This document shows positions 1 to 64,000 of a DNA stretch of 64,000 bases, piece after piece. The translations under genes and the position numbers were made by a program. Position 1 is the first letter of the stretch; each line of letters starts with the position of its first letter. The DNA lies in the NCBI RefSeq assembly GCF_009649845.1, contig NZ_WJIE01000003.1, positions 310,001 through 374,000 of the forward strand, read 5' to 3'. Source of the DNA: Polyangium spumosum (GTDB lineage Bacteria; Myxococcota_A; Polyangia; Polyangiales; Polyangiaceae). The notes beneath the pieces were generated by a model. That model saw only the letters and a list, made by a program, of their open reading frames with translations, searched no databases and was not told where the DNA came from.

Positions 1-1
1 C

Positions 2-127
2 CGACCCGCGCGCTTCGAGACGACGGGCGGGCTCGGCGGCGCCGTCGAGGGGCTCTGGCTCGGCCTGGATCTCTCGTTGCAGATCGAGCACCCGCTCGGC
101 AGGTCCGTCCCGACGAACCCTCGTTGA
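2..127 (+). CDS. C-terminal end of an unidentified protein (partial)
   Basis: An open frame enters from the left edge and stops at TGA 125-127, giving 41 residues (RPARFETTGGLGGAVEGLWL and onward, ending SVPTNPR). Codon use has the strong third-position G/C bias of the neighbouring genes, so I read it as the tail of a real gene. The Gly-rich stretch followed by WLGLDLSLQIEHPLG could be an amphipathic or beta segment, but no family is recognisable from so short a piece. The 69 bases to the next start contain a G-rich ribosome site for that gene. Confidence 0.45.
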   Translation, partial: RPARFETTGGLGGAVEGLWLGLDLSLQIEHPLGRSVPTNPR

Positions 128-196
128 TCACGCACGAGGTGGGGGCCTTGTGCCTCGTGTGTCCGTCTCCATGATCCTCGGGGGGGGAGCCTTTCG

Positions 197-472
197 ATGC
201 AACACCTCGGAGAGCCCGCGGAACCCTTCGTCATCGGGCCCGCGAGCGCGGGGCGCGCGCTACGCGACCGGTTCGGCACGTTCGTCGGCGCCGACTACGT
301 TCCTGGCAAGACGGCGATGCGTGACGCGCTCGTCGAACGATTCGGCATCTCGCAGCTCGACGCGGAGGAGCTCTGCGACGCGCTCGAGGCCTCGGGCGCG
401 CTGCGCTTCATCAGCACGCCCGACGGCGAAGGGTTTCACATCGACAGCGACGTGGTGGACGAGGCTGCGTAA
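197..472 (+). CDS. Small conserved-looking hypothetical protein, 91 aa
   Basis: A 91-residue acidic protein with no signal peptide or membrane segment. The ATG at 197 follows a run of G and GGAG about 9 bases upstream, a good ribosome site. The body (FGTFVGADYVPGKTAMRDAL, then SQLDAEELCDALEASGALRF) looks like a helical, winged-helix-sized domain: it has the helix-turn-helix rhythm of small DNA-binding folds and a final beta pair (LRFISTPDGEGFHID). I do not recognise a named family. It lies about 95 bases upstream of the protease gene on the same strand and could be co-transcribed with it. The function is unknown. Confidence 0.7.
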   Translation: MQHLGEPAEPFVIGPASAGRALRDRFGTFVGADYVPGKTAMRDALVERFGISQLDAEELCDALEASGALRFISTPDGEGFHIDSDVVDEAA

Positions 473-567
473 CCGAAGGCGCGTCGAGCGACCTCGGGGC
501 ACGCGTGTTGCCCTGTCCGCTCACGCAGCTCGGCCCCGGCGCGCGCGCTGCCACCGGAGGAAGCACC

Positions 568-1701
568 ATGTTCGACCGTGGCTGGACGATCTTCCGCATT
601 CGCGGCATCCCCGTGAAGCTGCACATCACGCTCGTCCTGTTTCTCCCGTACGTCGCGTTCGTCACGTCTACCCAGTTCCGGGTGATCGCCGAGGCCGTCG
701 GGCTGCCGCGCAGCGAAGTGCACCTGCCGCCGCTCGTCTGGGGCACGATCCTCGCGGTCGGGCTCTTCGTCTCCATCTTGCTGCACGAGCTCGCGCACTC
801 GTTCGTGGCCCTCTCGAACGGCGTCCGCGTCCGGTCGATCACGCTCATGATGCTCGGCGGCGTCTCGCGCATGGAGCGCGACGTGAAGCCCGAGCGCGAG
901 GCGTGGATGGCCTTCGCCGGGCCGCTCTCGAGCTTCGGCATCGCGCTCGGCTGCTGGCTCTTCTCGCTCCTGCCCCTGCCCGCCGAGGTGCGCGTCGCCT
1001 TCCTCGCGCTCGCGCTCGCCAACGCGGTGCTCGGCGCGTTCAACCTCTTGCCCGCCTTCCCCATGGACGGCGGGCGCGTGCTGCGCGGGCTGCTCTCCTC
1101 GCGGCTCGGCATCCGCCGCGCGACCCGCGTGGCCGCGACGATCGGCAAGGGCATGGCCGTGCTCTTTGGTCTGCTCGGCCTGCTCTCGTTCAACATCCTG
1201 CTCGTGCTCATCGCGGTGTTCGTGTACATGGGCGCGGCCGGCGAGCAGGGGCGCAGCCAGTTCCGGCAGGTCCTCGAGGGTTTGCCCGTGGCCGAGGTGA
1301 TGACGAGCCGGCTCGGCGAGGCGCACGCGGACGAACGCGCGGGCGAGGTCGCGCGGCGGCTCTTCCGGCAGAACCTCGCGGGCGCGCTCGTGGTCGACGG
1401 CGACGGCGAGCACGACGGGCACGATCCGGATCACGTGCTCGGCGTGGTGACGGCGTGGGACCTCGCGCGGCCCGAGCTCCACCGCGCGCCCGACGCGACT
1501 GTCGGCAAGGCCATGCGGACGGACGTGCCACGCGTGCACACCCGGGACGACGCGGCGGCCACGCTCGACGCGCTCGTGGGTGGAGACGCCGAGGCCGTGC
1601 TCGTGCTCGACGAGGGCGAACACGTGGTCGGCCTCGTGACGCCGGCCGACCTCCAGCGCGCGATCACGCTGCTCGGCGCGGCCGGCGGGCGGGCGCGTTA
1701 A
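568..1701 (+). CDS. Site-2-type intramembrane metalloprotease with two CBS domains (M50 family)
   Basis: A 377-residue membrane protease. The zinc motif HELAH is at residues 73-77 within a hydrophobic segment, and the partner motif NLLPAFPMDGG (Asp about residue 167) supplies the third ligand, as in the S2P/SpoIVFB family. After the membrane core, two CBS repeats fill about residues 240-370 (VAEVMTSRLGEAHADE and VGKAMRTDVPRVHTRD), which in this family sense adenine nucleotides and gate activity. An in-frame upstream start at 505 exists, but ATG 568 has GGAGG seven bases before it, so I chose 568. Such enzymes usually cut membrane-bound anti-sigma or transcription factors; no substrate gene is adjacent. 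The stop overlaps the convergent next gene by 4 bases. Confidence 0.93.
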   Translation: MFDRGWTIFRIRGIPVKLHITLVLFLPYVAFVTSTQFRVIAEAVGLPRSEVHLPPLVWGTILAVGLFVSILLHELAHSFVALSNGVRVRSITLMMLGGVSRMERDVKPEREAWMAFAGPLSSFGIALGCWLFSLLPLPAEVRVAFLALALANAVLGAFNLLPAFPMDGGRVLRGLLSSRLGIRRATRVAATIGKGMAVLFGLLGLLSFNILLVLIAVFVYMGAAGEQGRSQFRQVLEGLPVAEVMTSRLGEAHADERAGEVARRLFRQNLAGALVVDGDGEHDGHDPDHVLGVVTAWDLARPELHRAPDATVGKAMRTDVPRVHTRDDAAATLDALVGGDAEAVLVLDEGEHVVGLVTPADLQRAITLLGAAGGRAR

Positions 1702-3095
1702 GCGCTCATCTTCGGGATGGTCAGGCGCACGCGCGCGCCGCCGCTCGGAGCATCGTCGATCTCGAGCTGCATGCGCACGTGCGCCGCGATCGCCGTCGCG
1801 GCGATGAGCGAGATCCCCGCGGGACGACCTGCCGCGAGGATCTCGAAGTCCCGGCTCAAGACGCCGGTCCGCGCCGCCTCGGGCAGCGGGTGCCCGGCGT
1901 CGTCCACGGTGAGCGTGAAGCCGCCGCCCTGCTGCTCGGAGAGCGTCAGGACCACCTCCGTGCCTGGCGGCGACGCGCTGATCGCATGATCGAGCAGCGC
2001 GTGCATCAGCACCGTCAGCGCCCCGATCTGCGCGACCTCGTACGCCGTCTGCGGCGCGTTCAGCGTCACGCGCACGTCGTGCCGCGCCGCGCGCCCCACG
2101 TCGTCGCGCACCACGTCGCGCAGCGCCTCGGCGATGTCCACGTGCCGCGGCAGCTCGCCGATCGGGCACGCGCCGAGCCGCGCGAGGTCGCCCATCGTCT
2201 CGGACGCCGCCGTCACGTGCCGCATCGAGCTCGCCACGATGTCGCCGACCTCGCCCCCGCGATCACGCAGCGGCAAGAGGTCGCGCGTGATCGCCGAGAA
2301 GATGCCGCGCAGCTCCGACACGAGCCCTCGCACGCCGGCCACCAGCACCGCGAGCCCCTCGCTGCTCACGGGCTCGATCGACGCGCTCGCCGGCGGCGTG
2401 CTCGCCACCTTCGCGCCGCTCGCGAACACCGCGGCGAGCTCGCGCGCGTAGGCCTCGCCTTGCTCCTGCGCCGCCTTGAGCTCGCGCTTCAGGTTCTCGA
2501 GCTCCTGCCGCTGCATGTCCACGTCGGCCGGCAGCACGAGCGTCTGCATCGAGCCGTCGAGCTCCAGCCGCCCTCCGTGCCGGATCGCCATGCGCGACAG
2601 CCACGCGCGCTCCGACTCGAACGTCGCGGGCTGGTCCGGGCCGAGCACCACGCTGACCTTCACCTCTTCGCCCTCGCGGCGCACGCTCACCTCGGCGGTG
2701 CCCTTCGCGTTCGCCGGATCGCCCGCCTGACCGACGAGCAAGAGCAACATGCGACGTAGCTCGGCCTCGTCGCCGAACACCGTCGTGCCTTCGCCCATCT
2801 CGATCTGCACGCGCGCCTCGGGCGCGACCTCCCACAGGAGCTGCGCGAGATCGATCTTGCCTCGCCGCCCTCGGGTCGCAGGGTGCCCGTGGAGCGAGGC
2901 CAGCATCCCGACGGCCTCGTCGAGCTGGTTCAGCGTCGTCTCCACCGCGACCGTGCTCTCGCCCTCGGGCACGCGAACGGAGCCCGGGGGCCCGTCCTGG
3001 ATGATCACTCCCTGGCGGAGCTTCTGCGCTGCAGTGCGGGCTTCCTGCGCGAGCAGCCACGTCAGCTCGTTGCGCGTCAATCGATCGCTCGTCAC
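1698..3095 (-). CDS. Histidine-kinase-like protein with two degenerate ATPase domains
   Basis: A 465-residue soluble protein read from GTG 3095, with GGAG about 7 bases upstream; longer in-frame starts run into the opposite-strand gene. It has two kinase-like halves. Residues about 70-210 end in RAWLSRMAIRHGGRLELDGS, like the G2/C-terminal part of a GHKL ATPase. A coiled segment (LENLKRELKAAQEQGEAYAR) follows. Residues about 240-465 contain ALLDHAISASPPG in the N-box position, DDAGHPLPEAAR at G1 and an IAATAIAAHVRMQLEI segment at G2. The N-box Asn is replaced, and no clear phospho-acceptor His motif is visible. It is probably a signalling or scaffold relative rather than an active kinase. Function beyond the fold is inference. 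Confidence 0.8.
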   Translation of the reverse strand: MTSDRLTRNELTWLLAQEARTAAQKLRQGVIIQDGPPGSVRVPEGESTVAVETTLNQLDEAVGMLASLHGHPATRGRRGKIDLAQLLWEVAPEARVQIEMGEGTTVFGDEAELRRMLLLLVGQAGDPANAKGTAEVSVRREGEEVKVSVVLGPDQPATFESERAWLSRMAIRHGGRLELDGSMQTLVLPADVDMQRQELENLKRELKAAQEQGEAYARELAAVFASGAKVASTPPASASIEPVSSEGLAVLVAGVRGLVSELRGIFSAITRDLLPLRDRGGEVGDIVASSMRHVTAASETMGDLARLGACPIGELPRHVDIAEALRDVVRDDVGRAARHDVRVTLNAPQTAYEVAQIGALTVLMHALLDHAISASPPGTEVVLTLSEQQGGGFTLTVDDAGHPLPEAARTGVLSRDFEILAAGRPAGISLIAATAIAAHVRMQLEIDDAPSGGARVRLTIPKMSA

Positions 3096-3203
3096 CCGAT
3101 CTCCGTCCTCTGCGCTTTCTTCGAGAAATCGCGCCGGGGCATGATGCCAGAACCCGCCCTGCCCTGCTACGCTGAAGGCGGACCCGACCTCTCTTCCTTT
3201 GCC

Positions 3204-5420
3204 ATGACGAGCGCCGAGACGAAGGCCCCGCCGCCGACGCGGCCCCTGCGAAACCTTCGCTGGCTCGCGCCCCTCCTCCCCGCGGCCGTCTTCGCCGGTG
3301 CTTGTGGGCCATCCACCGCGCCGAACCCTTTCACCGTCGACGCCGGCCCCGACGCCGCGGAGGACCCCGACGCCGGCGGCACCGGCGGCGGTAATCCCGG
3401 CGACGCAGCCCCGCCCGACGACACCCTCGGCGGCCCCTGCAACGACGACGCCCAGTGCGACGACACCATCGCTTGCACCGTCGACACCTGCGACCTCGCC
3501 CTCGGCCGCTGCCGCCACAGCCCCGACGACGGCGCTTGCCAGGACGGCTTCTACTGCGACGGCGTCGAGCGCTGCGAACCCAAGCTCGGCTGCCTGCCCG
3601 GCGCTCCCGTCGCTTGCTCCGACGGCGACGTCTGCACCATCGACACCTGCGTCGAGTCCACGGGCGCCTGCACGCACGTCCTGCGTGACGCCGACGGCGA
3701 CGGCACGGCCGACGGCCACTGCGTCGCGAACGGCGACTGCAACGACGACGACCCGAAGGTCTCGCCCGCGCTGCCCGAGGTCTGCGCGAACGGCAAGGAC
3801 GACGACTGCGACGGCGCCGTCGACGAAGCCGGCTGCGCTTCACCCGAGCACGACACGTGCGCCGATCCCCTCGTCATCGACGCGCCCGGCGCGTACACGA
3901 TCAACACCACCGCGGCCGCCTCGAACTTCGCCGCCTCCTGCAACGTCGACAATCAGGCCGGCGCGCGTGACGTCGTCGCCGCCATCGTCCTGCCTGCGGG
4001 CCCGCCCCTCGACGTCGAGATCTCTGCCCGGACGAACGGCGCCGACGTCGCCCTCGCGCTCCTCGGCCAGTGTGGCGATCCCTCGAGCGAGATCACCTGC
4101 GGCAAGTCGTTCTTCAACGCCCAGGGTGGCCGCTTCGCCAAGATCCGCGGCCGCTCGCTCGGCGATCCCGCCCAAAGCGTCGCGCTGCCCCTCTACGTCT
4201 TCACCGACGCGAACACGCCCGTCGTCCTCGACGTCGCCTTCCTCCCGCCCGAGCCCGTCGCCACGAACGAGACCTGCGGCACGGCCGAGCCCATCTCCTT
4301 CGGCGTGCCTTTCCTCTCGACCTTGATCGACGTCGATCAAGACGTCGGCATCGCCTGCATGCCGCTCACGGGCGAGCTCCTCTACAGCTTCGAGCTCGCC
4401 TCCCCTGCGAACGTGCACGTCTATGCGAGCTCCGTCGACGGCGACGGCGCCCCCGTGATCTCCCTCCGCGACGCGGCCTGCGCGCTGCCCGAGGACGAGA
4501 TCACCTGCCAGAGCGCGAAGATCGTCGACGTCTTCCGCCACGCGTTGCCCGCGGGCACCTACCACGTCGCCGTCGCGGCCGGCGCGCCCACGACCGTCTC
4601 CACGACCGTCGTGATCGAACCTCCCACCGAGCCTCTGCCCGACGAGACCTGCGCGGGCGCCCCGACGATCACGCCCAACGTCACGCGTGACGTCGACCTC
4701 CTCGAACGCCAGGACGACGTCCAGCTCGGCTGCCTGCCTGGCGCGGTCGACGCGGCGTATACGCTCTCGTTGCCCGTCGCCTCCGACGTCCTGCTCGTCC
4801 AGCGTATCTCCCAGGGTGACTCCGCCGCCGTCTCGCTCGCCCTCCCGCTCTGCGCCGAACCTTCGGACGAGCTCGCGTGTGTCGCCGGCGGGCAATCGCC
4901 GCTCCGCGTCGGCAAGCGCAACGTGCCCGCGGGTGAGTACCGTGTCATCGCCGAGTCTCTGCTCGGCCAGCCCGTGCAGGTCACGGCGTTCGTGCGCAAG
5001 AGCGCGCCGCCCCTCGTCGTGCCTTTCGCCGACGCTTGCGCGGACGTGCTCATGATCCCGGAGACGGGCGGTTTTTTCCAGGGCAACACCGCGAACGCGA
5101 CGGCGAGCTTCAACGCGGGTTGTGATCAAGGCGGAGGGCCCGAGGGCGGGGCGCGTGACCAGCTCCTCGGGCTCTCCCTTTCTGATAAGAAACGCGTCGT
5201 GCTCGACATGTCCGGGTCCGGCTACACGACGCTGCTCGACGTCCGCAAAGGGCCCGATTGTCCGGGCGTCGAGGTCCCGAAGGCTTGCGCCGTCGGCTAC
5301 GGCCAGAACAAGAGCTTCCTCGACCTCACCCTCGATCCGGGCATGTACTTCCTCCAGATCGACGGGCTCGGCCAGGACGCCGGGCCCTGGTTCCTCGACG
5401 TACGGGTCATCGACCCTTGA
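3204..5420 (+). CDS. Secreted Cys-rich lipoprotein with MopE-type metal-binding motif
   Basis: A 738-residue surface lipoprotein. The start at ATG 3204 gives a basic N-terminus, a hydrophobic stretch and a lipobox ending in FAGAC about residue 34. Next comes a low-complexity Asp/Gly linker, then Cys-rich repeats of the form C-x-DDAQC-x-DTIACTVDTC (about residues 75-165). The MopE-type Asp-rich motif (DADGDGTADGHC, NGDCNDDDPKVSP, DDDCDGAVDEAGC) follows, with the pattern of calcium/copper-binding repeats in MopE-like proteins. The remaining 500 residues hold three or four beta-rich repeats beginning DTCADPLVID, NETCGTAEPISF and DETCAGAPTITP. It is very likely exported and anchored; the ligand is unknown. 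The end overlaps the convergent gene by 14 bases. Confidence 0.88.
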   Translation: MTSAETKAPPPTRPLRNLRWLAPLLPAAVFAGACGPSTAPNPFTVDAGPDAAEDPDAGGTGGGNPGDAAPPDDTLGGPCNDDAQCDDTIACTVDTCDLALGRCRHSPDDGACQDGFYCDGVERCEPKLGCLPGAPVACSDGDVCTIDTCVESTGACTHVLRDADGDGTADGHCVANGDCNDDDPKVSPALPEVCANGKDDDCDGAVDEAGCASPEHDTCADPLVIDAPGAYTINTTAAASNFAASCNVDNQAGARDVVAAIVLPAGPPLDVEISARTNGADVALALLGQCGDPSSEITCGKSFFNAQGGRFAKIRGRSLGDPAQSVALPLYVFTDANTPVVLDVAFLPPEPVATNETCGTAEPISFGVPFLSTLIDVDQDVGIACMPLTGELLYSFELASPANVHVYASSVDGDGAPVISLRDAACALPEDEITCQSAKIVDVFRHALPAGTYHVAVAAGAPTTVSTTVVIEPPTEPLPDETCAGAPTITPNVTRDVDLLERQDDVQLGCLPGAVDAAYTLSLPVASDVLLVQRISQGDSAAVSLALPLCAEPSDELACVAGGQSPLRVGKRNVPAGEYRVIAESLLGQPVQVTAFVRKSAPPLVVPFADACADVLMIPETGGFFQGNTANATASFNAGCDQGGGPEGGARDQLLGLSLSDKKRVVLDMSGSGYTTLLDVRKGPDCPGVEVPKACAVGYGQNKSFLDLTLDPGMYFLQIDGLGQDAGPWFLDVRVIDP

Positions 5421-5739
5421 TCGGTTTTCCCTTTTTCGCCTTCCGCGCGCCGGCCTGCGCGCTGACGGTCACGTTGAAGGCGAGCCGATGGATCTCCATC
5501 ACCGCGATCTCCGCCTCCTCCGGCGTCATCGCGAAGCCCTGGAACATCTTGCGCCCGGCATACCGCGCCGGGTCCACGCCCTCGGCATTCACGTAAATCA
5601 CGCCGTCGCTGCCCAGCGCGAGCTCCGTCGTCAGGTCCGGCGGAGCCTCGTCTTCCGCCGCTCCTGCCTTTCTCTTCGTTCGCCCCCCCGTTGCCACCGC
5701 CGTGGCCTTCTTGCTCGTGCTCGTTGCCTGCGGTCGCAT
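5407..5739 (-). CDS. Hypothetical basic/acidic protein, 110 aa
   Basis: A 110-residue protein with a Lys/Thr/Ala-rich N-terminal tail (SKKATAVATGGRTKRKAG) and a compact C-terminal region (ELALGSDGVIYVNAEGVDPARYAGRKMFQGFAMTPEEAEIAVMEIH) ending in a Lys-rich tail. The start at ATG 5739 has AAAGGT six bases upstream; ATG 5754, five codons earlier, is also possible. The DGVIYVNAEGVDPARYAGR segment could be a small beta-hairpin domain, but I recognise no family. Five copies of a GGTTTTNCCGCG-like motif lie 96-190 bases upstream of its start. The function is unknown. Confidence 0.65.
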   Translation of the reverse strand: MRPQATSTSKKATAVATGGRTKRKAGAAEDEAPPDLTTELALGSDGVIYVNAEGVDPARYAGRKMFQGFAMTPEEAEIAVMEIHRLAFNVTVSAQAGARKAKKGKPIKGR

Positions 5740-5834
5740 CGATACCTTTCGCATGGTGCGCGTCCTCGTACCCGAAACGAGAACGGCGGACGCCGATCTG
5801 CTCTGTGCGCCTGGCCAAGGCCCGTTTCTTGGTC

Positions 5835-5929
5835 GGTTTTTCCGCGCACGTCAAGCCCTGGTTTTACCGCGAACGTCTACCCCTGGTTTTTCCGGGGCGA
5901 CTGGTTTGTCCGCGATGGTTTGTCCCTCG
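5835..5929. repeat. Five clustered copies of a GGTTTTNCCGCG motif
   Basis: The 200-base gap between two minus-strand genes contains GGTTTTTCCGCG (5835), GGTTTTACCGCG (5860), GGTTTTTCCGGG (5885), GGTTTGTCCGCG (5903) and GGTTTGTCCCTC (5918), spaced 25, 25, 18 and 15 bases. The same 12-mer, GGTTTGTCCGCG, recurs at 8781-8792 just before another gene. It may be a regulator binding cluster for the 5407-5739 gene; this is inferred from position only. Confidence 0.5.
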
Positions 5930-5955
5930 CCGGGTCCGGTCCGGACGTCCTGGGC

Positions 5956-7014
5956 TCAGCTCTTCGCCGGCGTCGCCGCGCCCTGCTCCTCGGCGAGCGC
6001 GGCGACGAACGCGCCCCGCAGCGCCTCGAAGTCCTCGACCGAGAGCGTATGGCTATCCTGGACGAACCCATTGAACCAGTGCTTCGGCGCGCCGGGCCTA
6101 CGCGACTCCAGGATGGGCCGCGTCCGGATCTCCTTGCCGAGCTCCCCCAGCACCACGAATTTCTTGCGGAATGGCTGCGCCCCGCCGTCCATCCCCCGGA
6201 ACGAAGGCGCCTCGTCCCGGAACGTCTCCCCCACGAACATCCCCATCGCCCGGAGCCCGCCGCCCCGACCCGTCACGTGGAAAAAAAACGGATCCCCCTT
6301 GCCGTACCGCTCGAGCTCAGCCTGCCTCCGCCGGCCGAAGCTCTTCGTCTGCATGCAGAGCGCGTAGTTCTTCGCCGTCACCACGAGCAGGTGCCGCCGC
6401 GCCGCCGCCTTGCCGCGTGACTCGCCGATCCGCTGCGCCACGAGCGAGACGAGCCGCGCCTCGGCGCGACCGTCCGGCGCTCGCTCGACGGCGGCCTTGC
6501 GCGCCGCGCGCAGCGCCTCGTACGCGGCCTCCTCCGCCTCCGTGATCGGCCACGACAGCTCCGACCAGAAGAGCTCCTCGAAGAGCCGCATCGGCCGCTC
6601 GAGCTCCGGCTCCGACGCGTCGCCCTCGATCCGCACGTTCACCGCGATGTCCTGCGCGAGCGAAGCCGCCGCGAGATCCGAGCCGCCCACGTACACGACG
6701 CGCCGCGCGCCGCTGTCGAGCACCCAGAGCCGCGGCACGAACGCCGCCCCGGAGAGCGCGTGATAGACGCGGCAACGCGCGCCCGGCGTCCGTTCGAAGC
6801 GCCGCAGCAGCGCCGTCTCCGTCGCGTAGCCGTCGAGCCCCGCGAGCAACATCAGCTCGCCGCCGCGCTCCACGAACCGCACGAGATCCACGACCGCGAG
6901 CGCGCTCGCCTCGGCGCGGCTCACCGCGACGCAGACCCGGCTCGCCTCGGCGAGCTCCGCGGCGAGCCGGGCCCCCATCTCTCGGCCGTGACGCAAGAGC
7001 TCGATGGTCGCCAT
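5956..7014 (-). CDS. PLD-like domain fused to an EVE/PUA-like domain
   Basis: A 352-residue soluble protein. Residues about 1-165 resemble the PLDc_2 fold (VCVAVSRAEASALAVVDLV, later RRVVYVGGSDLAAASLAQDI with the GG/SDL turn and a final FEELFWSEL). The HxK motif is lost: the position reads FVPRLWVLD instead of FHxKLxxLD. Residues about 215-335 look like an EVE/PUA-like module (NYALCMQTKSFGRRRQ, YGKGDPFFFHVT, MGMFVGETFRDEAPSF). EVE-like domains read modified bases and occur with nucleases in type IV restriction enzymes, which suggests defence or a nucleic-acid reader role, though the nuclease half looks inactive. ATG 7014 is chosen; GTG 7044 is an alternative. The domain calls come from pattern and are tentative. 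Confidence 0.75.
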   Translation of the reverse strand: MATIELLRHGREMGARLAAELAEASRVCVAVSRAEASALAVVDLVRFVERGGELMLLAGLDGYATETALLRRFERTPGARCRVYHALSGAAFVPRLWVLDSGARRVVYVGGSDLAAASLAQDIAVNVRIEGDASEPELERPMRLFEELFWSELSWPITEAEEAAYEALRAARKAAVERAPDGRAEARLVSLVAQRIGESRGKAAARRHLLVVTAKNYALCMQTKSFGRRRQAELERYGKGDPFFFHVTGRGGGLRAMGMFVGETFRDEAPSFRGMDGGAQPFRKKFVVLGELGKEIRTRPILESRRPGAPKHWFNGFVQDSHTLSVEDFEALRGAFVAALAEEQGAATPAKS

Positions 7015-7140
7015 TCCCCTCGCGCTTCTAGCAAGGGATCCCACGCGGCGTCGAGTGTCTTTCGGGGCCCGCCTCGTCCTCGGGCAAACATGCCCTCCCG
7101 CCGATTGACGCCCCTACCTGGCTCGGCTCTCCTCGTCGTC

Positions 7141-7791
7141 ATGAGCCAAGAGCCCGAGCGCGAGCTCGTCTACTTCGACATCCGCGGCCGAGCCGAGGCC
7201 ATCCGCCTCCTGCTCGCCTATGTCCGTGCCCCGTACGTGGATCGGGGCGTCCCGCGCGCCGACTGGCCCACGCTGAAGCAGACCGTCCCCCTCGGCCAGG
7301 TCCCGGTGCTCATCGAGCGCTCGGCCGAGGGCGAACGCGTGATCCCCCAGAGCGCGGCCATCCTCCGCCACCTCGCCCGCGTCTTCGGGCTCGACGGGGC
7401 GAACGAGGACGAGCGCGTCCGCGCCGACGTCGTCGCCGAGACCACGCACGACCTCCGCGCCGCGTGGGCCCGCGTCGCCTACAACCCTGGCTGGCTGAAG
7501 GACCAGGCCGCCACCGACGCCCACTTCCGCGACGTCTTCCCTCGCTTCCGCGCCATCCTCGAGGGGCTGCTCGAGTCATCCGAGGAGAAAGGCGCCCTCT
7601 ACTTCGCGGGCCCTTCGCCCACGTATGCGGATTTCCTCGTCTTCGCCGTGCTCGAATCTCACTGCGAGGTCGTCCCCTCCTGCCTCGACGGCCACGGCTC
7701 GCTCCAGCGCTTCCTCGACGACGTCCGGGCCTTGCCCGCGATTGCCGACTACCTCGCTCGCCGCCGCCCCTCGGATTTCGAGCGGGGCTGA
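7141..7791 (+). CDS. Glutathione S-transferase-like protein
   Basis: A 216-residue protein with the thioredoxin-like GST N-terminal domain (LVYFDIRGRAEAIRLLLAY, matching the YFxxRGRAExIRxxLA signature of sigma-type GSTs). The cis-proline segment is GQVPVLIE, followed by the Ser of the glutathione site in VIPQSAAILRHLAR. The helical C-terminal domain contains PSPTYADFLVFAVLE, equivalent to the N-capping Asp motif. It starts at ATG 7141 after AGCTC/GTCGTC with a weak ribosome site. It is probably a cytosolic detoxification enzyme or a glutathione-dependent isomerase; the substrate is unknown. It is divergent from the EVE-like gene across a 126-base spacer. Confidence 0.88.
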   Translation: MSQEPERELVYFDIRGRAEAIRLLLAYVRAPYVDRGVPRADWPTLKQTVPLGQVPVLIERSAEGERVIPQSAAILRHLARVFGLDGANEDERVRADVVAETTHDLRAAWARVAYNPGWLKDQAATDAHFRDVFPRFRAILEGLLESSEEKGALYFAGPSPTYADFLVFAVLESHCEVVPSCLDGHGSLQRFLDDVRALPAIADYLARRRPSDFERG

Positions 7792-7801
7792 GCGCGCCGC
7801 A

Positions 7802-8764
7802 TCAAGGACCGTTTTTCCCGACGAGCCAAGCCGCGAGGGCCTCGGGGGACATGTCGAGGGCCCTATCGGCGAGCCGGTTGGCCCCCTCGACGTGGAGACG
7901 TTCGGCCAGGCGATCGCGCTCATCGGTCGAGAGCGGCCGGGCGAGCCGGCGTTCGAAGAGGTGGACCACCGGTTCGAGGGCCCCCTTCTCGATGCCCTTC
8001 TCGATGCCCTTCTCGATGCCCTTCTCGATCCCCTTCTCGATCCCCTTCTCGATCCCCTTCTCGAACCCTTCCTCGCGTCCCCGCTGGAAGTACGTTCGGG
8101 CGAACTCACTCTGGTACTCGTAGTTCCTCATCATGAGCCCCTCGACCACTCTCCGCGTCGACTCTTCCAGCGAAGCTAGCACGAGATCGAGATAAAGCGC
8201 CTTCCGTTCCTCGTCCACCACGCCTGCGCTCGCTGCCAGCGCGGCCGTCGCCACGTCGATCCCGTACCCGGTCTGTCCGTGCGCCATCGCCGACAGCACC
8301 GCCAGCTCGGGTCTCTCCTTTGCCGCAGGAATGTCCGTCACCACCGGGACGCCTTGGGGTCCAATCACGAACGGCGTGAGCCGTCCATCCCCGGGACCCA
8401 GAACAATCGGGCGGGCCAGCCGAGCTGCCAGCCCCGCGTCCGGCGTCACCACGAGCAGGCACGCGGGACAGCGGTAGCGCGCCCTCGCGCCCGCCACGTA
8501 CGCGGGCCAGGCATACGACTTGTCCCCATCGTCGGAGAGCTGCGCCTCGACGACGATGACCAGCACCGGACGGTCGTCAACCAGCAGCACGAGCAGGTCC
8601 GCGCGTAACTCCCGCGGCACGACGTCTGCCAGATCCGCCGACTCGATCCGCGCCTCCGTGAAGCGCGGCAGCGGCACGGACAGCGCCTCCGCGAGCAGCT
8701 CCGCGGCGAGCACGGGACGGTTGCGAAACAGCTCGACGAGCGCTTCGTGGCGCAGGGACGGCAC
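7802..8764 (-). CDS. Rpn/DUF4351-like PD-(D/E)xK-related protein with EKGI repeats
   Basis: A 320-residue protein starting at GTG 8764. The N-terminal region carries a nuclease-like core: ADLLVLL, then PVLVIVVEAQLSDD (an E-x-Q variant of the E-x-K active site) and a YAWPAYVAGARAR helix, as in the Rpn recombination-promoting nuclease and putative-transposase families. Around residues 230-260 a run of EKGI tetrapeptides (EEGFEKGIEKGI and onward) links to a C-terminal helical domain (ARPLSTDERDRLAERLHV). The repeat is encoded by 12-bp units. The role is unproven; relatives are linked to DNA breakage, and several behave as abundant accessory genes. Upstream lie a 16-base palindrome and a GGTTTGTCCGCG motif. 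Confidence 0.82.
   Translation of the reverse strand: MPSLRHEALVELFRNRPVLAAELLAEALSVPLPRFTEARIESADLADVVPRELRADLLVLLVDDRPVLVIVVEAQLSDDGDKSYAWPAYVAGARARYRCPACLLVVTPDAGLAARLARPIVLGPGDGRLTPFVIGPQGVPVVTDIPAAKERPELAVLSAMAHGQTGYGIDVATAALAASAGVVDEERKALYLDLVLASLEESTRRVVEGLMMRNYEYQSEFARTYFQRGREEGFEKGIEKGIEKGIEKGIEKGIEKGIEKGALEPVVHLFERRLARPLSTDERDRLAERLHVEGANRLADRALDMSPEALAAWLVGKNGP
7983..8066. repeat. 12-bp coding tandem repeat (EKGI units)
   Basis: Seven consecutive 12-base units reading CCCTTCTCGATG or CCCTTCTCGATC on the plus strand lie inside the Rpn-like gene and encode EKGI repeats on the minus strand. Three units end ATG, three end ATC and the last ends AAC. The unit is a multiple of three, so copy-number change alters a linker's length without breaking the frame. 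Confidence 0.9.
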
Positions 8765-8799
8765 CGGCGCTCGTTAGGCTGGTTTGTCCGCGTCGTCAA

Positions 8800-8815
8800 C
8801 GTAAAACGTTTTACG
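8800..8815. promoter_or_regulatory. 16-base AT-rich perfect palindrome (operator candidate)
   Basis: The sequence CGTAAAACGTTTTACG is a perfect inverted repeat, strikingly AT-rich in this GC-rich DNA. It sits 36 bases upstream of the Rpn-like gene start and about 143 bases upstream of the divergent START-like gene, right where a shared operator would be. No repressor gene is adjacent, so the binding protein is unknown. Confidence 0.55.
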
Positions 8816-8958
8816 GGTCAGACCCCCGCTCCTGCCCGTCGACCCCCTCGCAATCGTCCTTCGGGTGCATACCGGCGTCCACGGACCGGCAGCCTGCCGA
8901 GGCGCTGCCCTCGCGGGGGGGCTTGCGTCCGGACCGGCGCGACCTCACGGTGGGGGGC

Positions 8959-9564
8959 ATGGCGCGCCGCCTCCTCGTTCTCCTCGCGGTCCTCTGCGCC
9001 CTCGTCTGCGCCGCGCCTCGCCGCGCCCGCGCCGGATCGCTCACCGCCGACGAGAAGACCCGCCTCGCCCGGGGCGAGGTCGTCAAGCGCACCTTCGACG
9101 TCGAGCTCCCCCAGGGTGACTTCATCGGCGGCCTCGGCTACGTGATCATCGCCGCGTCGCCGGCCGAGGTCATGGACGTGCTCCTCGACCCGGGCTCCTA
9201 CCGGTACATCTTCCCCTTGACCCAGGAGGCGCGCCTCGTGGGCCGAACGGGCGACGACTTTTTCCTCACCCTCCGCCAGGGCGGCGCCAGGGTCTCGGGC
9301 GAATACACCGTCCGCGCGCGCCGCGAGACCCCGTCGCTCGTCCGATTCTGGATGGATCCGACGAGGCCCCACGACATCGGCGATTGCTGGGGTTTTTTCC
9401 GGGTCGATCCGGCCGAGGGCGGGAGGACCCTGCTCACCTACGGCGCGTTATTGCACCTCGAGTTCGGCGTCATCAAGCTCCTCTTCCAGGAGAAGATTCG
9501 CTCCTATGCATTGCAGACGCCGGAGCTCCTTCGCGGTTACGTCGAGCGCGGCGCGAGGCGCTGA
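8959..9564 (+). CDS. Secreted START/SRPBCC-like protein
   Basis: A 201-residue exported protein. The start at ATG 8959 follows a GGGGGG run. A signal peptide (MARRLLVLLAVLCALVCAAP) is followed by an AxA-type cleavage site near ARAG. The mature part has the look of a Bet v1/START fold: the beta strand FDVELPQGDFIGGLGYVIIAA, a helix SPAEVMDVLLDPGSYRYIFP, alternating strands and a long C-terminal helix (GVIKLLFQEKIRSYALQTPELLRGYV). Such domains bind hydrophobic ligands. Acting in the periplasm, it may carry a lipid or polyketide, but nothing local shows which. It is convergent with the next gene. Confidence 0.82.
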   Translation: MARRLLVLLAVLCALVCAAPRRARAGSLTADEKTRLARGEVVKRTFDVELPQGDFIGGLGYVIIAASPAEVMDVLLDPGSYRYIFPLTQEARLVGRTGDDFFLTLRQGGARVSGEYTVRARRETPSLVRFWMDPTRPHDIGDCWGFFRVDPAEGGRTLLTYGALLHLEFGVIKLLFQEKIRSYALQTPELLRGYVERGARR

Positions 9565-9591
9565 GCTCCCGGCGCCGCGGCCCTGGCGGCC

Positions 9592-10140
9592 TCAGTCGAT
9601 ACCGATACCCTGCACGTCCGTGATCGGGGCTGACGAGGCGATCGTGCGGATCCTGCCTTTTTTCGTGGTCACGATCCAGCCCGAGCCCCCGGGGATACGC
9701 ATCTTCGCGCCGGGGCGCATGCGCCGCGCCCCGCCCTTCGGCGGATAGAGGATCTCCACCGACCTGTCTTCCGCCGCGATCTGCACGACGTACACGTACG
9801 CCAGCCGATCGAGCTCCCCCTCGATGGCGACCTTCGTGCCTGCGTCGACCTCGAAGTCGTTCATCGCGTCGTCGCCCATCTCGTTGAGGAGCGCGTAGCC
9901 CCAGGCCAGGCGCCGGAACGGTCGACCCAGGAGGCTCGGCGGCGGCTCGTCGAGGACCTCCACCGGCGCCCTGGCCGAGGCCCTCGCCGTCGCCTTGACC
10001 CTCGCCTCTGCCTTCGCCGCCGCGCTCTTCTTCGTCGCCCGCGCTCCGCCTTTCGCTCCTGCTTTTGCTGCGCCCTTCGTCGCCTTCGCCTTCTTGGCCG
10101 CGCCCTTGACCCCGCCCTGCGTCTTCCCCTTGGTCTTCAT
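9592..10140 (-). CDS. DUF4384-like domain protein with Lys/Ala-rich tail
   Basis: A 182-residue protein. The first 60 or so residues are Lys/Ala/Gly-rich (KKAKATKGAAKAGAKGG), resembling histone-H1-type tails. The rest matches the shape of a DUF4384 domain: AYVYVVQIAAEDRSVEILYP, then MRPGAKMRIPGGSGWIVTTKKG and ending RTIASSAPI. DUF4384 domains usually sit in membrane or secreted proteins beside kinases or peptidases, whereas here the tail is basic and lacks a signal peptide. ATG 10140 has AAGGGCGG upstream; ATG 10185 and 10173 are longer alternatives. Partner and role are unknown. Confidence 0.78.
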   Translation of the reverse strand: MKTKGKTQGGVKGAAKKAKATKGAAKAGAKGGARATKKSAAAKAEARVKATARASARAPVEVLDEPPPSLLGRPFRRLAWGYALLNEMGDDAMNDFEVDAGTKVAIEGELDRLAYVYVVQIAAEDRSVEILYPPKGGARRMRPGAKMRIPGGSGWIVTTKKGRIRTIASSAPITDVQGIGID

Positions 10141-10301
10141 CGTGCCGCCCTTCGCGCTGCTCCTGGTCACCATCGCGGCACGCATTCTATGGCGGCGCGC
10201 CGAAAAACCCTAGCGCGACGAGCATGCATCCTGCGTGAGCGAGACCCCGAAACGACGCGGGAGGTGGTCGCCGAGCCGCTTCGAGCGTGCTCTCCTTGAC
10301 G

Positions 10302-10317
10302 CTCCTTGCGAAAGGAG
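10302..10317. other. Hairpin with GNRA-type tetraloop
   Basis: CTCCTT-GCGA-AAGGAG forms a perfect six-base-pair stem closed by a GCGA loop, in the 310-base gap between the divergent genes at 10140 and 10451. There is no T-run, so it is not a typical terminator. It could be part of a 5' leader of the 10451 gene. Nothing else stands out in this gap. Confidence 0.4.
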
Positions 10318-10450
10318 TTCGGCACGCCGATTGCGTCGAGCCCGTCCGGGTGGCGCGGTGCGCCGCGTCACGGCGACGAAGGGGTGGTCACGGGAGATGA
10401 CACCTGCGGGGGGCATACCGTTCGTCCCTCTGCGCGGGTACAATGATCCC

Positions 10451-10681
10451 ATGGCGCATCCGTACCGTACGAGGCCCACGGTGCCCCCTGACGGCTCGCC
10501 GGAGGGTGATCGGCTCTCGGGACCGACGCTCGCGTTTGGCTTGGTCTGCGTCATCTCGGGCCTCGCGCTCGCTGGCTCGTCGCGATCGAGCGTGCTCCTC
10601 TTCGCGGGCGGGGCTGGGACGATCGCGATCGCGGCGCGGCGCGGCCCTCGTGGAGGGGCGTTCCCGCGTGACAAGGGTTGA
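10451..10681 (+). CDS. Small predicted membrane protein, 76 aa
   Basis: A 76-residue protein with a short Pro-rich cytosolic start (MAHPYRTRPTVPPDGSPEGD) and two hydrophobic segments (LAFGLVCVISGLALAGS and SVLLFAGGAGTIAIAA) joined by a short loop, ending in an Arg/Gly-rich tail. This is the hairpin topology of many small unknown membrane proteins. The frame is open further upstream to 10235, but ATG 10451 is the only start that gives a sensible short N-terminus. Its last 14 bases overlap the start of the AlkB-like gene, which suggests translational coupling. The function is unknown. Confidence 0.55.
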   Translation: MAHPYRTRPTVPPDGSPEGDRLSGPTLAFGLVCVISGLALAGSSRSSVLLFAGGAGTIAIAARRGPRGGAFPRDKG

Positions 10682-11258
10682 GCTCCAGCACGGCGGGTTC
10701 TTGCTGTTTCACGACCCGTTTCTCTCGCCGGACGAGGCCTCGGCTGCGTTCGCCGCGTTGCTCGTGGAGGTCCCGCTCCGGCAGGAGACGATCCGGCTCT
10801 TCGGCAAATCGATCCTCCAGCCGCGCCTCTCGGCCTGGCACGGTGATCCGGGCGCGTCGTACACGTATTCGGGCCTCTCGCTCTTGCCGCACCCCTGGAC
10901 CCCTGCGCTCTCCGTGCTGCGTGCGCGGGTCGAGGAGGCGGCCGCGTGCACGTTCAACAGCGTGCTCGTGAACCATTACCGCGGGGGCGACGATTCGATG
11001 GGCAAACATTCCGACGACGAGCCCGAGCTCGGGCAGGACCCGGTGATCGCGTCGCTCTCGCTCGGCGCGCGGCGGAGGTTCGTCCTGGAGCCGAAGAAGG
11101 GCGGGGAGAAGGTCACGCTGGAGCTCGGCGAGGGGAATCTGCTGATCATGGCGGGGACGACGCAGCACCATTATCGGCACGGGGTGCCGAAGCAGGCGGG
11201 GCGGGGGGCGCGGATGAATTTGACGTTTCGGAGGATATGCGGCGTGACGCGGCCATGA
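10668..11258 (+). CDS. AlkB-like 2-oxoglutarate/Fe(II) dioxygenase
   Basis: A 196-residue protein of the AlkB family, which repairs alkylated bases by oxidative demethylation. Iron ligands are visible as KHSDDE (His about 114, Asp about 116) and HYRHGVPK (His about 171). The 2-oxoglutarate-binding pair appears in RMNLTFRR (Arg 182, Arg 188), the RxNxTFR signature. The substrate lid segment SYTYSGLSLLPHPW is also typical of the ALKBH2/3-like group. The start is GTG 10668 with GGAGG eleven bases earlier and GGGGCG nearer; it overlaps the preceding small gene. It faces an AlkD-like gene across 42 bases, so two alkylation-repair proteins are neighbours. Confidence 0.92.
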   Translation: MTRVELQHGGFLLFHDPFLSPDEASAAFAALLVEVPLRQETIRLFGKSILQPRLSAWHGDPGASYTYSGLSLLPHPWTPALSVLRARVEEAAACTFNSVLVNHYRGGDDSMGKHSDDEPELGQDPVIASLSLGARRRFVLEPKKGGEKVTLELGEGNLLIMAGTTQHHYRHGVPKQAGRGARMNLTFRRICGVTRP

Positions 11259-11300
11259 AGAAGGGGGCTGCTCGCGCTCGGTCGGATTCGTCCCATTCGG

Positions 11301-11942
11301 TCATTCACGCTTGGCTACTTCGATCCTGATGAACTCGGGAAGGTACGACGGTGTGCAGTTCCTGGAAACACGCTCGTCCTTGTAGAGCCCCAGGGCTTCC
11401 CCGAGCTTGATACATCTGGATCGAAATCGAGGCTCGTGAATACCAATCTGGCCAGCGCAGAAATTCATTGCCCACTGAACTTCGGGTTCAGCGTTGGCCA
11501 TATCGTTCTCCAGGGCATCGAGCAGGTCTGCACTATTGTCGGGAGGAACTTGCCCTGTCCAGCGCAAGCGAGCTTGGTGATACCAGAACAAGCGACGCAG
11601 AATCGGGGAGGGATTCTTCTCCCATGTCGCGACGAGGGAGACGAGCTTCTTGTCTTTGGCTAGCTGGTTTGCCAGCAGCCAGTCCGCCAGTTGGCTGCGT
11701 TCTTTCGCGTCATGCCGGAGCACATCGGATGCAAGCTGATCGATGACATTTTCTGCGAGGAGCTTCCTGTCGAAGATGAGGGTCGAGAGAAGTCGAGGGT
11801 AGTATTGGCCCGTCGACCAGAGCTCCATTGCCAGACCGTGGTCCTTCTTGATCTCGTTGCCACGCTTTTTGAGGTCGCCCAGCTTCAGGTTTCCGCTGGT
11901 GAGCTCCGCGACGAGTTTCTTTGCTCTGGCCGATAAAGCCAT
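11301..11942 (-). CDS. DNA alkylation repair protein, AlkD/HEAT-like
   Basis: A 213-residue all-helical protein (SARAKKLVAELTSGNLKLGDLKKRGNEIKKDHGLAMELWSTG, then HDAKERSQLADWLLANQLAKDKK, VATWEKNPSPILRRLFWYHQARL). The series of paired helices is the HEAT-like repeat pattern of AlkD-type glycosylases (COG4912), and the DW/ADWL and W-E-K-N-P-S-P-I-L-R-R motif fits the family's conserved W...R helices. AlkD excises bulky or cationic alkyl adducts. ATG 11942 is preferred because GAGGGG lies about eight bases upstream; ATG 11963 is in frame too. Codon use is slightly less GC-biased than its neighbours, possibly indicating transfer. Confidence 0.8.
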   Translation of the reverse strand: MALSARAKKLVAELTSGNLKLGDLKKRGNEIKKDHGLAMELWSTGQYYPRLLSTLIFDRKLLAENVIDQLASDVLRHDAKERSQLADWLLANQLAKDKKLVSLVATWEKNPSPILRRLFWYHQARLRWTGQVPPDNSADLLDALENDMANAEPEVQWAMNFCAGQIGIHEPRFRSRCIKLGEALGLYKDERVSRNCTPSYLPEFIRIEVAKRE

Positions 11943-12018
11943 TGTATCTGTCACCCCTCTCATGCCAGATGACGACTCGGCGCAGTAGCTGGCCCCCTGC
12001 ACCGTTCCTCGACCATGG

Positions 12019-12360
12019 TCAGCTCTCGGGGTCGTACCCGAACTCGCGGAGCTCCTGCGAGCAGCGGCAGGCTTTGGCGATCTTCGCGGCCCATTGGACG
12101 GCGGCTTCGCGCGACGGGAGTTCCAGGACACAGAAGCCGCCGTCGAACTCCTTGGTCTGCGGGTAGGTCTCGTTCGTGACGGTGCCGTCGGCGGCGACCA
12201 TCAGCGGCGCGACGTCCTCGTTGATACCACCGCCGAACACATAGACGCCGGCATCCTTCGCCTCGCGTATGACCGCGTGTGACGCTTCGCCGACGGCAGC
12301 CATGTCTTCGTCGGGGATATCCATCGCCGATGCGGGGAAGGAGATAAGGAACTTCGTCAT
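12019..12360 (-). CDS. YCII-related (YciI-like) domain protein
   Basis: A 113-residue protein, MTKFLISFPASAMDIPDEDM, with the ferredoxin-like YCII layout: an N-terminal strand, helix, AGVYVFGGGINEDVAPLMV, the loop ADGTVTNETYPQTKEFDGGFCVLELPSREAAVQWAAKIA and a final strand. The FDGGFCVLELPSREAAVQWA block is characteristic of the YCII proteins often paired with ECF sigma factors, although none is adjacent. It may be a small enzyme or regulator. ATG 12360 has GGAGGACCGAACG upstream (GGAGG about 8 bases away), so this start was chosen over upstream in-frame codons. Confidence 0.85.
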   Translation of the reverse strand: MTKFLISFPASAMDIPDEDMAAVGEASHAVIREAKDAGVYVFGGGINEDVAPLMVAADGTVTNETYPQTKEFDGGFCVLELPSREAAVQWAAKIAKACRCSQELREFGYDPES

Positions 12361-12489
12361 CGTTCGGTCCTCCGGGTAGGCCGCCGCTGCACGACCTTTC
12401 AGGTCCTTGGGTCCGGTCGGGGACATCAAAGACTGTGCTGGGACGCACGTCAACAGGGATGTTGACGCAGGGGGCCCGATGGCTGCTCG

Positions 12490-12639
12490 TCAGGGCCGAT
12501 CCATCGCCGAAGACGCCTCCGCGGCGACGGCTTCGAGATAGGTCACGAATTCGGGGTCGATCGGCGCCAGGCCGAATCCGAAGTTTCCCTGGCTCCTGAG
12601 AAGACGCGCGAACCAGGGGAGCTCGTCGAGGCGGATCAT
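12490..12639 (-). CDS. Short ORF, 49 aa, of unknown meaning
   Basis: An ATG-to-TGA frame of 49 residues (MIRLDELPWFARLLRSQGNF, then GFGLAPIDPEFVTYLEAVAA) with normal GC-rich codon use. GGGGAGG lies about 11 bases upstream, and this ribosome-site candidate falls on the first copy of the 85-bp repeat. It might be a small independent gene or the surviving tail of a longer one whose 5' end was replaced by the repeats. The family is not recognised. Confidence 0.35.
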   Translation of the reverse strand: MIRLDELPWFARLLRSQGNFGFGLAPIDPEFVTYLEAVAAEASSAMDRP

Positions 12640-12657
12640 GGGGTCGAACGTCCTCCC

Positions 12658-12895
12658 CGGAGGCTCGCGCGAGCCTCCCGGCGGGTACCTACCACCCTCC
12701 GGAGGTTGGCTTCATCTCAAAGGCGAACGCCTACCACTCGCCCGGAGGCTCACGCGAGCCTCCCGGCGGGTACCTACCACCCTCCGAAGGTTGGCTTCAT
12801 CTCAAAGGCGAACGCCTGCCACTCGCCCGGAGGCTCACGTGAGCCTCCCGGCGGGTGCCTACCATCCTCCTGGAGGCTCGCGTGAGCCTCCGAGG
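12658..12895. repeat. 85-bp tandem repeats built around 20-bp palindromes
   Basis: Two full copies (from 12658 and 12743) and a partial third (from 12828) repeat at exactly 85 bases. Each copy begins with a palindrome: GGAGGCTCGCGCGAGCCTCC at 12659, a one-mismatch version at 12744, and GGAGGCTCACGTGAGCCTCC at 12829; a fourth near-palindrome lies about 12871. Each unit also holds AGGCG-AA-CGCCT and ACCACCCTCC-GGAGGTTGG arms. The block fills most of the gap between two minus-strand genes. Confidence 0.9.
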
Positions 12896-12902
12896 GCTCG
12901 GC

Positions 12903-13637
12903 TCACGGTGTGTCCTCGCCGGCGCCGACGTGGTACGCATCACGCGCCCGCTTCGGCAGCAGTTGCTTCGTCGTCTCGGCGAGAGCGAGCATGATCTTTT
13001 CCAGTGAATCATGGGCCGGCATCTCGATGCCATAGGCCTCGGACACCGCTGCCGCGAGGCCCCTCCACTTCGGGTCGACTGGCTGTCCGAGCTCCCCCGA
13101 AAGCTCCACGAGAGCGACGAGCGGCTCCCCTATATCGAGAAGATAGGTGTCCCGGTGGCCGAGCGCCTCCTCGATGGCGGCCAGCGCTTCTCGGGGCCGC
13201 CCCAGCGCCACCAATACTCGGGCTTTTTCGAGGCCATGCTCGCGTCGCTCCCAGGCGGAGCGAAATCCTAGCTGCGCCCACGCTTCACAGGCCTGCTCCG
13301 CCTCGGCGTACCGCCCTGCGTCACAGAGGATCATCGCGCGGTACCGCGCGCACCCTCGGGCGAACTCTCGACTCGGGTCGCAATGGTCACTTTTCTTCGA
13401 GAACGCATCCAGGCATGCGAGCGCTTCATCGAATCGTCCAAGCTCGGTGAGCTCCAGGCTCCGGCTGCACACCTGCTCCAGTTCATCTCGCAGCCTCAGC
13501 CACTCGAGGCACCGCGCGCAAACCAAGGTGATGGGTCCCCCTCGGTACGCGAACGGGTCCGTCGCCTCGTTCTCTCGGCAAGACCAGCAGAGCTCGGGCT
13601 CATCACCGGCAGACGGCTCGTCGTTTGGTTCGTGCAT
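12903..13637 (-). CDS. TPR-like protein with N-terminal zinc-ribbon-like Cys pairs
   Basis: A 244-residue protein starting at ATG 13637. Residues about 18-45 read CWSCRENEATDPFAYRGG and VCARCLEW, two CxxC pairs that could bind zinc. The remainder is helical with TPR-like repeats: LELTELGRFDEALACLDAFS, RYRAMILCDAGRYAEAEQAC, EKARVLVALGRPREALAAIE. The pattern A-x(2)-G-R/F-x-E-A-x(2) is the usual TPR turn. It is probably a scaffold; the partner is unknown. The following frameshifted gene (13643-14312) lies immediately upstream on the same strand, so the two may have formed one transcription unit. Confidence 0.72.
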   Translation of the reverse strand: MHEPNDEPSAGDEPELCWSCRENEATDPFAYRGGPITLVCARCLEWLRLRDELEQVCSRSLELTELGRFDEALACLDAFSKKSDHCDPSREFARGCARYRAMILCDAGRYAEAEQACEAWAQLGFRSAWERREHGLEKARVLVALGRPREALAAIEEALGHRDTYLLDIGEPLVALVELSGELGQPVDPKWRGLAAAVSEAYGIEMPAHDSLEKIMLALAETTKQLLPKRARDAYHVGAGEDTP

Positions 13638-13642
13638 GGGAC

Positions 13643-14312
13643 TCAGTTGGGACGAGCTCCAGGACGCGGACACTTCTTGTGATCCCATTCGTTATGGTTC
13701 TTGCAATAGTTGAAACATTCGTTGCACTGCTTGTACTCGCCATACTCCTTGTTCCGGTCCGGTTGTCTTCGATCTTCCAGGCACTCCTCGAGCAGCGGGT
13801 AGCATAGTTTCTCCCATTTGCGCCTCCGCCCAGCCGCCTCGACCGCTTCGCCCACGACACATACACCGTGACAACCACGGTGAACGTAACCCCTGCGGCG
13901 ACGATCAGCACCGGCACCAGGTTCACCGCGCCCCCCAGGACCACGACATTGCCCATGGGAGCGCGCGCCTGCGGCGCGACCCTACCCACCGAGTCCGGCC
14001 GCGTGAAGCGATGCACCCCCGTGACGGACGCAGGGACCGTCATCCCTGCGAGCGCACGCTCCATGCACGCCTCGATCTCGCGATCGCCGAGCAACGACTC
14101 CCGGACCTTGGCCTCGCGGACCTCTCCGCTCTCCGTCACGTGGACGTCGAGCATGATCGCATAGTGCGTATCCGTCAGCCGACCCGCGCCATGCTCGGCG
14201 CACGCCCGCAGTCGCGCGACCGTCGCCGCCGGGACCGTCGCACCGTCAGAGGAACCCCCGAGCCGAGGGCGAACACCAGGAATGCCGCGAACCTCGTCGC
14301 CAGCGACCTCAT
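13643..14312 (-). pseudogene. Exported protein broken by two minus-one frameshifts
   Basis: Three frames join into one plausible protein. A signal peptide starts at ATG 14312 (MRSLATRFAAFLVFALGSG). Then, after a slip in the C5 run at 14255-14259, comes SSDGATVPAATVARLRACAE and a LDVHVTESGEVREAKVRESL domain like TonB-C/AgmX tails, with a hydrophobic VNLVPVLIVAAGVTFTVVVT segment. After a second slip near 13850, VGEAVEAAGRRRKWEKLCYP leads into a Cys-rich end with CNECFNYCKNH. Both slips are in the same direction and each equals one missing base. This is either a true pseudogene or two sequencing errors; the first lies in a homopolymer. I do not recognise a named family for the whole. Confidence 0.65.
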
Positions 14313-14406
14313 CTGCAGCACTCTATCGACCCGCCCCCACCCCACAAGCGGGGCCTCCCCTCACGACGCTCGGTCGCTCTCCGTCAGGATTTCCTGTAAG
14401 CCCATC

Positions 14407-14431
14407 CTCATGGTAGGGTCCCCACCATGAG
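14407..14431 (+). promoter_or_regulatory. Inverted repeat enclosing a start codon
   Basis: CTCATGGT (14407-14414) and ACCATGAG (14424-14431) are perfect inverted arms around a nine-base loop. The downstream arm contains the ATG of the 14427 gene. In RNA the start codon would be sequestered in a stem; in DNA it could be an operator overlapping the start. Confidence 0.45.
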
Positions 14432-15248
14432 TCCCCCTCTTCCCCCCATTCCCATCGACCCGGAGGCCGCCAAGGTGGCTTTCGAGACGCTCCTCCCGCG
14501 CCTCGAGCAGCTCCCCAAGGAGACCCTCGCGCCGGTCAATACCAGCGTCGACGCCGCGGCCATCGTCGCCCTCGGCGTCGCCAGGGAGCTCTCGATGCCC
14601 GCGATGCGCGCGCGCTTCGAGCTCGTGCCCGCGCAGCTCTTCGATATCACCGCCCTCGACGACCTCGAGCCAGCCGCCCTCGCGGCCTGGTATGCCACGA
14701 CGAGGCTGCTCGCGGCCAATGCCCAGGCCACCGAGGCCAAGCTCCCCGTCGACCTCGTCGACGAGGCGACGGCGCTCAAGGCCCACATGCTCAAGGTCGG
14801 CGAATACCATTTCGCCCCGACCTCCCCCACCGGCCGTGAAATCATCGCCATTCGCGCCGGGATCGGCTACCGCGACCTCGCCCAGGACCTCTCGCGCCTC
14901 GCCGCGGTGTATCGCGCCGAAAAGACGCAGCTCGCCAAGGACAGCGTCCATTACCGCGCCGTCGACGCCACGCGCGCCGACGAGCTCTCCCACCGTATCC
15001 TGAAGGAGCTCTCCACCTCCCGCAGCAAGGAGCAAGCGCTCTGGACCGAGCGGGTCCAGCGCGCGTGGACCTTGCTCTCCAGCCTTTATGGCGAGGTGAC
15101 GGCCACCGCGGCGTGGCTCCGGCGCAAGGAGGGCGGCGCGGCGGCGTATCCTTCCCTCGTCACGGCGGGGCGCGCGGCGCGCAAGGCGCGGCCCGAGGAC
15201 GCGGCCGACGAACCGACGCCCGGCGAAGGCGAAGCCGCGGGCGGCTGA
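14427..15248 (+). CDS. Hypothetical helical protein, 273 aa
   Basis: A 273-residue, Ala/Leu-rich soluble protein beginning MSPPLPPIPIDPEAAKVAFE. It is predicted all-helical, with long amphipathic segments (DLAQDLSRLAAVYRAEKTQL, DELSHRILKELSTSRSKEQAL, RVQRAWTLLSSLYGEVTATA) and a Glu/Pro/Gly-rich tail. No signal peptide or known motif is visible. The ATG at 14427 lies in an inverted repeat, and no strong Shine-Dalgarno is seen (only AGGG). I do not recognise the family. It is separated from its neighbours by 114 and 149 bases, so it is probably transcribed alone. Confidence 0.75.
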   Translation: MSPPLPPIPIDPEAAKVAFETLLPRLEQLPKETLAPVNTSVDAAAIVALGVARELSMPAMRARFELVPAQLFDITALDDLEPAALAAWYATTRLLAANAQATEAKLPVDLVDEATALKAHMLKVGEYHFAPTSPTGREIIAIRAGIGYRDLAQDLSRLAAVYRAEKTQLAKDSVHYRAVDATRADELSHRILKELSTSRSKEQALWTERVQRAWTLLSSLYGEVTATAAWLRRKEGGAAAYPSLVTAGRAARKARPEDAADEPTPGEGEAAGG

Positions 15249-15397
15249 CGCAGGCGCCACGAACCCTCCCGCCCCCTCCATCGTATTCGTTTCGTGCATG
15301 GGTACCATCGCCCACGCCATTGCGATCCTCGTTTGACTCTCGTATCGGCGTCCCTTAGCTTCGTGGGGCTTTCATCCTTTCAAGGAGCGATACCATC

Positions 15398-16336
15398 ATG
15401 AAGAAGGGCCTTCTCTGCGCGCTCGGCCTCGGGGCGGCGCTCGCGGTCGTCGCTTGCGGCGACGACACGAACAACAACAACAACACGACCGCGTCCTCCT
15501 CGTCCGGGTCGGGTGGCAATGGCGGCAGCGGTGGCAATGGCGGCGGCGCGGCGGCGCTCGAGGTGCAGACGCACGTCTCGCCCGACGGCTTCGCGGTCGA
15601 CTCGCACCTCATCGTCGGCGAGACCGAGGTCGTCCTCGTCGACGGCCAGTTTTTCTCGGCCGAGGCGCAGAAGGTCGTCGACCTCGTCAAGGCGACCAAC
15701 AAGAAGCTCTCCACCGTCTTCCTCACGCACGCCCACCCCGACCATTACATCGGCATGGAGGTCATCCGCTCGGCCTTCCCGGACGCGAAATTCGTGACCA
15801 CGGCCGCCGTCCTCGCCGATTACGACGCCAAGAAGGAGGGCGCGCTCGCTTTCGTGAAAATGAACTTCCCCGGCCAGGTGCCCGACACCGTGGTGACCTT
15901 CGAGGCCCTCGCGGGCAGCACGATCACGGTCGACGGGCACACGCTCGACGTCGTGGAGATCGGAGACGCGGGCGAGAGCGTGGACGCCGCCGGCCTCGCG
16001 CTCCCGGAGCAAAAGGCCCTCTTCGCGGGCGACCTCGTCTACAACAAGCAGCACCTCTGGCTCGCCGAGTGCCAGTTCGACGGCTGGATCAAGAACCTCG
16101 ACGCCATCGCCGCCATGGGCTTCGAGACGTATTATCCGGGCCACGGCGCGAAGGCCACGGCCGCCGTGATCGAGGAGGACAAGAAGTACATCAACGACAC
16201 GAAGCCCATCCTCGAGGCCGCGACCTCGGTCGACGAGGCCGTGACGCAGATCAAGGCCGCCTACCCCGACTGGGGCGGCGACGGCCTGCTCCAGTTCGGC
16301 ACCTCGAATTACTTCATGGCCTGCAAGATGCCCTGA
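15398..16336 (+). CDS. Metallo-beta-lactamase-fold lipoprotein
   Basis: A 312-residue lipoprotein: the signal MKKGLLCALGLGAALAVVAC ends in a lipobox Cys at residue 20, followed by an Asn/Ser/Gly stalk. The mature domain has the zinc motif THAHPDHYIG (HxHxDH) and later GDAGESVDA, ALFAGDLVYN with the bridging Asp, and PGHGAKA with the last His ligand, so the metal site looks complete. It is anchored in the envelope. Relatives hydrolyse varied esters, lactones or thiol adducts, so the substrate cannot be given. ATG 15398 follows AAGGAGCG by eight bases. Confidence 0.9.
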   Translation: MKKGLLCALGLGAALAVVACGDDTNNNNNTTASSSSGSGGNGGSGGNGGGAAALEVQTHVSPDGFAVDSHLIVGETEVVLVDGQFFSAEAQKVVDLVKATNKKLSTVFLTHAHPDHYIGMEVIRSAFPDAKFVTTAAVLADYDAKKEGALAFVKMNFPGQVPDTVVTFEALAGSTITVDGHTLDVVEIGDAGESVDAAGLALPEQKALFAGDLVYNKQHLWLAECQFDGWIKNLDAIAAMGFETYYPGHGAKATAAVIEEDKKYINDTKPILEAATSVDEAVTQIKAAYPDWGGDGLLQFGTSNYFMACKMP

Positions 16337-16386
16337 GCCCGCGCGATCCCCTCCTGCGAGGGCGCGATTTCTGGTAGGCTGCCTCC

Positions 16387-18369
16387 GTGCGCCGCGCCCT
16401 TGCCCTCCTCCTTCCCCTCGCCTCCCTCCTCTCCGCTTGCGCCGACCCCGCGGAACTGCCCGTGCCGCCGCCGTCCGGCGTCGTCGCGCTCTACGGAAAG
16501 CCCGCGGAGACGATCCTCTCGCCTTATCCGTCCGACCGATACACGCGCGCCGACGCGACCACGCCGACGGGCCTGCGCGTGAACATCGGACCGGAGACGG
16601 CGGCCGATCCGCTCCTGACCGGATACCAGGGCACGGTCGAGCAGCTCAATGAAATGGACGGGTTTTCCACGATGGGCGGCGTCGTGGTCAATTTCAGCGG
16701 CCCCATCGACGCGCGCCCCCTCGTGCTCGCGCCCCACGCGGAGCCGCCGCTCACGGGGCCCATCCTCGACGCCGGGGAATACAAAAAACCCGGCGCGCCG
16801 CTCTACCTCGTCGACGTCGACCCGGACTCGCCCGACCGCGGAGAGGCCGTCGGCCTCGTCCCCCGCTGGTTCCCGCAGCCCGACGATGGCTTTTATACGG
16901 ACGACTTCACGCTGATCGCCGAGCCCGCGACGCCGCTCCGCCCCGGGACACGATACCTGTTCGTCGCGACGAACGTGCTGCGCGGCGAGGATGGAAACCC
17001 CGTGCGAAGATCGCCGGACATGGAAGCTTTGCTCGAAGGTGAAGCCGAGGGCGCCTACGGGAGCGAGGTGCGGCGCGTGATCGCCGAGGTCGCGCCGAGC
17101 GGCCTCTTCCAGGCCGAGGACGTGGTGCTCGCGACGGCGTTCACCACGGCCACCGTACGCGCCGGGATCGAGGCGATGGGCGTGGCCGCACGGAAAGCCC
17201 CGGCGCCCGCGCTGCTCTCGCCCTTCGAGGTCGAGACGCCCGCCGAGCCGGGCGGGCGCGTGCGTTTTCGCGGCGTCTACGAGGCGCCCGAGTATCGCGG
17301 CGAGGCGACGGGGAAATGGTCGTTCGAGGGGGGAAGCCCCATCGTCCAGAAGAACGTCGGGCTCGAGGTGTTCCTCTCATTCTCCAGAGCCGAGGTGAGC
17401 GGCAAGCGGCCGGTGGTCATCTATGGGCACGGGCTCGGCGGCGACAAGGATGGCACCTGGGGCACGTCCGAGCGGCTCGCGGAGATCCACCCGAACGGCG
17501 CGGCCGTCTTCGGGATCGACTCGCCCGAGCACGGCTCGCGCGCCAAGAACCCCGACCAGAATGCCCTGGTCGCCGCGTTTGGCTTCTTCGGCATCAACAA
17601 CACGACGGGCGAATTCGACATCGGCAAGGCCCGGGACAATTTCCGGCAAATGGCCTCGGATCAGCTCGAGCTCGTGCGGCTCATCGATTCGCTCGCCTCG
17701 CTCGACCTCTTGCCCGTCGGCGCCCCGGACGGCGTGCCCGACCTCGATACCTCGCGGATCCTCTACATCGGCCATTCGTTCGGCAGCGTGCAGGGGCCGA
17801 CGATCCTCGCGCTCGCGCCCGAGATCCGGCAGGCCGTCTGGAACGTGGGCGGCGACGGGCTCATGATGCTCCTGCGCGACTCGGGGACGTTCGGGATCCT
17901 CGTCGACGCGATGCGTCCACCCAGGACGCCGGACGGGGCGCTCGCCCGCTTCTTCGCGGCGACGCAGGCGATCGTGGACCCGGGCGATCCGATCAACTAC
18001 GCTCGCTTCGTGTCGGGCGAGCCTCTCCCGGGCGCGCCGGAATCGAAGCCGCGCGACGTGCTCTTGCAGGTGGTCATGAACGACACCATCGTCCCGAACT
18101 CGACCAGCGAGGCGCTCGCGCGCGCTTCGGGCATGACGCTCATGAATGCGATCCGCCCGGTGAGCGGCCTGCCCGCGGCGGCGGGGCCGCTCTCGGGCAA
18201 CGGCGAGGCGGGCTCGACGCTGGTGATGTCGCAGTTCGACAAGATCGAGGGGACGAAGCTCGCCGTGCACGGCGAGCTCATCTTCTCGCCCGAGGGGCGC
18301 GCGCAGTACGTGGAGTTTTTCCAGACGGGGCTCGCCGAGCCAAACGCGACGGCGAAGCCGCCTTATTGA
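16387..18369 (+). CDS. Alpha/beta-hydrolase lipoprotein (lipase/esterase-like)
   Basis: A 660-residue lipoprotein starting at GTG 16387, with a signal (MRRALALLLPLASLLSAC) and a lipobox Cys at residue 18. The N-terminal 300 residues are beta-rich, with a Big-like DPLLTGYQGTVEQLNEMDGF region. The catalytic half has VVIYGHGLGGDKDG (oxyanion-side HG motif) and the nucleophile elbow YIGHSFGSVQG (GHSFG). A late VVMNDTIVPNSTSEALA segment would supply the acid and ALAVHGELIF the His-containing strand. It is an exported esterase or lipase with an unknown substrate. The same architecture occurs in large myxobacterial outer-membrane lipoproteins. The 50-base spacing after the metallo-hydrolase gene allows co-transcription. 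Confidence 0.85.
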   Translation: MRRALALLLPLASLLSACADPAELPVPPPSGVVALYGKPAETILSPYPSDRYTRADATTPTGLRVNIGPETAADPLLTGYQGTVEQLNEMDGFSTMGGVVVNFSGPIDARPLVLAPHAEPPLTGPILDAGEYKKPGAPLYLVDVDPDSPDRGEAVGLVPRWFPQPDDGFYTDDFTLIAEPATPLRPGTRYLFVATNVLRGEDGNPVRRSPDMEALLEGEAEGAYGSEVRRVIAEVAPSGLFQAEDVVLATAFTTATVRAGIEAMGVAARKAPAPALLSPFEVETPAEPGGRVRFRGVYEAPEYRGEATGKWSFEGGSPIVQKNVGLEVFLSFSRAEVSGKRPVVIYGHGLGGDKDGTWGTSERLAEIHPNGAAVFGIDSPEHGSRAKNPDQNALVAAFGFFGINNTTGEFDIGKARDNFRQMASDQLELVRLIDSLASLDLLPVGAPDGVPDLDTSRILYIGHSFGSVQGPTILALAPEIRQAVWNVGGDGLMMLLRDSGTFGILVDAMRPPRTPDGALARFFAATQAIVDPGDPINYARFVSGEPLPGAPESKPRDVLLQVVMNDTIVPNSTSEALARASGMTLMNAIRPVSGLPAAAGPLSGNGEAGSTLVMSQFDKIEGTKLAVHGELIFSPEGRAQYVEFFQTGLAEPNATAKPPY

Positions 18370-18396
18370 CGCGAGAATCGCAGGAGAGTTCGACGA

Positions 18397-19866
18397 ATGT
18401 CCCATTTCGACGGTCTGCCGGGCAAGCCGCCGCGCGAGCGGGGTATCTTCTGCAACCGGACCATGAACATGCGGTCGATCAAGGCGATCGGCTACGACAT
18501 GGACTACACCCTCATCCATTACCAGGTGAAGGAGTGGGAGCGCCTCGCGTACGAGCACCTGCGGACGCGCCTGCTCGCCCGCGGCTACCCGGTGGAGGGG
18601 CTCTTCTTCGAGCCGGAGCTCGTGATCCGGGGGCTCATCATCGACACCGAGCTCGGCAACCTGCTCAAGGTGAACCGCTTCGGTTACGTGAAGCGGGCGA
18701 TGCACGGGACGACGCTGCTCGATTTCGAGCCGATGCGCGAGGCCTACGCCCGGACGATCATCGACCTCGCCGAGCCGCGGTACGTCTTTTTGAACACGCT
18801 CTTCTCGCTCTCCGAGGCGTGTATGTACGCGCAGCTCGTCGAGCTCGCGGACGCCGGGCGCATGCCGGCCGGGACGGGGTACGAGCAGCTCTATCGGCTC
18901 GTGAAGAGCGGCCTCGACGAGGCGCACATGGAGGGCCGCATGAAGGCCGAGATCATCGCGGATCCGGACCGATTCGTGGTGCTCGACCCGGAGGCGCCGC
19001 TCGCGCTGCTCGACCAGCAGCGGGCGGGCAAGAAGCTCTTGCTCATCACGAACTCGGAGTGGGGATACACCGACGCGATGATGCGTTATGCATTCGAGCC
19101 CTTCCTGCCGGGTGGGATGCGCTGGCGTGACCTCTTCGACGTGGTGATCGTGCAGGCGCGGAAGCCCGATTTCTTCATGCAGAAATCGCCGCTCTTCGAG
19201 GTCGTGAGCGAGGACGGGCTGCTCCGGCCCTGGATCGGGCCGCTGAAGGAGGGCGGTTCGTATCTCGGCGGCGACGCGACGCAGGTGGAACGCGCGCTCG
19301 GGATCTCGGGCGACGAGATCCTGTACGTGGGCGACCACATCTGGGGCGACGTGCGTGTATCGAAGAGCGTGCTCCGGTGGCGGACGGCGCTCATTCTGTG
19401 GGAGCTCGAAGAGGAGGTGCGAGCGGCCTATGCGTCCCGCGTGGACGAGGCGCGGCTCGTCGCGTTGATGGAGGAGAAAGAGGCGCTCGAGCTCGCCTCC
19501 TGCCAGCTCCGGCTCCTCGCGCAGCGGCACAAGGAGGCGTATGCGCTGCCCGAGGACGCGCCCTCCTGCGACGAGGTCCTCGCGCGGCTGTCGGCGATCA
19601 AGACGGCGATCGTGGAGCTCGACGAGCGGATCGTCCCGCTCGCGAAGGCGGCGGCCGAGGTATCGAACCCGCGCTGGGGATTGCTGCTGCGCACGGGCAA
19701 CGACAAGAGCCACCTCGCCCGGCAGATCGAGCGGTCGGCGGACATCTACACGTCACGTGTCTCGAATTTCCTCCGATACACGCCGTATTCGTATTTTCGA
19801 TCGCGCCGCGGGAGCTTGCCGCACGATCCCTCCGGAGAAGCGCCGAGCCCGAACCCGGGGCCTTGA
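18397..19866 (+). CDS. HAD-family 5'-nucleotidase (cN-II-like, HAD-IG)
   Basis: A 489-residue cytosolic protein. Motif I is GYDMDYTLIHY (Asp 34 and Asp 36), motif II is LLLITNSEWGY, and the late motifs are GDATQVERALG and ILYVGDHIWGDVRVSK. This matches HAD-IG 5'-nucleotidases related to human cytosolic purine nucleotidase, which dephosphorylate IMP/GMP. The long cap (GYPVEGLFFEPELVIRGLII onward) and the C-terminal RVSNFLRYTPYSYFRSRRG tail are family traits. The start is ATG 18397, 28 bases after the lipase gene, with AGGAGAG upstream. Substrate preference is inferred from the family. Confidence 0.9.
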   Translation: MSHFDGLPGKPPRERGIFCNRTMNMRSIKAIGYDMDYTLIHYQVKEWERLAYEHLRTRLLARGYPVEGLFFEPELVIRGLIIDTELGNLLKVNRFGYVKRAMHGTTLLDFEPMREAYARTIIDLAEPRYVFLNTLFSLSEACMYAQLVELADAGRMPAGTGYEQLYRLVKSGLDEAHMEGRMKAEIIADPDRFVVLDPEAPLALLDQQRAGKKLLLITNSEWGYTDAMMRYAFEPFLPGGMRWRDLFDVVIVQARKPDFFMQKSPLFEVVSEDGLLRPWIGPLKEGGSYLGGDATQVERALGISGDEILYVGDHIWGDVRVSKSVLRWRTALILWELEEEVRAAYASRVDEARLVALMEEKEALELASCQLRLLAQRHKEAYALPEDAPSCDEVLARLSAIKTAIVELDERIVPLAKAAAEVSNPRWGLLLRTGNDKSHLARQIERSADIYTSRVSNFLRYTPYSYFRSRRGSLPHDPSGEAPSPNPGP

Positions 19867-19901
19867 CCGCGCCATGCCTTTGGCGAGAGAGTGCCAGCGG
19901 C

Positions 19902-20804
19902 ATGACGAAGCAAGACGATTCTCCTCTCGACCCCGCAGACGAGCTCGGCCGGGCGAAGCGACGCATCGCGGAGCTCGAGGCCGAGCTCGCCGCGGCGAAC
20001 GCGCGGCGAAACGACACGCGCTGGGTGCTCGACGCGCTCGACAAGGCGGGCATCGGCGCCTGGGAATGGGACATCCCGCGCGACGTGGTCACGTGGACCG
20101 ACGGCGTCCTCGTGGTGTACGGGATCGATCGCGCGACCTTCACGGGTGATTACGCGGGCGTGCTCCGGCACGTCCACCCGGAGGACAGGCCCATGCTGAA
20201 GGAGCGGGTCGACCGGGTCTTTCGGGTCGCGGATCCGGGGTACGACATCGAGCACCGGATCGTCACCGCGAAAGGCGAGACGCGGTGGGTGCGCGCGCAC
20301 GGGTTCTCGTATCGGGACGAGAGCGGAAAGCCGTATCGGCTGGCGGGGCTCGTGCTCGATATCACGGAGCAGCGGCGCGAGCAGGCGGAGAAAGAAGCGA
20401 TCCAGCAGCAGATCATCGACGCGCAACGCGAATCGCTTCGGCAGCTCGGCGCGCCGATCATCCCGCTCGCGACAAACGCGCTCGCCATGCCGCTCGTCGG
20501 GACGCTGACGCCCGAGCGGGCGACGCTGGTCACGGAGACCCTGCTCCACGCCGTGACGGAGCGCGCCGCCGAGCACGTGATCCTCGACGTGACGGGCGTG
20601 CCTGCGGTCGACCACGAGGTGGCGGACGGCCTCTTGCGCGTGGCCCAGGCCGTGCGGCTGCTCGGCGCCGAGGTGGCGCTGACGGGAATGCAGCCGGCCG
20701 TGGCGCAGGCCCTCGTGGAGCTCGGCGTCGACATGAGCGCCTTCGTGACGAGGGCCGATCTGCAATCGGGGATCGCCTGGGCGTCGAGGCGCGCCCGGCG
20801 TTAG
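19902..20804 (+). CDS. PAS-STAS sensor protein (RsbR-like)
   Basis: A 300-residue soluble protein in three parts. A coiled-coil start (RRIAELEAELAAANARRND) precedes a PAS fold (VLDALDKAGIGAWEWDIPRD, TGDYAGVLRHVHPEDRPML, ending GLVLDITEQRREQAE). A C-terminal STAS domain follows (IIPLATNALAMPLVGTLTPE, VILDVTGVPAVDHEVADGL, LLGAEVALTGMQPAVAQAL). This is the layout of RsbR-type stressosome sensors. The usual phospho-site Ser/Thr after D-x-T-G-V would be the Asp/His-rich VPAVDHEV, so phosphorylation is uncertain. No partner RsbS/RsbT is adjacent. ATG 19902 has GAGAGA upstream. Confidence 0.88.
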   Translation: MTKQDDSPLDPADELGRAKRRIAELEAELAAANARRNDTRWVLDALDKAGIGAWEWDIPRDVVTWTDGVLVVYGIDRATFTGDYAGVLRHVHPEDRPMLKERVDRVFRVADPGYDIEHRIVTAKGETRWVRAHGFSYRDESGKPYRLAGLVLDITEQRREQAEKEAIQQQIIDAQRESLRQLGAPIIPLATNALAMPLVGTLTPERATLVTETLLHAVTERAAEHVILDVTGVPAVDHEVADGLLRVAQAVRLLGAEVALTGMQPAVAQALVELGVDMSAFVTRADLQSGIAWASRRARR

Positions 20805-20807
20805 GCT

Positions 20808-21932
20808 CTATTTGGCCACCTCGGTCTTGCAGCCGAGGCCGATCTGCACCTTCGCGGCGAGGTCTTTGCGGACGGCGTCGCAGGTGGCCGCGCAGAACGA
20901 TATCTTCGTCGGGATGACGGGGTTATCGTAATACCAGCCGAGCCCGTTCGTGCAATCGGCGTCCTGGAGGATCGTCTGGGGCTCGCCGCCGCTCGACGGC
21001 GTGAAGAGCACGTTCACGAAGCCCGGATCGACCTCGCCGCCCGAGACCTTCGTGGGGATCTCGTAATCGCAGGGCAGGGCCTTGCCGCGGGCCTTCGCGA
21101 GCGCATTCTGGAACTCGACCTGGACGTTGACGCTGCCCACGAGGATGGCCGAATCGGTGCCGCCCGACGACGCGATCAGGTTGGCCGTGTCCTGAGGGAC
21201 GCCCTGGAGGCCAATCACGAACGTCCGCACCTTGAATTGCGAGAGGCCCTTCGCCGCGAGATTGGCGATCACCTGCGGATCCTCGGGGTTCACCCCGCTG
21301 CAGATCGGCGCGGGCCCGACGGGCGCCCCATCCGTCACGAGCAGCACGGCGCAGGACGTGCCCGGCTTTTGCTGCAATGCGTCGGCGCAGGCGAGGATGG
21401 CGCCGCCGAGGGCCGGGTAGATCGGGGTCTTGAAGCCGTTCGGGTCCTCGGCGGCGATCGCCTGAATGATGGGCTCGGCGTTCGCCGGCAGCTCGCCGAA
21501 GGGCACGACGGGCGCCTTGTAGAGCGTCTGATCGCAGGTGGACTCGTCGGGCAGCGGGAAAAAATTGAGCGCGACCGAGGTGCCGGCCGAGCTCGGGTCG
21601 TTGACGAACGCCGCGAGCCCCGCCTCGCCGCTGTTCCACTTCGTTCCCACCATCGAGCTCGACTTGTCGAACGCGATGTAGAGCGAGAGCGGTACGGCCT
21701 TCCCTTCCTCGGTGATGAGGCCGCACCCCGGATCGATCACGCCGCTCGAGCTCGAGCTGCCGGGGCCGACGAAGATATCCCCTCCGGCGCCCATGCCGCC
21801 CGCGCCGCCGTTCCCGCTCCCGGCGCCGGCGCCGCTGGGATTGCCCGCGGGAGGCAGGTTCGAGTCGGGCGCACACGCGCCGCCGAGGGCGCATGCCGAT
21901 AGAACAAGCAAAGCGGCGTGGATACGGTTCAT
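20808..21932 (-). CDS. VWA-domain lipoprotein
   Basis: A 374-residue lipoprotein with a signal (MNRIHAALLVLSACALGGAC) and a lipobox Cys at residue 20, a Gly-rich linker (GAGAGSGNGGAGGMGAGG) and SSSSS. The von Willebrand A fold begins LSLYIAFDKSSSMVGTK, whose DxSxS is the MIDAS metal site. Further strands are CAVLLVTDGAPVGPA and KVRTFVIGLQGV. The C-terminus is Cys-rich (CDYEIPTKV, DADCTNGLGWYYD, CAATCDAVRKDL). It probably mediates adhesion or assembly at the surface. It is divergent from the Gly-rich protein gene, whose stalk is similar, across 139 bases that must hold both promoters; I see no clear -35/-10 pair there. Confidence 0.88.
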   Translation of the reverse strand: MNRIHAALLVLSACALGGACAPDSNLPPAGNPSGAGAGSGNGGAGGMGAGGDIFVGPGSSSSSGVIDPGCGLITEEGKAVPLSLYIAFDKSSSMVGTKWNSGEAGLAAFVNDPSSAGTSVALNFFPLPDESTCDQTLYKAPVVPFGELPANAEPIIQAIAAEDPNGFKTPIYPALGGAILACADALQQKPGTSCAVLLVTDGAPVGPAPICSGVNPEDPQVIANLAAKGLSQFKVRTFVIGLQGVPQDTANLIASSGGTDSAILVGSVNVQVEFQNALAKARGKALPCDYEIPTKVSGGEVDPGFVNVLFTPSSGGEPQTILQDADCTNGLGWYYDNPVIPTKISFCAATCDAVRKDLAAKVQIGLGCKTEVAK

Positions 21933-22071
21933 GTCCGGATGGTGCACGATCGGGGGAGGGCTCGTCAACGGCGCCGGCCCGGGTCGGATGATCACATTCG
22001 GGCTGTACCGCGTTCGTCGAATTGGAAGAAAGTCCTTGCCAAGCGAAGGCGCGGGGGAGAAAGATCGCCGC

Positions 22072-23949
<1,878 letters not shown>

Positions 23950-23977
23950 AGCGGCGCGCTCGCGCGGAAATGAAAGG

Positions 23978-24002
23978 TGGCGGCTCCACACGTGGGCCGC
24001 CG
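23978..24002 (+). terminator. Stem-loop terminator after the Gly-rich gene
   Basis: GGCGGCTCCAC and GTGGGCCGCC form a long, nearly perfect stem with a two-base loop. Only a weak T-rich tail (TTCGTTTCC) follows, about 29 bases after the stop of the Gly-rich lipoprotein gene. Confidence 0.6.
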
Positions 24003-24068
24003 CCTTCGTTTCCAGCCTCCTCGTTTCTTCTTGCGTCGCCGCCGTCCGGACGGTACGGACGGCGGGCA

Positions 24069-25205
24069 ATGGCCATCGAGATCCTCGAGCTCGGCGAGAA
24101 GGACAGGAAGCGGCGGCGGGATTTCCTGGACGTCGCGCGGGACATCTACGCGGACGATCCGGCCTGGGTGCGTCCCCTCGACATGGACATCGAGGATCGC
24201 CTCGACCGGAAGAAGAACCCGTTCTTCGACCATGGCGAGGCGCAGGGCTTCGTCGCCTACCGGGATGGGCGCCGCGTCGGGCGTATCACGGCCCAGATCG
24301 ACCACGCGCACCTCGAGCGGCACAAGGACGCCGCGGGGTTCTTCGGGTTCCTCGATACGGTGGACGATCCCGAGGTCGCCCGCGCCCTGCTGGAGAAGGC
24401 GGCCGCGTGGAACCGCGCCCGCGGGATGAAGCGCCTGCGCGGCCCGCTCTCGCTCAACATCAACGAGGAGCTCGGCTGCCTCGTCGAGGGCTTCGATACG
24501 CCGCCGATGATCATGATGCCCCACCACCGGTCCTACCAGGGCGGGCTCATCGAGCAGGCGGGCCTCACGAAGCTGAAAGACTTCTATGCCTGGACGTACG
24601 ACGTCGGCGCGGTCCCGGCGCGGGCGCAGAAGGCGCACGACGAGATCCTCGGTTTGCCCGAGATCTCGGCCCGCCACCTGGACCCCGAGCGTTTCGGCGA
24701 CGAGGTCCGCATCCTCATGGACATCTTCAATGACGCCTGGAGCGAGAACTGGGGCTTCGTGCCGCTCTCGGAGCGCGAGCTCGCGAAGATGGCCGCGGAC
24801 ATGAAGCTCATCCTGTTCCCGGAGATCACCTACCTCGTCTCGATCGACGGCGAGCCGGCCGCGGTGGCCCTCGCGCTGCCGAACATCAACGAGGTGATCT
24901 CCGATTTCGACGGAAAACTCTTTCCCTTCAACGTGGCGAAGCTCCTCTATCGCCTGCGCGTGAAGGGTCCGAAGAGCGCGCGGCTCATCATCCTCGGCAT
25001 CAAGAAGAAGTACCGGCACGTGCGCAAGTACGCCGGCCTCTCGGCGTTCCTGTACGTCGCCATGAACCGGTCCGCCCACCTGCTCGGCCTCGAGCGCGGC
25101 GAGCTCTCCTGGACCGTCGAGGACAACGCGGCCATCAATGCCGGTATCCGCCTGATGGGCGGCCGCATTTACAAGAAATATCGCGTCTACGAGCGCGAGC
25201 TGTGA
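24069..25205 (+). CDS. Acyl-CoA N-acyltransferase (GNAT)-like protein
   Basis: A 378-residue protein. It begins MAIEILELGEKDRKRRRDFL and continues DIYADDPAWVRPLDMDIEDR. The core FDHGEAQGFVAYRDGRRVGRITAQID is the first GNAT-like sheet. A second half (TYLVSIDGEPAAVALALPNI, ending GELSWTVEDNAAINAGIRLM) has the beta4-beta5-splayed N-x-A arrangement. This size and sequence style match a family of large conserved bacterial proteins of the acyl-CoA N-acyltransferase superfamily. The substrate is unknown. The ATG at 24069 has a weak ribosome site (GGCGGGCA). The gene stands alone between a terminator and a short spacer. Confidence 0.8.
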   Translation: MAIEILELGEKDRKRRRDFLDVARDIYADDPAWVRPLDMDIEDRLDRKKNPFFDHGEAQGFVAYRDGRRVGRITAQIDHAHLERHKDAAGFFGFLDTVDDPEVARALLEKAAAWNRARGMKRLRGPLSLNINEELGCLVEGFDTPPMIMMPHHRSYQGGLIEQAGLTKLKDFYAWTYDVGAVPARAQKAHDEILGLPEISARHLDPERFGDEVRILMDIFNDAWSENWGFVPLSERELAKMAADMKLILFPEITYLVSIDGEPAAVALALPNINEVISDFDGKLFPFNVAKLLYRLRVKGPKSARLIILGIKKKYRHVRKYAGLSAFLYVAMNRSAHLLGLERGELSWTVEDNAAINAGIRLMGGRIYKKYRVYEREL

Positions 25206-25274
25206 TCGAAATGGCCCCCGGCGCTCCGAGAGAAACTTTTTGACGGGGCGAAGGGCCCTCCGTAAAATCCTCCC

Positions 25275-26042
25275 ATGCGTTCTCGTGCGCTCGCCCTTGC
25301 CCTCGCCGGGTGCGGGACGTGGCTCGGCGCCGCGGGCACAGGCCTCGCGGCAGAGCCCGAGGTGCGTGGACAGGGGACGACGGCCTCCACCAAGGCCACG
25401 CGCGGCGCGATCGTGGTCGCGATCGGCGACGGCGCGTCTGTCGCGGCAAAACCCCTCGCGCGCGAGATCTACCGGGACGAAGCGCTGAGGCCGGCCCTCG
25501 ACGATCGGGTCGCGCGCGTGCTCGCCGGAGAGCCCGCCGCGGACGACGCGCCCCCGAAGGAGCGCGAGCTCGCCGAGGTCCGGAGCGCCCTCACGACGAA
25601 CGACGACGCGCCGAGCCGCAGGCTGCTCGCCTCGCTCGGCGTCGAGCAAAAAGCCGAGCTCGTGGTCGCCGTGTCGATGGCCGGAGAGAGGCCCGTGGCG
25701 CGCGTGCTGCGCGTGGGGACGGCACGTTACGAGCCGATCGAGCTCGGGCCCACCCTCGAACGAACCGAGGCCGGCGAAACCCGCTACACCTGGCCCGGCG
25801 CCGCGACGACGTTACGAAAACTCGTGGTCGTCCCCGTGGCCGCGCCCATCGTACCGAGACAGACGAGCACGCCGGCGCCACGCAAGCCGGAGGTGCCCAC
25901 GCGCAAGCCGTTCTACAAATCGGCCTGGTTCTGGGGCCCGCTCGGCGCGGTCGTGGCCGCAGGCGCCGCGGTGCTGATCGCCTCGCAGGTGACGGAGGAT
26001 TCGACCGGCATGGTCCGGCTGCGAGGGCAGGTCGCCCCGTGA
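25275..26042 (+). CDS. Membrane-anchored periplasmic protein, myxobacterial type
   Basis: A 255-residue protein with a signal peptide (MRSRALALALAGCGTWLGAA), a periplasmic domain (GAIVVAIGDGASVAAKPLAR, SLGVEQKAELVVAVSMAGER) and a C-terminal transmembrane segment after KPFYKSAWFWGPLGAVVAA. This K-SAWFWGP-GAVVAAG anchor is common in Myxococcota PEGA-like envelope proteins. The start is ATG 25275 (GAAAATCC upstream, weak). The stop overlaps the next gene's GTG start by three bases, so the two are translationally coupled and probably act together at the envelope; the mechanism is unknown. Confidence 0.8.
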   Translation: MRSRALALALAGCGTWLGAAGTGLAAEPEVRGQGTTASTKATRGAIVVAIGDGASVAAKPLAREIYRDEALRPALDDRVARVLAGEPAADDAPPKERELAEVRSALTTNDDAPSRRLLASLGVEQKAELVVAVSMAGERPVARVLRVGTARYEPIELGPTLERTEAGETRYTWPGAATTLRKLVVVPVAAPIVPRQTSTPAPRKPEVPTRKPFYKSAWFWGPLGAVVAAGAAVLIASQVTEDSTGMVRLRGQVAP

Positions 26043-27202
26043 GCGCGCGGCGGAGGTCAGCCGTGGGGGCGCTCGTCCTCGTCGCCGTGGCCTCGTGCCT
26101 CCTCGCCGCCGAGGCCCTCGCCGCGCCCCCGCGCCCGCACGACGCGCCGGCCGTGACCGATCCACGCGCCGACGTGCCCGCGCGTCCCACGGGTTACCTC
26201 GAGCTCCAGGAGGCGGGCCTCACCTTCGTGTATCACCCCTCCGCGCACGAGCGCGTGCGCGCCGCGATCCCCGCCGTCTTGCGGGCGCGCAAGGCCATGA
26301 GCGAGCTCTTCGGCCGCGAGGTCCTCGGCGCGGTCGAGATCCGCGTGGCCGCGGTGCCCGAGGAGGTGCGCTCGCTCGGCCCGATGGAGGACGTGCCCGG
26401 GTATGCGGCGGCGCTCGCCTTCTCGAAGCAACGGCTCGTCGTGACGAGCCTCGGCTCGTTTCGCTCGCTCGAGCCGACCGATCTCGGCGTCGCGCTCCCG
26501 CACGCGCTCGCCCACGTCGCGCTCGACGAGGCGCTCGACCACGCGCCCGCGCCGCTCTGGCTGCACGAGGGCTTCGCCGCGCACGTGGCGGGCGAGGCCT
26601 CGGCCCTCCGCGCGCAGTCGCTCCTCCTGGCCACGCTGCAGCGACGCCTGCATGGGATCGCGGCGCTCGAAGGGGGCCTGCCGGCCGACGCGCCCGAGAC
26701 CTCGCTCGCCTACGCGCAGGCCGCCGACCTCGCGCGGTTCCTGACGGACAAACCCCGGCGGGCGGCGTTCGTGGCGGCGCTCGATCGGGCCCGCGGCGGC
26801 GAGCCGTTCGAGCAGGCGCTCGCGGCTGCGCACGAGGCGCCCCTCGCGCAGATCGAGCTCGCGTGGCGGGAGGATCTCGCCCGGCGGTATGGCTTCTTGC
26901 CCGTGTTCCTCGCGGGCATCGGCGCGTGGGCGCTCGGCGCGCTGGTCCTCGTCGCGCGGCGCGCGCTCGAGCGTCGCCGCGTGGAGGCCGCGCCCGCGCC
27001 CGCGCCACGCAAGGAGGCGCGCCCCCTCCTCGTCGATCCCCCGATCTTGCCGCCTCCGCGCTCGCGGCCCGCGCCGCTCCTCATCGAGCGGATCGACTCC
27101 ATCGACGCCGAGCGCGAGCGCGTCGACATCGGCAAGACGTTCCCGCCGGAGACCGAGGTGCCCAAGGTGGAGCACGACGGCGACTGGCATACGCTGCATT
27201 AA
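26039..27202 (+). CDS. Gluzincin-like (peptidase MA) protein with degenerate HExxH
   Basis: A 387-residue exported protein starting at GTG 26039, whose GTGA overlaps the previous stop. After the signal (RSAVGALVLVAVASCLLAAE) a peptidase-MA-like domain occupies about residues 50-285. The zinc motif reads LPHALAHVALDEAL: His 155 and His 159 are kept but the catalytic Glu is Ala 156. The third-ligand motif WLHEGFAAHVAGE (Glu 177) is intact. A single transmembrane helix (PVFLAGIGAWALGALVLVAR) anchors a Pro/Arg-rich cytosolic tail. It may bind zinc or peptide without hydrolysing it. Its stop overlaps the convergent gene at TTAA. Confidence 0.85.
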   Translation: MSARRRSAVGALVLVAVASCLLAAEALAAPPRPHDAPAVTDPRADVPARPTGYLELQEAGLTFVYHPSAHERVRAAIPAVLRARKAMSELFGREVLGAVEIRVAAVPEEVRSLGPMEDVPGYAAALAFSKQRLVVTSLGSFRSLEPTDLGVALPHALAHVALDEALDHAPAPLWLHEGFAAHVAGEASALRAQSLLLATLQRRLHGIAALEGGLPADAPETSLAYAQAADLARFLTDKPRRAAFVAALDRARGGEPFEQALAAAHEAPLAQIELAWREDLARRYGFLPVFLAGIGAWALGALVLVARRALERRRVEAAPAPAPRKEARPLLVDPPILPPPRSRPAPLLIERIDSIDAERERVDIGKTFPPETEVPKVEHDGDWHTLH

Positions 27203-27774
27203 CCCGGGAAGACGCGCGTCCGCAGGTACTCGGCGATCTGCGCGCCGAGCATCTCGCCCGCGGTGCGCAGGCGCCCGCCGCTCGAAGGGTTCGTCATCGT
27301 GGCGGGCACGACGGCGCGCATCTCGATCACGTCGAGGCGCTGGTCTCCTGCGCCCCAGATCTCCACGATCATCCGCACCTCCGATGCGCGCGCCGCGACG
27401 TAGGCGTAAAAACCCGGCTCGACGAAGGTCACGACCGGCCGCACGACGAACGGGCTCGCCGCGGGCGCCGACACGAACTGGACCTCGGGCAGCTCCTCCG
27501 CGAGCTCGCGACCGAATTCACCGGCGAACGCGCGCTTGTCCTCGACCCAGCTCGACTGCTGCTCCGCGTCCTTCGAGGCCTGGTACTCCTCCTCGCTCTT
27601 GTCGCCGATCCGGACCCCTTCGAAGTGCACGGGCTCCACGGCGAAGCTCCGCTGGTTCACGAACGGATTCGGCACCGCCTTCGCCACCACGACCCAGGGC
27701 GGCCCACACGCGACCGCAAAAAGCGAAAGCAGACACGCCAGGAACCAAGGACGCGCCGAGATCATCGCCTTCAT
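27199..27774 (-). CDS. Small predicted lipoprotein, 191 aa
   Basis: A 191-residue lipoprotein with a signal (MKAMISARPWFLACLLSLFA) and a lipobox ending at Cys 23 (AVAC). The mature part reads VVAKAVPNPFVNQRSFAVEP, a helix EEEYQASKDAEQQSSWVEDK, FGRELAEELPEVQFVSAP and RMIVEIWGAGDQRLDVIEMR. The fold is a mixed alpha/beta domain like the DUF4410/secreted beta-barrel-assembly accessory proteins, but I am not certain of a family. It is divergent from the DUF2169 gene across 51 bases, and its stop shares TTAA with the gene on the other strand. Confidence 0.75.
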   Translation of the reverse strand: MKAMISARPWFLACLLSLFAVACGPPWVVVAKAVPNPFVNQRSFAVEPVHFEGVRIGDKSEEEYQASKDAEQQSSWVEDKRAFAGEFGRELAEELPEVQFVSAPAASPFVVRPVVTFVEPGFYAYVAARASEVRMIVEIWGAGDQRLDVIEMRAVVPATMTNPSSGGRLRTAGEMLGAQIAEYLRTRVFPG

Positions 27775-27825
27775 GCCAGAACCCCCATATCCGTTCGAGC
27801 GACGGTCGATTAGTATCACCCCGTC

Positions 27826-30450
27826 ATGGAGGTCGTCACGGTTTGTCCCTTCCGTGTCGCGTCGTTGCTCTGGCAGCCTCGGCGCGGCGGGTGGGTCCTC
27901 ACGGTCGTCTGCAAGGCCACGTACGACCTCGCGCCCGTCCAGTCGCGCCTCGCGCAGGACCAGGACGATCCGAACGAGGACGACAACCACTGGAACGACG
28001 ATCCCGCGCGCAGCGTGTACTCGCCGAGTGATCTCGTTCCGTTCAAGGTGCGCGCCGACGTGGTCCTCGTGGGCAACGCGTTCGCCCCGCGCGGCGAGGC
28101 GGCCCGATCGATCCTCACGCGCCTCGTCGTCGGCGGGATCGACAAATCGATCGAGGCCTTCGGCGATCGCGCGTTTGGCCCGGACGGCGGCGTGCGCGAC
28201 ACGCGCGGCGTGACGAAGGTGCCGCTGCGCTACGAGCGCGCCGCCGGAGGGCCGGACACGCCGAACCCGGTGGGCGTCCGGCAGGGCGCGGAGCCCGACG
28301 CGTACGGCGTCGCGCCCGTGCCGAACCTCCAGCCGCCCGGGATGCTCGTGCAGAGCCGCGCCGACGTGATCAACCCGATCGGCTACGGCCCCCTCGCGCC
28401 CACGTGGCCGGGCCGGATGGAGATGCTCGGCGGGCATGCGCCGACGTTTTCGATGCTCGTCGTCCGCGAGCAGCCGGTGCCCGACGACATCGACCCCGCG
28501 TACTTCAACTGCGCCCCGCGGGATCAGCAGCTCGACGAGCTCCGCGACAACGAGCGGATCGTGCTCGAGAACCTGCACCCGCAGCACCCGCGCCTCGTGA
28601 CGAGCTTGCCCGGGCTGCACCCGCGCGCCTTCGTGGTCCGGCCGGGCGGCAGCCCGCAAGACCTCACGATGAAGTGCGACACGCTCTGGATCGACACGGA
28701 CCGAGCGCAATGCACGCTCACGTGGCGCGCGCAGATCGGGCTCGACAGGCCCCACGGGCTCGGTCGCGTGGTGGTCGCGATGGAGGAGCCGGGCCAGCGC
28801 CTCACGTGGGCCGACGTCGAGCGGCTGCTCGTGGCGAGCGGGCAGGCCGGCGAGCCGCTCGCCGAGGGCACGCGCGAGGCCCCTCCCCCGGACAAACCTC
28901 ATCGACCGGGGACCGTGCCGTTCCTGCGGCCCGACGTGGCCGGCGAGGTCCCGGCCAAACCCGCGACGCCTGCGGTCTCGGCGCTCAGCCAGATGAGCGC
29001 GCCGCGCCCCGAAAACGCGCCTCCTCCGCCCCGCGTCGCGCCCGCGGCGAGCGGCTTGCCGTTCATCGCGCCGAAAAACGTCTCGCCCGCCGCGAGCGCG
29101 CCGCAGCCGCCGGCCGATCGTCCTCCGCCCGGCGACGCCGCGCCGCCTTGGCTCGCGGCCTCCCGGAAAGCCTCGTCCCCGAGCGTCCCCTCGCCGGCCC
29201 TGACGAACGCGACGCCCTTCTCGCCGCCGGCCGCGCAGCCCGCGCCGCCGCCGCCGCCTGCGCGTATCCCCCAGGCTCCGCCCTCGCCGAGCCCCTCGGC
29301 GCTCGACAGCCCCTGGGCAAACCCGTCGGCGCGCCCCGGCAGCGGGGACGCCATGCCGGCCAAGGCCGTGGGCAACATGGCCGCGGGTTTGTCCCCGCCG
29401 AGCCCGATCGCCCCGACGTCGGCGACTGCCATGGCCGCCGCGGGCCTCGCCGGCGCGGCCGCCGTCGCGGCCTTCTCCAGCGCCTCGCAAGCCGCGCCTC
29501 CGCCGCCCGTCGCCGTCGCGAACGCCGCCACCGTCGGCGCCGCCGCGGCCTCGAACGCCGCCGCCGCGGCGAGCACCTGGTCTGCGCCGAGCGACGCGCC
29601 CTCGCCTTCACCTGCCGTCGCGCCGCGCGCCTACACGCATCGTGGCCCCGTGCGCGACGTCGTCGACCTCATCTGGTTCGACCCGAAGTCGGCGCCGAAG
29701 ATGCGCGAGCACCCGAGCTGGAAGCTCTTGCTCGACAAGAAGCCCGAGCCGCGTGACCTCGACTTCGACGACGAACCGCCGCCCGAGGAGCCGCCCGACG
29801 TGCGTGATCGCAAGGACGTCTTCGCCGTGCTCACGCGGGGCGTGGCGACCGACGCCGAGGGCATCCAGGAGGCCATCGGCGACGCCGTCGCCGACGACGG
29901 CACCTTCACGCCGCCGCTCGTGCTCGTCTCGGCCGAGCTCACCTTCCCCTTCGACGAGCTCGAGACGTTGAAGGCCACGGTCACGGCCGTCTCGCCGCTC
30001 ATCGCCGGCGACAAGAAGCTCAAGGAGACCGTCGACACGGTGAACGAGCTGCTCAAGACGCCGTGGCTCTCCTCGTCGAGCGGCGTCGCCGAGCGGCTCA
30101 CGCAGCAGGTGAAGGACGCCTTCGCGCAGGGCAACCGCATGCTGCCGCCGAGTTACCTCGACTCGCACACCGAGCGCATGCTGCTCGAGCAGCGGCACTA
30201 CCAGAAACGTACGGTCTTCGGCGAGCCCTGGATCCGCAGCGTCCTCGTGCCGCAGGGCTCCTCGTCGCCGATGCCCGCGTACCTGCCCGAGAGCCTCACG
30301 AAGAAGCTGCCGATGTTCCAGCGCTTCAAGGCGCGTATCGTCGCCGAGGCGCACATGCAGCAGGACGAGTACGAGAACCACCCGGCCGCGCTCAAGGTCG
30401 TCGCCCTCGGCCGCGTCGTCAGCTTGCAACGACGCGGCTTCATGCGTTGA
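27826..30450 (+). CDS. DUF2169-containing protein with long Ala/Pro linker (type VI secretion-associated family)
   Basis: An 874-residue protein. The first 350 or so residues match DUF2169 (VASLLWQPRRGGWVLTVVCK, PSDLVPFKVRADVVLVGNAF, LTMKCDTLWIDTDRAQCTLT). This domain occurs in type VI secretion and effector-loading proteins near PAAR or pentapeptide proteins. A very long Ala/Pro/Ser linker covers about residues 350-600. The last 270 residues form a conserved C-terminal region (RGPVRDVVDLIWFDPKSAPK, VDTVNELLKTPWLSSSSGVA, ESLTKKLPMFQRFKARIVAE). No other type VI component is in the window. It probably acts in assembly or toxin delivery. The ATG at 27826 has little Shine-Dalgarno. Confidence 0.88.
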   Translation: MEVVTVCPFRVASLLWQPRRGGWVLTVVCKATYDLAPVQSRLAQDQDDPNEDDNHWNDDPARSVYSPSDLVPFKVRADVVLVGNAFAPRGEAARSILTRLVVGGIDKSIEAFGDRAFGPDGGVRDTRGVTKVPLRYERAAGGPDTPNPVGVRQGAEPDAYGVAPVPNLQPPGMLVQSRADVINPIGYGPLAPTWPGRMEMLGGHAPTFSMLVVREQPVPDDIDPAYFNCAPRDQQLDELRDNERIVLENLHPQHPRLVTSLPGLHPRAFVVRPGGSPQDLTMKCDTLWIDTDRAQCTLTWRAQIGLDRPHGLGRVVVAMEEPGQRLTWADVERLLVASGQAGEPLAEGTREAPPPDKPHRPGTVPFLRPDVAGEVPAKPATPAVSALSQMSAPRPENAPPPPRVAPAASGLPFIAPKNVSPAASAPQPPADRPPPGDAAPPWLAASRKASSPSVPSPALTNATPFSPPAAQPAPPPPPARIPQAPPSPSPSALDSPWANPSARPGSGDAMPAKAVGNMAAGLSPPSPIAPTSATAMAAAGLAGAAAVAAFSSASQAAPPPPVAVANAATVGAAAASNAAAAASTWSAPSDAPSPSPAVAPRAYTHRGPVRDVVDLIWFDPKSAPKMREHPSWKLLLDKKPEPRDLDFDDEPPPEEPPDVRDRKDVFAVLTRGVATDAEGIQEAIGDAVADDGTFTPPLVLVSAELTFPFDELETLKATVTAVSPLIAGDKKLKETVDTVNELLKTPWLSSSSGVAERLTQQVKDAFAQGNRMLPPSYLDSHTERMLLEQRHYQKRTVFGEPWIRSVLVPQGSSSPMPAYLPESLTKKLPMFQRFKARIVAEAHMQQDEYENHPAALKVVALGRVVSLQRRGFMR

Positions 30451-30452
30451 CG

Positions 30453-31175
30453 TCAGAGCTTGCCGGTCAGCGCGTCGAGGCGCAGGCGCCACACCTCCAC
30501 GACGGCCTCCGCGAAGATGGAGCGGCTCATCTTGGAGTGACCCGCGCGCCGGTCGACGAACACGATCGGCACCTCGACCACGCGCAAACCCTTGCGGAGC
30601 GCGCGGTAGGTCGTCTCGATCTGGAACGAGTAGCCGTTCGAGCGGAGCGTCTCGATGTCGATCGCGAGGAGCGCGCGGCGCGAAAACGCCTTGAAGCCCG
30701 TGGTCAGGTCGCGGATCGGCACGCCGAGGATCGTCCGCGCGTAGAGCGACCCGCCCTTCGAGAGCACGTGCCGCCCGGGCCCCCAGCCGACGACGCCGCC
30801 TCCGGCCACGTTGCGCGAACCGAGCACGACGTCGGCGCCCTCCTCGATCGCCTGGAGGAACGCGGGCAGGTACTTCGGATCGTGCGAGAGATCCGCGTCC
30901 ATCTCGACCACGACGTCGTAGCCGCGCTCGAGCGCGCGCCGAAAACCGTCCACGTAGGCCGTGCCGAGCCCGAGCTTGCCGGGGCGATGCAGCACGGCCA
31001 CGCGCGTGTCCTCGGCGGCGAGCGCGTCGGCGACTTCGCCCGTGCCGTCGGGCGAGGCGTCGTCCACGACGAGAACGTGCGCTTCGGGGACGACCTCGAG
31101 CACCGAGCGCACGAAGCGCGGGAGGTTGTCACGCTCGTTGTAAGTCGGCGTGACGACGAGGATCCGCGGGGCCAT
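30453..31175 (-). CDS. Polyprenol-monophosphomannose synthase-like GT2
   Basis: A 240-residue cytosolic glycosyltransferase, family GT2. It opens MAPRILVVTPTYNERDNLPR. The nucleotide-binding Asp motif is LVVDDASPDGTGEVAD and the metal-binding motif VVEMDADLSHDP (DxD). Later GSRNVAGGGVVGWGPGRHVLS and LTTGFKAFSRRALLA are diagnostic of the DPM1/polyprenol-phosphate mannose synthase group. Without a membrane anchor, it makes polyprenyl-phospho-mannose (or glucose) for glycan export. ATG 31175 was chosen over the 31217 frame start, which adds an unconserved Arg-rich tail. It ends two bases from the convergent DUF2169 stop. Confidence 0.9.
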   Translation of the reverse strand: MAPRILVVTPTYNERDNLPRFVRSVLEVVPEAHVLVVDDASPDGTGEVADALAAEDTRVAVLHRPGKLGLGTAYVDGFRRALERGYDVVVEMDADLSHDPKYLPAFLQAIEEGADVVLGSRNVAGGGVVGWGPGRHVLSKGGSLYARTILGVPIRDLTTGFKAFSRRALLAIDIETLRSNGYSFQIETTYRALRKGLRVVEVPIVFVDRRAGHSKMSRSIFAEAVVEVWRLRLDALTGKL

Positions 31176-31333
31176 TCGAGCTCGTGGGCTCCCCGACGGG
31201 CGGGAGCGTGGGGTCATGTAGCAGAAGAAAAGCCTCTGCAGGAAGCCTTGTCGGCTCCATTTCTCGAAGTTACGTTTCGTGGCCCTACCGATGGACCGGG
31301 TGCGGCAGGCCGCACGACGGAGAGCGAGGCACC

Positions 31334-31657
31334 ATGGCGAGCAAGAACGTCCTCACCTTCAATGAAGTCAATTTCGAGTCCGAGGTCTTGAAATCCGATG
31401 TCCCCGTGCTCGTGGACTTCACGGCCACGTGGTGCGGTCCCTGCAAGGCCCTCGCCCCGATCGTCGACAAGGTCGCCGACGAGTTCGAGGGCAAGGTCCG
31501 GGTCGGCAAGCTCGACATCGACGAGTCGCCGAACCTCGCCGCGAAGTACGCCGTCCGCAGCGTCCCGACCGTGATGGTCTTCAAGGGCGGCGTGAAGATC
31601 GGACAACACGTGGGGCTGACGAACCGCGACAAGCTCGTCCAGCTCCTCGGCGTGTAA
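31334..31657 (+). CDS. trxA: Thioredoxin
   Basis: A 107-residue thioredoxin with the active site WCGPC at residues 33-37 and the cis-Pro loop VRSVPTVMVF. It begins MASKNVLTFNEVNFESEVLK and keeps the Asp (VLVDFTATWC) that tunes the active-site Cys. The length is normal for classical thioredoxin. It reduces protein disulphides in the cytosol with thioredoxin reductase and NADPH. ATG 31334 has GAGCGAGG eight bases upstream. It appears to be its own unit, 108 bases before the kinase-like gene. Confidence 0.95.
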   Translation: MASKNVLTFNEVNFESEVLKSDVPVLVDFTATWCGPCKALAPIVDKVADEFEGKVRVGKLDIDESPNLAAKYAVRSVPTVMVFKGGVKIGQHVGLTNRDKLVQLLGV

Positions 31658-31765
31658 GACCCGCAACGGATCACGGACATCCTCACGAGCGCGGGCCCCG
31701 GCCGTACGAGGGGTTCGCGCTCGTGACTTTTCGCGGCGTCATTTTCCTCGTAGAGCTTGGCTCTC

Positions 31766-33706
31766 GTGGACGCCGAACTCCGACAAAGCCTGATCGGGCG
31801 GGTGCTGGAAGGCGCCCAGGGCGTCCGTTACGAGCTCGCCGAGCTCGTCGGCGAGGGCCGCTCGGGCTTCGTCTTCAAGACCACGCAAGACGTCCTCGGC
31901 GCACAGGCGGCCGTGAAGGTGTTCCGGCCCGAGCTCCTCCGCGGCCCGCAGGCGCTCGCGAGGTTCACGCGCGAGGTGATGCAGCTCGAGCGTCTGCTCG
32001 CGGCGCTGCCCGATCGTCGAGGGCTCGCGCACGTGATGGATCACGGCGCCTTCGAGAGCCCGCGTGGCCCGGCGCCGTTTGTCGTCCGCGAGTATCTGCC
32101 CGGGCAGAACCTCACGCGGGTGATCGCGGCGCACGGCGGCTTCGGCCTGCCCGCGGCGCGCGCGCGGCGGATCATGGGGCACGTGGCCCGCGCGCTCTTC
32201 GCGCTGCACGAGGCGAGCTACGTGCATCGGGATCTGAAGCCGTCGCAGGTCCTCATCACGCAGGAGCGAGGCCAGGAGACGGCGCGGATCAAAGGCGGCT
32301 GCATCACCGCCCTCAGCGCCGACGAGCCGCTCGATCCGCCGAACCTGCTCTACGGCGCGCCCGAGAGCTTCGGCGCGATGAACGGCCCGCTCGGGCCCGA
32401 GACGGACGTGTACTCGTTCGCGGCCATCCTGTACGAGCTCCTGTGCGGGACCGCGGCCTTCGCGCCGAGGCCGGGTGAGCCGCGGCAGAAGGCGCTCGTG
32501 CGCCTGCTCTCGGGCGACAGGCCGCAGCTCGGCCGCGTGCGCGCGACGTTGCCGGCGGAGCTGCGCGATCGGCCGGACCTCGTGGCCGGGCTCGATCGCG
32601 AGATCGCCCGCGCGACGAGCGCGAACCCGCAGCAGAGGCACGGCTCGATCCGCGAGCTCTGGCTCGCGCTCGAGCCGCTCTTGCGAGAAGCCGTGCGCCC
32701 GACGGCGAGCGGCGGCAGCGCGCCCGACGAGCCCGTGAGCTTCGACTCGATCTTCCCGCGATCGATCGAGAGCGCGCGCCTCGTGCCGATCCCTCCGCCC
32801 TCGGCCGCGCCGGTCGCCGCGCCGATGCCCGCGTGGGGCATGCTCGGCCCGCCGATCGCGGGTGAGCGCCTGCGCGCCGCGCTCGTCGTGGAGGACGGCC
32901 GCGCGATCGTCGCCCTCGGCGCGCGAGGTTTCTACCGGCTCGCGCACGGCGAGTGGTCCGCGGCGCCGCTGCCTGCGGGGATCGACGCGCGGGCCGTGCG
33001 GGGCCTCTCGCGCCTGCCCTCGGGCGAGCTGCTCCTCTTCGGCGACGCGGGCCTGTGCGCCGCGCTCTCGCCGCGCGCGGGCCTGCGTCGGATCCCGCTC
33101 CCCGAGCGCGACCTCACGCTGCTCGCGGCGCACGCGGACGATCGTGGCCTCGTGCTCGTCGGCGAGCGCGCCTCGCGCCCGGGCGGCGTGGCGATCTTGG
33201 TCCCGCACGAAGGAGCGCCGACGATCCTCGCCGCGCCGGACACAGCGCGCCTCACGGGCGTGACGCGCACGAGCAGCGGGCACGTGATCGCGGTCGGTAC
33301 ACAAGGCACGCTCGTGGAGCTCGGCGAACGCGGCGCGCGTGACGTGCCGTGGGGCCGCACGGGGCACCTCTACGCGATCGCGGCGGGGCCGGGCGGCGTC
33401 GCGTACGCCGTCGGCAGCGGGGGACATGCGCTGCGCGTCGAGCCGGCGCACGGCGGCGCGGTGGCGACGCTCGAGAGCGTGCAGACGACGCGGGATCTGC
33501 TCGGCGTCGCGGTGGATCCGTCGACGGGGGTCGCGTGGGCCGTGGGCGCGGACGCGCGGCTCGTCGAGCGGCAGGAGGGCGGGTGGATCCGCGTCCCGCT
33601 CGATCCGTCGGTGATGGCTGCGCTCGTGCTCGTCTGGCCTCGCGCGCCGCGGGTCACGGTGGTCGCGGAGGACGGCTCGGCATTTTTCCACGACGACGCG
33701 CGCTGA
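31766..33706 (+). CDS. Ser/Thr-kinase-like protein lacking catalytic residues, with propeller-like tail
   Basis: A 646-residue protein. The kinase-like domain (about residues 20-280) keeps the invariant Lys (AAVKVF, Lys 51) and HRDLKPSQVLI (residues 154-164), but the catalytic-loop Asn is Gln, and the DFG segment reads ARIKGGCITALS, so the Mg-binding Asp is gone. GAPESFGAMN and ETDVYSFAAILYELL (subdomain IX) remain. The C-terminal 300 residues repeat blade-like units (RLRAALVVEDGRAIVALGAR, ELLLFGDAGLCAALSP, GHVIAVGTQGTLVELGERGA), a WD/propeller type. It looks like a pseudokinase scaffold or receptor. The GTG start at 31766 is chosen; a TTG three codons earlier is possible. Confidence 0.85.
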   Translation: MDAELRQSLIGRVLEGAQGVRYELAELVGEGRSGFVFKTTQDVLGAQAAVKVFRPELLRGPQALARFTREVMQLERLLAALPDRRGLAHVMDHGAFESPRGPAPFVVREYLPGQNLTRVIAAHGGFGLPAARARRIMGHVARALFALHEASYVHRDLKPSQVLITQERGQETARIKGGCITALSADEPLDPPNLLYGAPESFGAMNGPLGPETDVYSFAAILYELLCGTAAFAPRPGEPRQKALVRLLSGDRPQLGRVRATLPAELRDRPDLVAGLDREIARATSANPQQRHGSIRELWLALEPLLREAVRPTASGGSAPDEPVSFDSIFPRSIESARLVPIPPPSAAPVAAPMPAWGMLGPPIAGERLRAALVVEDGRAIVALGARGFYRLAHGEWSAAPLPAGIDARAVRGLSRLPSGELLLFGDAGLCAALSPRAGLRRIPLPERDLTLLAAHADDRGLVLVGERASRPGGVAILVPHEGAPTILAAPDTARLTGVTRTSSGHVIAVGTQGTLVELGERGARDVPWGRTGHLYAIAAGPGGVAYAVGSGGHALRVEPAHGGAVATLESVQTTRDLLGVAVDPSTGVAWAVGADARLVERQEGGWIRVPLDPSVMAALVLVWPRAPRVTVVAEDGSAFFHDDAR

Positions 33707-33804
33707 ACGAAGCGCACCTTTCCGAGGAGGAGCTGCACGAGAGGAGCGCCGGCCGATCGGCCCTGGATCGTAGGGTTTGTCGCGACTCCGGCGCCTCCAC
33801 GCGC

Positions 33805-34056
33805 CTCGTGGACCTCGCTCGTCGCCATTACGACGCGCCCGCGCCCCTCGTCGACCTCCCGCGCACCTCCCCCGACGCGCCTCCCTCGCTCGTCCATCCG
33901 CCGCGGCCCTCCTCCGACGCCTCCGCGCCGCTCGCGCACCCTCTTCGCACGTTGCGAACCACCTCCGCGAGCCTCGCGCGCGCGCCTTCGCGGCGACACC
34001 TCGCCTCGACGACACGCGCGCGCGCCGCTCATGCCGCGCAACTCCCGAACGCGCCC
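33805..34056. repeat. Six degenerate 42-bp tandem repeats
   Basis: In the 419-base gap between the kinase-like gene and the 34126 gene, starts at 33805, 33847, 33889, 33931, 33973 and 34015 are exactly 42 bases apart. Units begin CTCGT or CTCGC and contain GACGC and a run of CCTC/CGCC. The plus frame translates to 14-residue repeats (LVDLARRHYDAPAP, LVDLPRTSPDAPPS, LVHPPRPSSDASAP). There is no good start codon upstream in that frame, so coding is doubtful. Confidence 0.7.
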
Positions 34057-34125
34057 CTCTCTTCTCGCTTTCCCGTCGCGCGGGTGAGGGCGTAGGCTCC
34101 GCGGCCCACGGAGGAGACGAGCCGC

Positions 34126-34914
34126 ATGGCGAAGAAGTCGAAGCTGATCGACAACCGCATTCAATCGAGCGCCGAGGTGGTCGGCGCGGCGACGGCGCAT
34201 CGGGATCAGGTCGCGGAGCGGCTCGCCGCGCGGGCGATCGAGGTCGAGGGGCCGGAGACGAAGGCGACGAAGGAGGTGTTCGGCATCGTCATCGATTTCC
34301 TCGCCTCGACCCTGCGCCATAGCGCCAAGCGCCTCGACGACGCCGAGCTCGCCGTCGTCGCGGAGCGCGCGGACGATGTCGAGCCCCGCGATCGCCGGGA
34401 CACGCGCGCCGCGGATCTCTACAATCGCGCCGTGCGCGTGCGTTCGAATGTCCTCGACGCGCTCGGGCCGGAGGCATTGAAGGTCTACGGCCTCGACGGC
34501 CCGACGCCCCGGACGCCACGCGACGCCGTGAGCCACGCGAGGAAAGTGGCGAACCTGCTCGAGAAGAAGCCGTTCGCCGTGACCGTGGACGGCGCGTCGT
34601 TCGACAGCGCCGCGATGGCCGCGATGCTCCACGCGAAAGCGGGCGCGCTCGATCTCGTGATCAAGGACCTCGCCCGGGAAGACCAGGAGCTCGCGGACGT
34701 GCTCGGCAAGCGCGAGAGCGTGGCGACCGTCTGGGTGGACGATTATCAGGGCGTGGCCGATGGCCTGACGGGGCTGTGGCGGCTCTCCGGTCGAAAAGAC
34801 CTCTCCGAGCGCGTGCGGCCGACGAGCCGGACGTTGAGCGGTGATGAAGTGGCCAGCGTCGAAGCGCCGAGCGAGGCCGGCGCCCCCGAGACGGGCGCGA
34901 AAAACAAGCCTTGA
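34126..34914 (+). CDS. Hypothetical helical protein, 262 aa
   Basis: A 262-residue soluble protein opening MAKKSKLIDNRIQSSAEVVG. It is predicted to be mostly helical (AERLAARAIEVEGPETKATK, LRHSAKRLDDAELAVVAERA, ALDLVIKDLAREDQELADVL) with a charged C-terminal tail. No catalytic motif, signal peptide or membrane segment is seen, and the family is not recognised. ATG 34126 has GGAGGAGACGAGCCGC upstream (GGAG about 10 bases away), a strong ribosome site. The 162-base gap after it leads to gapA and probably carries the operon promoter. Confidence 0.75.
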   Translation: MAKKSKLIDNRIQSSAEVVGAATAHRDQVAERLAARAIEVEGPETKATKEVFGIVIDFLASTLRHSAKRLDDAELAVVAERADDVEPRDRRDTRAADLYNRAVRVRSNVLDALGPEALKVYGLDGPTPRTPRDAVSHARKVANLLEKKPFAVTVDGASFDSAAMAAMLHAKAGALDLVIKDLAREDQELADVLGKRESVATVWVDDYQGVADGLTGLWRLSGRKDLSERVRPTSRTLSGDEVASVEAPSEAGAPETGAKNKP

Positions 34915-35076
34915 TCTCTGCCCACCCCTCGCTCGGCGGGCTCCCCTGCCCCACGTGTCGAGCGCTGGCGACCGTCATGGGCAGATTCTCCCCCGATCCT
35001 TGGGCGTAGCTTGACCTGGGGAGGAGGCCTGGCTACGTACAGCGCCCGAAACCACCCCTTTTTCCAGGAGTCTCCG

Positions 35077-36099
35077 ATGGCGACGAGGATTGCAATCAAC
35101 GGGTTCGGCCGGATCGGTCGCTGCATCGTCCGCGCGCTGGTCGAGCGCGGCGAGAAGGATCTCGAGATCGTGGCGATCAACGATCTCACGGACGCCGGCA
35201 CGCTCGCGCACCTCTTGCGCTTCGACTCCATCCACCGCGAGTTCCGCGCGGCCAAGGTGAGCCACGGCGACGGCTTCATCGCGCTCGACGACAAGCGCAT
35301 CCAGGTCCTCGCGAAGAAGGATCCCGCGGAGCTGCCCTGGAAGGACCTCGGCGTCGACATCGTCCTCGAGTGCACGGGCCTCTTCACCGACAAGACGAAG
35401 GCCGCCCTGCACCAGAACGCCGGCGCCAAGCGCGTGATCATCAGCGCGCCCGCGAAGAACCACGACATCACCATCGTCATGGGCGTGAACGAGGGCCAGT
35501 ACGACGCGGCCAAGCACAGCGTGATCTCGTGTGGCTCGTGCACGACGAACTGCCTCGCGCCGGTCGCGAAGGTCATGCTCGACGAGTTCGGGATCGTGCG
35601 TGGCCTCATGACCACGATCCACTCCTACACGAACGACCAGCACATCCTCGATCTGCCGCATCGCAAGGGTGATCTGCGCCGCGCGCGCGCGGCGGCGGTG
35701 AACATGGTCCCCTCCTCGACGGGCGCGGCGAAGGCGCTCAGCGAGGTCATCCCCTCGCTCAAGGGCAAGTTCGACGGCCAGGCGATCCGCGTGCCGACGG
35801 TCGACGTCTCGCTCGTGGACCTCACGCTCGAGACCGAGAAGCCGCTCTCGAAGGACGCGATCCACGCCGCCATGAAGCGCGCGGCCGAGGGCCCGATGAA
35901 GGGCGTCCTCCAGTACACCGAGCTCCCGCTCGTCTCGGGCGACTACATCGGCAACCCGCACTCGAGCATCTTCGACGCCACGCTCACGCAACACGTCGGC
36001 GACCGGTTCGCGAAGATCTTCTCCTGGTACGACAACGAGTGGGGCTTCTCGCAGCGCATGATCGACCTCGCGAAGCTCATGGTCGCGAAGGGCGTGTGA
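35077..36099 (+). CDS. gapA: Glyceraldehyde-3-phosphate dehydrogenase
   Basis: A 340-residue GAPDH, close to the usual length. The Rossmann start is IAINGFGRIGRCIVRAL, and the catalytic Cys is residue 155 in the block SCGSCTTNCLAP, where the family norm is SNASCTTNCLAP. His is in MTTIHSYTNDQH and the C-terminal signature is SWYDNEWGFSQRM. It oxidises glyceraldehyde 3-phosphate to 1,3-bisphosphoglycerate. ATG 35077 has CAGGAG nine bases upstream. It heads an operon with pgk (4-base gap), tpiA (overlap) and secG. Confidence 0.97.
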   Translation: MATRIAINGFGRIGRCIVRALVERGEKDLEIVAINDLTDAGTLAHLLRFDSIHREFRAAKVSHGDGFIALDDKRIQVLAKKDPAELPWKDLGVDIVLECTGLFTDKTKAALHQNAGAKRVIISAPAKNHDITIVMGVNEGQYDAAKHSVISCGSCTTNCLAPVAKVMLDEFGIVRGLMTTIHSYTNDQHILDLPHRKGDLRRARAAAVNMVPSSTGAAKALSEVIPSLKGKFDGQAIRVPTVDVSLVDLTLETEKPLSKDAIHAAMKRAAEGPMKGVLQYTELPLVSGDYIGNPHSSIFDATLTQHVGDRFAKIFSWYDNEWGFSQRMIDLAKLMVAKGV

Positions 36100-36103
36100 G
36101 GCC

Positions 36104-37336
36104 ATGAAGCTCACCGGCATCCGCACGATCGAGGACCTCGCCAAGGACTCTGGACTCGCCAACAAGCGCGTCTTCATCCGCGTCGACTTCAACGTCCCGC
36201 TCGACAAGAAGACGGGCGCGATCACCGACGACGCGCGCATCCGCGAGTCGCTGCCCACGATCAAGCTCGTGATGGACGCGGGCGCGAAGGTCATCCTCGC
36301 CTCGCACCTCGGCCGGCCGAAGCCCGGCAAGCACGAGGGCTCGTCGCTCGAGCCCGCCGGCGCGCGCCTCGCCGAGCTCACGGGCTACGAGGTGCACCTG
36401 ACCGACGACTGCGTCGGCGACGGGCCGAAGAAGGTCATCCACGACCTGCGCACCGGCCAGGTCTGCCTGCTCGAGAACCTCCGCTTCCACGAGGAGGAGG
36501 AGAAGGACGAGGAGAACTTCGCGCGTCAGCTCGCCGAGCTCTGCGACATCTACGTGAACGACGCGTTCGGCGCGGCCCACCGCGCCCACGCCTCGGTGCA
36601 CGCCTTGCCGCGCATGATCCGGGATCGCGGCGCCGGCCTGCTCATGCTGAAGGAGCTGCGCTCGCTCGCGCGCCTGCTCGATCGGCCCGAGAAGCCCTAC
36701 GTCGCGGTGCTCGGCGGCGCGAAGGTCTCGGACAAGATCGCCGTCGTCGAGTCGCTGCTCAACGTCGTCGACACGCTCTGCATCGGCGGCGCCATGGCCA
36801 ACACGTTCCTCGCGGCGCTCGGCAAGAAGGTCGCGTCGAGCAAGATCGAGGACGACAAGCTCCCGCTCGCCCGCACGATCCTGCAGAAGGCGCGTGATCG
36901 CGGGGCCTCGGTGCTGCTGCCCGTCGACGTCGTCGTGGCCAAGGGCCTCGACGCGGAGAGCGGCACGGCCGTGAGCGTGGACAGGATCCCCGACGGCACC
37001 ATGGCGCTCGACATCGGCCCGAAGACCGTCGAGCTCTTCGGCGGCGCGATCGATCGCGCGAAGACCGTCTTCTGGAACGGCCCCATGGGCCTCTTCGAGT
37101 CGAAGGCGTTCTCGAACGGCACCTTCGAGATCGCCCGCGTCATGAGCCGCGCCGAGGGTTTCACCGTCGTCGGCGGCGGCGACAGCGCGGCGGCGGTCCG
37201 TGCCGCGGGCGAGGACATCGCCAAGGGCATGGATCACATCTCGACCGGCGGCGGCGCTGCGCTCGAGCTCATCGAGGGCCGGAAGCTGCCGGGCGTGGAA
37301 GCGCTCCGCTCGGCCGTGGCGGAGGAAGCGTCGTGA
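36104..37336 (+). CDS. pgk: Phosphoglycerate kinase
   Basis: A 410-residue monomeric kinase. The substrate signature is VFIRVDFNVPLDKKTG, followed by LASHLGRPKPGK and ENLRFHEEEEKDEENFARQL. The nucleotide-binding C-terminal domain has TVFWNGPMGLFESKAF and GGGDSAAAV. It transfers the phosphate of 1,3-bisphosphoglycerate to ADP. It follows gapA by four bases, and its stop TGA overlaps the GTG start of tpiA, so the three enzymes should be made together. Confidence 0.97.
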   Translation: MKLTGIRTIEDLAKDSGLANKRVFIRVDFNVPLDKKTGAITDDARIRESLPTIKLVMDAGAKVILASHLGRPKPGKHEGSSLEPAGARLAELTGYEVHLTDDCVGDGPKKVIHDLRTGQVCLLENLRFHEEEEKDEENFARQLAELCDIYVNDAFGAAHRAHASVHALPRMIRDRGAGLLMLKELRSLARLLDRPEKPYVAVLGGAKVSDKIAVVESLLNVVDTLCIGGAMANTFLAALGKKVASSKIEDDKLPLARTILQKARDRGASVLLPVDVVVAKGLDAESGTAVSVDRIPDGTMALDIGPKTVELFGGAIDRAKTVFWNGPMGLFESKAFSNGTFEIARVMSRAEGFTVVGGGDSAAAVRAAGEDIAKGMDHISTGGGAALELIEGRKLPGVEALRSAVAEEAS

Positions 37337-38124
37337 ACGTCGCGCGCCGCCCCCTCATCGCGGGCAACTGGAAGATGAACGCCGGTGGCCAGGACGCGTG
37401 CAGCCTGGCCATGGGCGTGGTCGAGGCGGCGCGCCGCTCGGCCCGCGTCGACGTCGTGATTTGCCCGCCGTTCACGGCGCTCGCCGCGGCCGCGCACGAG
37501 CTCTGGGAGTCGAAGAGCGCGGTCATGCTCGGCGCGCAGAACATGCACCCCGAGCCCGCCGGCGCCTTCACCGGCGAGATCAGCGCGTCGATGTTGAAAG
37601 ACTCCGGCGCGACCTGGGTGATCCTCGGCCACAGCGAGCGCCGGCAGATCTTCGGCGAGACCGACGAGCTCATCGAGCGCAAGGTCGCCGCGGCCCTGCG
37701 CGCCGAGCTCCGCCCGATCGCCTGCGTCGGCGAGACGCTGGAGGAGCGCGACGCAGGAAAGACGCTCGAGGTCGTCGAGCGCCAGACGCGCGCCTTCCTC
37801 GACGAGCTCGCCAAGCGCCCGGGCGTCGGGGTCATCGCGTACGAGCCGGTCTGGGCGATCGGGACGGGCAAGGTCGCCCGCCCCGAGGACGCGCAGGAGG
37901 TCCACGCCATGATCCGCGGCCTGCTGGCGAGCGTCTCCGAGGAGCTCGCCACGTCCACGCGGATCCTTTACGGCGGCAGCGTGAAGGCCGACAACGCCGA
38001 GGGCCTGCTCGGCCAGATCGACGTCGACGGCGCCCTCGTCGGCGGCGCCTCCCTCGACGCGGCTGGCTTCGGCAAGATCATCGACAGCGCCGAGCGGCTG
38101 GCGGAAGCGGCGGAACGAGGGTAG
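37333..38124 (+). CDS. tpiA: Triosephosphate isomerase
   Basis: A 263-residue TIM barrel. It shows AGNWKMNAGG (catalytic Lys), VILGHSERRQIFGE (electrophilic His), AYEPVWAIGTGK (catalytic Glu in the loop) and the phosphate-binding RILYGGSVKADNAEGLL. The start is GTG 37333, whose GTGA overlaps the pgk stop, giving translational coupling. It interconverts dihydroxyacetone phosphate and glyceraldehyde 3-phosphate. The 263 residues include a slightly longer C-terminus than usual. Confidence 0.97.
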   Translation: MNVARRPLIAGNWKMNAGGQDACSLAMGVVEAARRSARVDVVICPPFTALAAAAHELWESKSAVMLGAQNMHPEPAGAFTGEISASMLKDSGATWVILGHSERRQIFGETDELIERKVAAALRAELRPIACVGETLEERDAGKTLEVVERQTRAFLDELAKRPGVGVIAYEPVWAIGTGKVARPEDAQEVHAMIRGLLASVSEELATSTRILYGGSVKADNAEGLLGQIDVDGALVGGASLDAAGFGKIIDSAERLAEAAERG

Positions 38125-38141
38125 AACGTCGCCGAGCGCCG

Positions 38142-38411
38142 ATGCTGACCTCCGTGCTGAACGTCCTCCACGTCATCGTTTGTTTCTTCCTGATCCTCGT
38201 GGTGCTCCTGCAGCAGGGCCGCGGCGGCGGCCTCGGCTCGTCGTTCGGCGGCGGCGCGCAGGTCTTCGGCGGGCGCGGCGCGGGCAACTTCATGACGCGC
38301 CTCACCGCCATCTGCGCCGCGATCTTCATGCTCACCAGCATGTCCCTCGCGTACCTGTCCTCCGCGGGTGACCGCGAGCTCAAGCAGTTCGAGACCCAGC
38401 AAGGCAAGTAG
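38142..38411 (+). CDS. secG: Preprotein translocase subunit SecG
   Basis: An 89-residue membrane protein with two hydrophobic segments (VLNVLHVIVCFFLILVVLL and TRLTAICAAIFMLTSMSLAY) around the conserved loop QQGRGGGLGSSFGGGAQVFG. This is the typical SecG sequence and length. SecG helps the SecYEG channel move proteins. The gap-pgk-tpi-secG order is common in proteobacteria and Myxococcota. ATG 38142 follows tpiA by 17 bases; a GAGCGCC stretch is the only ribosome-site candidate. Confidence 0.95.
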   Translation: MLTSVLNVLHVIVCFFLILVVLLQQGRGGGLGSSFGGGAQVFGGRGAGNFMTRLTAICAAIFMLTSMSLAYLSSAGDRELKQFETQQGK

Positions 38412-38419
38412 CCCCCGCG

Positions 38420-39886
38420 GTGGATCGCAAGCGCGATCTCGCGCTCGTCGCGCTCGTCAAGACGATCGCCGTGGCGATCGTGATCGCCACCGGCTTCCGC
38501 GCGGTCAGCGATGACGATTTCGCGCGCGTCGTCATCGCGCAGGAGTTCGCGTTCAAGCCGAAGCTCGACCCGACCGGCACGAGCTGGTTGCCCTTCCCCT
38601 TCTGGATCACGGGCGCCGCGATGCTCGGCGCCGGGCGCACGCTGCTCGTCGCTCGTATCACGGCCTTCCTCCTCGGCGTGATCTCGGCGGTGCTCGTCGC
38701 GCTCGCCGCGCAGCGCCTCGCGAAGAACCGCACGGCGGCGCTGCTCGGCGCCGTCCTCGCCGCTGCTTTCCCCTGGAGCGCGCGCCTCGGCGTCGCCACC
38801 GTCCCCGAGCTGCCCACCGCGGCGCTCACCCTCTTCGCGATGGCCTCCCTCGTGGGCCCGCGTGACCCGCGCGCGCGCCTCTTCGGCGGCCTCGCGCTGC
38901 TCGGCGCCACGCTCTCGCGTTACGACGTCTGGCCCATCGCGGCGGCGTTCGCCGCCCTCACCACCCTCGACGCCCTGCGCGACGCGGACCGCTCCTTCCA
39001 CGCGCGGGACCGCGCCCTCTACTTCGTCGGGGCGACCGTCGCGGCGCTCGGCCCTCTGCTCTGGGTCACGTGGAACCACTTCGCCCGCGGCAATGCCTTC
39101 GACTCCCTCGACCGCGTCGCCGCGTATCGCCGCGCCCTCGGCGGCGGGGACGACGCTCCTCTCGCGCGCCTCTTTGCCTATCCGATTGCCATGGCTCGCC
39201 ACGAGCCCGAGCTCTTTTTTGCGCTCGCCATTCTCCTCGGGCTCGCCGCGCTGCCGACGCTCCGCGCCTCGGCGCGGGAGACCCTTCGTCCTTACGCTCG
39301 CCCGCTCGCCCTCGCCGTCTTCCAGCTCCTCGCGCTCTCGGCGGCGCTCGTCAAGGATGGCGCGCCGACCCATCACCCCGAGCGTGCGCTCCTCGTGGGC
39401 CTGCTGCTCTGCGCGCTGCTCGTCGGCGACCTCGCGGCCACCTTGCTCCCTCGCGCGAGCCAAAAGGCTCGCCTCGGCGCGGGCGTGGCGGCGGCCTTGC
39501 TCCTCGTCTTCAGCCTCGTCATCGTGCGCCGCTGGTATCGCGGCGAGGGCTTCGTCCCGCGCGCCGACGAGGTCGCCATCGGCGCCGCCGCGCGTGCGCT
39601 CGTCCCGCCTGGCGAGCGGATCCTCGTCGAGGTGCGCGATTATGGCCATTTCGCCGTGACCGCTGCGCTCGGCCGCCCCGAGGACGTCGTCCTCGATCGT
39701 GACCTCGATCCTCGCAAACCCGCCGCGGCCTCGAGCTTCGACGCCCCCGAGGGCCTCCCGCGCCGCCTCGAAGAGACACGCGCGCGTTTCCTCCTCGGCC
39801 GCACCTCGAGCCCTGCCGCGCGTGAGCTCGGCCCGCCGCGCGCCGTCGTTGGGCCGTTCGGGCTCTGGCAGTACGGGAGCCATTGA
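38420..39886 (+). CDS. GT39-like membrane glycosyltransferase
   Basis: A 488-residue protein with about 8-10 hydrophobic helices. The GT39-like acidic loop is visible as SDDDFARVVIAQEFAF after the first helix, then WLPFPFWITGAAMLG (the WxPxP/F motif) and LGATLSRYDVWPIAAAF. A soluble C-terminal portion follows the membrane core. Such enzymes add a sugar from a polyprenyl donor to protein or lipid. The GTG start at 38420 lies 8 bases after secG, so it is probably the last part of the glycolytic transcript or its own unit. The donor and acceptor are unknown. Confidence 0.78.
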   Translation: MDRKRDLALVALVKTIAVAIVIATGFRAVSDDDFARVVIAQEFAFKPKLDPTGTSWLPFPFWITGAAMLGAGRTLLVARITAFLLGVISAVLVALAAQRLAKNRTAALLGAVLAAAFPWSARLGVATVPELPTAALTLFAMASLVGPRDPRARLFGGLALLGATLSRYDVWPIAAAFAALTTLDALRDADRSFHARDRALYFVGATVAALGPLLWVTWNHFARGNAFDSLDRVAAYRRALGGGDDAPLARLFAYPIAMARHEPELFFALAILLGLAALPTLRASARETLRPYARPLALAVFQLLALSAALVKDGAPTHHPERALLVGLLLCALLVGDLAATLLPRASQKARLGAGVAAALLLVFSLVIVRRWYRGEGFVPRADEVAIGAAARALVPPGERILVEVRDYGHFAVTAALGRPEDVVLDRDLDPRKPAAASSFDAPEGLPRRLEETRARFLLGRTSSPAARELGPPRAVVGPFGLWQYGSH

Positions 39887-39890
39887 TTCG

Positions 39891-40532
39891 ATGCAACCAC
39901 CTTCCGTCCACCCCTCCGCCATCGTCGACGAGCCCTCGTGTCTTGGCGAAGGCACACGAATCTGGCACTTCTGCCATGTCATGCCGGGCGCTCGTATTGG
40001 CCGGCGGTGCGTGCTCGGCCAGGGCGTCTTCGTCGCAGGCGGCGTCGTCGTCGGGGACGACGTGCGTATCCAGAACCATGTCTCGCTCTACGAGGGCACG
40101 ATCGTCGAGGACGCCGTGTTCCTCGGCCCCTCCTGCGTCCTGACGAACGTCACGAACCCGCGCGCGGAGCTCGATCGCCGGGGCCTCTACGAGAAGACCT
40201 TGATCCGCCGCGGCGCGACGATCGGCGCAAATGCGACGATCGTGTGCGGCACGACCGTGGGTCGATATGCGTTCGTCGGCGCGGGCGCGCTCGTCACGCG
40301 CGACGTCCCTGATTATGCGCTCGTGACCGGCGTCCCTGCGCGGCGGACGGGGACCATGAGCCGGCACGGGCAGAAGCTCGGCCGGCCCGGGCCCGACGGC
40401 GTCATGGTTTGTCCCGAGAGTGGATATCGATATCGGGTCGAGGGAGGGATCGTCCGTTGCCTCGACCTCGACGAAGAGGCGCCCTTGCCTTCGGGCGGGC
40501 GGGCGGCGGGGAAAGCCTACCTGAGGGGTTGA
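39891..40532 (+). CDS. Hexapeptide-repeat acyltransferase (WlbB-type sugar N-acetyltransferase)
   Basis: A 213-residue left-handed beta-helix enzyme. The hexapeptide repeats run from PSAIVDEPSCLGEGTRIWHF through IGRRCVLGQGVFVAGGVVVG to TTVGRYAFVGAGALVTRDVP and YALVTGVPARRTG. The HFCHVMPGARIG segment (catalytic His) and NVTNPRAELDRRGLYEKT are typical of UDP-3-amino-sugar N-acetyltransferases such as WlbB/WbpD. A Cys-rich end (MVCPESGYRYRVEGGIVRCL) is common in myxobacterial copies. It acts in the cytosol on nucleotide sugars for surface polysaccharide. The ATG at 39891 was chosen; it lies 4 bases after the GT39-like gene. Confidence 0.88.
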   Translation: MQPPSVHPSAIVDEPSCLGEGTRIWHFCHVMPGARIGRRCVLGQGVFVAGGVVVGDDVRIQNHVSLYEGTIVEDAVFLGPSCVLTNVTNPRAELDRRGLYEKTLIRRGATIGANATIVCGTTVGRYAFVGAGALVTRDVPDYALVTGVPARRTGTMSRHGQKLGRPGPDGVMVCPESGYRYRVEGGIVRCLDLDEEAPLPSGGRAAGKAYLRG

Positions 40533-40536
40533 GGCG

Positions 40537-40893
40537 CTACTTCTTTTCGCCGCCGCCGAGCCCCTTGCCGAGGCCCTTGAAGAAGTCGTCGACGACGTTC
40601 TGAAAACCCTTCATGCCGGCGCCCGCGACGCAGCCCATGGCTTCGCCGCACGTCTTGGCCTCGTCGACGCACTCGATGCCCTTGTCAACCGGCTCCTCGC
40701 CGGCGACCTTGCGCCATTGCTCGACCTCCTCGACGCAGCGGTCGAGGTCCTCCTTCGTCCCGTTTTTTTCGCCGCAGAGGTCGGCGATCCGCACGCAGGC
40801 AGCGCGCTCGGGCTTCTTCATGTAGGCGAACGCCGCCACGCCGGCGCCGCCGACGACGCCGAGAGCGAGAACGACCGGGAGAGCTTTTTTCAT
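40537..40893 (-). CDS. Small exported Cys-containing protein, 118 aa
   Basis: A 118-residue protein with an N-terminal hydrophobic anchor (MKKALPVVLALGVVGGAGVA) followed by six Cys (CVRIADLC, RCVEEVEQWRK, ECVDEAKTC, CVAGAG), which could form three disulphides in a helical domain. It ends with a Gly/Lys tail. It is probably periplasmic. The family is not recognised. It is 18 bases upstream of the stop of the following lipoprotein gene on the same strand, which suggests an operon of two envelope proteins. Confidence 0.75.
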   Translation of the reverse strand: MKKALPVVLALGVVGGAGVAAFAYMKKPERAACVRIADLCGEKNGTKEDLDRCVEEVEQWRKVAGEEPVDKGIECVDEAKTCGEAMGCVAGAGMKGFQNVVDDFFKGLGKGLGGGEKK

Positions 40894-40911
40894 GATGGTT
40901 TGCCTCGATCG

Positions 40912-42351
40912 TCAGTTGGGCTGATAGAACATGATCGCGCGCAGATCCGCGCATTCCTGGGCGCCCGCCGACCGCCCGAGGAGGTAGAACGGGTTGTTCG
41001 TCGGCACGGGGGCCAGCGCCGGCCCCGAGAAGCTCCCGCCTCCGCCGGAGACGATCAATTTGCGCCCGGACGGCGCGTGGATCGCCTCCACGTCGATCGG
41101 CTGCTCTCGGATCCACGTGAGCGACGCGGATACGAGATCGTCCTTCTCGATCTTGAAGACGATCTTGTTGTCCGAGAACCTGAAAAAGATCCGGTTGTCC
41201 GCGTTGATGAACAGGAGATCATGCTCGTTCTCGAAGTTCTCGCCGGTCGCGTAGTTCGGCGCGAAGCGAATCTTCACATGGAAGAACCCGTCCGGCGCGA
41301 CGTCCGTCGGCGCGATGATCGAGAGCACGTCAGCCTCGCGCGTCCGCTCCATGTCCAGCGTCGGGATGTAGCTCGATGGATACTTGACGGCTTTGTTGTC
41401 GGCCTTCGTCTCGTGCTGCGCACCATAAGCGAGCACCGTCGTCGGCGTCGCGATCGCCATGGGATCCCCGTCTGCGTCACCGCGGGTCTCCAGGAGGAAA
41501 TAGCCGTCATCCACGCCGACCTCGTAACGTTTCCAGTTCATGGCGTCGTCGACGACGTCGACCTTCCAATCGGCATTTCCGGGCTCCGTGACCAGATAAG
41601 CAAAGGGCCCCGCGGCGCCCTGCCCACGAAGCCACGCAGAGGCGTAACCGCTGGGAACGGTCGCGTAATTCGACTGCTGGGAGCCCGTGGAGTCGAACCT
41701 CGTGGCGCTGAGGCCTCCCGCTGGATCCTGCTGCAAAGGCGTGGCCATCATCGCGACGCCCGGCGTGCCCGGCGTCGACCAGCCCATCCCGCTCCACGAA
41801 TCGCTGTTCCGGATCTTGTTCTTCCGCGCGCTCTCCACGCTGAGGCCCCAACCGGAGCCCACGTTCCTCGGACGCGCCGCGTTCGCAAGATAGCCGCGCT
41901 TCAAGCTGTGCGGGCCCACCTGCGAGGTCCTGTCGCTCGTCGGGCACTCGATCTTGAGCCAATCGATCGGGAGCACGTACATCGGCAGATCGGGTGCCGG
42001 GGGCTCGGTCGCGGTCCATTCCTCGAGGACCACCGGCCCCCCGCCCATTCCACCCGCGCCGCCCATTCCACCCGCGCCGCCCATTCCACCGACGCCGCCC
42101 ATTCCACCGACGCCGCCCATTCCACCCACCGCGACGCCGCCCGCGCCGCCCATCCCGCCCGCGCCGCCCATCCCGCCGCCGCTCCCGCTCGTCGACGAGG
42201 ACGAGCTCGAGCTCGACGGGCTCTGCCCCGGCGGCAGGGAGCCCTGCTGATCGAGGCATGCGACGAGCCACGCGCCGCTGACGAGCGTGGCGATGCTGGA
42301 GAGCACAAGCGAAGCAAGGCCGCGACGCCCGCGGCGAGACGAACGTTCCAT
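40912..42351 (-). CDS. Lipoprotein with GGMGG stalk and a LamG/laminin-like sugar-binding body
   Basis: A 479-residue lipoprotein starting at ATG 42351. The signal (RGLASLVLSSIATLVSGAWL) ends with VAC, then SSSSSSSST and a stalk of GGMGGAGGMGG repeats up to about residue 105. The mature body is beta-rich: WLKIECPTSDRTSQVGPHSL, GYFLLETRGDADGDPMA, HVKIRFAPNYATGENFEN, NRIFFRFSDNKIVFKIEK, DVEAIHAPSGRKLIVSGGGG. This rhythm resembles jelly-roll/LamG carbohydrate-binding modules, but no family is certain. Its stalk matches that of the Gly-rich lipoprotein at 22072-23949. It is probably surface-exposed. Confidence 0.75.
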   Translation of the reverse strand: MERSSRRGRRGLASLVLSSIATLVSGAWLVACLDQQGSLPPGQSPSSSSSSSSTSGSGGGMGGAGGMGGAGGVAVGGMGGVGGMGGVGGMGGAGGMGGAGGMGGGPVVLEEWTATEPPAPDLPMYVLPIDWLKIECPTSDRTSQVGPHSLKRGYLANAARPRNVGSGWGLSVESARKNKIRNSDSWSGMGWSTPGTPGVAMMATPLQQDPAGGLSATRFDSTGSQQSNYATVPSGYASAWLRGQGAAGPFAYLVTEPGNADWKVDVVDDAMNWKRYEVGVDDGYFLLETRGDADGDPMAIATPTTVLAYGAQHETKADNKAVKYPSSYIPTLDMERTREADVLSIIAPTDVAPDGFFHVKIRFAPNYATGENFENEHDLLFINADNRIFFRFSDNKIVFKIEKDDLVSASLTWIREQPIDVEAIHAPSGRKLIVSGGGGSFSGPALAPVPTNNPFYLLGRSAGAQECADLRAIMFYQPN

Positions 42352-42446
42352 GACCACCGATCCTCAGCGGAACCCGACCCGGCGTCAACGCGCGTGGCGA
42401 GAACTCGCGCCCCCGGTCCCGCTCCTGCGATACACTCGGCCCTCCC

Positions 42447-45056
42447 GTGCGCCCCCCGCACGAGCCTCGGATGCCCCCCACCTCCCGATCCAGCCCGAGC
42501 CGAGATCGCGGCAGCGCCGGCTCCGTGCGGCCCCTCGTCGCCCTCGTCGCCCTCACCGTCGCTGGCTCCGCGCTCGCCCTCGGCGGCGTGCACGCCCGCG
42601 TCGTCGCGCTGATCGCGCCCCTCGCCTTCGCCGCCGCCGCCCTCGCGCTTCGCCGCGAGCAAGAACGCAAGGGCTCGGTCTCGCTCGCCTTGCCTGCGAT
42701 CGTCGCGACCGCGCTCGCGGCCTACACGCTCCTGCAAGCCGTGCCCCTGCCCGTCGCCCTGCTCGAGCGTATCGCGCCGAGCAACGCCGACGTCTGGGCG
42801 CGCGCGCTCCTGCCCTTCGGCGAGGCGGGACCACGCTTCGCGAGCCTCTCGCTCGATCCAGGCGCCACGGTCGTCGAGGCCTTGAAGTGGTCCTCCTACG
42901 CCGCGATCTTCACCGCCTCTGCGGCCGTGTCCGCGCGTCGCGGCGCGGCCACCGGCGTCGCCACCGTCTTCCTCTCCGCGCTCGCCGTCGCGCTCGTCAC
43001 CGTCGTGCACGGCCTCGCGGGCTCGACCGAGGTCTACGGCTTCTACACGCCCTCGGCCCCGCTCCCGCCGTGGCACGTCGGACCTCTCATCAACCCGAAC
43101 ACCCTCGCGGGGTACCTCAACCTCGGCGCGCTCGCGGGCATGGGCCTCGTCCTCATGCACGAGCCCGTCGCCCCGCGCTGGCTCGTCGCCGCGGGCGTCG
43201 CGTTCCTCGTCGCCGTGGACGTCACCTCGGCCTCGCGTGGCGGCGTGATCGCCTTGATCCTCGGCGTCCTCTTGCTCGTGCTCCTGCTCCGCATCCGGGC
43301 CGCGCGTCGCGGCGGCAGCGGCGGCGGAGCCGAACCCTCGCTCCGCTGGCTGCTCGGCGCGGCGCTGCTCGGCGGCGCGCTGCTCGCCTCGCTCGGCGGC
43401 ACGCGGGACACATGGTTCGAGCTCTACGACAAGAACCTCGACAAACTCTCGATGGTGCTCTGGGCGCTGCCCGTCCTGCGCGAGCACCCGATCTTCGGCA
43501 TCGGCCGCGGCGCCTTCGAGAGCGTCTTTCCTGCGTATCGATCGAGCCCCGGGCACGTGGTCTTCGCGTACGTCGAGAACTTCCCGGCGCAGTGGCTCGT
43601 CGAGTGGGGCGCGCCCGTCGCGCTCGCGGCGCTCGTCCTCTTCGCGTGGTCACTCGCGCCGTCTCGGCTCGGCGCCCTGCGCAGCCGGCTCGCGGCGTCG
43701 GCGTTCGCGGGCGTCGTCGTGGTGCTCCTCCAGAACCTCGCCGACCTCTCGCTGGAGATCCCCGCCGTCTGCTACGCGCTCGCCGTGGTGCTCGGCTCCT
43801 TGTGGGGCGATCGCGCGCGATCACGACCGTCACGCGCGTTCGCCGCGAAGGCCCCCGGGAGGCTCGCGCGCCTCGCGCCGGCCGTCGCGCTCGTCGTGGG
43901 CCTCGTGCTCGCGGCGCTCTCGCTCGCGCTTGGCCATCCCGAGGTGAGCGCCGAGCGTGACCTCATCCGGAGGAAGCTCGAGGCGACGAACCTCGCGGAC
44001 CCGGCCTCGCACGACGTGCTCGAGCGCGAGCTCCACGCGGCGATGCGGAGGCACCCGGCCGAGCCGTATTTCCCGCTCATCGGGGGGCTCGCGGCCTACC
44101 AGGGCAAACGCGAGCGCGCGCTGCCGTGGCTGCAGCGCACGCTCGAACGAGGCCACGTGAACGGCCGCGCGCACCTCTTGCTCGCGCAGGTCCTCGCGAG
44201 CCGCGGCGCGCGGCGGCAGGCCTTGCTCGAGCTCCGGATCGCGGCCTCGCAGGACAGCTCGCTCGTGGGCCCGGCGGGCGTGTTCGCGGCCCGCATCTCG
44301 AGAGACTTCGACGAGCTGCTCGGCGCGGCGCCCGAAGGAAAAGCGGGCGTGCCCATGCTCGACGAGCTCGCGGTGCAGGCGCGAAACCTGGGACGAGCCG
44401 AGCTCGCCGCGCGCCTCGACGCGGAGGCGATCACGCGAAACCCGGGCGCGCGCGGCCCGCGCGTGCGCGCGGCGGAGGTGGTGCTCGACGCGCTCGCGAA
44501 GGGCACGTGTGACGATCGTGAGCGGTGCGCGCGGGAGATCGAGGCGCACGCGGCGGCGCTGGAAGCGGCGCACCCGGGTGATTTCGTGGCGGAGAGGATC
44601 CGGGCGCAGCGGCTCGTGCTCGAGGGCAAGAGCGAGGAGGCGGAGGCGCGGCTCGCGGCGCGGTGCGTGCTCGTGAAGGAGCGCGCGTCGTGCTTGCGCG
44701 CGCGGGTGGAGATCGCGTCGCGCGTGCCGGGCGTCTCGCGGATCGACGCGGCGAGCAAGGATCTGCTCGCCGCGACGTGTTTGTCGGCGAGCGCGTGCGC
44801 GGAGGCGGCGGGATTTTTGGCGCGGATTCGCGAGGGGCGCGGGGACACGGGTTCGGCGCTGACGTTTTTCGCGCGAGCGGCGAGGGAAGAGCCGACGGAG
44901 GCGCGGTGGATGGCGCTCGCGGACGCGGCGAGCCGCGCGGGGGCGCACGCGCAGGCGGCGGACGCGCTGGAGCGGGCGGCGCAGAAGGGGGGGATGACGG
45001 AGGTGCTCCGGAAGAGGATCGCGGAGGAGCGGGCGAAGGCGCTCGGGGTGCATTAG
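42447..45056 (+). CDS. O-antigen-ligase-like membrane protein with TPR tail
   Basis: An 869-residue protein. About 11 hydrophobic helices cover residues 30-480, with the Wzy_C/WaaL-type region PLINPNTLAGYLNLGALAGM, SASRGGVIALILGVLLLVLL and a periplasmic loop FAYVENFPAQWLVEWGAPVA. The soluble 380-residue tail is helical and TPR-like (YQGKRERALPWLQRTLERGH, LAQVLASRGARRQALLELRI). This fits a ligase that joins glycan to acceptor with a repeat-rich tail for protein interaction. The GTG start at 42447 is used; ATG 42471 is an alternative. It is probably linked to polysaccharide assembly, but its partners are not adjacent. Confidence 0.82.
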   Translation: MRPPHEPRMPPTSRSSPSRDRGSAGSVRPLVALVALTVAGSALALGGVHARVVALIAPLAFAAAALALRREQERKGSVSLALPAIVATALAAYTLLQAVPLPVALLERIAPSNADVWARALLPFGEAGPRFASLSLDPGATVVEALKWSSYAAIFTASAAVSARRGAATGVATVFLSALAVALVTVVHGLAGSTEVYGFYTPSAPLPPWHVGPLINPNTLAGYLNLGALAGMGLVLMHEPVAPRWLVAAGVAFLVAVDVTSASRGGVIALILGVLLLVLLLRIRAARRGGSGGGAEPSLRWLLGAALLGGALLASLGGTRDTWFELYDKNLDKLSMVLWALPVLREHPIFGIGRGAFESVFPAYRSSPGHVVFAYVENFPAQWLVEWGAPVALAALVLFAWSLAPSRLGALRSRLAASAFAGVVVVLLQNLADLSLEIPAVCYALAVVLGSLWGDRARSRPSRAFAAKAPGRLARLAPAVALVVGLVLAALSLALGHPEVSAERDLIRRKLEATNLADPASHDVLERELHAAMRRHPAEPYFPLIGGLAAYQGKRERALPWLQRTLERGHVNGRAHLLLAQVLASRGARRQALLELRIAASQDSSLVGPAGVFAARISRDFDELLGAAPEGKAGVPMLDELAVQARNLGRAELAARLDAEAITRNPGARGPRVRAAEVVLDALAKGTCDDRERCAREIEAHAAALEAAHPGDFVAERIRAQRLVLEGKSEEAEARLAARCVLVKERASCLRARVEIASRVPGVSRIDAASKDLLAATCLSASACAEAAGFLARIREGRGDTGSALTFFARAAREEPTEARWMALADAASRAGAHAQAADALERAAQKGGMTEVLRKRIAEERAKALGVH

Positions 45057-45061
45057 GCCCG

Positions 45062-45091
45062 CGGCGCAGCGCCCGTCGTGGCGCTGCGCCG
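45062..45091. terminator. Bidirectional 12-bp stem terminator
   Basis: GGCGCAGCGCC at 45063-45073 and GGCGCTGCGCC at 45080-45090 are perfect complements around a six-base loop, and the flanking C and G extend the stem to 12 pairs. It lies between the ends of two convergent genes (45056 and 45102). There is no strong T-run. Confidence 0.65.
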
Positions 45092-45101
45092 GCCTGAGCT
45101 C

Positions 45102-48032
45102 TCACAGAACGCAGCGCCCATCCTGGTTGCAGACGAATGCGCTCGGGTACCCCATCGTGTGGCACTGAGCGGTGGACGCGCACTCGTTCACGCACTGGCT
45201 GCCGTTCCAGACCGTCCCCGAGATCGCGCAGATGACGCCGTCGAGGCCGTCGAGCTCGTCGGCGCACATCGCGAACAGGCCGCCCTCTTCGCGGTGATAG
45301 CAATAGCCCGTATCGCCGTAGATCTTCGTGCAGTCGGCCGGGCAGTCCCACGAAGGCAACGGCTCGCTCGCCAAGGCGCACTTACCCGAGGAGAACGTAC
45401 CTTGTCCGTTGCTGTCGTAGCCCGTCGTCGGGATACACACGAGCGCGGGGGTCTGCGCGCCGCACGAGTCCGGGTTGTTCGGGTTGCATTCGCAGCCGGG
45501 CCACTTCGCATCATCCGTGCACGTGCGGCAAACACCCACGCTTTGGTTGGGGTTGGTGCCGTACGCGACGCACACGCGCTCGATGCCCGCGTCGGGATAG
45601 TCGTCCAGGCAATACTTGTCGGACGCGAAGTTGCCGTCCGGGTGCCGATACTCATCCAGCGGCGAGAGGTACGGCAGCTGGACGGTCGCGCACAGACCGC
45701 CCTCTGTCGTGCCACAGCCCTCGACGGGGCATTCGTCGGGCGGCCCGGGCGGAGAAGGCTCCGGCGTCGGCGGCATATAAGCCCTATCGCCACAGCAGAG
45801 TGTGCCTGCCGTGTTGTTGGTCGTGGTCGTGGCGCAACCACCAAACCACTTGTTCTGCAGACTCCCGTTGAGCCCACATTCGATGATGTTCACGTCTCTG
45901 CCGAGGGCGTCGGTCGTGTCGTCCGTGGTGACGCGCATGGGCCCCCTGCCGAGCCCGCAGGCCCAGTAGCCCGGCCCCGTGCCTACCGTGCAGCTTCCGG
46001 ACGGCGGCATTCCGCCGACGGAGGGAGCGAGATATCCGAGATTGTCGTCCGTCCAGTAGTTGTAGAGGGGGCGCTCGTTGTCGGTGTTCAGATTCACGTA
46101 CTCGCTCGCCTCGCAGACATGGAACCCCGGCGCGCAGAGGGTCGCGCGATCTTGCCAGGTCACCGCGCCGGAGCAGCCGAACATCTTCGTCCCGCTGAGC
46201 GCCTGGTTCGGGTTCGTATAGAAACGCTGGACGTTCGAGACGCCGCCGCCATCCGCGTCCGTGCACCCATGGGACACCGCGAGCTCGGAAGTGCTCTCGC
46301 ACGAGCCGGTGACGGGACAGTCCGCATTGCTGTCACACCTCAGCTCGGCGCAGAGGCCGCCATTGCATACGCCGCTGTCGCATTCCTCGTTGTCTTCGCA
46401 CGACGACGGAAGCCACCCGTCGCATACCCCGAGGTTGTTCTTGAACGGGTAGAGCCGCTTCAGATCGGCGACGACCTTGCCCACCGCGCCGGTATCGTCG
46501 CCCGTGTTGTGGACGAAGGCGATGTAAGCGATGTCCGACTCGGGTACGAACTGATACCACGTGCTCCCGTAGAGCACGCCTCGATGATGCAGCAGCTTTC
46601 GATTCCGAACGAAGCCCAGACTGGTCGTGTTCGATCGATTCAGCGCCAGGTTGCGCCCCGTGCTCGAGAAGAAAGACGAATCCCTCGTCATCCGCTTGAT
46701 CTCCGGCGCGAGCTCGCGGTTCATGCGAATCAAGAACCGCGCCGCGTCATACGCGTTGACGGCGTAAGAGCCCTGCGGCGCAGGCGAGACCCAGCGGGTA
46801 TTCCAGGTGTTGGCCCCCGACGCGCTGTAGCCATTCTCGATGGCGTAGTTCTTCGATACGATCATCGGGTGCGACTCGTCGAACAGGTTCCCGAGCCAGT
46901 TCGCTTTTTCGGCCGCGTTGCCGGTGAACGCCGTCGAGTCTCGGTCCAGGCCCGCCGGGTATCCCAGGAAGGTATTGGACACGTTCGGCCCCCAGGGCTG
47001 CGCTGTCTGGAGGTAGGACTCCAGGCCGGTCTGAGACCAGTAGTCGATGACCGCCGCGGCCATGAAGATGCCGGTGTTCGAGTAATACTCGTCGTTGTTG
47101 TCGTTCCCGTCGTCGTAATCGACGGTGATGGGAACGGGACAGTTGGGGACGCCGTTCGTGCTGTCGTTGTAGAACAACGACACCTCTTCTCGCATCTCGG
47201 CGGGAGAGCGCGGCTTCCAGTACGTCTCCGCCGGCGTGGGGTAAGCCCTCCCTTTCTCAGCGGGGGTCACGCAGCTCCCGCTCACGTTGCAGTCGGCGCT
47301 CGCATCGCAGCCCTTCTGCCTGCACGTGCCGTCGCCACCACACGCGCCGCCGTCACAAACCGTCGCCTCGTTCTGCTGCGTGCATGCGGCTCCTCTCGTC
47401 GAGCAATACCCGGTGTCCCGAAAGCCGGGCTCCTTGCAGTACCCTGCTCTGTGCGAGACCAGGTGCTTGAGCTTCTTCTGCTTTCGGAAGTCCCACTCCG
47501 GGGTGTTGAGGTTCACCCACGGCATCGCGTCCGCGAGGGTCGACTCCCAGGTGAGCGTGTGGCCGTTGATCGTCGGGGCCGACTCGATGAGCTTCGACAA
47601 CGCAAGAACGGTGTACACCTTGGAGACGGAGCCCAGCTGAAACGCGTCATTGATCTCCATGTCCTTCGTCGCAGGGGCGTTGGGCGCATTCCAGAACGAA
47701 CGGTTCTTGTAGGCCAGCCCCGACGCGCCGATCGCGACGATCCGGGTCCCGTGGACCACGGCCGCGATACAACCCTTCTCGTGCTCCAGGTCCGTGCGCT
47801 TGGAGAGTCGAGTCCCACAATGCGTCGCTGACAACAACCAGCTCAGATCCTGATAATCATCCGCGAGGATGGAGGGGATGTTCACGGCTTGCTGCGCCGA
47901 TGCGAGCTCCTCGGCCGGCGAAGTCGATTCAGGTCTCGACTGCGTGCCCTGCGAACACGACCAGGTCACGGCTCCGGAGAGCAGAAATAGTCCAGCCGTC
48001 GTAGCTCTCAGCTTGCGGCGCGTACGTTGCAT
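45102..48032 (-). CDS. Large class-C-beta-lactamase-fold lipoprotein with Cys-rich modules
   Basis: A 976-residue lipoprotein starting at ATG 48032 with GGAGG nine bases upstream. The signal (TTAGLFLLSGAVTWSC) gives a lipobox Cys about residue 26. The serine-hydrolase core has SVSK (Ser 135, Lys 138) and YSN (Tyr 317) motifs of class C/DD-peptidase enzymes. Between them, Cys-rich repeats (CTQQNEATVCDGGACGGDGT, residues about 210-255) are inserted. The last 450 residues are again Cys-rich (CDSGVCNGGLCAELRCDSNA, CKTCTD-type pairs) with Gly/Asp-rich calcium-like loops. It is probably a secreted hydrolase with adhesion modules; the substrate is unknown. Confidence 0.85.
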   Translation of the reverse strand: MQRTRRKLRATTAGLFLLSGAVTWSCSQGTQSRPESTSPAEELASAQQAVNIPSILADDYQDLSWLLSATHCGTRLSKRTDLEHEKGCIAAVVHGTRIVAIGASGLAYKNRSFWNAPNAPATKDMEINDAFQLGSVSKVYTVLALSKLIESAPTINGHTLTWESTLADAMPWVNLNTPEWDFRKQKKLKHLVSHRAGYCKEPGFRDTGYCSTRGAACTQQNEATVCDGGACGGDGTCRQKGCDASADCNVSGSCVTPAEKGRAYPTPAETYWKPRSPAEMREEVSLFYNDSTNGVPNCPVPITVDYDDGNDNNDEYYSNTGIFMAAAVIDYWSQTGLESYLQTAQPWGPNVSNTFLGYPAGLDRDSTAFTGNAAEKANWLGNLFDESHPMIVSKNYAIENGYSASGANTWNTRWVSPAPQGSYAVNAYDAARFLIRMNRELAPEIKRMTRDSSFFSSTGRNLALNRSNTTSLGFVRNRKLLHHRGVLYGSTWYQFVPESDIAYIAFVHNTGDDTGAVGKVVADLKRLYPFKNNLGVCDGWLPSSCEDNEECDSGVCNGGLCAELRCDSNADCPVTGSCESTSELAVSHGCTDADGGGVSNVQRFYTNPNQALSGTKMFGCSGAVTWQDRATLCAPGFHVCEASEYVNLNTDNERPLYNYWTDDNLGYLAPSVGGMPPSGSCTVGTGPGYWACGLGRGPMRVTTDDTTDALGRDVNIIECGLNGSLQNKWFGGCATTTTNNTAGTLCCGDRAYMPPTPEPSPPGPPDECPVEGCGTTEGGLCATVQLPYLSPLDEYRHPDGNFASDKYCLDDYPDAGIERVCVAYGTNPNQSVGVCRTCTDDAKWPGCECNPNNPDSCGAQTPALVCIPTTGYDSNGQGTFSSGKCALASEPLPSWDCPADCTKIYGDTGYCYHREEGGLFAMCADELDGLDGVICAISGTVWNGSQCVNECASTAQCHTMGYPSAFVCNQDGRCVL

Positions 48033-48381
48033 TTCGTCGTCCTCCAACCAGACAGCGGTTTTCGCGTGACCTGCGTGTGCTGTCCTGAAATGCGCAGGAC
48101 CCGAGACTCCGAGCATGTGGAGGGCTCGAGCTCCAAGAGCGCATGATGCCCTGGCCGCCCTTGCGTCACGAGCAGCCGGTATTGCGAACCGTACACGAAT
48201 GTCCAGCAAGCCACGTGCCAGCGCGCGTGCGTGGCGGCGGGCGGAGGCTGCGTGCGCGCAGCCGCGCGGCTCTCAGGCCTCTCTCGGGGGCTGGTACGTG
48301 CGCGTGACGGGACGTGTCACGGTCGTGTGACATTGTATCGAGAGCGTGACACCACGCCGAACAAGCCCGACCTTTGCGCCG
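48033..48381. other. Intergenic region with inverted GTGAC motifs
   Basis: A 349-base gap upstream of the serine-hydrolase gene (minus) and downstream of the 48382 gene. It contains CGTGAC (48303-48308) and GTCACG (48316-48321) around a seven-base loop, plus further GTGAC copies at about 48326 and 48345. No gene with convincing codon use was seen, and no promoter could be assigned with confidence. Confidence 0.4.
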
Positions 48382-48912
48382 CTAAAACCACCACCAGCGA
48401 CCAACCTTGTGGCGCCTCGTCTCATGGCGCACGAGGCCTTCGAGCCCGAGGCATTTCACGATGTCCCAGGCGTCGCACGACGGATGAAGCGCGCCCTCGG
48501 GGATGTGGCCCGAGGACAAGGCCGCAAGGACGGCTGGTTCGCAATCGTCATCGACGCTCGACGCTCGGTCGGCCATGAGCCGTGACTCCCAGCTCCGAGG
48601 GATACCGTCACATTTCCATCCATCCTCGTCGAACTCGATGACGCGTACTTGCTCGCCTCGATCGTACGAGGTGGACCGCACCCACGAGACGGCGCTGTGC
48701 GACTGGATGGTGATGACCTCGCACCCCAGCGCGCCGCTGAAGCGCCTTCCGAGCGCACACACCGTATCGGAATCGATGCTCGCCCGGTCGAACCGCACCC
48801 ACCCGCACCCGTCCGCTGCGCAGATCTCGCCGCGCTCGCGGAGCGTCGTCGCCGCCTCGCGGGCGCGGTCGACATCATTCGTGTGAAGAAACAGCCATGC
48901 GATCTGCGACAT
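48382..48912 (-). CDS. Hypothetical protein, 176 aa
   Basis: A 176-residue protein beginning MSQIAWLFLHTNDVDRAREA, with a mixed alpha/beta layout (GWVRFDRASIDSDTVCALGR, CEVITIQSHSAVSWVRSTSYDR, VIEFDEDGWKCDGIPRSWES) and a Trp-rich end (GRWWWF). It has no signal peptide or recognised domain. The N-terminal ferredoxin-like strand and helix (AWLFLHTNDVDRAREAATTL) may be an ACT-like sensor, but this is a guess. ATG 48912 was chosen because the upstream frame runs into low-complexity Arg-rich sequence. It is the last stable gene before the transposon block. Confidence 0.65.
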   Translation of the reverse strand: MSQIAWLFLHTNDVDRAREAATTLRERGEICAADGCGWVRFDRASIDSDTVCALGRRFSGALGCEVITIQSHSAVSWVRSTSYDRGEQVRVIEFDEDGWKCDGIPRSWESRLMADRASSVDDDCEPAVLAALSSGHIPEGALHPSCDAWDIVKCLGLEGLVRHETRRHKVGRWWWF

Positions 48913-49073
48913 CGGGCGTCCTTGTACCAGCTCCCGGCCTCGTGTCGATGGCTTCGTACGAATCCCAATCGACCGCCTGCAGAACCGGAGGCTCGGGCGC
49001 GGCGCCTTGCCAGGCGGATGGAAGGCGTACGAATCACCTCCCCCATTACCCGCGAACACGTGGAGCACGACAG

Positions 49074-49140
49074 CGAGCCCTCCCCCACCGCGTCCGAGCC
49101 CTCGATAACCGCGTCCGAGCCGTCGCCAACCCCGTCCGAG
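49074..49140. repeat. First segment of a 21-bp tandem array
   Basis: Units of 21 bases beginning CGAGCCCTC or CGAGCCGTC and ending CGTC (starts at 49074, 49095, 49116, 49137) run exactly in register and stop at CGTCCGAG, where element A begins. The same units resume after the element. Confidence 0.85.
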
Positions 49141-49301
49141 GGTAGTGTCCCAGCAAGGACACTCGCGCCCGATGTTAGGACACTCGATTGGTCGGGATCG
49201 GCACCTGAACACGCGAGCCCTGACGCCGCCCGTCCTACCATCTGACGAATGAGCTTGACTCGATGAATCTTGCCATTGTGTACCAGGACGAACCAGCATG
49301 G

Positions 49302-49322
49302 ATAGGACAATTAGTGTCCTAT
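49302..49322 (+). promoter_or_regulatory. Inverted repeat operator of element A (ATAGGACA-N5-TGTCCTAT)
   Basis: Perfect eight-base arms around five bases lie 109 bases before the transposase ATG. The core TGTCCTA is the same as in the element's terminal repeats, so one protein could bind ends and promoter. Element B has the same GGACA-N5-TGTCC core upstream of its own transposase. Confidence 0.65.
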
Positions 49323-49430
49323 CCGCTCGCGAGAATCGTAGAAACCACGGCGATTCCTGATAGAATCACCTCATCACTTGATGCCCCGATGGGTCGCAGC
49401 GACGCGACGCCGGGGCGGGATGAGGGGACC

Positions 49431-50519
49431 ATGGGAGCGCCTTTAGCGCCCGAGAAGCGGCTCGCCGTTCTCGCGGCCCTTTGCGACGGCAACAGCATCC
49501 GAGCGGTCGAGCGGATGACCGGTGTGCACCGCGATACGGTCATGAGGCTTGGCCTCGCCTGGGGAGATGGCGCGCAGAACCTCCACAACCGCGTTGCCCG
49601 GGGCCTCTCGTGCTCCCTGATCCAGGTGGATGAGGTGTGGAGCTTCGTCCAGAAGAAGCAGGCCCGGGTGACCGAGGAGGACGGGCCCGACGTCGGCGAG
49701 GCGTACACGTTCACGGCCCTGGACGCGACGAGCCGCTTCGTCCTCGGTTGGTACGTGGGGAAGCGGAACGAGGAGAGCGCCCGCGCCTTCATGAACGACG
49801 TCCGCGCGCGGCTCGTCGTGATGCCCGCCATGACCTCGGACGGCTTCGCGCCGTACGTGGGCGCGATCGGCGCGGCGTTCGGTCCGGGCATTGACTACGC
49901 GATGACCGTGAAGAACTACGGCAGCAAGCGCCCGCGTCGCGACGATCACCGCTACGAGCCCCCGCGCGATCCTTTCATCACGAAGAAGACGATCTTCGGC
50001 GCGCCGAACCTGGACGCGGCGAGCACGGCGTACATCGAGCGCAACAACGGAACGATGCGGCACCATGTCGGCCGCATGCGCCGACTCTGCCAGGCGTTCA
50101 GCAAGCGCCTTCCGAGCCATCGCGCCGCCGTCGCCCTGGGGTACGTCCACTACAACTTCTGCCACGTCGTGAAGACGCTCCGCGTGACGCCTGCGATGCA
50201 GCTCGGGATCGCCGATTCCGTGTGGAGCTTGGCGGAGCTTGATGCTGTGCTGATGACCGCGGGACCGTGCGAGGGGCCGGAGAAGCAGCCGCTCGCGCCG
50301 CGCGCGCCAGAGACGACGGCGCGGGAGCTGCCTAATGGGCGAGGCTTCCTCCGCGTCGTGGGCGGTGGGAAGGGTGCGTCTCCGGCCCCTACGCCTTCCC
50401 CCGTGGCACCGGCTCCGGTCGTGGCGGCGCCCGTGGAACCCCTGTTCGATGAGAAGGGGCAAGGCAACCTGCTCGCGTGGCGCCCGAAGGGGCAGCTTTC
50501 GCTCTTCCCGGATGGATAG
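49431..50519 (+). CDS. IS1-family-like DDE transposase, single ORF
   Basis: A 362-residue transposase. An N-terminal helix-turn-helix (LAVLAALCDGNSIRAVERMT, TGVHRDTVMRLGLAW) precedes the catalytic core: IQVDEVWSFVQKKQ (first Asp), MTSDGFAPYVGAIG (second Asp) and AYIERNNGTMRHHVGR (Glu). This matches the IS1 InsB pattern (DExW, TDGW, IERxNxxxR). Here HTH and catalytic parts are one frame, with no InsA/InsB frameshift. A Pro/Ala-rich tail ends in LLAWRPKGQLSLFPDG. Similar WRPK-containing tails occur in the element B enzyme. ATG 49431 has GAGGGG upstream; longer in-frame starts at 49389 and 49263 exist. Confidence 0.9.
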   Translation: MGAPLAPEKRLAVLAALCDGNSIRAVERMTGVHRDTVMRLGLAWGDGAQNLHNRVARGLSCSLIQVDEVWSFVQKKQARVTEEDGPDVGEAYTFTALDATSRFVLGWYVGKRNEESARAFMNDVRARLVVMPAMTSDGFAPYVGAIGAAFGPGIDYAMTVKNYGSKRPRRDDHRYEPPRDPFITKKTIFGAPNLDAASTAYIERNNGTMRHHVGRMRRLCQAFSKRLPSHRAAVALGYVHYNFCHVVKTLRVTPAMQLGIADSVWSLAELDAVLMTAGPCEGPEKQPLAPRAPETTARELPNGRGFLRVVGGGKGASPAPTPSPVAPAPVVAAPVEPLFDEKGQGNLLAWRPKGQLSLFPDG

Positions 50520-50523
50520 ACAT

Positions 50524-50542
50524 GTTGCACTGGATGTGCAAC
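50524..50542. terminator. Hairpin after transposase A
   Basis: GTTGCAC and GTGCAAC form a seven-base-pair stem around TGGAT, five bases after the transposase stop. It may end the transposase transcript or lower expression of the small downstream gene, which starts 11 bases later. Confidence 0.5.
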
Positions 50543-50552
50543 AATCAAACCC

Positions 50553-50762
50553 ATGAGCGAGCGCACGGAATTATCGGATCAGGCGATGGGCAGCCCGTTG
50601 CCGCCAAAGACGCTGGCCTTGGTTGGCGTTGAAGATATGGCGGGTGTGTCGGTGCGGTTCGGCAGCGGTCACTTGGTAGAGATCGACTGCGTGCCCGGCA
50701 TGTTCGTCACGGTGCATCCGGGAAGCCGGATCGTGATCCACGGGCCGCACAAGCGACCATAG
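50553..50762 (+). CDS. Small passenger protein of element A, 69 aa
   Basis: A 69-residue protein (MSERTELSDQAMGSPLPPKT, then SVRFGSGHLVEIDCVPGMFV), beta-strand rich and possibly a small SH3- or OB-like barrel. It lies directly after the transposase. In element B an 82-residue gene occupies the equivalent place, although the sequences are not alike. The family is not recognised; it may be a helper or an accessory of transposition. No clear Shine-Dalgarno is present. Confidence 0.55.
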   Translation: MSERTELSDQAMGSPLPPKTLALVGVEDMAGVSVRFGSGHLVEIDCVPGMFVTVHPGSRIVIHGPHKRP

Positions 50763-50765
50763 CGA

Positions 50766-51038
50766 TCACCGCTTTTGCACCCGAGGGGTGTACCTAAGCC
50801 ACACAATCTCGTAATCGTGAACGATCGAGCCCTGGACCTTGACGTGATAACCAGCCTCTTCGTAGGCGTTGATTAGCGCGCGCCAAACCCGTTGCGTAAG
50901 CCCAGGCGTTTTTGCCTGCACTTGTCCGAATGTGAAGTTTGAGGCGCCGCCGCTTGCCTCCAACGCAGCATCCATCAATTGCTCGGCAGCGTCCTTAGCG
51001 CGCAGTTCCTCGGGCGTAAATGTCGGTATGTAGACCAT
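50766..51038 (-). CDS. Small passenger protein of element A, 90 aa
   Basis: A 90-residue protein starting at ATG 51038, with GGAGGAAAC just upstream (spacing about 5, a strong site). The sequence MVYIPTFTPEELRAKDAAEQ, FGQVQAKTPGLTQRVWRALI and YEEAGYHVKVQGSIVHDYEI suggests a winged-helix-like alpha/beta domain. It is convergent with the 50553 gene across four bases. The function is unknown; as an element gene it could be a DNA-binding or regulatory factor. Confidence 0.65.
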   Translation of the reverse strand: MVYIPTFTPEELRAKDAAEQLMDAALEASGGASNFTFGQVQAKTPGLTQRVWRALINAYEEAGYHVKVQGSIVHDYEIVWLRYTPRVQKR

Positions 51039-51152
51039 GTTTCCTCCGAGACCCGCACGGAGGGCGTGTACCGCAGCGCCTTGACATCCCCCGCCGCGTG
51101 CGCGAAGATGCCTGGACGTGCGGAACACGTAGGCCGATGACTTCGGCCTTCC

Positions 51153-51178
51153 AACAGGCGCCTGCCAGGGCGCCTGTT
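51153..51178. terminator. 10-bp stem terminator of the HTH operon (element A)
   Basis: AACAGGCGCC and GGCGCCTGTT pair perfectly around TGCCAG. A second hairpin, AGGCCGA with TCGGCCT, lies at 51131-51149. Both are downstream of the minus-strand HTH operon ending at 51251. Confidence 0.6.
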
Positions 51179-51250
51179 GTCTATGTGCGGAACGATTGGA
51201 AGTGGAGCACGGCTGACCGCATGGGTCAAGGCGTACCCACGTGGGGACGG

Positions 51251-51502
51251 CTACGCGTTCGGGTGGGGCGAGGCGGCGTCGAGCCGGGCTTCAAGCTCCC
51301 GGATGCCGCGGAGGATCTCCCGACGCAGGAAGGCGCGAGCGTGGACGCGTTGCGACGGCGCCGCGGTCGCATCCTCGACCAGTGCCCGGAGGCTCGCAAC
51401 GACGGGGCGGAGCGCGCCCGCGTAGACCGCCAGCGCGGCCGGGTCGGTGGTCTCGACGGGCGCCCGAAGGCGCTCACGTTCCCTCACGCGGGAGCGCTTC
51501 AT
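51251..51502 (-). CDS. Second gene of the element A HTH operon, 83 aa
   Basis: An 83-residue helical protein (MKRSRVRERERLRAPVETTD, ALRPVVASLRALVEDATAAP, REILRGIRELEARLDAASPH). Its start at ATG 51502 overlaps the stop of the HTH gene by four bases (TCAT on the plus strand), so the two are coupled. It may be a small DNA-binding or partner protein. The family is unknown. Confidence 0.6.
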   Translation of the reverse strand: MKRSRVRERERLRAPVETTDPAALAVYAGALRPVVASLRALVEDATAAPSQRVHARAFLRREILRGIRELEARLDAASPHPNA

Positions 51503-51867
51503 GCTGCCCTCCCGATGACGGGCGTGGTCACGACGAGCTTGCCGCCGAGAAGAACCTCGACCGCGACGCCAGCGGCAGCGGCGAGGCGGATCGCGAAGGT
51601 GCCGGTGGGCGGGATGCCGTTCGGGTTCGCCATGCGCCGCACGGTGTTCGCGGGCATGTTCAGCCGCGCGGCGAGCGCGTTGAAGCTGCCGAACGCGCGG
51701 CGCAGCTTCCGCACCGCGACGCGCACGGCCTTCACCTCCTCGGGGGAGAGCTTCAGCGCGTCCGAGCGGCGCTGCTTCTGCGGCTTCTCGGACGCGGCGG
51801 GGGGATCGGGCGGGCAGGGCGGATCGTTCTCTTGGCCGTACGAACCGGGCCAGTCTAGATCATGCAT
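51499..51867 (-). CDS. HTH regulator of element A (XRE-like), 122 aa
   Basis: A 122-residue protein starting at ATG 51867. After an N-terminal tail (MHDLDWPGSYGQENDPPCPP), the helical region EVKAVRVAVRKLRRAFGSFN, ALAARLNMPANTVRRMANPN and RLAAAAGVAVEVLLGGKLVV has the five-helix Cro/XRE form: A-x-L-N-x-P-x-N-T-V is the helix-turn-helix, and V-A-V-E-V-L-L-G-G closes it. It is the first gene of the minus-strand operon and has a conserved leader upstream. The likely role is a repressor of transposase or of the element. Confidence 0.75.
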   Translation of the reverse strand: MHDLDWPGSYGQENDPPCPPDPPAASEKPQKQRRSDALKLSPEEVKAVRVAVRKLRRAFGSFNALAARLNMPANTVRRMANPNGIPPTGTFAIRLAAAAGVAVEVLLGGKLVVTTPVIGRAA

Positions 51868-51890
51868 GGGCGTGGCCTCGTGCAAGCGTG

Positions 51891-51986
51891 GTTGCGTCAA
51901 GTCGCCCCGGGGGTTGGCAGACCTTCCGGGGCGGCGTCTTTTCGGGCCCGACAACCCTAGCCGCGAAATCAACCCGCCGATCGCCG
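51891..51986 (-). promoter_or_regulatory. Conserved leader of the element A HTH operon
   Basis: Read in the sense direction of the HTH gene, this stretch is homologous to 52231-52338 of element B. Shared blocks are CGGCGATCGG, GATTTCG, CGGGCC-GAAAAG, CGCCGCCCCG and CGGGGCGACTTG. A stem CGCCCCG (51903-51909) with CGGGGCG (51927-51933) encloses a 17-nt loop, the same size as in B. It may be a promoter with operator or a structured RNA leader. Confidence 0.65.
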
Positions 51987-52019
51987 TTAGGACACTTTCG
52001 CCCCCATTAGGACACTACC

Positions 52020-52195
52020 CGTCCGAGCGGATCTCTACCGCGTCCGAGCCCTCGGCAACCGCGTCCGAGCGGATCTCTACCCCGTCCGAGCCCTCGGTAC
52101 CCGCGTCCGCGCCCTCGGCGACCCCGTCCGAGCCCTCGCCAACCGCGTCGTAGCCCTCGGCGACCCCGTCCGAGCCCTCGCCAACCGCGTCGTAG
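52020..52195. repeat. Middle segment of the 21-bp tandem array
   Basis: About eight 21-base units of the CGAG-CCCTCG-GCAACC type with GCGTC or CCGTC joints, some reading CGAGCGGATCTCTACC. They lie between elements A and B in the same phase as the first segment. Confidence 0.85.
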
Positions 52196-52230
52196 GGTGC
52201 TGATCAAGATCGGCCCCGACTGATCAAGTT

Positions 52231-52338
52231 CGGCGATCGGCCGTAGCGGGCTGCGATTTCGGCGCGTAGGTTCGGCGGGCCTGAAAAGGCGCCGCCCCGA
52301 AGGGTCTGCAAACCCCCGGGGCGACTTGGCCGCAACCC
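52231..52338 (+). promoter_or_regulatory. Conserved leader of the element B HTH operon
   Basis: It is homologous to the leader of element A (reverse orientation in this window). The stem CGCCCCG (52293-52299) with CGGGGCG (52317-52323) encloses a 17-nt loop that contains GGGT-ACCC. It ends about 23 bases before the HTH start at 52362. The function is inferred from conservation between two otherwise diverged elements. Confidence 0.65.
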
Positions 52339-52361
52339 CGTTAGAGCCGGAGTCGCAACCC

Positions 52362-52694
52362 ATGCTTCGTTTAGTCCACCCCGCCCCGCGGGGCCAAGGG
52401 ACTCGTCCGCCTTCTGGTCGGAAGAGCCCCGCCCTCTACCCCTCCCAAGCCGAGCGCGCCCACATGCGCGCAGCCGAGCGCAACATCGCTCGCGCCTACG
52501 GCGGTCGCACCGTGCTCGCGTCGGTGATGGGCGTGTCGAAGGACGCCCTCAACAACATCGTCCGCGGCTCGTCCTACGCCGTGGCCGTCCTGCTCGCGCG
52601 GGCGGGCGGCATCACGGTCGAGCAAGTGCTCTCCGGGCGTCCCCACGTCGCGGGCGCGTGCTCCCTTTGCGGTCGGAAGGGAGGCGCGTCGTGA
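52362..52694 (+). CDS. HTH regulator 1 of element B, 110 aa
   Basis: A 110-residue protein. After a tail (MLRLVHPAPRGQGTRPPSGR) comes the helix-turn-helix region RAAERNIARAYGGRTVLASV, MGVSKDALNNIVRGSSYAVA and LLARAGGITVEQVLSGRP, of the XRE type. It ends RKGGAS, the same six residues that end HTH 2. TGATG joins it to the next gene. It is likely a DNA-binding regulator of the element. ATG 52362 has the leader but no strong Shine-Dalgarno (AGAGCCGGAG about 10 bases upstream). Confidence 0.75.
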   Translation: MLRLVHPAPRGQGTRPPSGRKSPALYPSQAERAHMRAAERNIARAYGGRTVLASVMGVSKDALNNIVRGSSYAVAVLLARAGGITVEQVLSGRPHVAGACSLCGRKGGAS

Positions 52695-52999
52695 TGGCCG
52701 CTCCCCTCTACCCGGGTGGTCTGGTCGAGATCCAGCGGTCGAACCTCCGCGCGCTCCTGCGCCACCTTCACCGCGAACACGGGACGTGGACGAAGGTCGC
52801 CCACCTCGTGAGCTTCCGGCGCGCCGTGGTCCTCGCGTTCTGCGACGGCACGAACCCCGGCAACATGGCGCTCGCCCGGAGCATCGCGCGCGCCGTGGGC
52901 TTGTCGCTCGACGATGCCCTCGCCGGGAAGGCGCCGCCCCGCAAGGCGCCCGCGCTCGTTCTCGTGTCCTCCCCTCGCCGGAAGGGAGGCGCGTCATGA
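52694..52999 (+). CDS. HTH regulator 2 of element B, 101 aa
   Basis: A 101-residue protein, MAAPLYPGGLVEIQRSNLRA, with an XRE-like core (LLRHLHREHGTWTKVAHLVS, FCDGTNPGNMALARSIARAV, GLSLDDALAGKAP) and a tail ending RKGGAS. The start overlaps the previous stop (TGATG). A CRO-like I/V-T-x-E...L-G ending matches the other HTH proteins here, suggesting duplication and divergence. It probably binds a related DNA site. The effect is unknown. Confidence 0.72.
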   Translation: MAAPLYPGGLVEIQRSNLRALLRHLHREHGTWTKVAHLVSFRRAVVLAFCDGTNPGNMALARSIARAVGLSLDDALAGKAPPRKAPALVLVSSPRRKGGAS

Positions 53000-53262
53000 C
53001 CGAGCCCCACGACCAGGACAAGGCCCCGGAGAGCCTCCCCGCGGTCCTCTCGACCGAGCAGGCGGAACGCGTGCGGAAAGCCCTCGCGCCCGTCGTCGCC
53101 TCGCGCGGGTTGTGGAAGATGGCCGACGCGATCGGCTACGCGCCGATGTACGTCCAGGCGTTCCTACGCGGGCAGCTTGCTTGCACGCTGCACTTCGCTA
53201 CGGGCGTCGCGCACGCGCTCGACGTCGACGTGGAAGCCCTCGTCCGAGGGGACGGGACGTGA
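52996..53262 (+). CDS. HTH regulator 3 of element B, 88 aa
   Basis: An 88-residue protein with an acidic start (MTEPHDQDKAPESLPAVLST) and an XRE-like core (RKALAPVVASRGLWKMADAI, YAPMYVQAFLRGQLACTLHF, GVAHALDVDVEALVRGDG). Its ATGA overlaps the stop of HTH 2, and its GTGA-type end overlaps the sigma-like gene. So three HTH genes and the sigma gene are one coupled operon. The role is unknown; antagonistic regulators are one option. Confidence 0.72.
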   Translation: MTEPHDQDKAPESLPAVLSTEQAERVRKALAPVVASRGLWKMADAIGYAPMYVQAFLRGQLACTLHFATGVAHALDVDVEALVRGDGT

Positions 53263-53852
53263 TCCGGTATCGCGCCTCCCCCGGCGGGGGCGCGCCGATC
53301 GTAGAGGCCGGGGCGGAGGACATCGAGGCCATGCGCCCGATGCTCCTCCGTCACGTCCGCGTGATCGGCGTGGAAGAGCGCCACGTGCCCGACGTCGTGC
53401 AGGAGACGATGATCACGACGTGGACCGCGTTGCACGAGGAGCGCGTCCGCGGATCGGAGAAGATGCCGCCCGATGCGGCGCTCCGGGGGTTCGCTCGCAT
53501 GACGGCGTGGTTCCACGCCATGAACCTCTCGCGGCGCGGCTCCGGGCGCGAGGATCCCGTGTCCTCGCTCCGGTCGGTGCCGATCCTCCTGTCGCCGGAC
53601 CCGATGCCGGGGATCGAAGCGGCGGACCTGCTCGCGCGGGTCATGGCGTCGAGCCCGAACGTCGCCCACGTCGTGGAACTCGCCGCGCGCGGGCTTCTCG
53701 GCGCGGACGCCGCGCGCGCCGCGGGACAGCCGCGGACGTCGTTCTACAAGAGCGAGAAGAAGCTCCGCGCCGCCCTCCGCAAGCTCGGCGCGGCTCCCGC
53801 CCCGAAGCAGGCTCCACGCCCCTCGTGGAAGAGCCGGAAGCGGAAGCGCTGA
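53259..53852 (+). CDS. Sigma-70-family-like protein of element B
   Basis: A 197-residue protein starting at GTG 53259. The N-terminal half shows a sigma region 2-like helix (MRPMLLRHVRVIGVEERHVP, DVVQETMITTWTALHEERVR). The C-terminal half shows region 4-like sequence (ARVMASSPNVAHVVELAARG, LGADAARAAGQPRTSFYKSE, KKLRAALRKL). The tail is very basic (PRPSWKSRKRKR). ECF-type sigma factors have this length and arrangement. It may drive transcription of the element's own genes. The match is by pattern, so ordinary HTH-only function is not excluded. Confidence 0.7.
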   Translation: MIRYRASPGGGAPIVEAGAEDIEAMRPMLLRHVRVIGVEERHVPDVVQETMITTWTALHEERVRGSEKMPPDAALRGFARMTAWFHAMNLSRRGSGREDPVSSLRSVPILLSPDPMPGIEAADLLARVMASSPNVAHVVELAARGLLGADAARAAGQPRTSFYKSEKKLRAALRKLGAAPAPKQAPRPSWKSRKRKR

Positions 53853-53893
53853 TCCCGCCTCTTGACCCCTAGCCTGTAGCCTGTATTCCATGA

Positions 53894-53931
53894 CCGTGCC
53901 GGGCGAGCGGTTCGCCGTCCGTTCGGCACGG
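53894..53931 (+). terminator. Nested hairpin after the sigma-like gene
   Basis: CCGTGCCG pairs with CGGCACGG, enclosing a second stem GGCGA/TCGCC. It lies 42 bases after the operon stop. There is no T-run. Confidence 0.5.
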
Positions 53932-54099
53932 CGTGCCCATCCTGGGCTCGTCGGTCCGCCAAAGAGAAGGGCGAGCCGCGTGGCTATCGCCCCGTCATGC
54001 TCGCCCGTCATCCCCGCGAAGGATGCTCGCGACCATGCCAGGGCACCGACCCCACGTCAAGGGATCGGCGTGTATCACGGCATCGTCCACGAGGTACGC

Positions 54100-54504
54100 A
54101 TGAGTTTCAAGGATGAATTGAGCAAAGCGCGCACCGAAGCACACGTCGTCGACTATGCCCAAAGCATCGTTGATGCCGCGCCGGAGATCTTCGCGCGGCT
54201 GGGGCTGTCACCAGATGATTGGGGCCCCATGGATGTTCGTGACGAAGTGATTCACGTCGGTTCCCGACGTGCCCCTGGCACGCGTCACATTGTGGTTGAG
54301 AGAAGCGGCGCATGGGCCAACTTCTGGCTCGATGTTGGTGACGGATACCGCATTATGGTTCAATTCCAGGCTCAAGCGATGCGCGAAGGCGTCTCAATCG
54401 ACGTTGCAGGAGTGCGGATGAAACCGGAGTTCAGCCCCGTTATATGGGACACTCTTCGTAACACGTTGAAAGATATGGCCAAGCGCGCTCAAAAGGTCAC
54501 CTGA
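54100..54504 (+). CDS. Hypothetical passenger protein of element B, 134 aa
   Basis: A 134-residue protein starting at ATG 54100 with GAGGTACGC before it. The sequence FKDELSKARTEAHVVDYAQS, ARLGLSPDDWGPMDVRDEVI, NFWLDVGDGYRIMVQFQAQA and PVIWDTLRNTLKDMAKRAQK is mixed alpha/beta. The family is not recognised. Codon use is less GC-rich than in chromosomal genes (many AAT, ATT, GAT), a sign of foreign origin. The 247 bases before it hold only the terminator. It overlaps the convergent gene by eight bases. Confidence 0.6.
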   Translation: MSFKDELSKARTEAHVVDYAQSIVDAAPEIFARLGLSPDDWGPMDVRDEVIHVGSRRAPGTRHIVVERSGAWANFWLDVGDGYRIMVQFQAQAMREGVSIDVAGVRMKPEFSPVIWDTLRNTLKDMAKRAQKVT

Positions 54505-54745
54505 TGCGGCGATACCCGACGAAGACGTCGCCGTCGATTAATGGCTCCCATTGCTCGTCACGCGGCACCCCCTCCTGATACACAATCGCTGGGGTCCTTC
54601 CGGTCCAATATGGCAATCGGCCATTCTCGCGCTCCTTCGCAATCGTAGCCAACATTGTCGTCGCGTCAGGTAGAGACGTTCGCGACCCACCAAGGAATGC
54701 GCGCACGCCGCTTTGCGGACCTGAGTAGTCGGAGTCGTCGCTCAT
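54497..54745 (-). CDS. Small gene coupled to transposase B, 82 aa
   Basis: An 82-residue protein (MSDDSDYSGPQSGVRAFLGG, MLATIAKERENGRLPYWTGR, PLIDGDVFVGYRRIR) whose ATGA start overlaps the transposase stop by four bases. It takes the position equivalent to the 69-residue gene in element A. It has an acidic N-terminus and a beta-rich C-terminus. The function is unknown. Codon use resembles the 54100 gene. Confidence 0.6.
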   Translation of the reverse strand: MSDDSDYSGPQSGVRAFLGGSRTSLPDATTMLATIAKERENGRLPYWTGRTPAIVYQEGVPRDEQWEPLIDGDVFVGYRRIR

Positions 54746-55893
54746 TCGTCCCCCCAGAGCGGCAACCGCACACCGTCTCGCGACTTCGGACGCCACTCGA
54801 ACAACTGCAACTGCGTCCCCCGTGGCGGTAGCGCCTCGCGCGGGACCTCCCCAGTCCCAACCCTCGCCGGGGACGGGGTGGGCGGCGTAGGCGCCCGCGG
54901 AGCGTCGCTCGGCTTCCCCTTCCCCCCGGGCAGGGCGCGGAGCCATCCTTTGCCGTTGGGGAGCTCGCGGGCGGCACCCTGCTTCACCCCTTCGATGGGC
55001 GCGGGCGGCACGAGCTTCTTAGGCTCCGGGGGCGCGCACGGCTCCGCGGCAAGGGCGCGCTCGACAAGCTCCTGCACGCTCCACACGTGATCCGTGATGC
55101 CCGCCTCCATGGCCGGCGTCACGCGCAAGCTCTCGTGCACGCGGCAGAAGTTGTACCACATGACGTGCAGCGACACGGCGGCGCGGTGGTTCTCGATCTT
55201 CTTTGAGAACGCGTTCCCGCGGCGCATGAAACGCCGAATGTGCATCCGGACCGTGAGGTTCGCGCGCTCGACGTGCGAGGTAGAGGCCCGGTCGAGGTTC
55301 GGCGCGCCGTGCACCACCTTCTTCGTGATGAATTTGGGCGCGTCCTCGGGCGCGTATTTGTCGAACCGATCCGAGCCGTGCTCGCGCCGTCCAGGCTTCC
55401 TCGTGTAGTTCTTCTGGATGACCGCGTGGTCCACCGCGCCTGCGAAGCTCTGCCCCACGGCGGCCTGATACGGCTGCCATCCGTCCGTCGAAATCTGCGG
55501 GATCGTCACGAGCCGGGCGCGAAGATCGGCCACGAATGCCTGCGTGTCCGCTTCGTTCCGCTTGCCCACGCGGTAGGACACGAGGAGCTTCTTCGTCCTG
55601 GCGAGTGCGAGGTAGGTGTAGCTTTCCCCGACCTCGGGCGAGTCCTCGGGCGTCACGTTCTTCTGGCGCTTCTGGACGTAGGCGTGCAGCTCGTCGCACT
55701 CGATCTCGTGGATGTCGAGGTCCCTCACGAGCAGGTTGTGCAGGTTGTCGCACCCCGCGCCCATGCGAAGCAGGGTCGAGAGGACCGTCGGAAGCGACAC
55801 GTCCGTGAGCCGCGACGTCGAGCGCACGCTCGCGCCCTCTACGAGGTGCTTCACCACGTCGGTGCGCTTCTCGATGGGCAGGACGTTCGCCAC
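54742..55893 (-). CDS. IS1-family-like DDE transposase of element B
   Basis: A 383-residue homologue of the element A transposase. The HTH part (RTDVVKHLVEGASVRSTSRL, TDVSLPTVLSTLLRMGAGCD) leads to IECDELHAYVQKRQK (first Asp), ISTDGWQPYQAAVGQSF (second Asp) and SHVERANLTVRMHIRR (Glu). The tail ends LQLFEWRPKSRDGVRLPLWG. It and A share the catalytic blocks and ELPNGKGWLR-type tail pieces but are otherwise diverged, so they are separate elements and not copies. The GTG start at 55893 is chosen; a longer in-frame start exists at 56157. Confidence 0.88.
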   Translation of the reverse strand: MANVLPIEKRTDVVKHLVEGASVRSTSRLTDVSLPTVLSTLLRMGAGCDNLHNLLVRDLDIHEIECDELHAYVQKRQKNVTPEDSPEVGESYTYLALARTKKLLVSYRVGKRNEADTQAFVADLRARLVTIPQISTDGWQPYQAAVGQSFAGAVDHAVIQKNYTRKPGRREHGSDRFDKYAPEDAPKFITKKVVHGAPNLDRASTSHVERANLTVRMHIRRFMRRGNAFSKKIENHRAAVSLHVMWYNFCRVHESLRVTPAMEAGITDHVWSVQELVERALAAEPCAPPEPKKLVPPAPIEGVKQGAARELPNGKGWLRALPGGKGKPSDAPRAPTPPTPSPARVGTGEVPREALPPRGTQLQLFEWRPKSRDGVRLPLWGDE

Positions 55894-56035
55894 GACGCGA
55901 GACCCCAGCAAGGGCCGCCACGGGCGCCGCGTCGCGCCCCATGCGCGTTGTCGGCTCGACCGTTTCAGCGGCTCACTCGATGGGATGAATCTATCACGAT
56001 TCGTCGGGAATTCGTGGTTATTCGGCAATGTGCTA

Positions 56036-56050
56036 GGACATGAATTGTCC
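56036..56050 (-). promoter_or_regulatory. Inverted repeat of element B (GGACA-TGAAT-TGTCC)
   Basis: Five-base arms with a five-base spacer lie about 143 bases upstream of transposase B, mirroring the operator of element A. The 355-base stretch 55894-56248 otherwise holds only the terminal repeat and no gene. Confidence 0.55.
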
Positions 56051-56248
56051 GAGGTAGGGCCGTTTGCCCGAGGAGATCGGCACGGCGATCCGCGGGTCAA
56101 GCGTGCCAACACCAGGGCGGACGATGCCGGTCCGCGCCACGCGTTCAGGAAGGACATGTACTCACCTCGCCAGACATCGGATGGGGCTCATCGGGAAGGG
56201 CCGCGCGTTCGTCGCGCCGAACCGGCTGATCAAGTTTGATCAGTACCC

Positions 56249-56353
56249 GTCGTAGCCCTCGGCGACCCCGTCCGAGCCCTCGCCAACCCCGTCCGAGCCC
56301 TCCCCCACCGCGCCCTCGTCCTCGCCAACCGCGTCCGAGCCTTCTCGGTGACC
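56249..56353. repeat. Last segment of the 21-bp tandem array
   Basis: The array resumes after element B with CGTCGTAGCCCTCGG (the repeated 8 bases plus array) and continues CGAGCCCTCG-CCAACC to about 56353. The segments total roughly 350 bases and about 15 units. The next 110 bases to the 56465 gene hold no recognisable feature beyond its ribosome site. Confidence 0.8.
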
Positions 56354-56464
56354 GTCCACAGAGCAAGATTCCGCCGATGACAGCCTCCGGTTCCTGTTTA
56401 TCTTGCGGTCCTCACCCCAATTCGTCCCGCTCCCTTCCTTGAGGGTGCGGGCATGGAGGTTCTC

Positions 56465-56986
56465 ATGAAGAATGACATTTTCGCTCCCTACACGGGCCCC
56501 AGCACCATCGACGTCTCCGGTGTTCGCGTCAGGCTCGTGGACCTCATCAATGGCACGCTCGCGGGCGCGCAGCGCGAGAAGGATGGCTTTCCGGAGGTGT
56601 ACGACGAGCTTTCGAAGGCCATCCCGCAGTACGGCGAGGCCCTCGGCATTCACCTCAGCCTGTGGCACAAGGTCGTCGAGAAGACCGCCACGCTCGACGA
56701 GATACGAGCGCTCAAGAAGGATGTCCTCAAGCTCGCGGAGGTCCTCACGGAGAGCGAGATCTACTACGAGGACGCGCGCGAGGCCGACATCAGCCGGATC
56801 GGCGGATTCGTCGACGCCACCGCCCAGCACAGCGACCCGTCCGTGCGGGCAGCATTCCAGAAGACCCTGGAGTACCGCTCCCGATATGGGAAGAAGGCCG
56901 CAAACCAGCGCCGCAAGAACAAACAAGCGCGCGCCGAGACGAACGCCGAGCCCGCCACGGAAGCCCAGTCGCCGAACCCCGCCTGA
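56465..56986 (+). CDS. Hypothetical helical protein, 173 aa
   Basis: A 173-residue protein. ATG 56465 has GGAGG (56455-56459) five bases upstream; ATG 56453 is in frame too. The sequence MKNDIFAPYTGPSTIDVSGV, GFPEVYDELSKAIPQYGEAL and TATLDEIRALKKDVLKLAEV is helical and contains coiled-coil-like stretches, with a basic tail (KKAANQRRKNKQARAETNAE). The family is unknown. It is the first gene after the transposon block and has ordinary GC-rich codon use. Confidence 0.68.
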   Translation: MKNDIFAPYTGPSTIDVSGVRVRLVDLINGTLAGAQREKDGFPEVYDELSKAIPQYGEALGIHLSLWHKVVEKTATLDEIRALKKDVLKLAEVLTESEIYYEDAREADISRIGGFVDATAQHSDPSVRAAFQKTLEYRSRYGKKAANQRRKNKQARAETNAEPATEAQSPNPA

Positions 56987-57000
56987 CCCGCGCCCGAACA

Positions 57001-57024
57001 CCCTCTCCCGCCCGCGGGAGAGGG
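57001..57024. repeat. REP-like palindrome
   Basis: CCCTCTCCCGC and GCGGGAGAGGG pair across two bases, with GTGAGGGAATCCC nearby. The same CCTCTCCC-GGGAGAGG core occurs at 61981-62000 inside a glycosyltransferase gene. Confidence 0.75.
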
Positions 57025-57179
57025 GCCAGGGGTGAGGGAATCCCGGCCGCCGCCGCCGCAGCCGCACCCCCGGAATCCCCGTATCCCGCCCCCTGAACCC
57101 CGCCCCGCGAACAGAATCCTGGAATCCGATCGCTCGGTGATGGCAAGATACGTCCCATCCCGCCTCCAGGAGCCCGCCC

Positions 57180-58088
57180 ATGACCCCGCTGACCCACACC
57201 CTCAAGAACCACAGCAAGAAGATCCTGAACGTCGCCCTGCACAACAACCTGCTCGACGTCGTCAGTGACCTCGCGAAAAAAGGCGGCGTGCCGGTGCTCT
57301 GGCTGCCAGCCAAGAAGCCGCTCGTCCGCGTCACGCAGCCGAATTACATCCTGACGCGCGACCAGATCATCAAGCTCTCGCTCCACAACAAGCTCAAGGA
57401 TACGAATCGGTGGAGCGGCACGTTCCTCCACGACGTGAACGACGGGGTCGCGGCGTCGTACTGGGGCGAGGCCGAGGCGGTGAGCGCCGAGAAGATTCAT
57501 TACGCGGTCCACCAGGACCCCACGCAGATCAAGGGATACGGCTCGCTCCCCGTGCTCACGAAGAACGGCCACGTCGTGCTCGAACCCCTCGCGTTCATGA
57601 AGGACCTCGTCATGCACGTCGAGACGATCCGGCCCGTCAAGATGGTCGACGTCAGGGCCCTGCTCGAGCGCGCGAGCGAGTACGCGACGCTGAAGCGCTT
57701 CGGTCTCGAGGGGCTCGAGAGCCTCGTGCTCGACCCGCACGATTACGCGGGCGGACGCTCCATCGCCACCGCGATCGCGCTCGCGAACCGCGCCAAGTGG
57801 AGCAAGTCCAGGCGCGTCGAGGATCTCTTCGAGGGGCTCACCGTCCAGAGCGCGCGGCTCTCGCCCATGGAGAAGGGCGACAACGTCATCTTCTTCGAGA
57901 AGCCGGGGATCGAGACCCTGTTGCCGCTCGAGCCGAAGGGCGTCATCTCGGTCCGCAATACCAACACCGACGGCAAGCTGACCCTCCGCTACGCGCCGCT
58001 CGAACCGACGGGCAAGAAGCAGCAGGAGATCGTGCAGCGTTCCTTCAAGCAGCACGAGGAGTACTGGAAAACCGGGGACGAGAGCTGA
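57180..58088 (+). CDS. Hypothetical protein, 302 aa
   Basis: A 302-residue protein, [20 protein letters not shown], with blocks such as [60 protein letters not shown] and [20 protein letters not shown]. It is alpha/beta and has neither signal nor membrane segment. No catalytic motif is obvious, and the family is not recognised. The ATG at 57180 follows GGAGCCCGCCC (GGAG about 8 bases away). It is likely a soluble protein upstream of the polysaccharide operon, 147 bases away. Confidence 0.68.
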
Positions 58089-58234
58089 CGGGGCCACGTC
58101 GCCTGCCAGGTTCGAACGTTCCCGCTCCCCGCGCAACCAAGCCCTCCGCGAGCCCGGCGTCCGTCTTGGCGCCCCCCACCCCCGATGCTAGGGTCCGCCC
58201 CCCGGGTCGGTCGCCGGATGCTCCCTCGAACCCC

Positions 58235-59233
58235 ATGAAACGCGCGCTCATCACCGGCATCACGGGCCAGGACGGCTCCTACCTCGCCGAGCTCCTGCTC
58301 GCGAAGGGCTACGAGGTCCACGGCGTCATTCGCCGCTCGAGCTCCTTCAACACCGAGCGCATCGACCACCTCTACCGCGATCCCCACGAGCGCGGCGTCC
58401 GCCTCTTCTTGCACCACGGCGACCTCAACGACGCCTCGTCCCTCCAGTCCATCCTCGCCGACGTCCAGCCTGCCGAGATCTACAACCTCGGCGCCCAGAG
58501 CCACGTCCGCGTCTCCTTCGACATCCCCGAGTACACCGCCGAGGTCACGGCCCTCGGCGCGATTCGCCTCCTCGAGGCCATGCGCAAGATGCGCGTCTCC
58601 GCGCGGTTTTACCAGGCGAGCAGCAGCGAGCTCTACGGCAAGGCCTTCGAGATCCCCCAGCGCGAGACCACGCCTTTCCACCCGCGCAGCCCCTACGCCG
58701 CGGCCAAGGCGTATGCGTTTTACGTCGCGCAGAACTACCGCGAGGCGTATGGCATGCACATCTCGAACGGCATCCTCTTCAACCACGAGAGCGAGCGCCG
58801 CGGCGAGACGTTCGTCACGCGCAAGATCACCCGCGCCGTCGGCCGCATCAAGCACGGCCTCCAGCGCGAGGTGTGGCTCGGCAACCTCGACGCGCGCCGC
58901 GACTGGGGGCACGCCGAGGATTACGTCGACGCCATGTGGCGCATGCTCCAGCAGGACCAGGCCGACGATTACGTCATCGGCACCGGCGAGACCCACTCCG
59001 TCCGCGAGTTCCTGGAGCTCGCCTTTGGCCACGCGGGCCTCGACTGGCAAGAATACGTGCGGATCGATCCGAAATACTTCCGACCCGCCGAGGTCGACGT
59101 CCTGCTCGCCGATCCCACGAAGGCGAAGGAGAAACTCGGCTGGGCGCCGAAGGTCACGTTTCCCGAGCTCGTGCGGCGCATGGTCGACGCGGACCTCGAG
59201 CTCGCGGCGCGGGAAAAGCGGGCGCGGGGATGA
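58235..59233 (+). CDS. gmd: GDP-mannose 4,6-dehydratase
   Basis: A 332-residue extended short-chain dehydrogenase. It opens [20 protein letters not shown] (GxxGxxG), with [20 protein letters not shown] (Ser/Thr-Glu of the active site), [20 protein letters not shown] (YxxxK), [20 protein letters not shown] and [20 protein letters not shown], all signatures of Gmd. It makes GDP-4-keto-6-deoxymannose, the precursor of GDP-fucose or GDP-rhamnose. It is the first gene of the surface-polysaccharide operon. The ATG at 58235 has no strong ribosome site. Confidence 0.95.
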
Positions 59234-59263
59234 CGAAACGACAGGACGGAGGACGCTGCTGAC

Positions 59264-60235
59264 ATGGGACTCGGCGCTGCACGCAAGACCGCGCTCGTCA
59301 CGGGCGCCGCGGGTTTCCTCGGCTCGCACCTCGTCGATCGATTGCTCGACGAGGGCTACGAGGTCGTCGGCATCGACAACCTCATGACCGGCGACCTCGG
59401 CAACCTCGAGCGCGCCGGCCGCGACCCGCATTTCCACTTCCAGATGGGCGACGTCCGCGAGCCGATCCACGTCTACGCCGAGCTCGTCTTCAACTTCGCC
59501 TGCCCCGCCTCGCCCATTCATTACCAGAGCGATCCGTACGCCACGCTCACCACGAGCGTCATGGGCGCCCTCCGCCTCGTCGAGATGGCCCGCGGCCGCC
59601 GCTGCACCATCGTCCACGCCTCGACCTCCGAGGTCTACGGCGACCCCACGGTCCACCCGCAGCCCGAGTCGTACTGGGGCAACGTCAATCCCATCGGCGA
59701 CCGCTCCTGCTACGACGAAGGAAAACGCTGCGCCGAGACGCTCCTCAATGACGCCCGCCGCGCCTGGGGCGTCGACGTCCGCATCGCCCGCATCTTCAAT
59801 ACGTACGGCCCGCGCATGGCCTTCGACGACGGCCGCGTCGTCTCCAATTTCATCGTCCAGGCGCTCCGCGGCTCGCCCCTCACCCTCTTCGGCGACGGCC
59901 GGCAAACCCGCTCCTTCTGCTTCGTGAAGGACCTGCTCGAAGGGATCCTCTCTCTCGCCCGGCCGGAGCCGATCGAGGGCCCGGTGAACCTCGGCAACCC
60001 CGAAGAGTTCACCATTCGCGATCTCGCCGAGGAGGTCCTCCGTATCGTCGGCTCGGACCTCGAGATCATCCACCAGCCCCTGCCCGCCGACGACCCGCGC
60101 CAGCGCAAGCCCGACATCAGCCGCGCCCGCGAGCTGCTCGGCTTCTCGCCGCAGATCGGCCTCCGCGAGGGCCTACGCGCCACCGTCGCCGATTTCCAGG
60201 CCCGGCTCGCCGAGCGCGCATCGAAAGGACGATAG
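59264..60235 (+). CDS. UDP-glucuronate decarboxylase-like NAD-dependent epimerase/dehydratase
   Basis: A 323-residue member of the extended SDR family. It has KTALVTGAAGFLGSHLVDRL, ACPASPIHYQSDPYATLTTS, HASTSEVYGDPTVHPQPESY and SCYDEGKRCAETL (YDExK instead of YxxxK, typical of UXS). UXS enzymes make UDP-xylose from UDP-glucuronate. The ACPASPxHYQ motif is the family signature. It lies 30 bases after gmd. The substrate is inferred from these signatures. Confidence 0.88.
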   Translation: MGLGAARKTALVTGAAGFLGSHLVDRLLDEGYEVVGIDNLMTGDLGNLERAGRDPHFHFQMGDVREPIHVYAELVFNFACPASPIHYQSDPYATLTTSVMGALRLVEMARGRRCTIVHASTSEVYGDPTVHPQPESYWGNVNPIGDRSCYDEGKRCAETLLNDARRAWGVDVRIARIFNTYGPRMAFDDGRVVSNFIVQALRGSPLTLFGDGRQTRSFCFVKDLLEGILSLARPEPIEGPVNLGNPEEFTIRDLAEEVLRIVGSDLEIIHQPLPADDPRQRKPDISRARELLGFSPQIGLREGLRATVADFQARLAERASKGR

Positions 60236-60243
60236 GCTCCGAC

Positions 60244-61416
60244 ATGGTCCGGATCGCCATCCTCGCGACGCACCCGATCCAGTACCAGGCGCCGCTCTAC
60301 CGCGCCCTCGCCGCCCGCGCGGACGTCGCCATCAAGCTCTTCTTCTGCTGGGACTTCGGCGTCAAGGAGACCCGCGACCCCGGGTTCGGCAAGGCCATCC
60401 GCTGGGACGTCCCGCTCCTCGAAGGGTACGACCACGAATTCGTGCCGAACGTCTCGAAGCGCCCCGGCACCGACCATTTCTTCGGCCTCGTCAACCCCGG
60501 CGCCTTCTCGCGGATGGAGGCCTTCCGCCCCGACGTCCTCATCGTCCACGGTTATGCCCACGCGACCGAAAATGACGTCATGGTCCGGGCGCGCAGGAAG
60601 GGCATCCCCGTCCTGCTCCGCGGCGAATCCAACCTGCTCGCCGAGCGCCCGCCGCACGTCGAGCTCGCCAAGCGCCTCGCCTTGCCCGCGATCTTCCGCG
60701 GCCTCGGCGGCGCCCTCGCCATCGGCACCCTCTCCGCCCGGTATTTCGAGCACTACGGCGTCCCGAAGGAGCGCGTCTTCATCGCGCCCTACACCGTCGA
60801 CAACTCGTTTTTCCAGTCCCAGGCCGGATCCGTCGAGGAAGAGGCCCGCGCCTTCCGCAAAGAGCTCGGCATCCCCGAGGGTGACCTCGTCGTCAATTAC
60901 GCCGCCAAGCTCATCCCCGTGAAGGGCTGCGCCGACCTCATCCGCGCCTTCGCCGCGCGCCCGCGCCCGAATACCCACCTCGTCCTCGTCGGCGACGGCC
61001 CGCTGCGCGGCGAGCTCGAATCCCTCGCGAAATCCCTCTCCGCCCGCGTGCATTTCGTCGGCTTCGTCAACCAGAAGCGAATGCCGGCTGCGTATGCCAT
61101 GGGCGACGTCTTCGTCTTGCCCTCGCGCTTCGAGCCCTGGGGCCTCGCCGTCAACGAGGCCATGAACCTCGGCCTGCCCATCGTCGCCTCCGATCAGGTC
61201 GGCGCCGTCCCCGACCTCGTCGGCCCCGACAATGGCTGGGTCTTCCCCGCGGGCAGCGTCCCCGCGCTCGCCCGCGTCCTCGACGAGGCGCTCGGCAGCC
61301 ACGAGGCCCGCGCCTCGCGCGGGAGGGCCTCGCTGCGCCGCATCGCGGGCTGGGACATCCCCCACACCGCCGAGGGCTTCGTCCGCGCGGCCCGCGCTGT
61401 CGCCTCGCGCTCATGA
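60244..61416 (+). CDS. Glycosyltransferase family 4
   Basis: A 390-residue GT-B glycosyltransferase. The opening is AILATHPIQYQAPLYRALAA, with the acceptor-side FRPDVLIVHGYAHATENDVM, KLIPVKGCADLIRAFAARPR, THLVLVGDGPLRGELESLAK, and the donor motif FVLPSRFEPWGLAVNEAMNL (EPWG-x-x-x-E-A, the E-x7-E variant). It transfers a nucleotide sugar in a growing repeat unit. It is 8 bases after the previous gene, and its stop overlaps the next start (ATGA). Specificity is unknown. Confidence 0.9.
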   Translation: MVRIAILATHPIQYQAPLYRALAARADVAIKLFFCWDFGVKETRDPGFGKAIRWDVPLLEGYDHEFVPNVSKRPGTDHFFGLVNPGAFSRMEAFRPDVLIVHGYAHATENDVMVRARRKGIPVLLRGESNLLAERPPHVELAKRLALPAIFRGLGGALAIGTLSARYFEHYGVPKERVFIAPYTVDNSFFQSQAGSVEEEARAFRKELGIPEGDLVVNYAAKLIPVKGCADLIRAFAARPRPNTHLVLVGDGPLRGELESLAKSLSARVHFVGFVNQKRMPAAYAMGDVFVLPSRFEPWGLAVNEAMNLGLPIVASDQVGAVPDLVGPDNGWVFPAGSVPALARVLDEALGSHEARASRGRASLRRIAGWDIPHTAEGFVRAARAVASRS

Positions 61417-62612
61417 AGCTCGCGCTGCTCTGCCCCGACCTCGTCGACGCGCCCCACGGCGGCATCCCCACCGTGAGCCGCCAGATCCTGCGCCAGCTCG
61501 AGCGTATCGCCGCGGAGCGCCGCGTCCCTCTCGACTTCGACGTCTGGGCCCTGCACGACGCACATCACGACGGGCGCGACGTCGCGCGTGAGGTCGGCCT
61601 GAAGCGCGCCCCGCAGCGCTTCCGCTCCTTCGGCGGATCGCGGCTCGGCATGCTCGCCGCCGCCGCGCGCGAGCGCTCGAACGCCGACCTCGTCTTCACG
61701 ACCCACATCGGCCTCGGCCCCGTCGCGCGCTTGCTGCGTCCCAGGCATGCGCCGATCGTGCAGTTCCTCCACGGCGTCGAGTGCTGGCGCCCCTTGCCCG
61801 TGCGTCAGCGCGTCGGTCTTTGGGGCTCCAACCTTTTGATCAGCAACAGTGGCTTCACGCTCGATCGGTTTCACGAGTGGAACCCTGCGTTTCGGGGCAC
61901 GCCGAGTCGGGTTTGCTGGCTCGGGCTTTCGAGGGATCGGGATTCCCTCACCCCCGTGAGCGATTCCCTCACCCCCAACCCCTCTCCCTCGCGGGAGAGG
62001 GGCGAAGGGGAGAGGGGCGGAGATGCGCCTGCGCTGTCTGCGCTGATCGTCGGCCGCATCCACCCCGAGGAGCGCTACAAGGGCCACGCCGAGCTGATCT
62101 CGATCTGGCCCCAGGTCCGCCGCCAGTGTCCCGGCGCGCGCCTCGACATCGTCGGCGACGGCGCCGCGCGCCCCGACTACGAAGCCCAGGCCAGGCGCCT
62201 CGGCCTGCTCGAGAGCGGCGCCGTCCGCTTCTGGGGCCGCATCCCCGACGAGGAGCTGCGCGCCCTCTACCAGCGCACGACCGTCTTCGCCATGCCGAGC
62301 CGCGGCGAGGGGTTTGGCCTCGTCTACCTCGAAGCCATGGCCGCGGGCGTCCCTTGCATCGGCTCGCTCGACGACGCCGCGCGTGAGGTCATCGTGCACG
62401 GCGAGACCGGCCTCTCCGTGCGTTACGGCGATCAGGAGGGGCTCGCCCGCGCCATCCTCCAGCTCTTCACCGACGCGCCTCTCCGGGATCGCCTCGGCCG
62501 CGCGGCGCGCGCGCGTGTCCTCGCCTCCTTCACCGAAGACCACTTCGGCGCGCGTATCTGGGACGCGCTCGCCGAGCTCCACCCCCGAGCCTTCCGCGAA
62601 GGCGCCGCATGA
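61413..62612 (+). CDS. Glycosyltransferase family 4 with an in-frame REP insert
   Basis: A 399-residue GT-B enzyme: LLCPDLVDAPHGGIPTVSRQ, IVQFLHGVECWRPLPVRQRV, ALIVGRIHPEERYKGHAELI, RLDIVGDGAARPDYEAQARR and FAMPSRGEGFGLVYLEAMAA (E-G-F-G...E donor motif). Around residue 172 a REP-like sequence is translated as DSLTPNPSPSRERGEGERGG, in frame, at the linker between the two domains. The start is ATG 61413 with four-base overlap to the previous gene, and the end overlaps the flippase start (ATGA). Translation is unbroken, so the protein is probably made. Confidence 0.88.
   Translation: MKLALLCPDLVDAPHGGIPTVSRQILRQLERIAAERRVPLDFDVWALHDAHHDGRDVAREVGLKRAPQRFRSFGGSRLGMLAAAARERSNADLVFTTHIGLGPVARLLRPRHAPIVQFLHGVECWRPLPVRQRVGLWGSNLLISNSGFTLDRFHEWNPAFRGTPSRVCWLGLSRDRDSLTPVSDSLTPNPSPSRERGEGERGGDAPALSALIVGRIHPEERYKGHAELISIWPQVRRQCPGARLDIVGDGAARPDYEAQARRLGLLESGAVRFWGRIPDEELRALYQRTTVFAMPSRGEGFGLVYLEAMAAGVPCIGSLDDAAREVIVHGETGLSVRYGDQEGLARAILQLFTDAPLRDRLGRAARARVLASFTEDHFGARIWDALAELHPRAFREGAA
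61944..62012. repeat. REP-like element inside the glycosyltransferase gene
   Basis: Two copies of ATTCCCTCACCCCC (from 61942 and 61963) precede the palindrome CCTCTCCC-TCGC-GGGAGAGG (61981-62000), then GGGGAGAGGGGCGG. The core matches the intergenic element at 57001-57024. Confidence 0.8.
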
Positions 62613-64000
62613 GCGCGGCCGGGGCCGAGCGACTCGGCGCGCCCGGCATGGCCGAGCGAGTCCTGCGCGGCGCCGCCGCCATGAGCGTCGTCGCGATCGT
62701 CGGCTACGTCGGTCAGTTCGTCCTCGTTCCGATCGGCATGCACGCCTGGGGCCCGGCACGTTACGGCGAATGGACCTCGCTCTCGGCCCTCGTCGCGTTC
62801 TTGACGATGACCGACCTCGGCGTCCAGTCACACGTCGTCAACCGCATGTGCGCCCATCACGCGCGCGGCGAGCACGATCGATTCCTCGACGACCTGCACA
62901 GCGCGCTCCGCCTCCAGGGCCCGCTCGCGATCGGCCTCTGGATCCTCGCCGCGATCGTCACGGCGCTCCTGCCGCTCGATACGTGGCTCGGCATCACCAC
63001 CGCGACACGCGTCGAGACGTACCTCACGCTCGCGCTGCTCGGCGCCGAGCTCCTCCTCGGCGTCCCGCTCGGCGCCGTCCGCGGCACCTACCGCGCCACC
63101 GGCCAGCTCGTCCGCGCCGCGTACCTCACCGCCCTCAAGCGCGCCGTCGAGCTCGCCTTGCCCGCCGTGCTCATGCTCGCCGGCGCCCGCTTCCCCCTCG
63201 TCGCACTCGCCCGCGTCGCCTGGGCCCTCGCGCTCGACGCGTACGTGATCCGCGACCTGCACAAGCAACACGCCTGGTTTCGCCTCACGCCCCTCGGCGG
63301 TGATCGCAAGGCGGGCCTCGCGATGCTCGCGCCTGGCGCGCTCTTCTTGCTCGCGGGCCTCGGCGACTTCCTCTCGAGCCAGGGCAACCTGCTCGTCGTG
63401 CAGTCCGTCATCGGCGGCGAGGAGGTCTCGCGCTTCGCGACCCACCGCAACATCGCGAACATGGGCCGCATGGTCTCGATCCAGTTCACCACCGTCGTCT
63501 GGCCCGAGCTCACCGCGCTCGACGCCCTCGGGGATCCTTCGCGGCTCGTACGCGCTCATCGCACCACGGCCAAGCTCTCGGGCTTCCTCGTGGGCCTCTT
63601 GCTCCTCGGCTTCTTGCCCCTCGCCGAGCCCGTCTACGCCGCGTGGACGCTGAAGAAACTCTCGCTCGATCTGCCCACGCTCGGCATGCTCGTCGCGCAG
63701 GCCGTCCTCTGGGGCTTCTGGGGCGTCGGTTCCATCGCGCTGCTCGCGACGAACCGCCAGGGTCGCCTCGCGGTCCTGCTCACGGCGAACGCGGCTCTCG
63801 TGTTCGTCCTGTCTGTCCTCCTCGTCCCGCGCTTCGGCATTCGGGGCGTCGCAGCGGCCTCGCTCCTCGCGGACCTCGCCCTCGCCACCTGGCTCGTCCC
63901 GCGCGCCGCCTGCGACGCGCTCGGCGACCGGCTCGGCGGTTATGCCCGCGAAATCCTCGGCGCGCTGGGCCTCGGCTTGCTCTTGCCGGCCGCGCTCTCG
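62609..64000 (+). CDS. Polysaccharide flippase (Wzx-like), N-terminal part, truncated by the window edge
   Basis: Read from ATG 62609, overlapping the previous stop by four bases, and open for 464 codons to the right edge. The protein has about 11 hydrophobic segments: RGAAAMSVVAIVGYVGQFVL, YGEWTSLSALVAFLTMTDLG, GRMVSIQFTTVVWPELTALD and GIRGVAAASLLADLALATWL. This is the layout of the MATE/RfbX-like polysaccharide transporter family, with the MTDLGVQSHVVNRM segment typical of the group. It would flip lipid-linked repeat units across the inner membrane. The 3' end lies outside the window. Confidence 0.85.
   Translation, partial: MSAAGAERLGAPGMAERVLRGAAAMSVVAIVGYVGQFVLVPIGMHAWGPARYGEWTSLSALVAFLTMTDLGVQSHVVNRMCAHHARGEHDRFLDDLHSALRLQGPLAIGLWILAAIVTALLPLDTWLGITTATRVETYLTLALLGAELLLGVPLGAVRGTYRATGQLVRAAYLTALKRAVELALPAVLMLAGARFPLVALARVAWALALDAYVIRDLHKQHAWFRLTPLGGDRKAGLAMLAPGALFLLAGLGDFLSSQGNLLVVQSVIGGEEVSRFATHRNIANMGRMVSIQFTTVVWPELTALDALGDPSRLVRAHRTTAKLSGFLVGLLLLGFLPLAEPVYAAWTLKKLSLDLPTLGMLVAQAVLWGFWGVGSIALLATNRQGRLAVLLTANAALVFVLSVLLVPRFGIRGVAAASLLADLALATWLVPRAACDALGDRLGGYAREILGALGLGLLLPAALS

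Follow-up and report, generated by a model that had tools for sequence, protein, structure and literature searches.

The window analysed here, a stretch of 64,000 nt from Polyangium spumosum (contig NZ_WJIE01000003.1, positions 310,001 to 374,000), contains two IS1-like elements, A and B, and in each an operon of small HTH-like proteins runs inward from one end. The noncoding leaders of the two operons are alike, and the question raised by this locus is what the shared leader encodes. The first-pass annotation had suggested an operator or a structured RNA. The elements and their genes are as follows.

49141-52019: element A, IS1-like, with transposase P0001 and an HTH operon
49263-50519, plus strand: transposase P0001 of element A
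49133-49140 and 52020-52027: 8-bp flanks of element A, CGTCCGAG
51499-51867, minus strand: P0003, small HTH-like protein, gene 1 of operon A, with weak HTH matches below the curated cut-offs
51251-51502, minus strand: P0004, gene 2 of operon A, for which the family search gave no family at E ≤ 1
52196-56247: element B, IS1-like, with transposase P0002 and an HTH/sigma operon
56157-54742, minus strand: transposase P0002 of element B
52188-52195 and 56248-56255: 8-bp flanks of element B, CGTCGTAG
52362-52694, plus strand: P0005, HTH-like, gene 1 of operon B, with weak matches below cut-offs
52694-52999, plus strand: P0006, HTH-like solely through matches shared with P0003 and P0005 at the first genes of other loci
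52996-53262, plus strand: P0007, HTH-like, with relatives (G000c40 and G003a) that match HTH models
53259-53852, plus strand: P0008, ECF-like sigma factor, last gene of operon B, with a weak Sigma70_r2 match below cut-off

Against Pfam DDE_Tnp_IS1, P0002 scored 33.6, above the cut-off of 24.1, and P0001 scored 20.6, below it; with NCBIfam transpos_IS1 the two transposases gave 61.8 and 57.7, both under the cut-off of 100. In both elements the transposase gene faces the HTH operon. In element A, inspection by eye also showed two small ORFs, one per strand, in the interval from the transposase to the HTH operon (50554-51128). Both elements interrupt a 21-bp tandem repeat (CGTCCGAGCCCTCGCCAACCG-like) found at 49074-49143, 52003-52198 and 56231-56363, and because the 8-bp flanks are themselves repeats, they may or may not be target duplications.

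The leaders, with the start and ribosome-binding signals recognised in them, are placed as follows.

51866-51985, minus-strand sense: leader A, presumed 5'UTR of the element A HTH operon, running from 51985 down to the ATG at 51867
complement of 51954-51959, minus strand: TAGGGT, -10-like box of leader A
52230-52361, plus-strand sense: leader B, presumed 5'UTR of the element B HTH operon, with the ATG at 52362
52267-52272, plus strand: TAGGTT, -10-like box of leader B
52349-52352, plus strand: GGAG, Shine-Dalgarno sequence of leader B

The homology of the leaders proposed in the first-pass annotation held on every point. All of the sense-strand blocks that it named are present in both leaders in the order claimed, and so is the CGCCCCG/CGGGGCG stem with its 17-nt loop. 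A repeat search found the two leaders as inverted repeat I3, with 67-nt arms at 51898-51964 and 52262-52328 that are 85% complementary, a similarity that no other pair reached among the longest 25 of 82 repeat pairs. The likeness is far beyond chance: BLAST of leader B against its own genome gave 15 places at E ≤ 0.001, 13 of which are copies other than the two in the window (E from 1.2e-46 to 6.7e-4).

Leader B has matches in six of six Polyangium genomes; in a search of named genomes the sole locus returned was that of Polyangium fumosum DSM 14668. The covariance-model search that the first-pass annotation had called for was made with two models, R1 from 24 Polyangium copies and R2 from 51 aligned rows. 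At E ≤ 0.1, R1 matched 22 of the family's 98 genomes; across the phylum, at E ≤ 0.01, it matched 12 of 377. R2 matched 25 of the 183 genomes of the order, in 12 of 83 genera, a few of these matches being probably due to chance, and again 12 of 377 genomes in the phylum sample. Matches judged by eye to be due to chance (L052-L054, L056 and L057 in the family search, L066-L071 in the phylum search, and those in G253, G160, G429 and G465) are excluded from the copy counts and are still inside the R1 and R2 genome tallies. Among the hits inspected, none outside the order was a convincing copy. The covariance model recognises 19 paralogues in the window's own genome, and R2 has 15 matches in G088, a genome of 14,782,125 bp. 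No known RNA family was recognised: in an Rfam search of 48900-56500 there were six matches of 16.9-23.5 bits, all below their gathering scores, and BLAST searches with leader A (phage records) and leader B (plasmid records) were without a match. Among the papers listed in the literature searches, none describes the RNA family in its title or the opening of its abstract, which is not proof that there is no such paper, and none was found for the term 'carph-isopro'. At one locus (L096, in G097d) two partial leader copies follow one another directly, the base where they join being undetermined, which may be an assembly effect.

The leaders are not confined to elements like A and B; many mobile elements and some other loci have operons that begin with one. 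A match to an IS1-like transposase at E ≤ 1e-3 was present in 29 of 71 fetched stretches, some of which overlap or are short. The other 42 had no such match at this threshold, and the structure and, mostly, the promoter-like positions described below are kept in them. Elsewhere the first or a later gene encodes an ECF sigma factor, a RadC-like protein, a tyrosine integrase, a P22-type antirepressor or RecA. At six Polyangium loci (L004, L005, L020, L023, L024 and L028) a divergent HTH-like gene lies alongside and no IS end could be seen by eye. Given these varied contexts, the module belongs to mobile elements and similar loci generally, rather than to one transposon. The sigma factor gene is last in the HTH operon of element B, and in several Sorangium copies a sigma factor gene is first in the operon.

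Free drift of the stem in further homologues, which the first-pass annotation had named as refuting its reading, was looked for, and the outcome favours structure. In an alignment of 50 distinct copies, both sides had changed in 15 of 22 pairs; shuffles averaged 8.0 and none of 500 reached as many, and when the partners were slid by 1-3 columns at most 8 pairs were changed on both sides. In a later set of 27 distinct copies, which lay outside model building and were found with the model, the figure was 19 of 24 pairs (mean 9.2); none of 500 shuffles matched it, and sliding left no more than 8. Fitting the alignments to the structure tilts such counts in its favour, and the slid and shuffled controls do not wholly remove the bias; moreover, the copies are related, and neither the covariation counts nor the counts of mispairs, promoter positions and codons below are counts of independent events. 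A misalignment of helix 2 made RNAalifold give a poor structure on the first MAFFT alignment. Of the two suggestions made for the leader, then, a structured RNA is upheld by the covariation, and an operator is not the chief explanation.

Which strand carries the structure can be read from the mispairs. G·U pairs are tolerated in RNA helices and A·C pairs are not, and an A·C in one strand is a G·U in the other. Over 24 helix pairs in 50 distinct rows, the non-Watson-Crick cells in the sense strand were 218 A·C, 9 G·T and 41 other. Split by source, the 38 Polyangium rows gave 189, 7 and 29, and the 12 rows from other genera 29, 2 and 12. The 24 pairs include two extra in-helix pairs and leave out two flanking positions; without the two added pairs the counts were A·C 139, G·T 9 and other 39. 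Antisense alignment A5, in which groups are offset by one column, was left out of the counts. In 28 later rows the sense-strand counts were 63, 2 and 7. The large excess of A·C over G·T in the sense helices argues that selection has acted mainly on a structure of the antisense strand.

Folding energies agree: over the 5'UTR the antisense strand was the lower in 74 of 74 sequences, with a mean of -47.5 kcal/mol for antisense vs -32.6 for sense, and over 125 nt in 73 of 74. These 74 sequences comprise 69 distinct copies and five that overlap others, and they include one doubtful copy without an assigned start (G004d). For the window copies, the antisense strand of A has a z score of -4.4 and that of B one of -5.2, and in neither case did any of 200 shuffles fold as well.

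The initial model had been an ordinary sense leader, in which the 5'UTR of the mRNA folds and hides the Shine-Dalgarno sequence, as a riboswitch, a protein-binding leader or a thermometer. Sense P1 is indeed a good hairpin, and P2 holds the Shine-Dalgarno sequence and has a few compensatory changes. There is also a counter-trend on the flanks of helix 1, where two positions (columns 13/56 and 14/55 of alignment A4) lean toward sense pairing. In the 50 distinct rows the first of these has G·T in 33, A-T in 9 and G-C in 7, with one gap, and always pairs in sense; the second has C·T in 42 and T·G in 8, and is mispaired in many rows. In the 28 later rows the two positions have G·T in 23 and T·G in 20, respectively, the T·G being found in many Sorangium-type copies. 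With the flanking positions included, the totals become A·C 218 vs G·T 50, and 63 vs 45 in the later rows. The first flanking position may thus reflect some pairing in the mRNA as well. Within the helices, however, the conserved, G·U-tolerant pairing in the mRNA strand expected of a sense riboswitch or leader was not found, and it was the mispair count that ruled against the initial model. Further, the sense z scores of the window copies are only -1.4 (A) and -1.3 (B), no Rfam family reached threshold, and a sense leader leaves the fixed rare codons 4 and 12, described below, unexplained. We therefore regard a sense leader as unlikely. The structured RNA of the first-pass annotation is, on the helix mispairs and the folding energies, probably to be placed on the antisense strand rather than in the sense leader.

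The predicted antisense RNAs are as follows.

51866-51943, plus strand: predicted antisense RNA of element A, fold -45.3 kcal/mol
51869-51898, 51901-51935 and on to 51943, plus strand: its predicted SL1, SL2 and U-containing tail
52282-52364, minus strand: predicted antisense RNA of element B, fold -51.2 kcal/mol
52360-52328, 52325-52291 and down to 52282, minus strand: its predicted SL1, SL2 and UUUU tail

In the 45 copies listed the antisense fold is much alike: two tandem stem-loops, SL1 typically of 12-13 bp and SL2 typically of 14-17 bp, are separated by a gap of 2-3 bases and followed by a short U-containing tail. The predicted RNA is about 80 nt long, starts about 7 bases past the -10 box, near the complement of the start codon, and spans most of the presumed 5'UTR and the Shine-Dalgarno sequence, with the start codon within it or at its edge. 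By virtue of this position it is fully complementary to the target's translation initiation region. As would be expected of a countertranscript, the structure lies on the strand opposite the target gene, with the two flanking positions leaning the other way. SL2 of B stops about 12 bases downstream of the sense start expected from the TAGGTT box. A generic scan of 51700-52500 found no intrinsic terminator, the U run being of 4 U only.

In known antisense systems the loops often set specificity. The SL1 loops were distinct in 17 of 19 own-genome copies and in 15 of 15 in G088; the SL2 tips were distinct in 15 of 19 and 14 of 15, the automatic loop finder having picked the wrong hairpin for SL2 in three own-genome copies. 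That paralogues differ in their loops, the part that was compared, fits one RNA per operon.

Promoter-like positions were found inside the first gene of the operon.

51832-51861, plus strand: predicted promoter of antisense RNA A, in codons 3-12 of P0003
51832-51837 and 51856-51861, plus strand: its -35 box TTGGCC and -10 box TAGATC, spacer 18
52368-52397, minus strand: predicted promoter of antisense RNA B, in codons 3-12 of P0005
complements of 52392-52397 and 52368-52373, minus strand: its -35 box TTGGCC and weak -10 box TAAACG, spacer 18

The family pattern on the antisense strand within the first gene is TTGGCC or TTGCCC, 18 bases, then TAnnnT. At fixed positions in 83 distinct copies, the -35 box had T in 76, T in 78 and G in 71, and the -10 box had T in 57, A in 74 and, at position 6, T in 44. 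In 81 of 84 distinct segments the promoter score was higher than synonymous-codon shuffles gave on average. The codons are correspondingly unusual. NTA stands at codon 4 in 62 of 95 copies but makes up 25 of 7015 background codons; at codon 12, 81 of the 95 have CAA and none has CAG, the background having 26 CAA and 99 CAG. The background codons lie further on in the same genes of 66 copies, L005 having been dropped for a degenerate start and G004d and G029 because no start was found by the rule. The 95 copies are 67 with an assigned start (of 69 distinct) plus 28 later ones, and the first 67 starts were chosen by a rule favouring CAA, CAG or AAA at codon 12; 52 of the 67 had a single ATG or GTG in the segment searched for starts, and in the other 15 the chosen start was the first ATG or GTG. 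Among the 28 later copies, each with one candidate start, codon 4 was NTA in 18 and codon 12 was CAA or AAA in 25. In two divergent copies (G034 and G003d) the CCAAG motif is kept in another reading frame, which argues that DNA rather than protein is conserved. A -35/-10 pair inside codons 3-12 is our explanation for the fixed rare codons 4 and 12.

The pattern has exceptions. Eleven of 95 copies, all of them A-type, have CTG at codon 4 and with it no TA at the antisense -10; eight of 95 lack CAA or AAA at codon 12 (AAG in 2, other codons in six); and L005, G464, G011 and G476 do not fit the promoter pattern. The generic scan of 51700-52500 reported no sigma-70 promoter on the window copies. 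By eye, two other candidate parts of the antisense RNA were set aside: a long-range helix CUUGGCC/GGCCAAG, which several copies pair poorly and for which the -35 box seems the better explanation, and a coding-region hairpin, P3, which may be better explained by the promoter spacer. On the sense side, a consensus promoter (TTGVNN, 16-18, TANNNT) was present upstream in only 18 of 95 copies. The IS copies, inspected by eye, have a common TAGGNT-like box and no clear -35, and it is a matter of speculation that this box might be read by an element-encoded sigma factor.

The aligned copies establish, at the level of predicted structure, a real, covarying and strand-biased RNA fold antisense to the 5'UTR of mobile-element regulator operons, and, on the same comparative footing, that promoter-like positions shape the codons of the first gene. 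From these we infer that the RNA is transcribed and represses translation. The conserved block is thus, in our judgement, probably the gene of a cis-encoded antisense RNA that would restrain the regulators of mobile elements in Polyangiales, and a member of a new family. Its promoter would lie inside codons 3-12 of the operon's first gene, which encodes an HTH protein here and a sigma factor or other regulator elsewhere, and would fire outward, against the gene. The resulting RNA of about 80 nt would start near the complement of the start codon and fold into two adjacent stem-loops, and by pairing with the mRNA it would block ribosome binding and keep the element's regulators low. Copies in the same genome would keep different loops so that each RNA is directed chiefly at the mRNA of its own operon. 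It would be easy to take a conserved leader for a sense structure; here the opposite strand is indicated by the in-helix covariation, and the promoter would be carried by codons of the gene itself. If the RNA is made, this would be a large antisense RNA family for mobile-element regulators in bacteria with very large genomes, and it would offer a simple model for how elements stay quiet and how cross-talk is avoided among many related copies. For Sorangium cellulosum So0157-2, transcriptome reads exist, according to the portion of PMC3696898 consulted.

There are precedents for such an arrangement. CopA/CopT, RNAI and other copy-control countertranscripts have stable stem-loops whose loops differ between related replicons and set specificity. 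They control plasmid replication, whereas the hosts here are transposable and other mobile elements. In the parts of PMC5006887 drawn on here, IS10/Tn10 RNA-OUT is described as having its promoter inside the element, opposite its target, and as being complementary to the translation initiation region; it is 69 nt long, its first 35 nt are complementary to the start region of the mRNA, and pairing prevents ribosome binding. On the present reading the predicted RNA would act much as RNA-OUT does, or RNAII of pMV158, but RNA-OUT targets the transposase and here the target is an HTH/sigma regulator operon, and, unlike RNA-OUT, the predicted RNA has two stem-loops and overlaps most of the presumed 5'UTR. 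RNAII of pMV158, an antisense RNA that acts alongside the repressor protein CopG, is, in the section of PMC4485353 that deals with it, a 48-nt countertranscript with one hairpin, encoded between copG and repB, which is complementary to sequence upstream of the start signals of its target and inhibits translation; the RNA predicted here is about 80 nt with two stem-loops and has its promoter within the target gene. Myxococcus Pxr sRNA is also a small structured myxobacterial RNA, but, in the excerpts describing it, has three stem-loops and controls development; nothing here ties it to the present family.

The spacer of antisense promoter B contains a further feature.

52379-52393: dyad CCCCGC-CCC-GCGGGG, family-wide and weak in A-type copies

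In codons 6-11 of 61 distinct segments the mean longest stem was 4.64 vs 3.68 (sd 0.12) for synonymous shuffles, the highest of 300 shuffles reaching 3.97, and third positions change on both sides of the dyad with the peptide kept (CCG/GGC, CCT/GGA, CCA/GGT). On these comparisons the dyad may serve as an operator, form a hairpin in the mRNA or have some other role. A wider, joint reading, which we put forward tentatively and think on balance doubtful, takes the antisense RNA and the promoter within 12 codons as a shared cassette, the dyad as an operator and the whole as a bistable switch. The cassette would be shared horizontally and would control the on/off decision of many unrelated mobile elements of Polyangiales; the dyad would be the operator for an element-encoded protein, the regulator and the antisense RNA would repress each other, and loop divergence would insulate up to 19 switches per cell.

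Three explanations other than a sense leader compete with a dedicated antisense RNA gene. The structure could be part of a longer antisense transcript, for example of read-through from the transposase gene, in which it would act as a 3' end or a transcription block. The facing orientation of transposase gene and HTH operon in both window elements and the short U run after SL2 would suit this, but with an IS1-like transposase in only 29 of the 71 stretches, and with the structure and mostly the promoter-like positions kept in the others, we consider it improbable. Still less probable is a DNA operator, the inverted repeats being sites for HTH proteins on double-stranded DNA: a dyad in DNA would not favour A·C over G·T in one strand, and SL1 and SL2 are long, vary between copies and also precede sigma and antirepressor genes, even though HTH genes adjoin the leaders and the codon 6-11 dyad, in exceeding its synonymous shuffles, could be such a site. 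That the block serves transposition, as a subterminal sequence by which the ends are recognised or as a guide-like RNA, can be given scarcely any credence: it does lie within about 35-165 bp of one element end in A and B, but the repeat search found it at one end only of each, six Polyangium copies have no IS end by eye, and 42 of the 71 stretches have no IS1-like transposase.

Two loci outside the window have unusual neighbours. In another genus (G029) the leader lies upstream of a phage-type P22_AR_N antirepressor gene (L118 and L055). At L123, in G003a, a leader-headed HTH gene is followed, about 600 bases downstream of the first start, by a gene for a 1464-aa protein in which TIR, WD40-like, GTPase and nucleosidase-like parts were recognised by eye.
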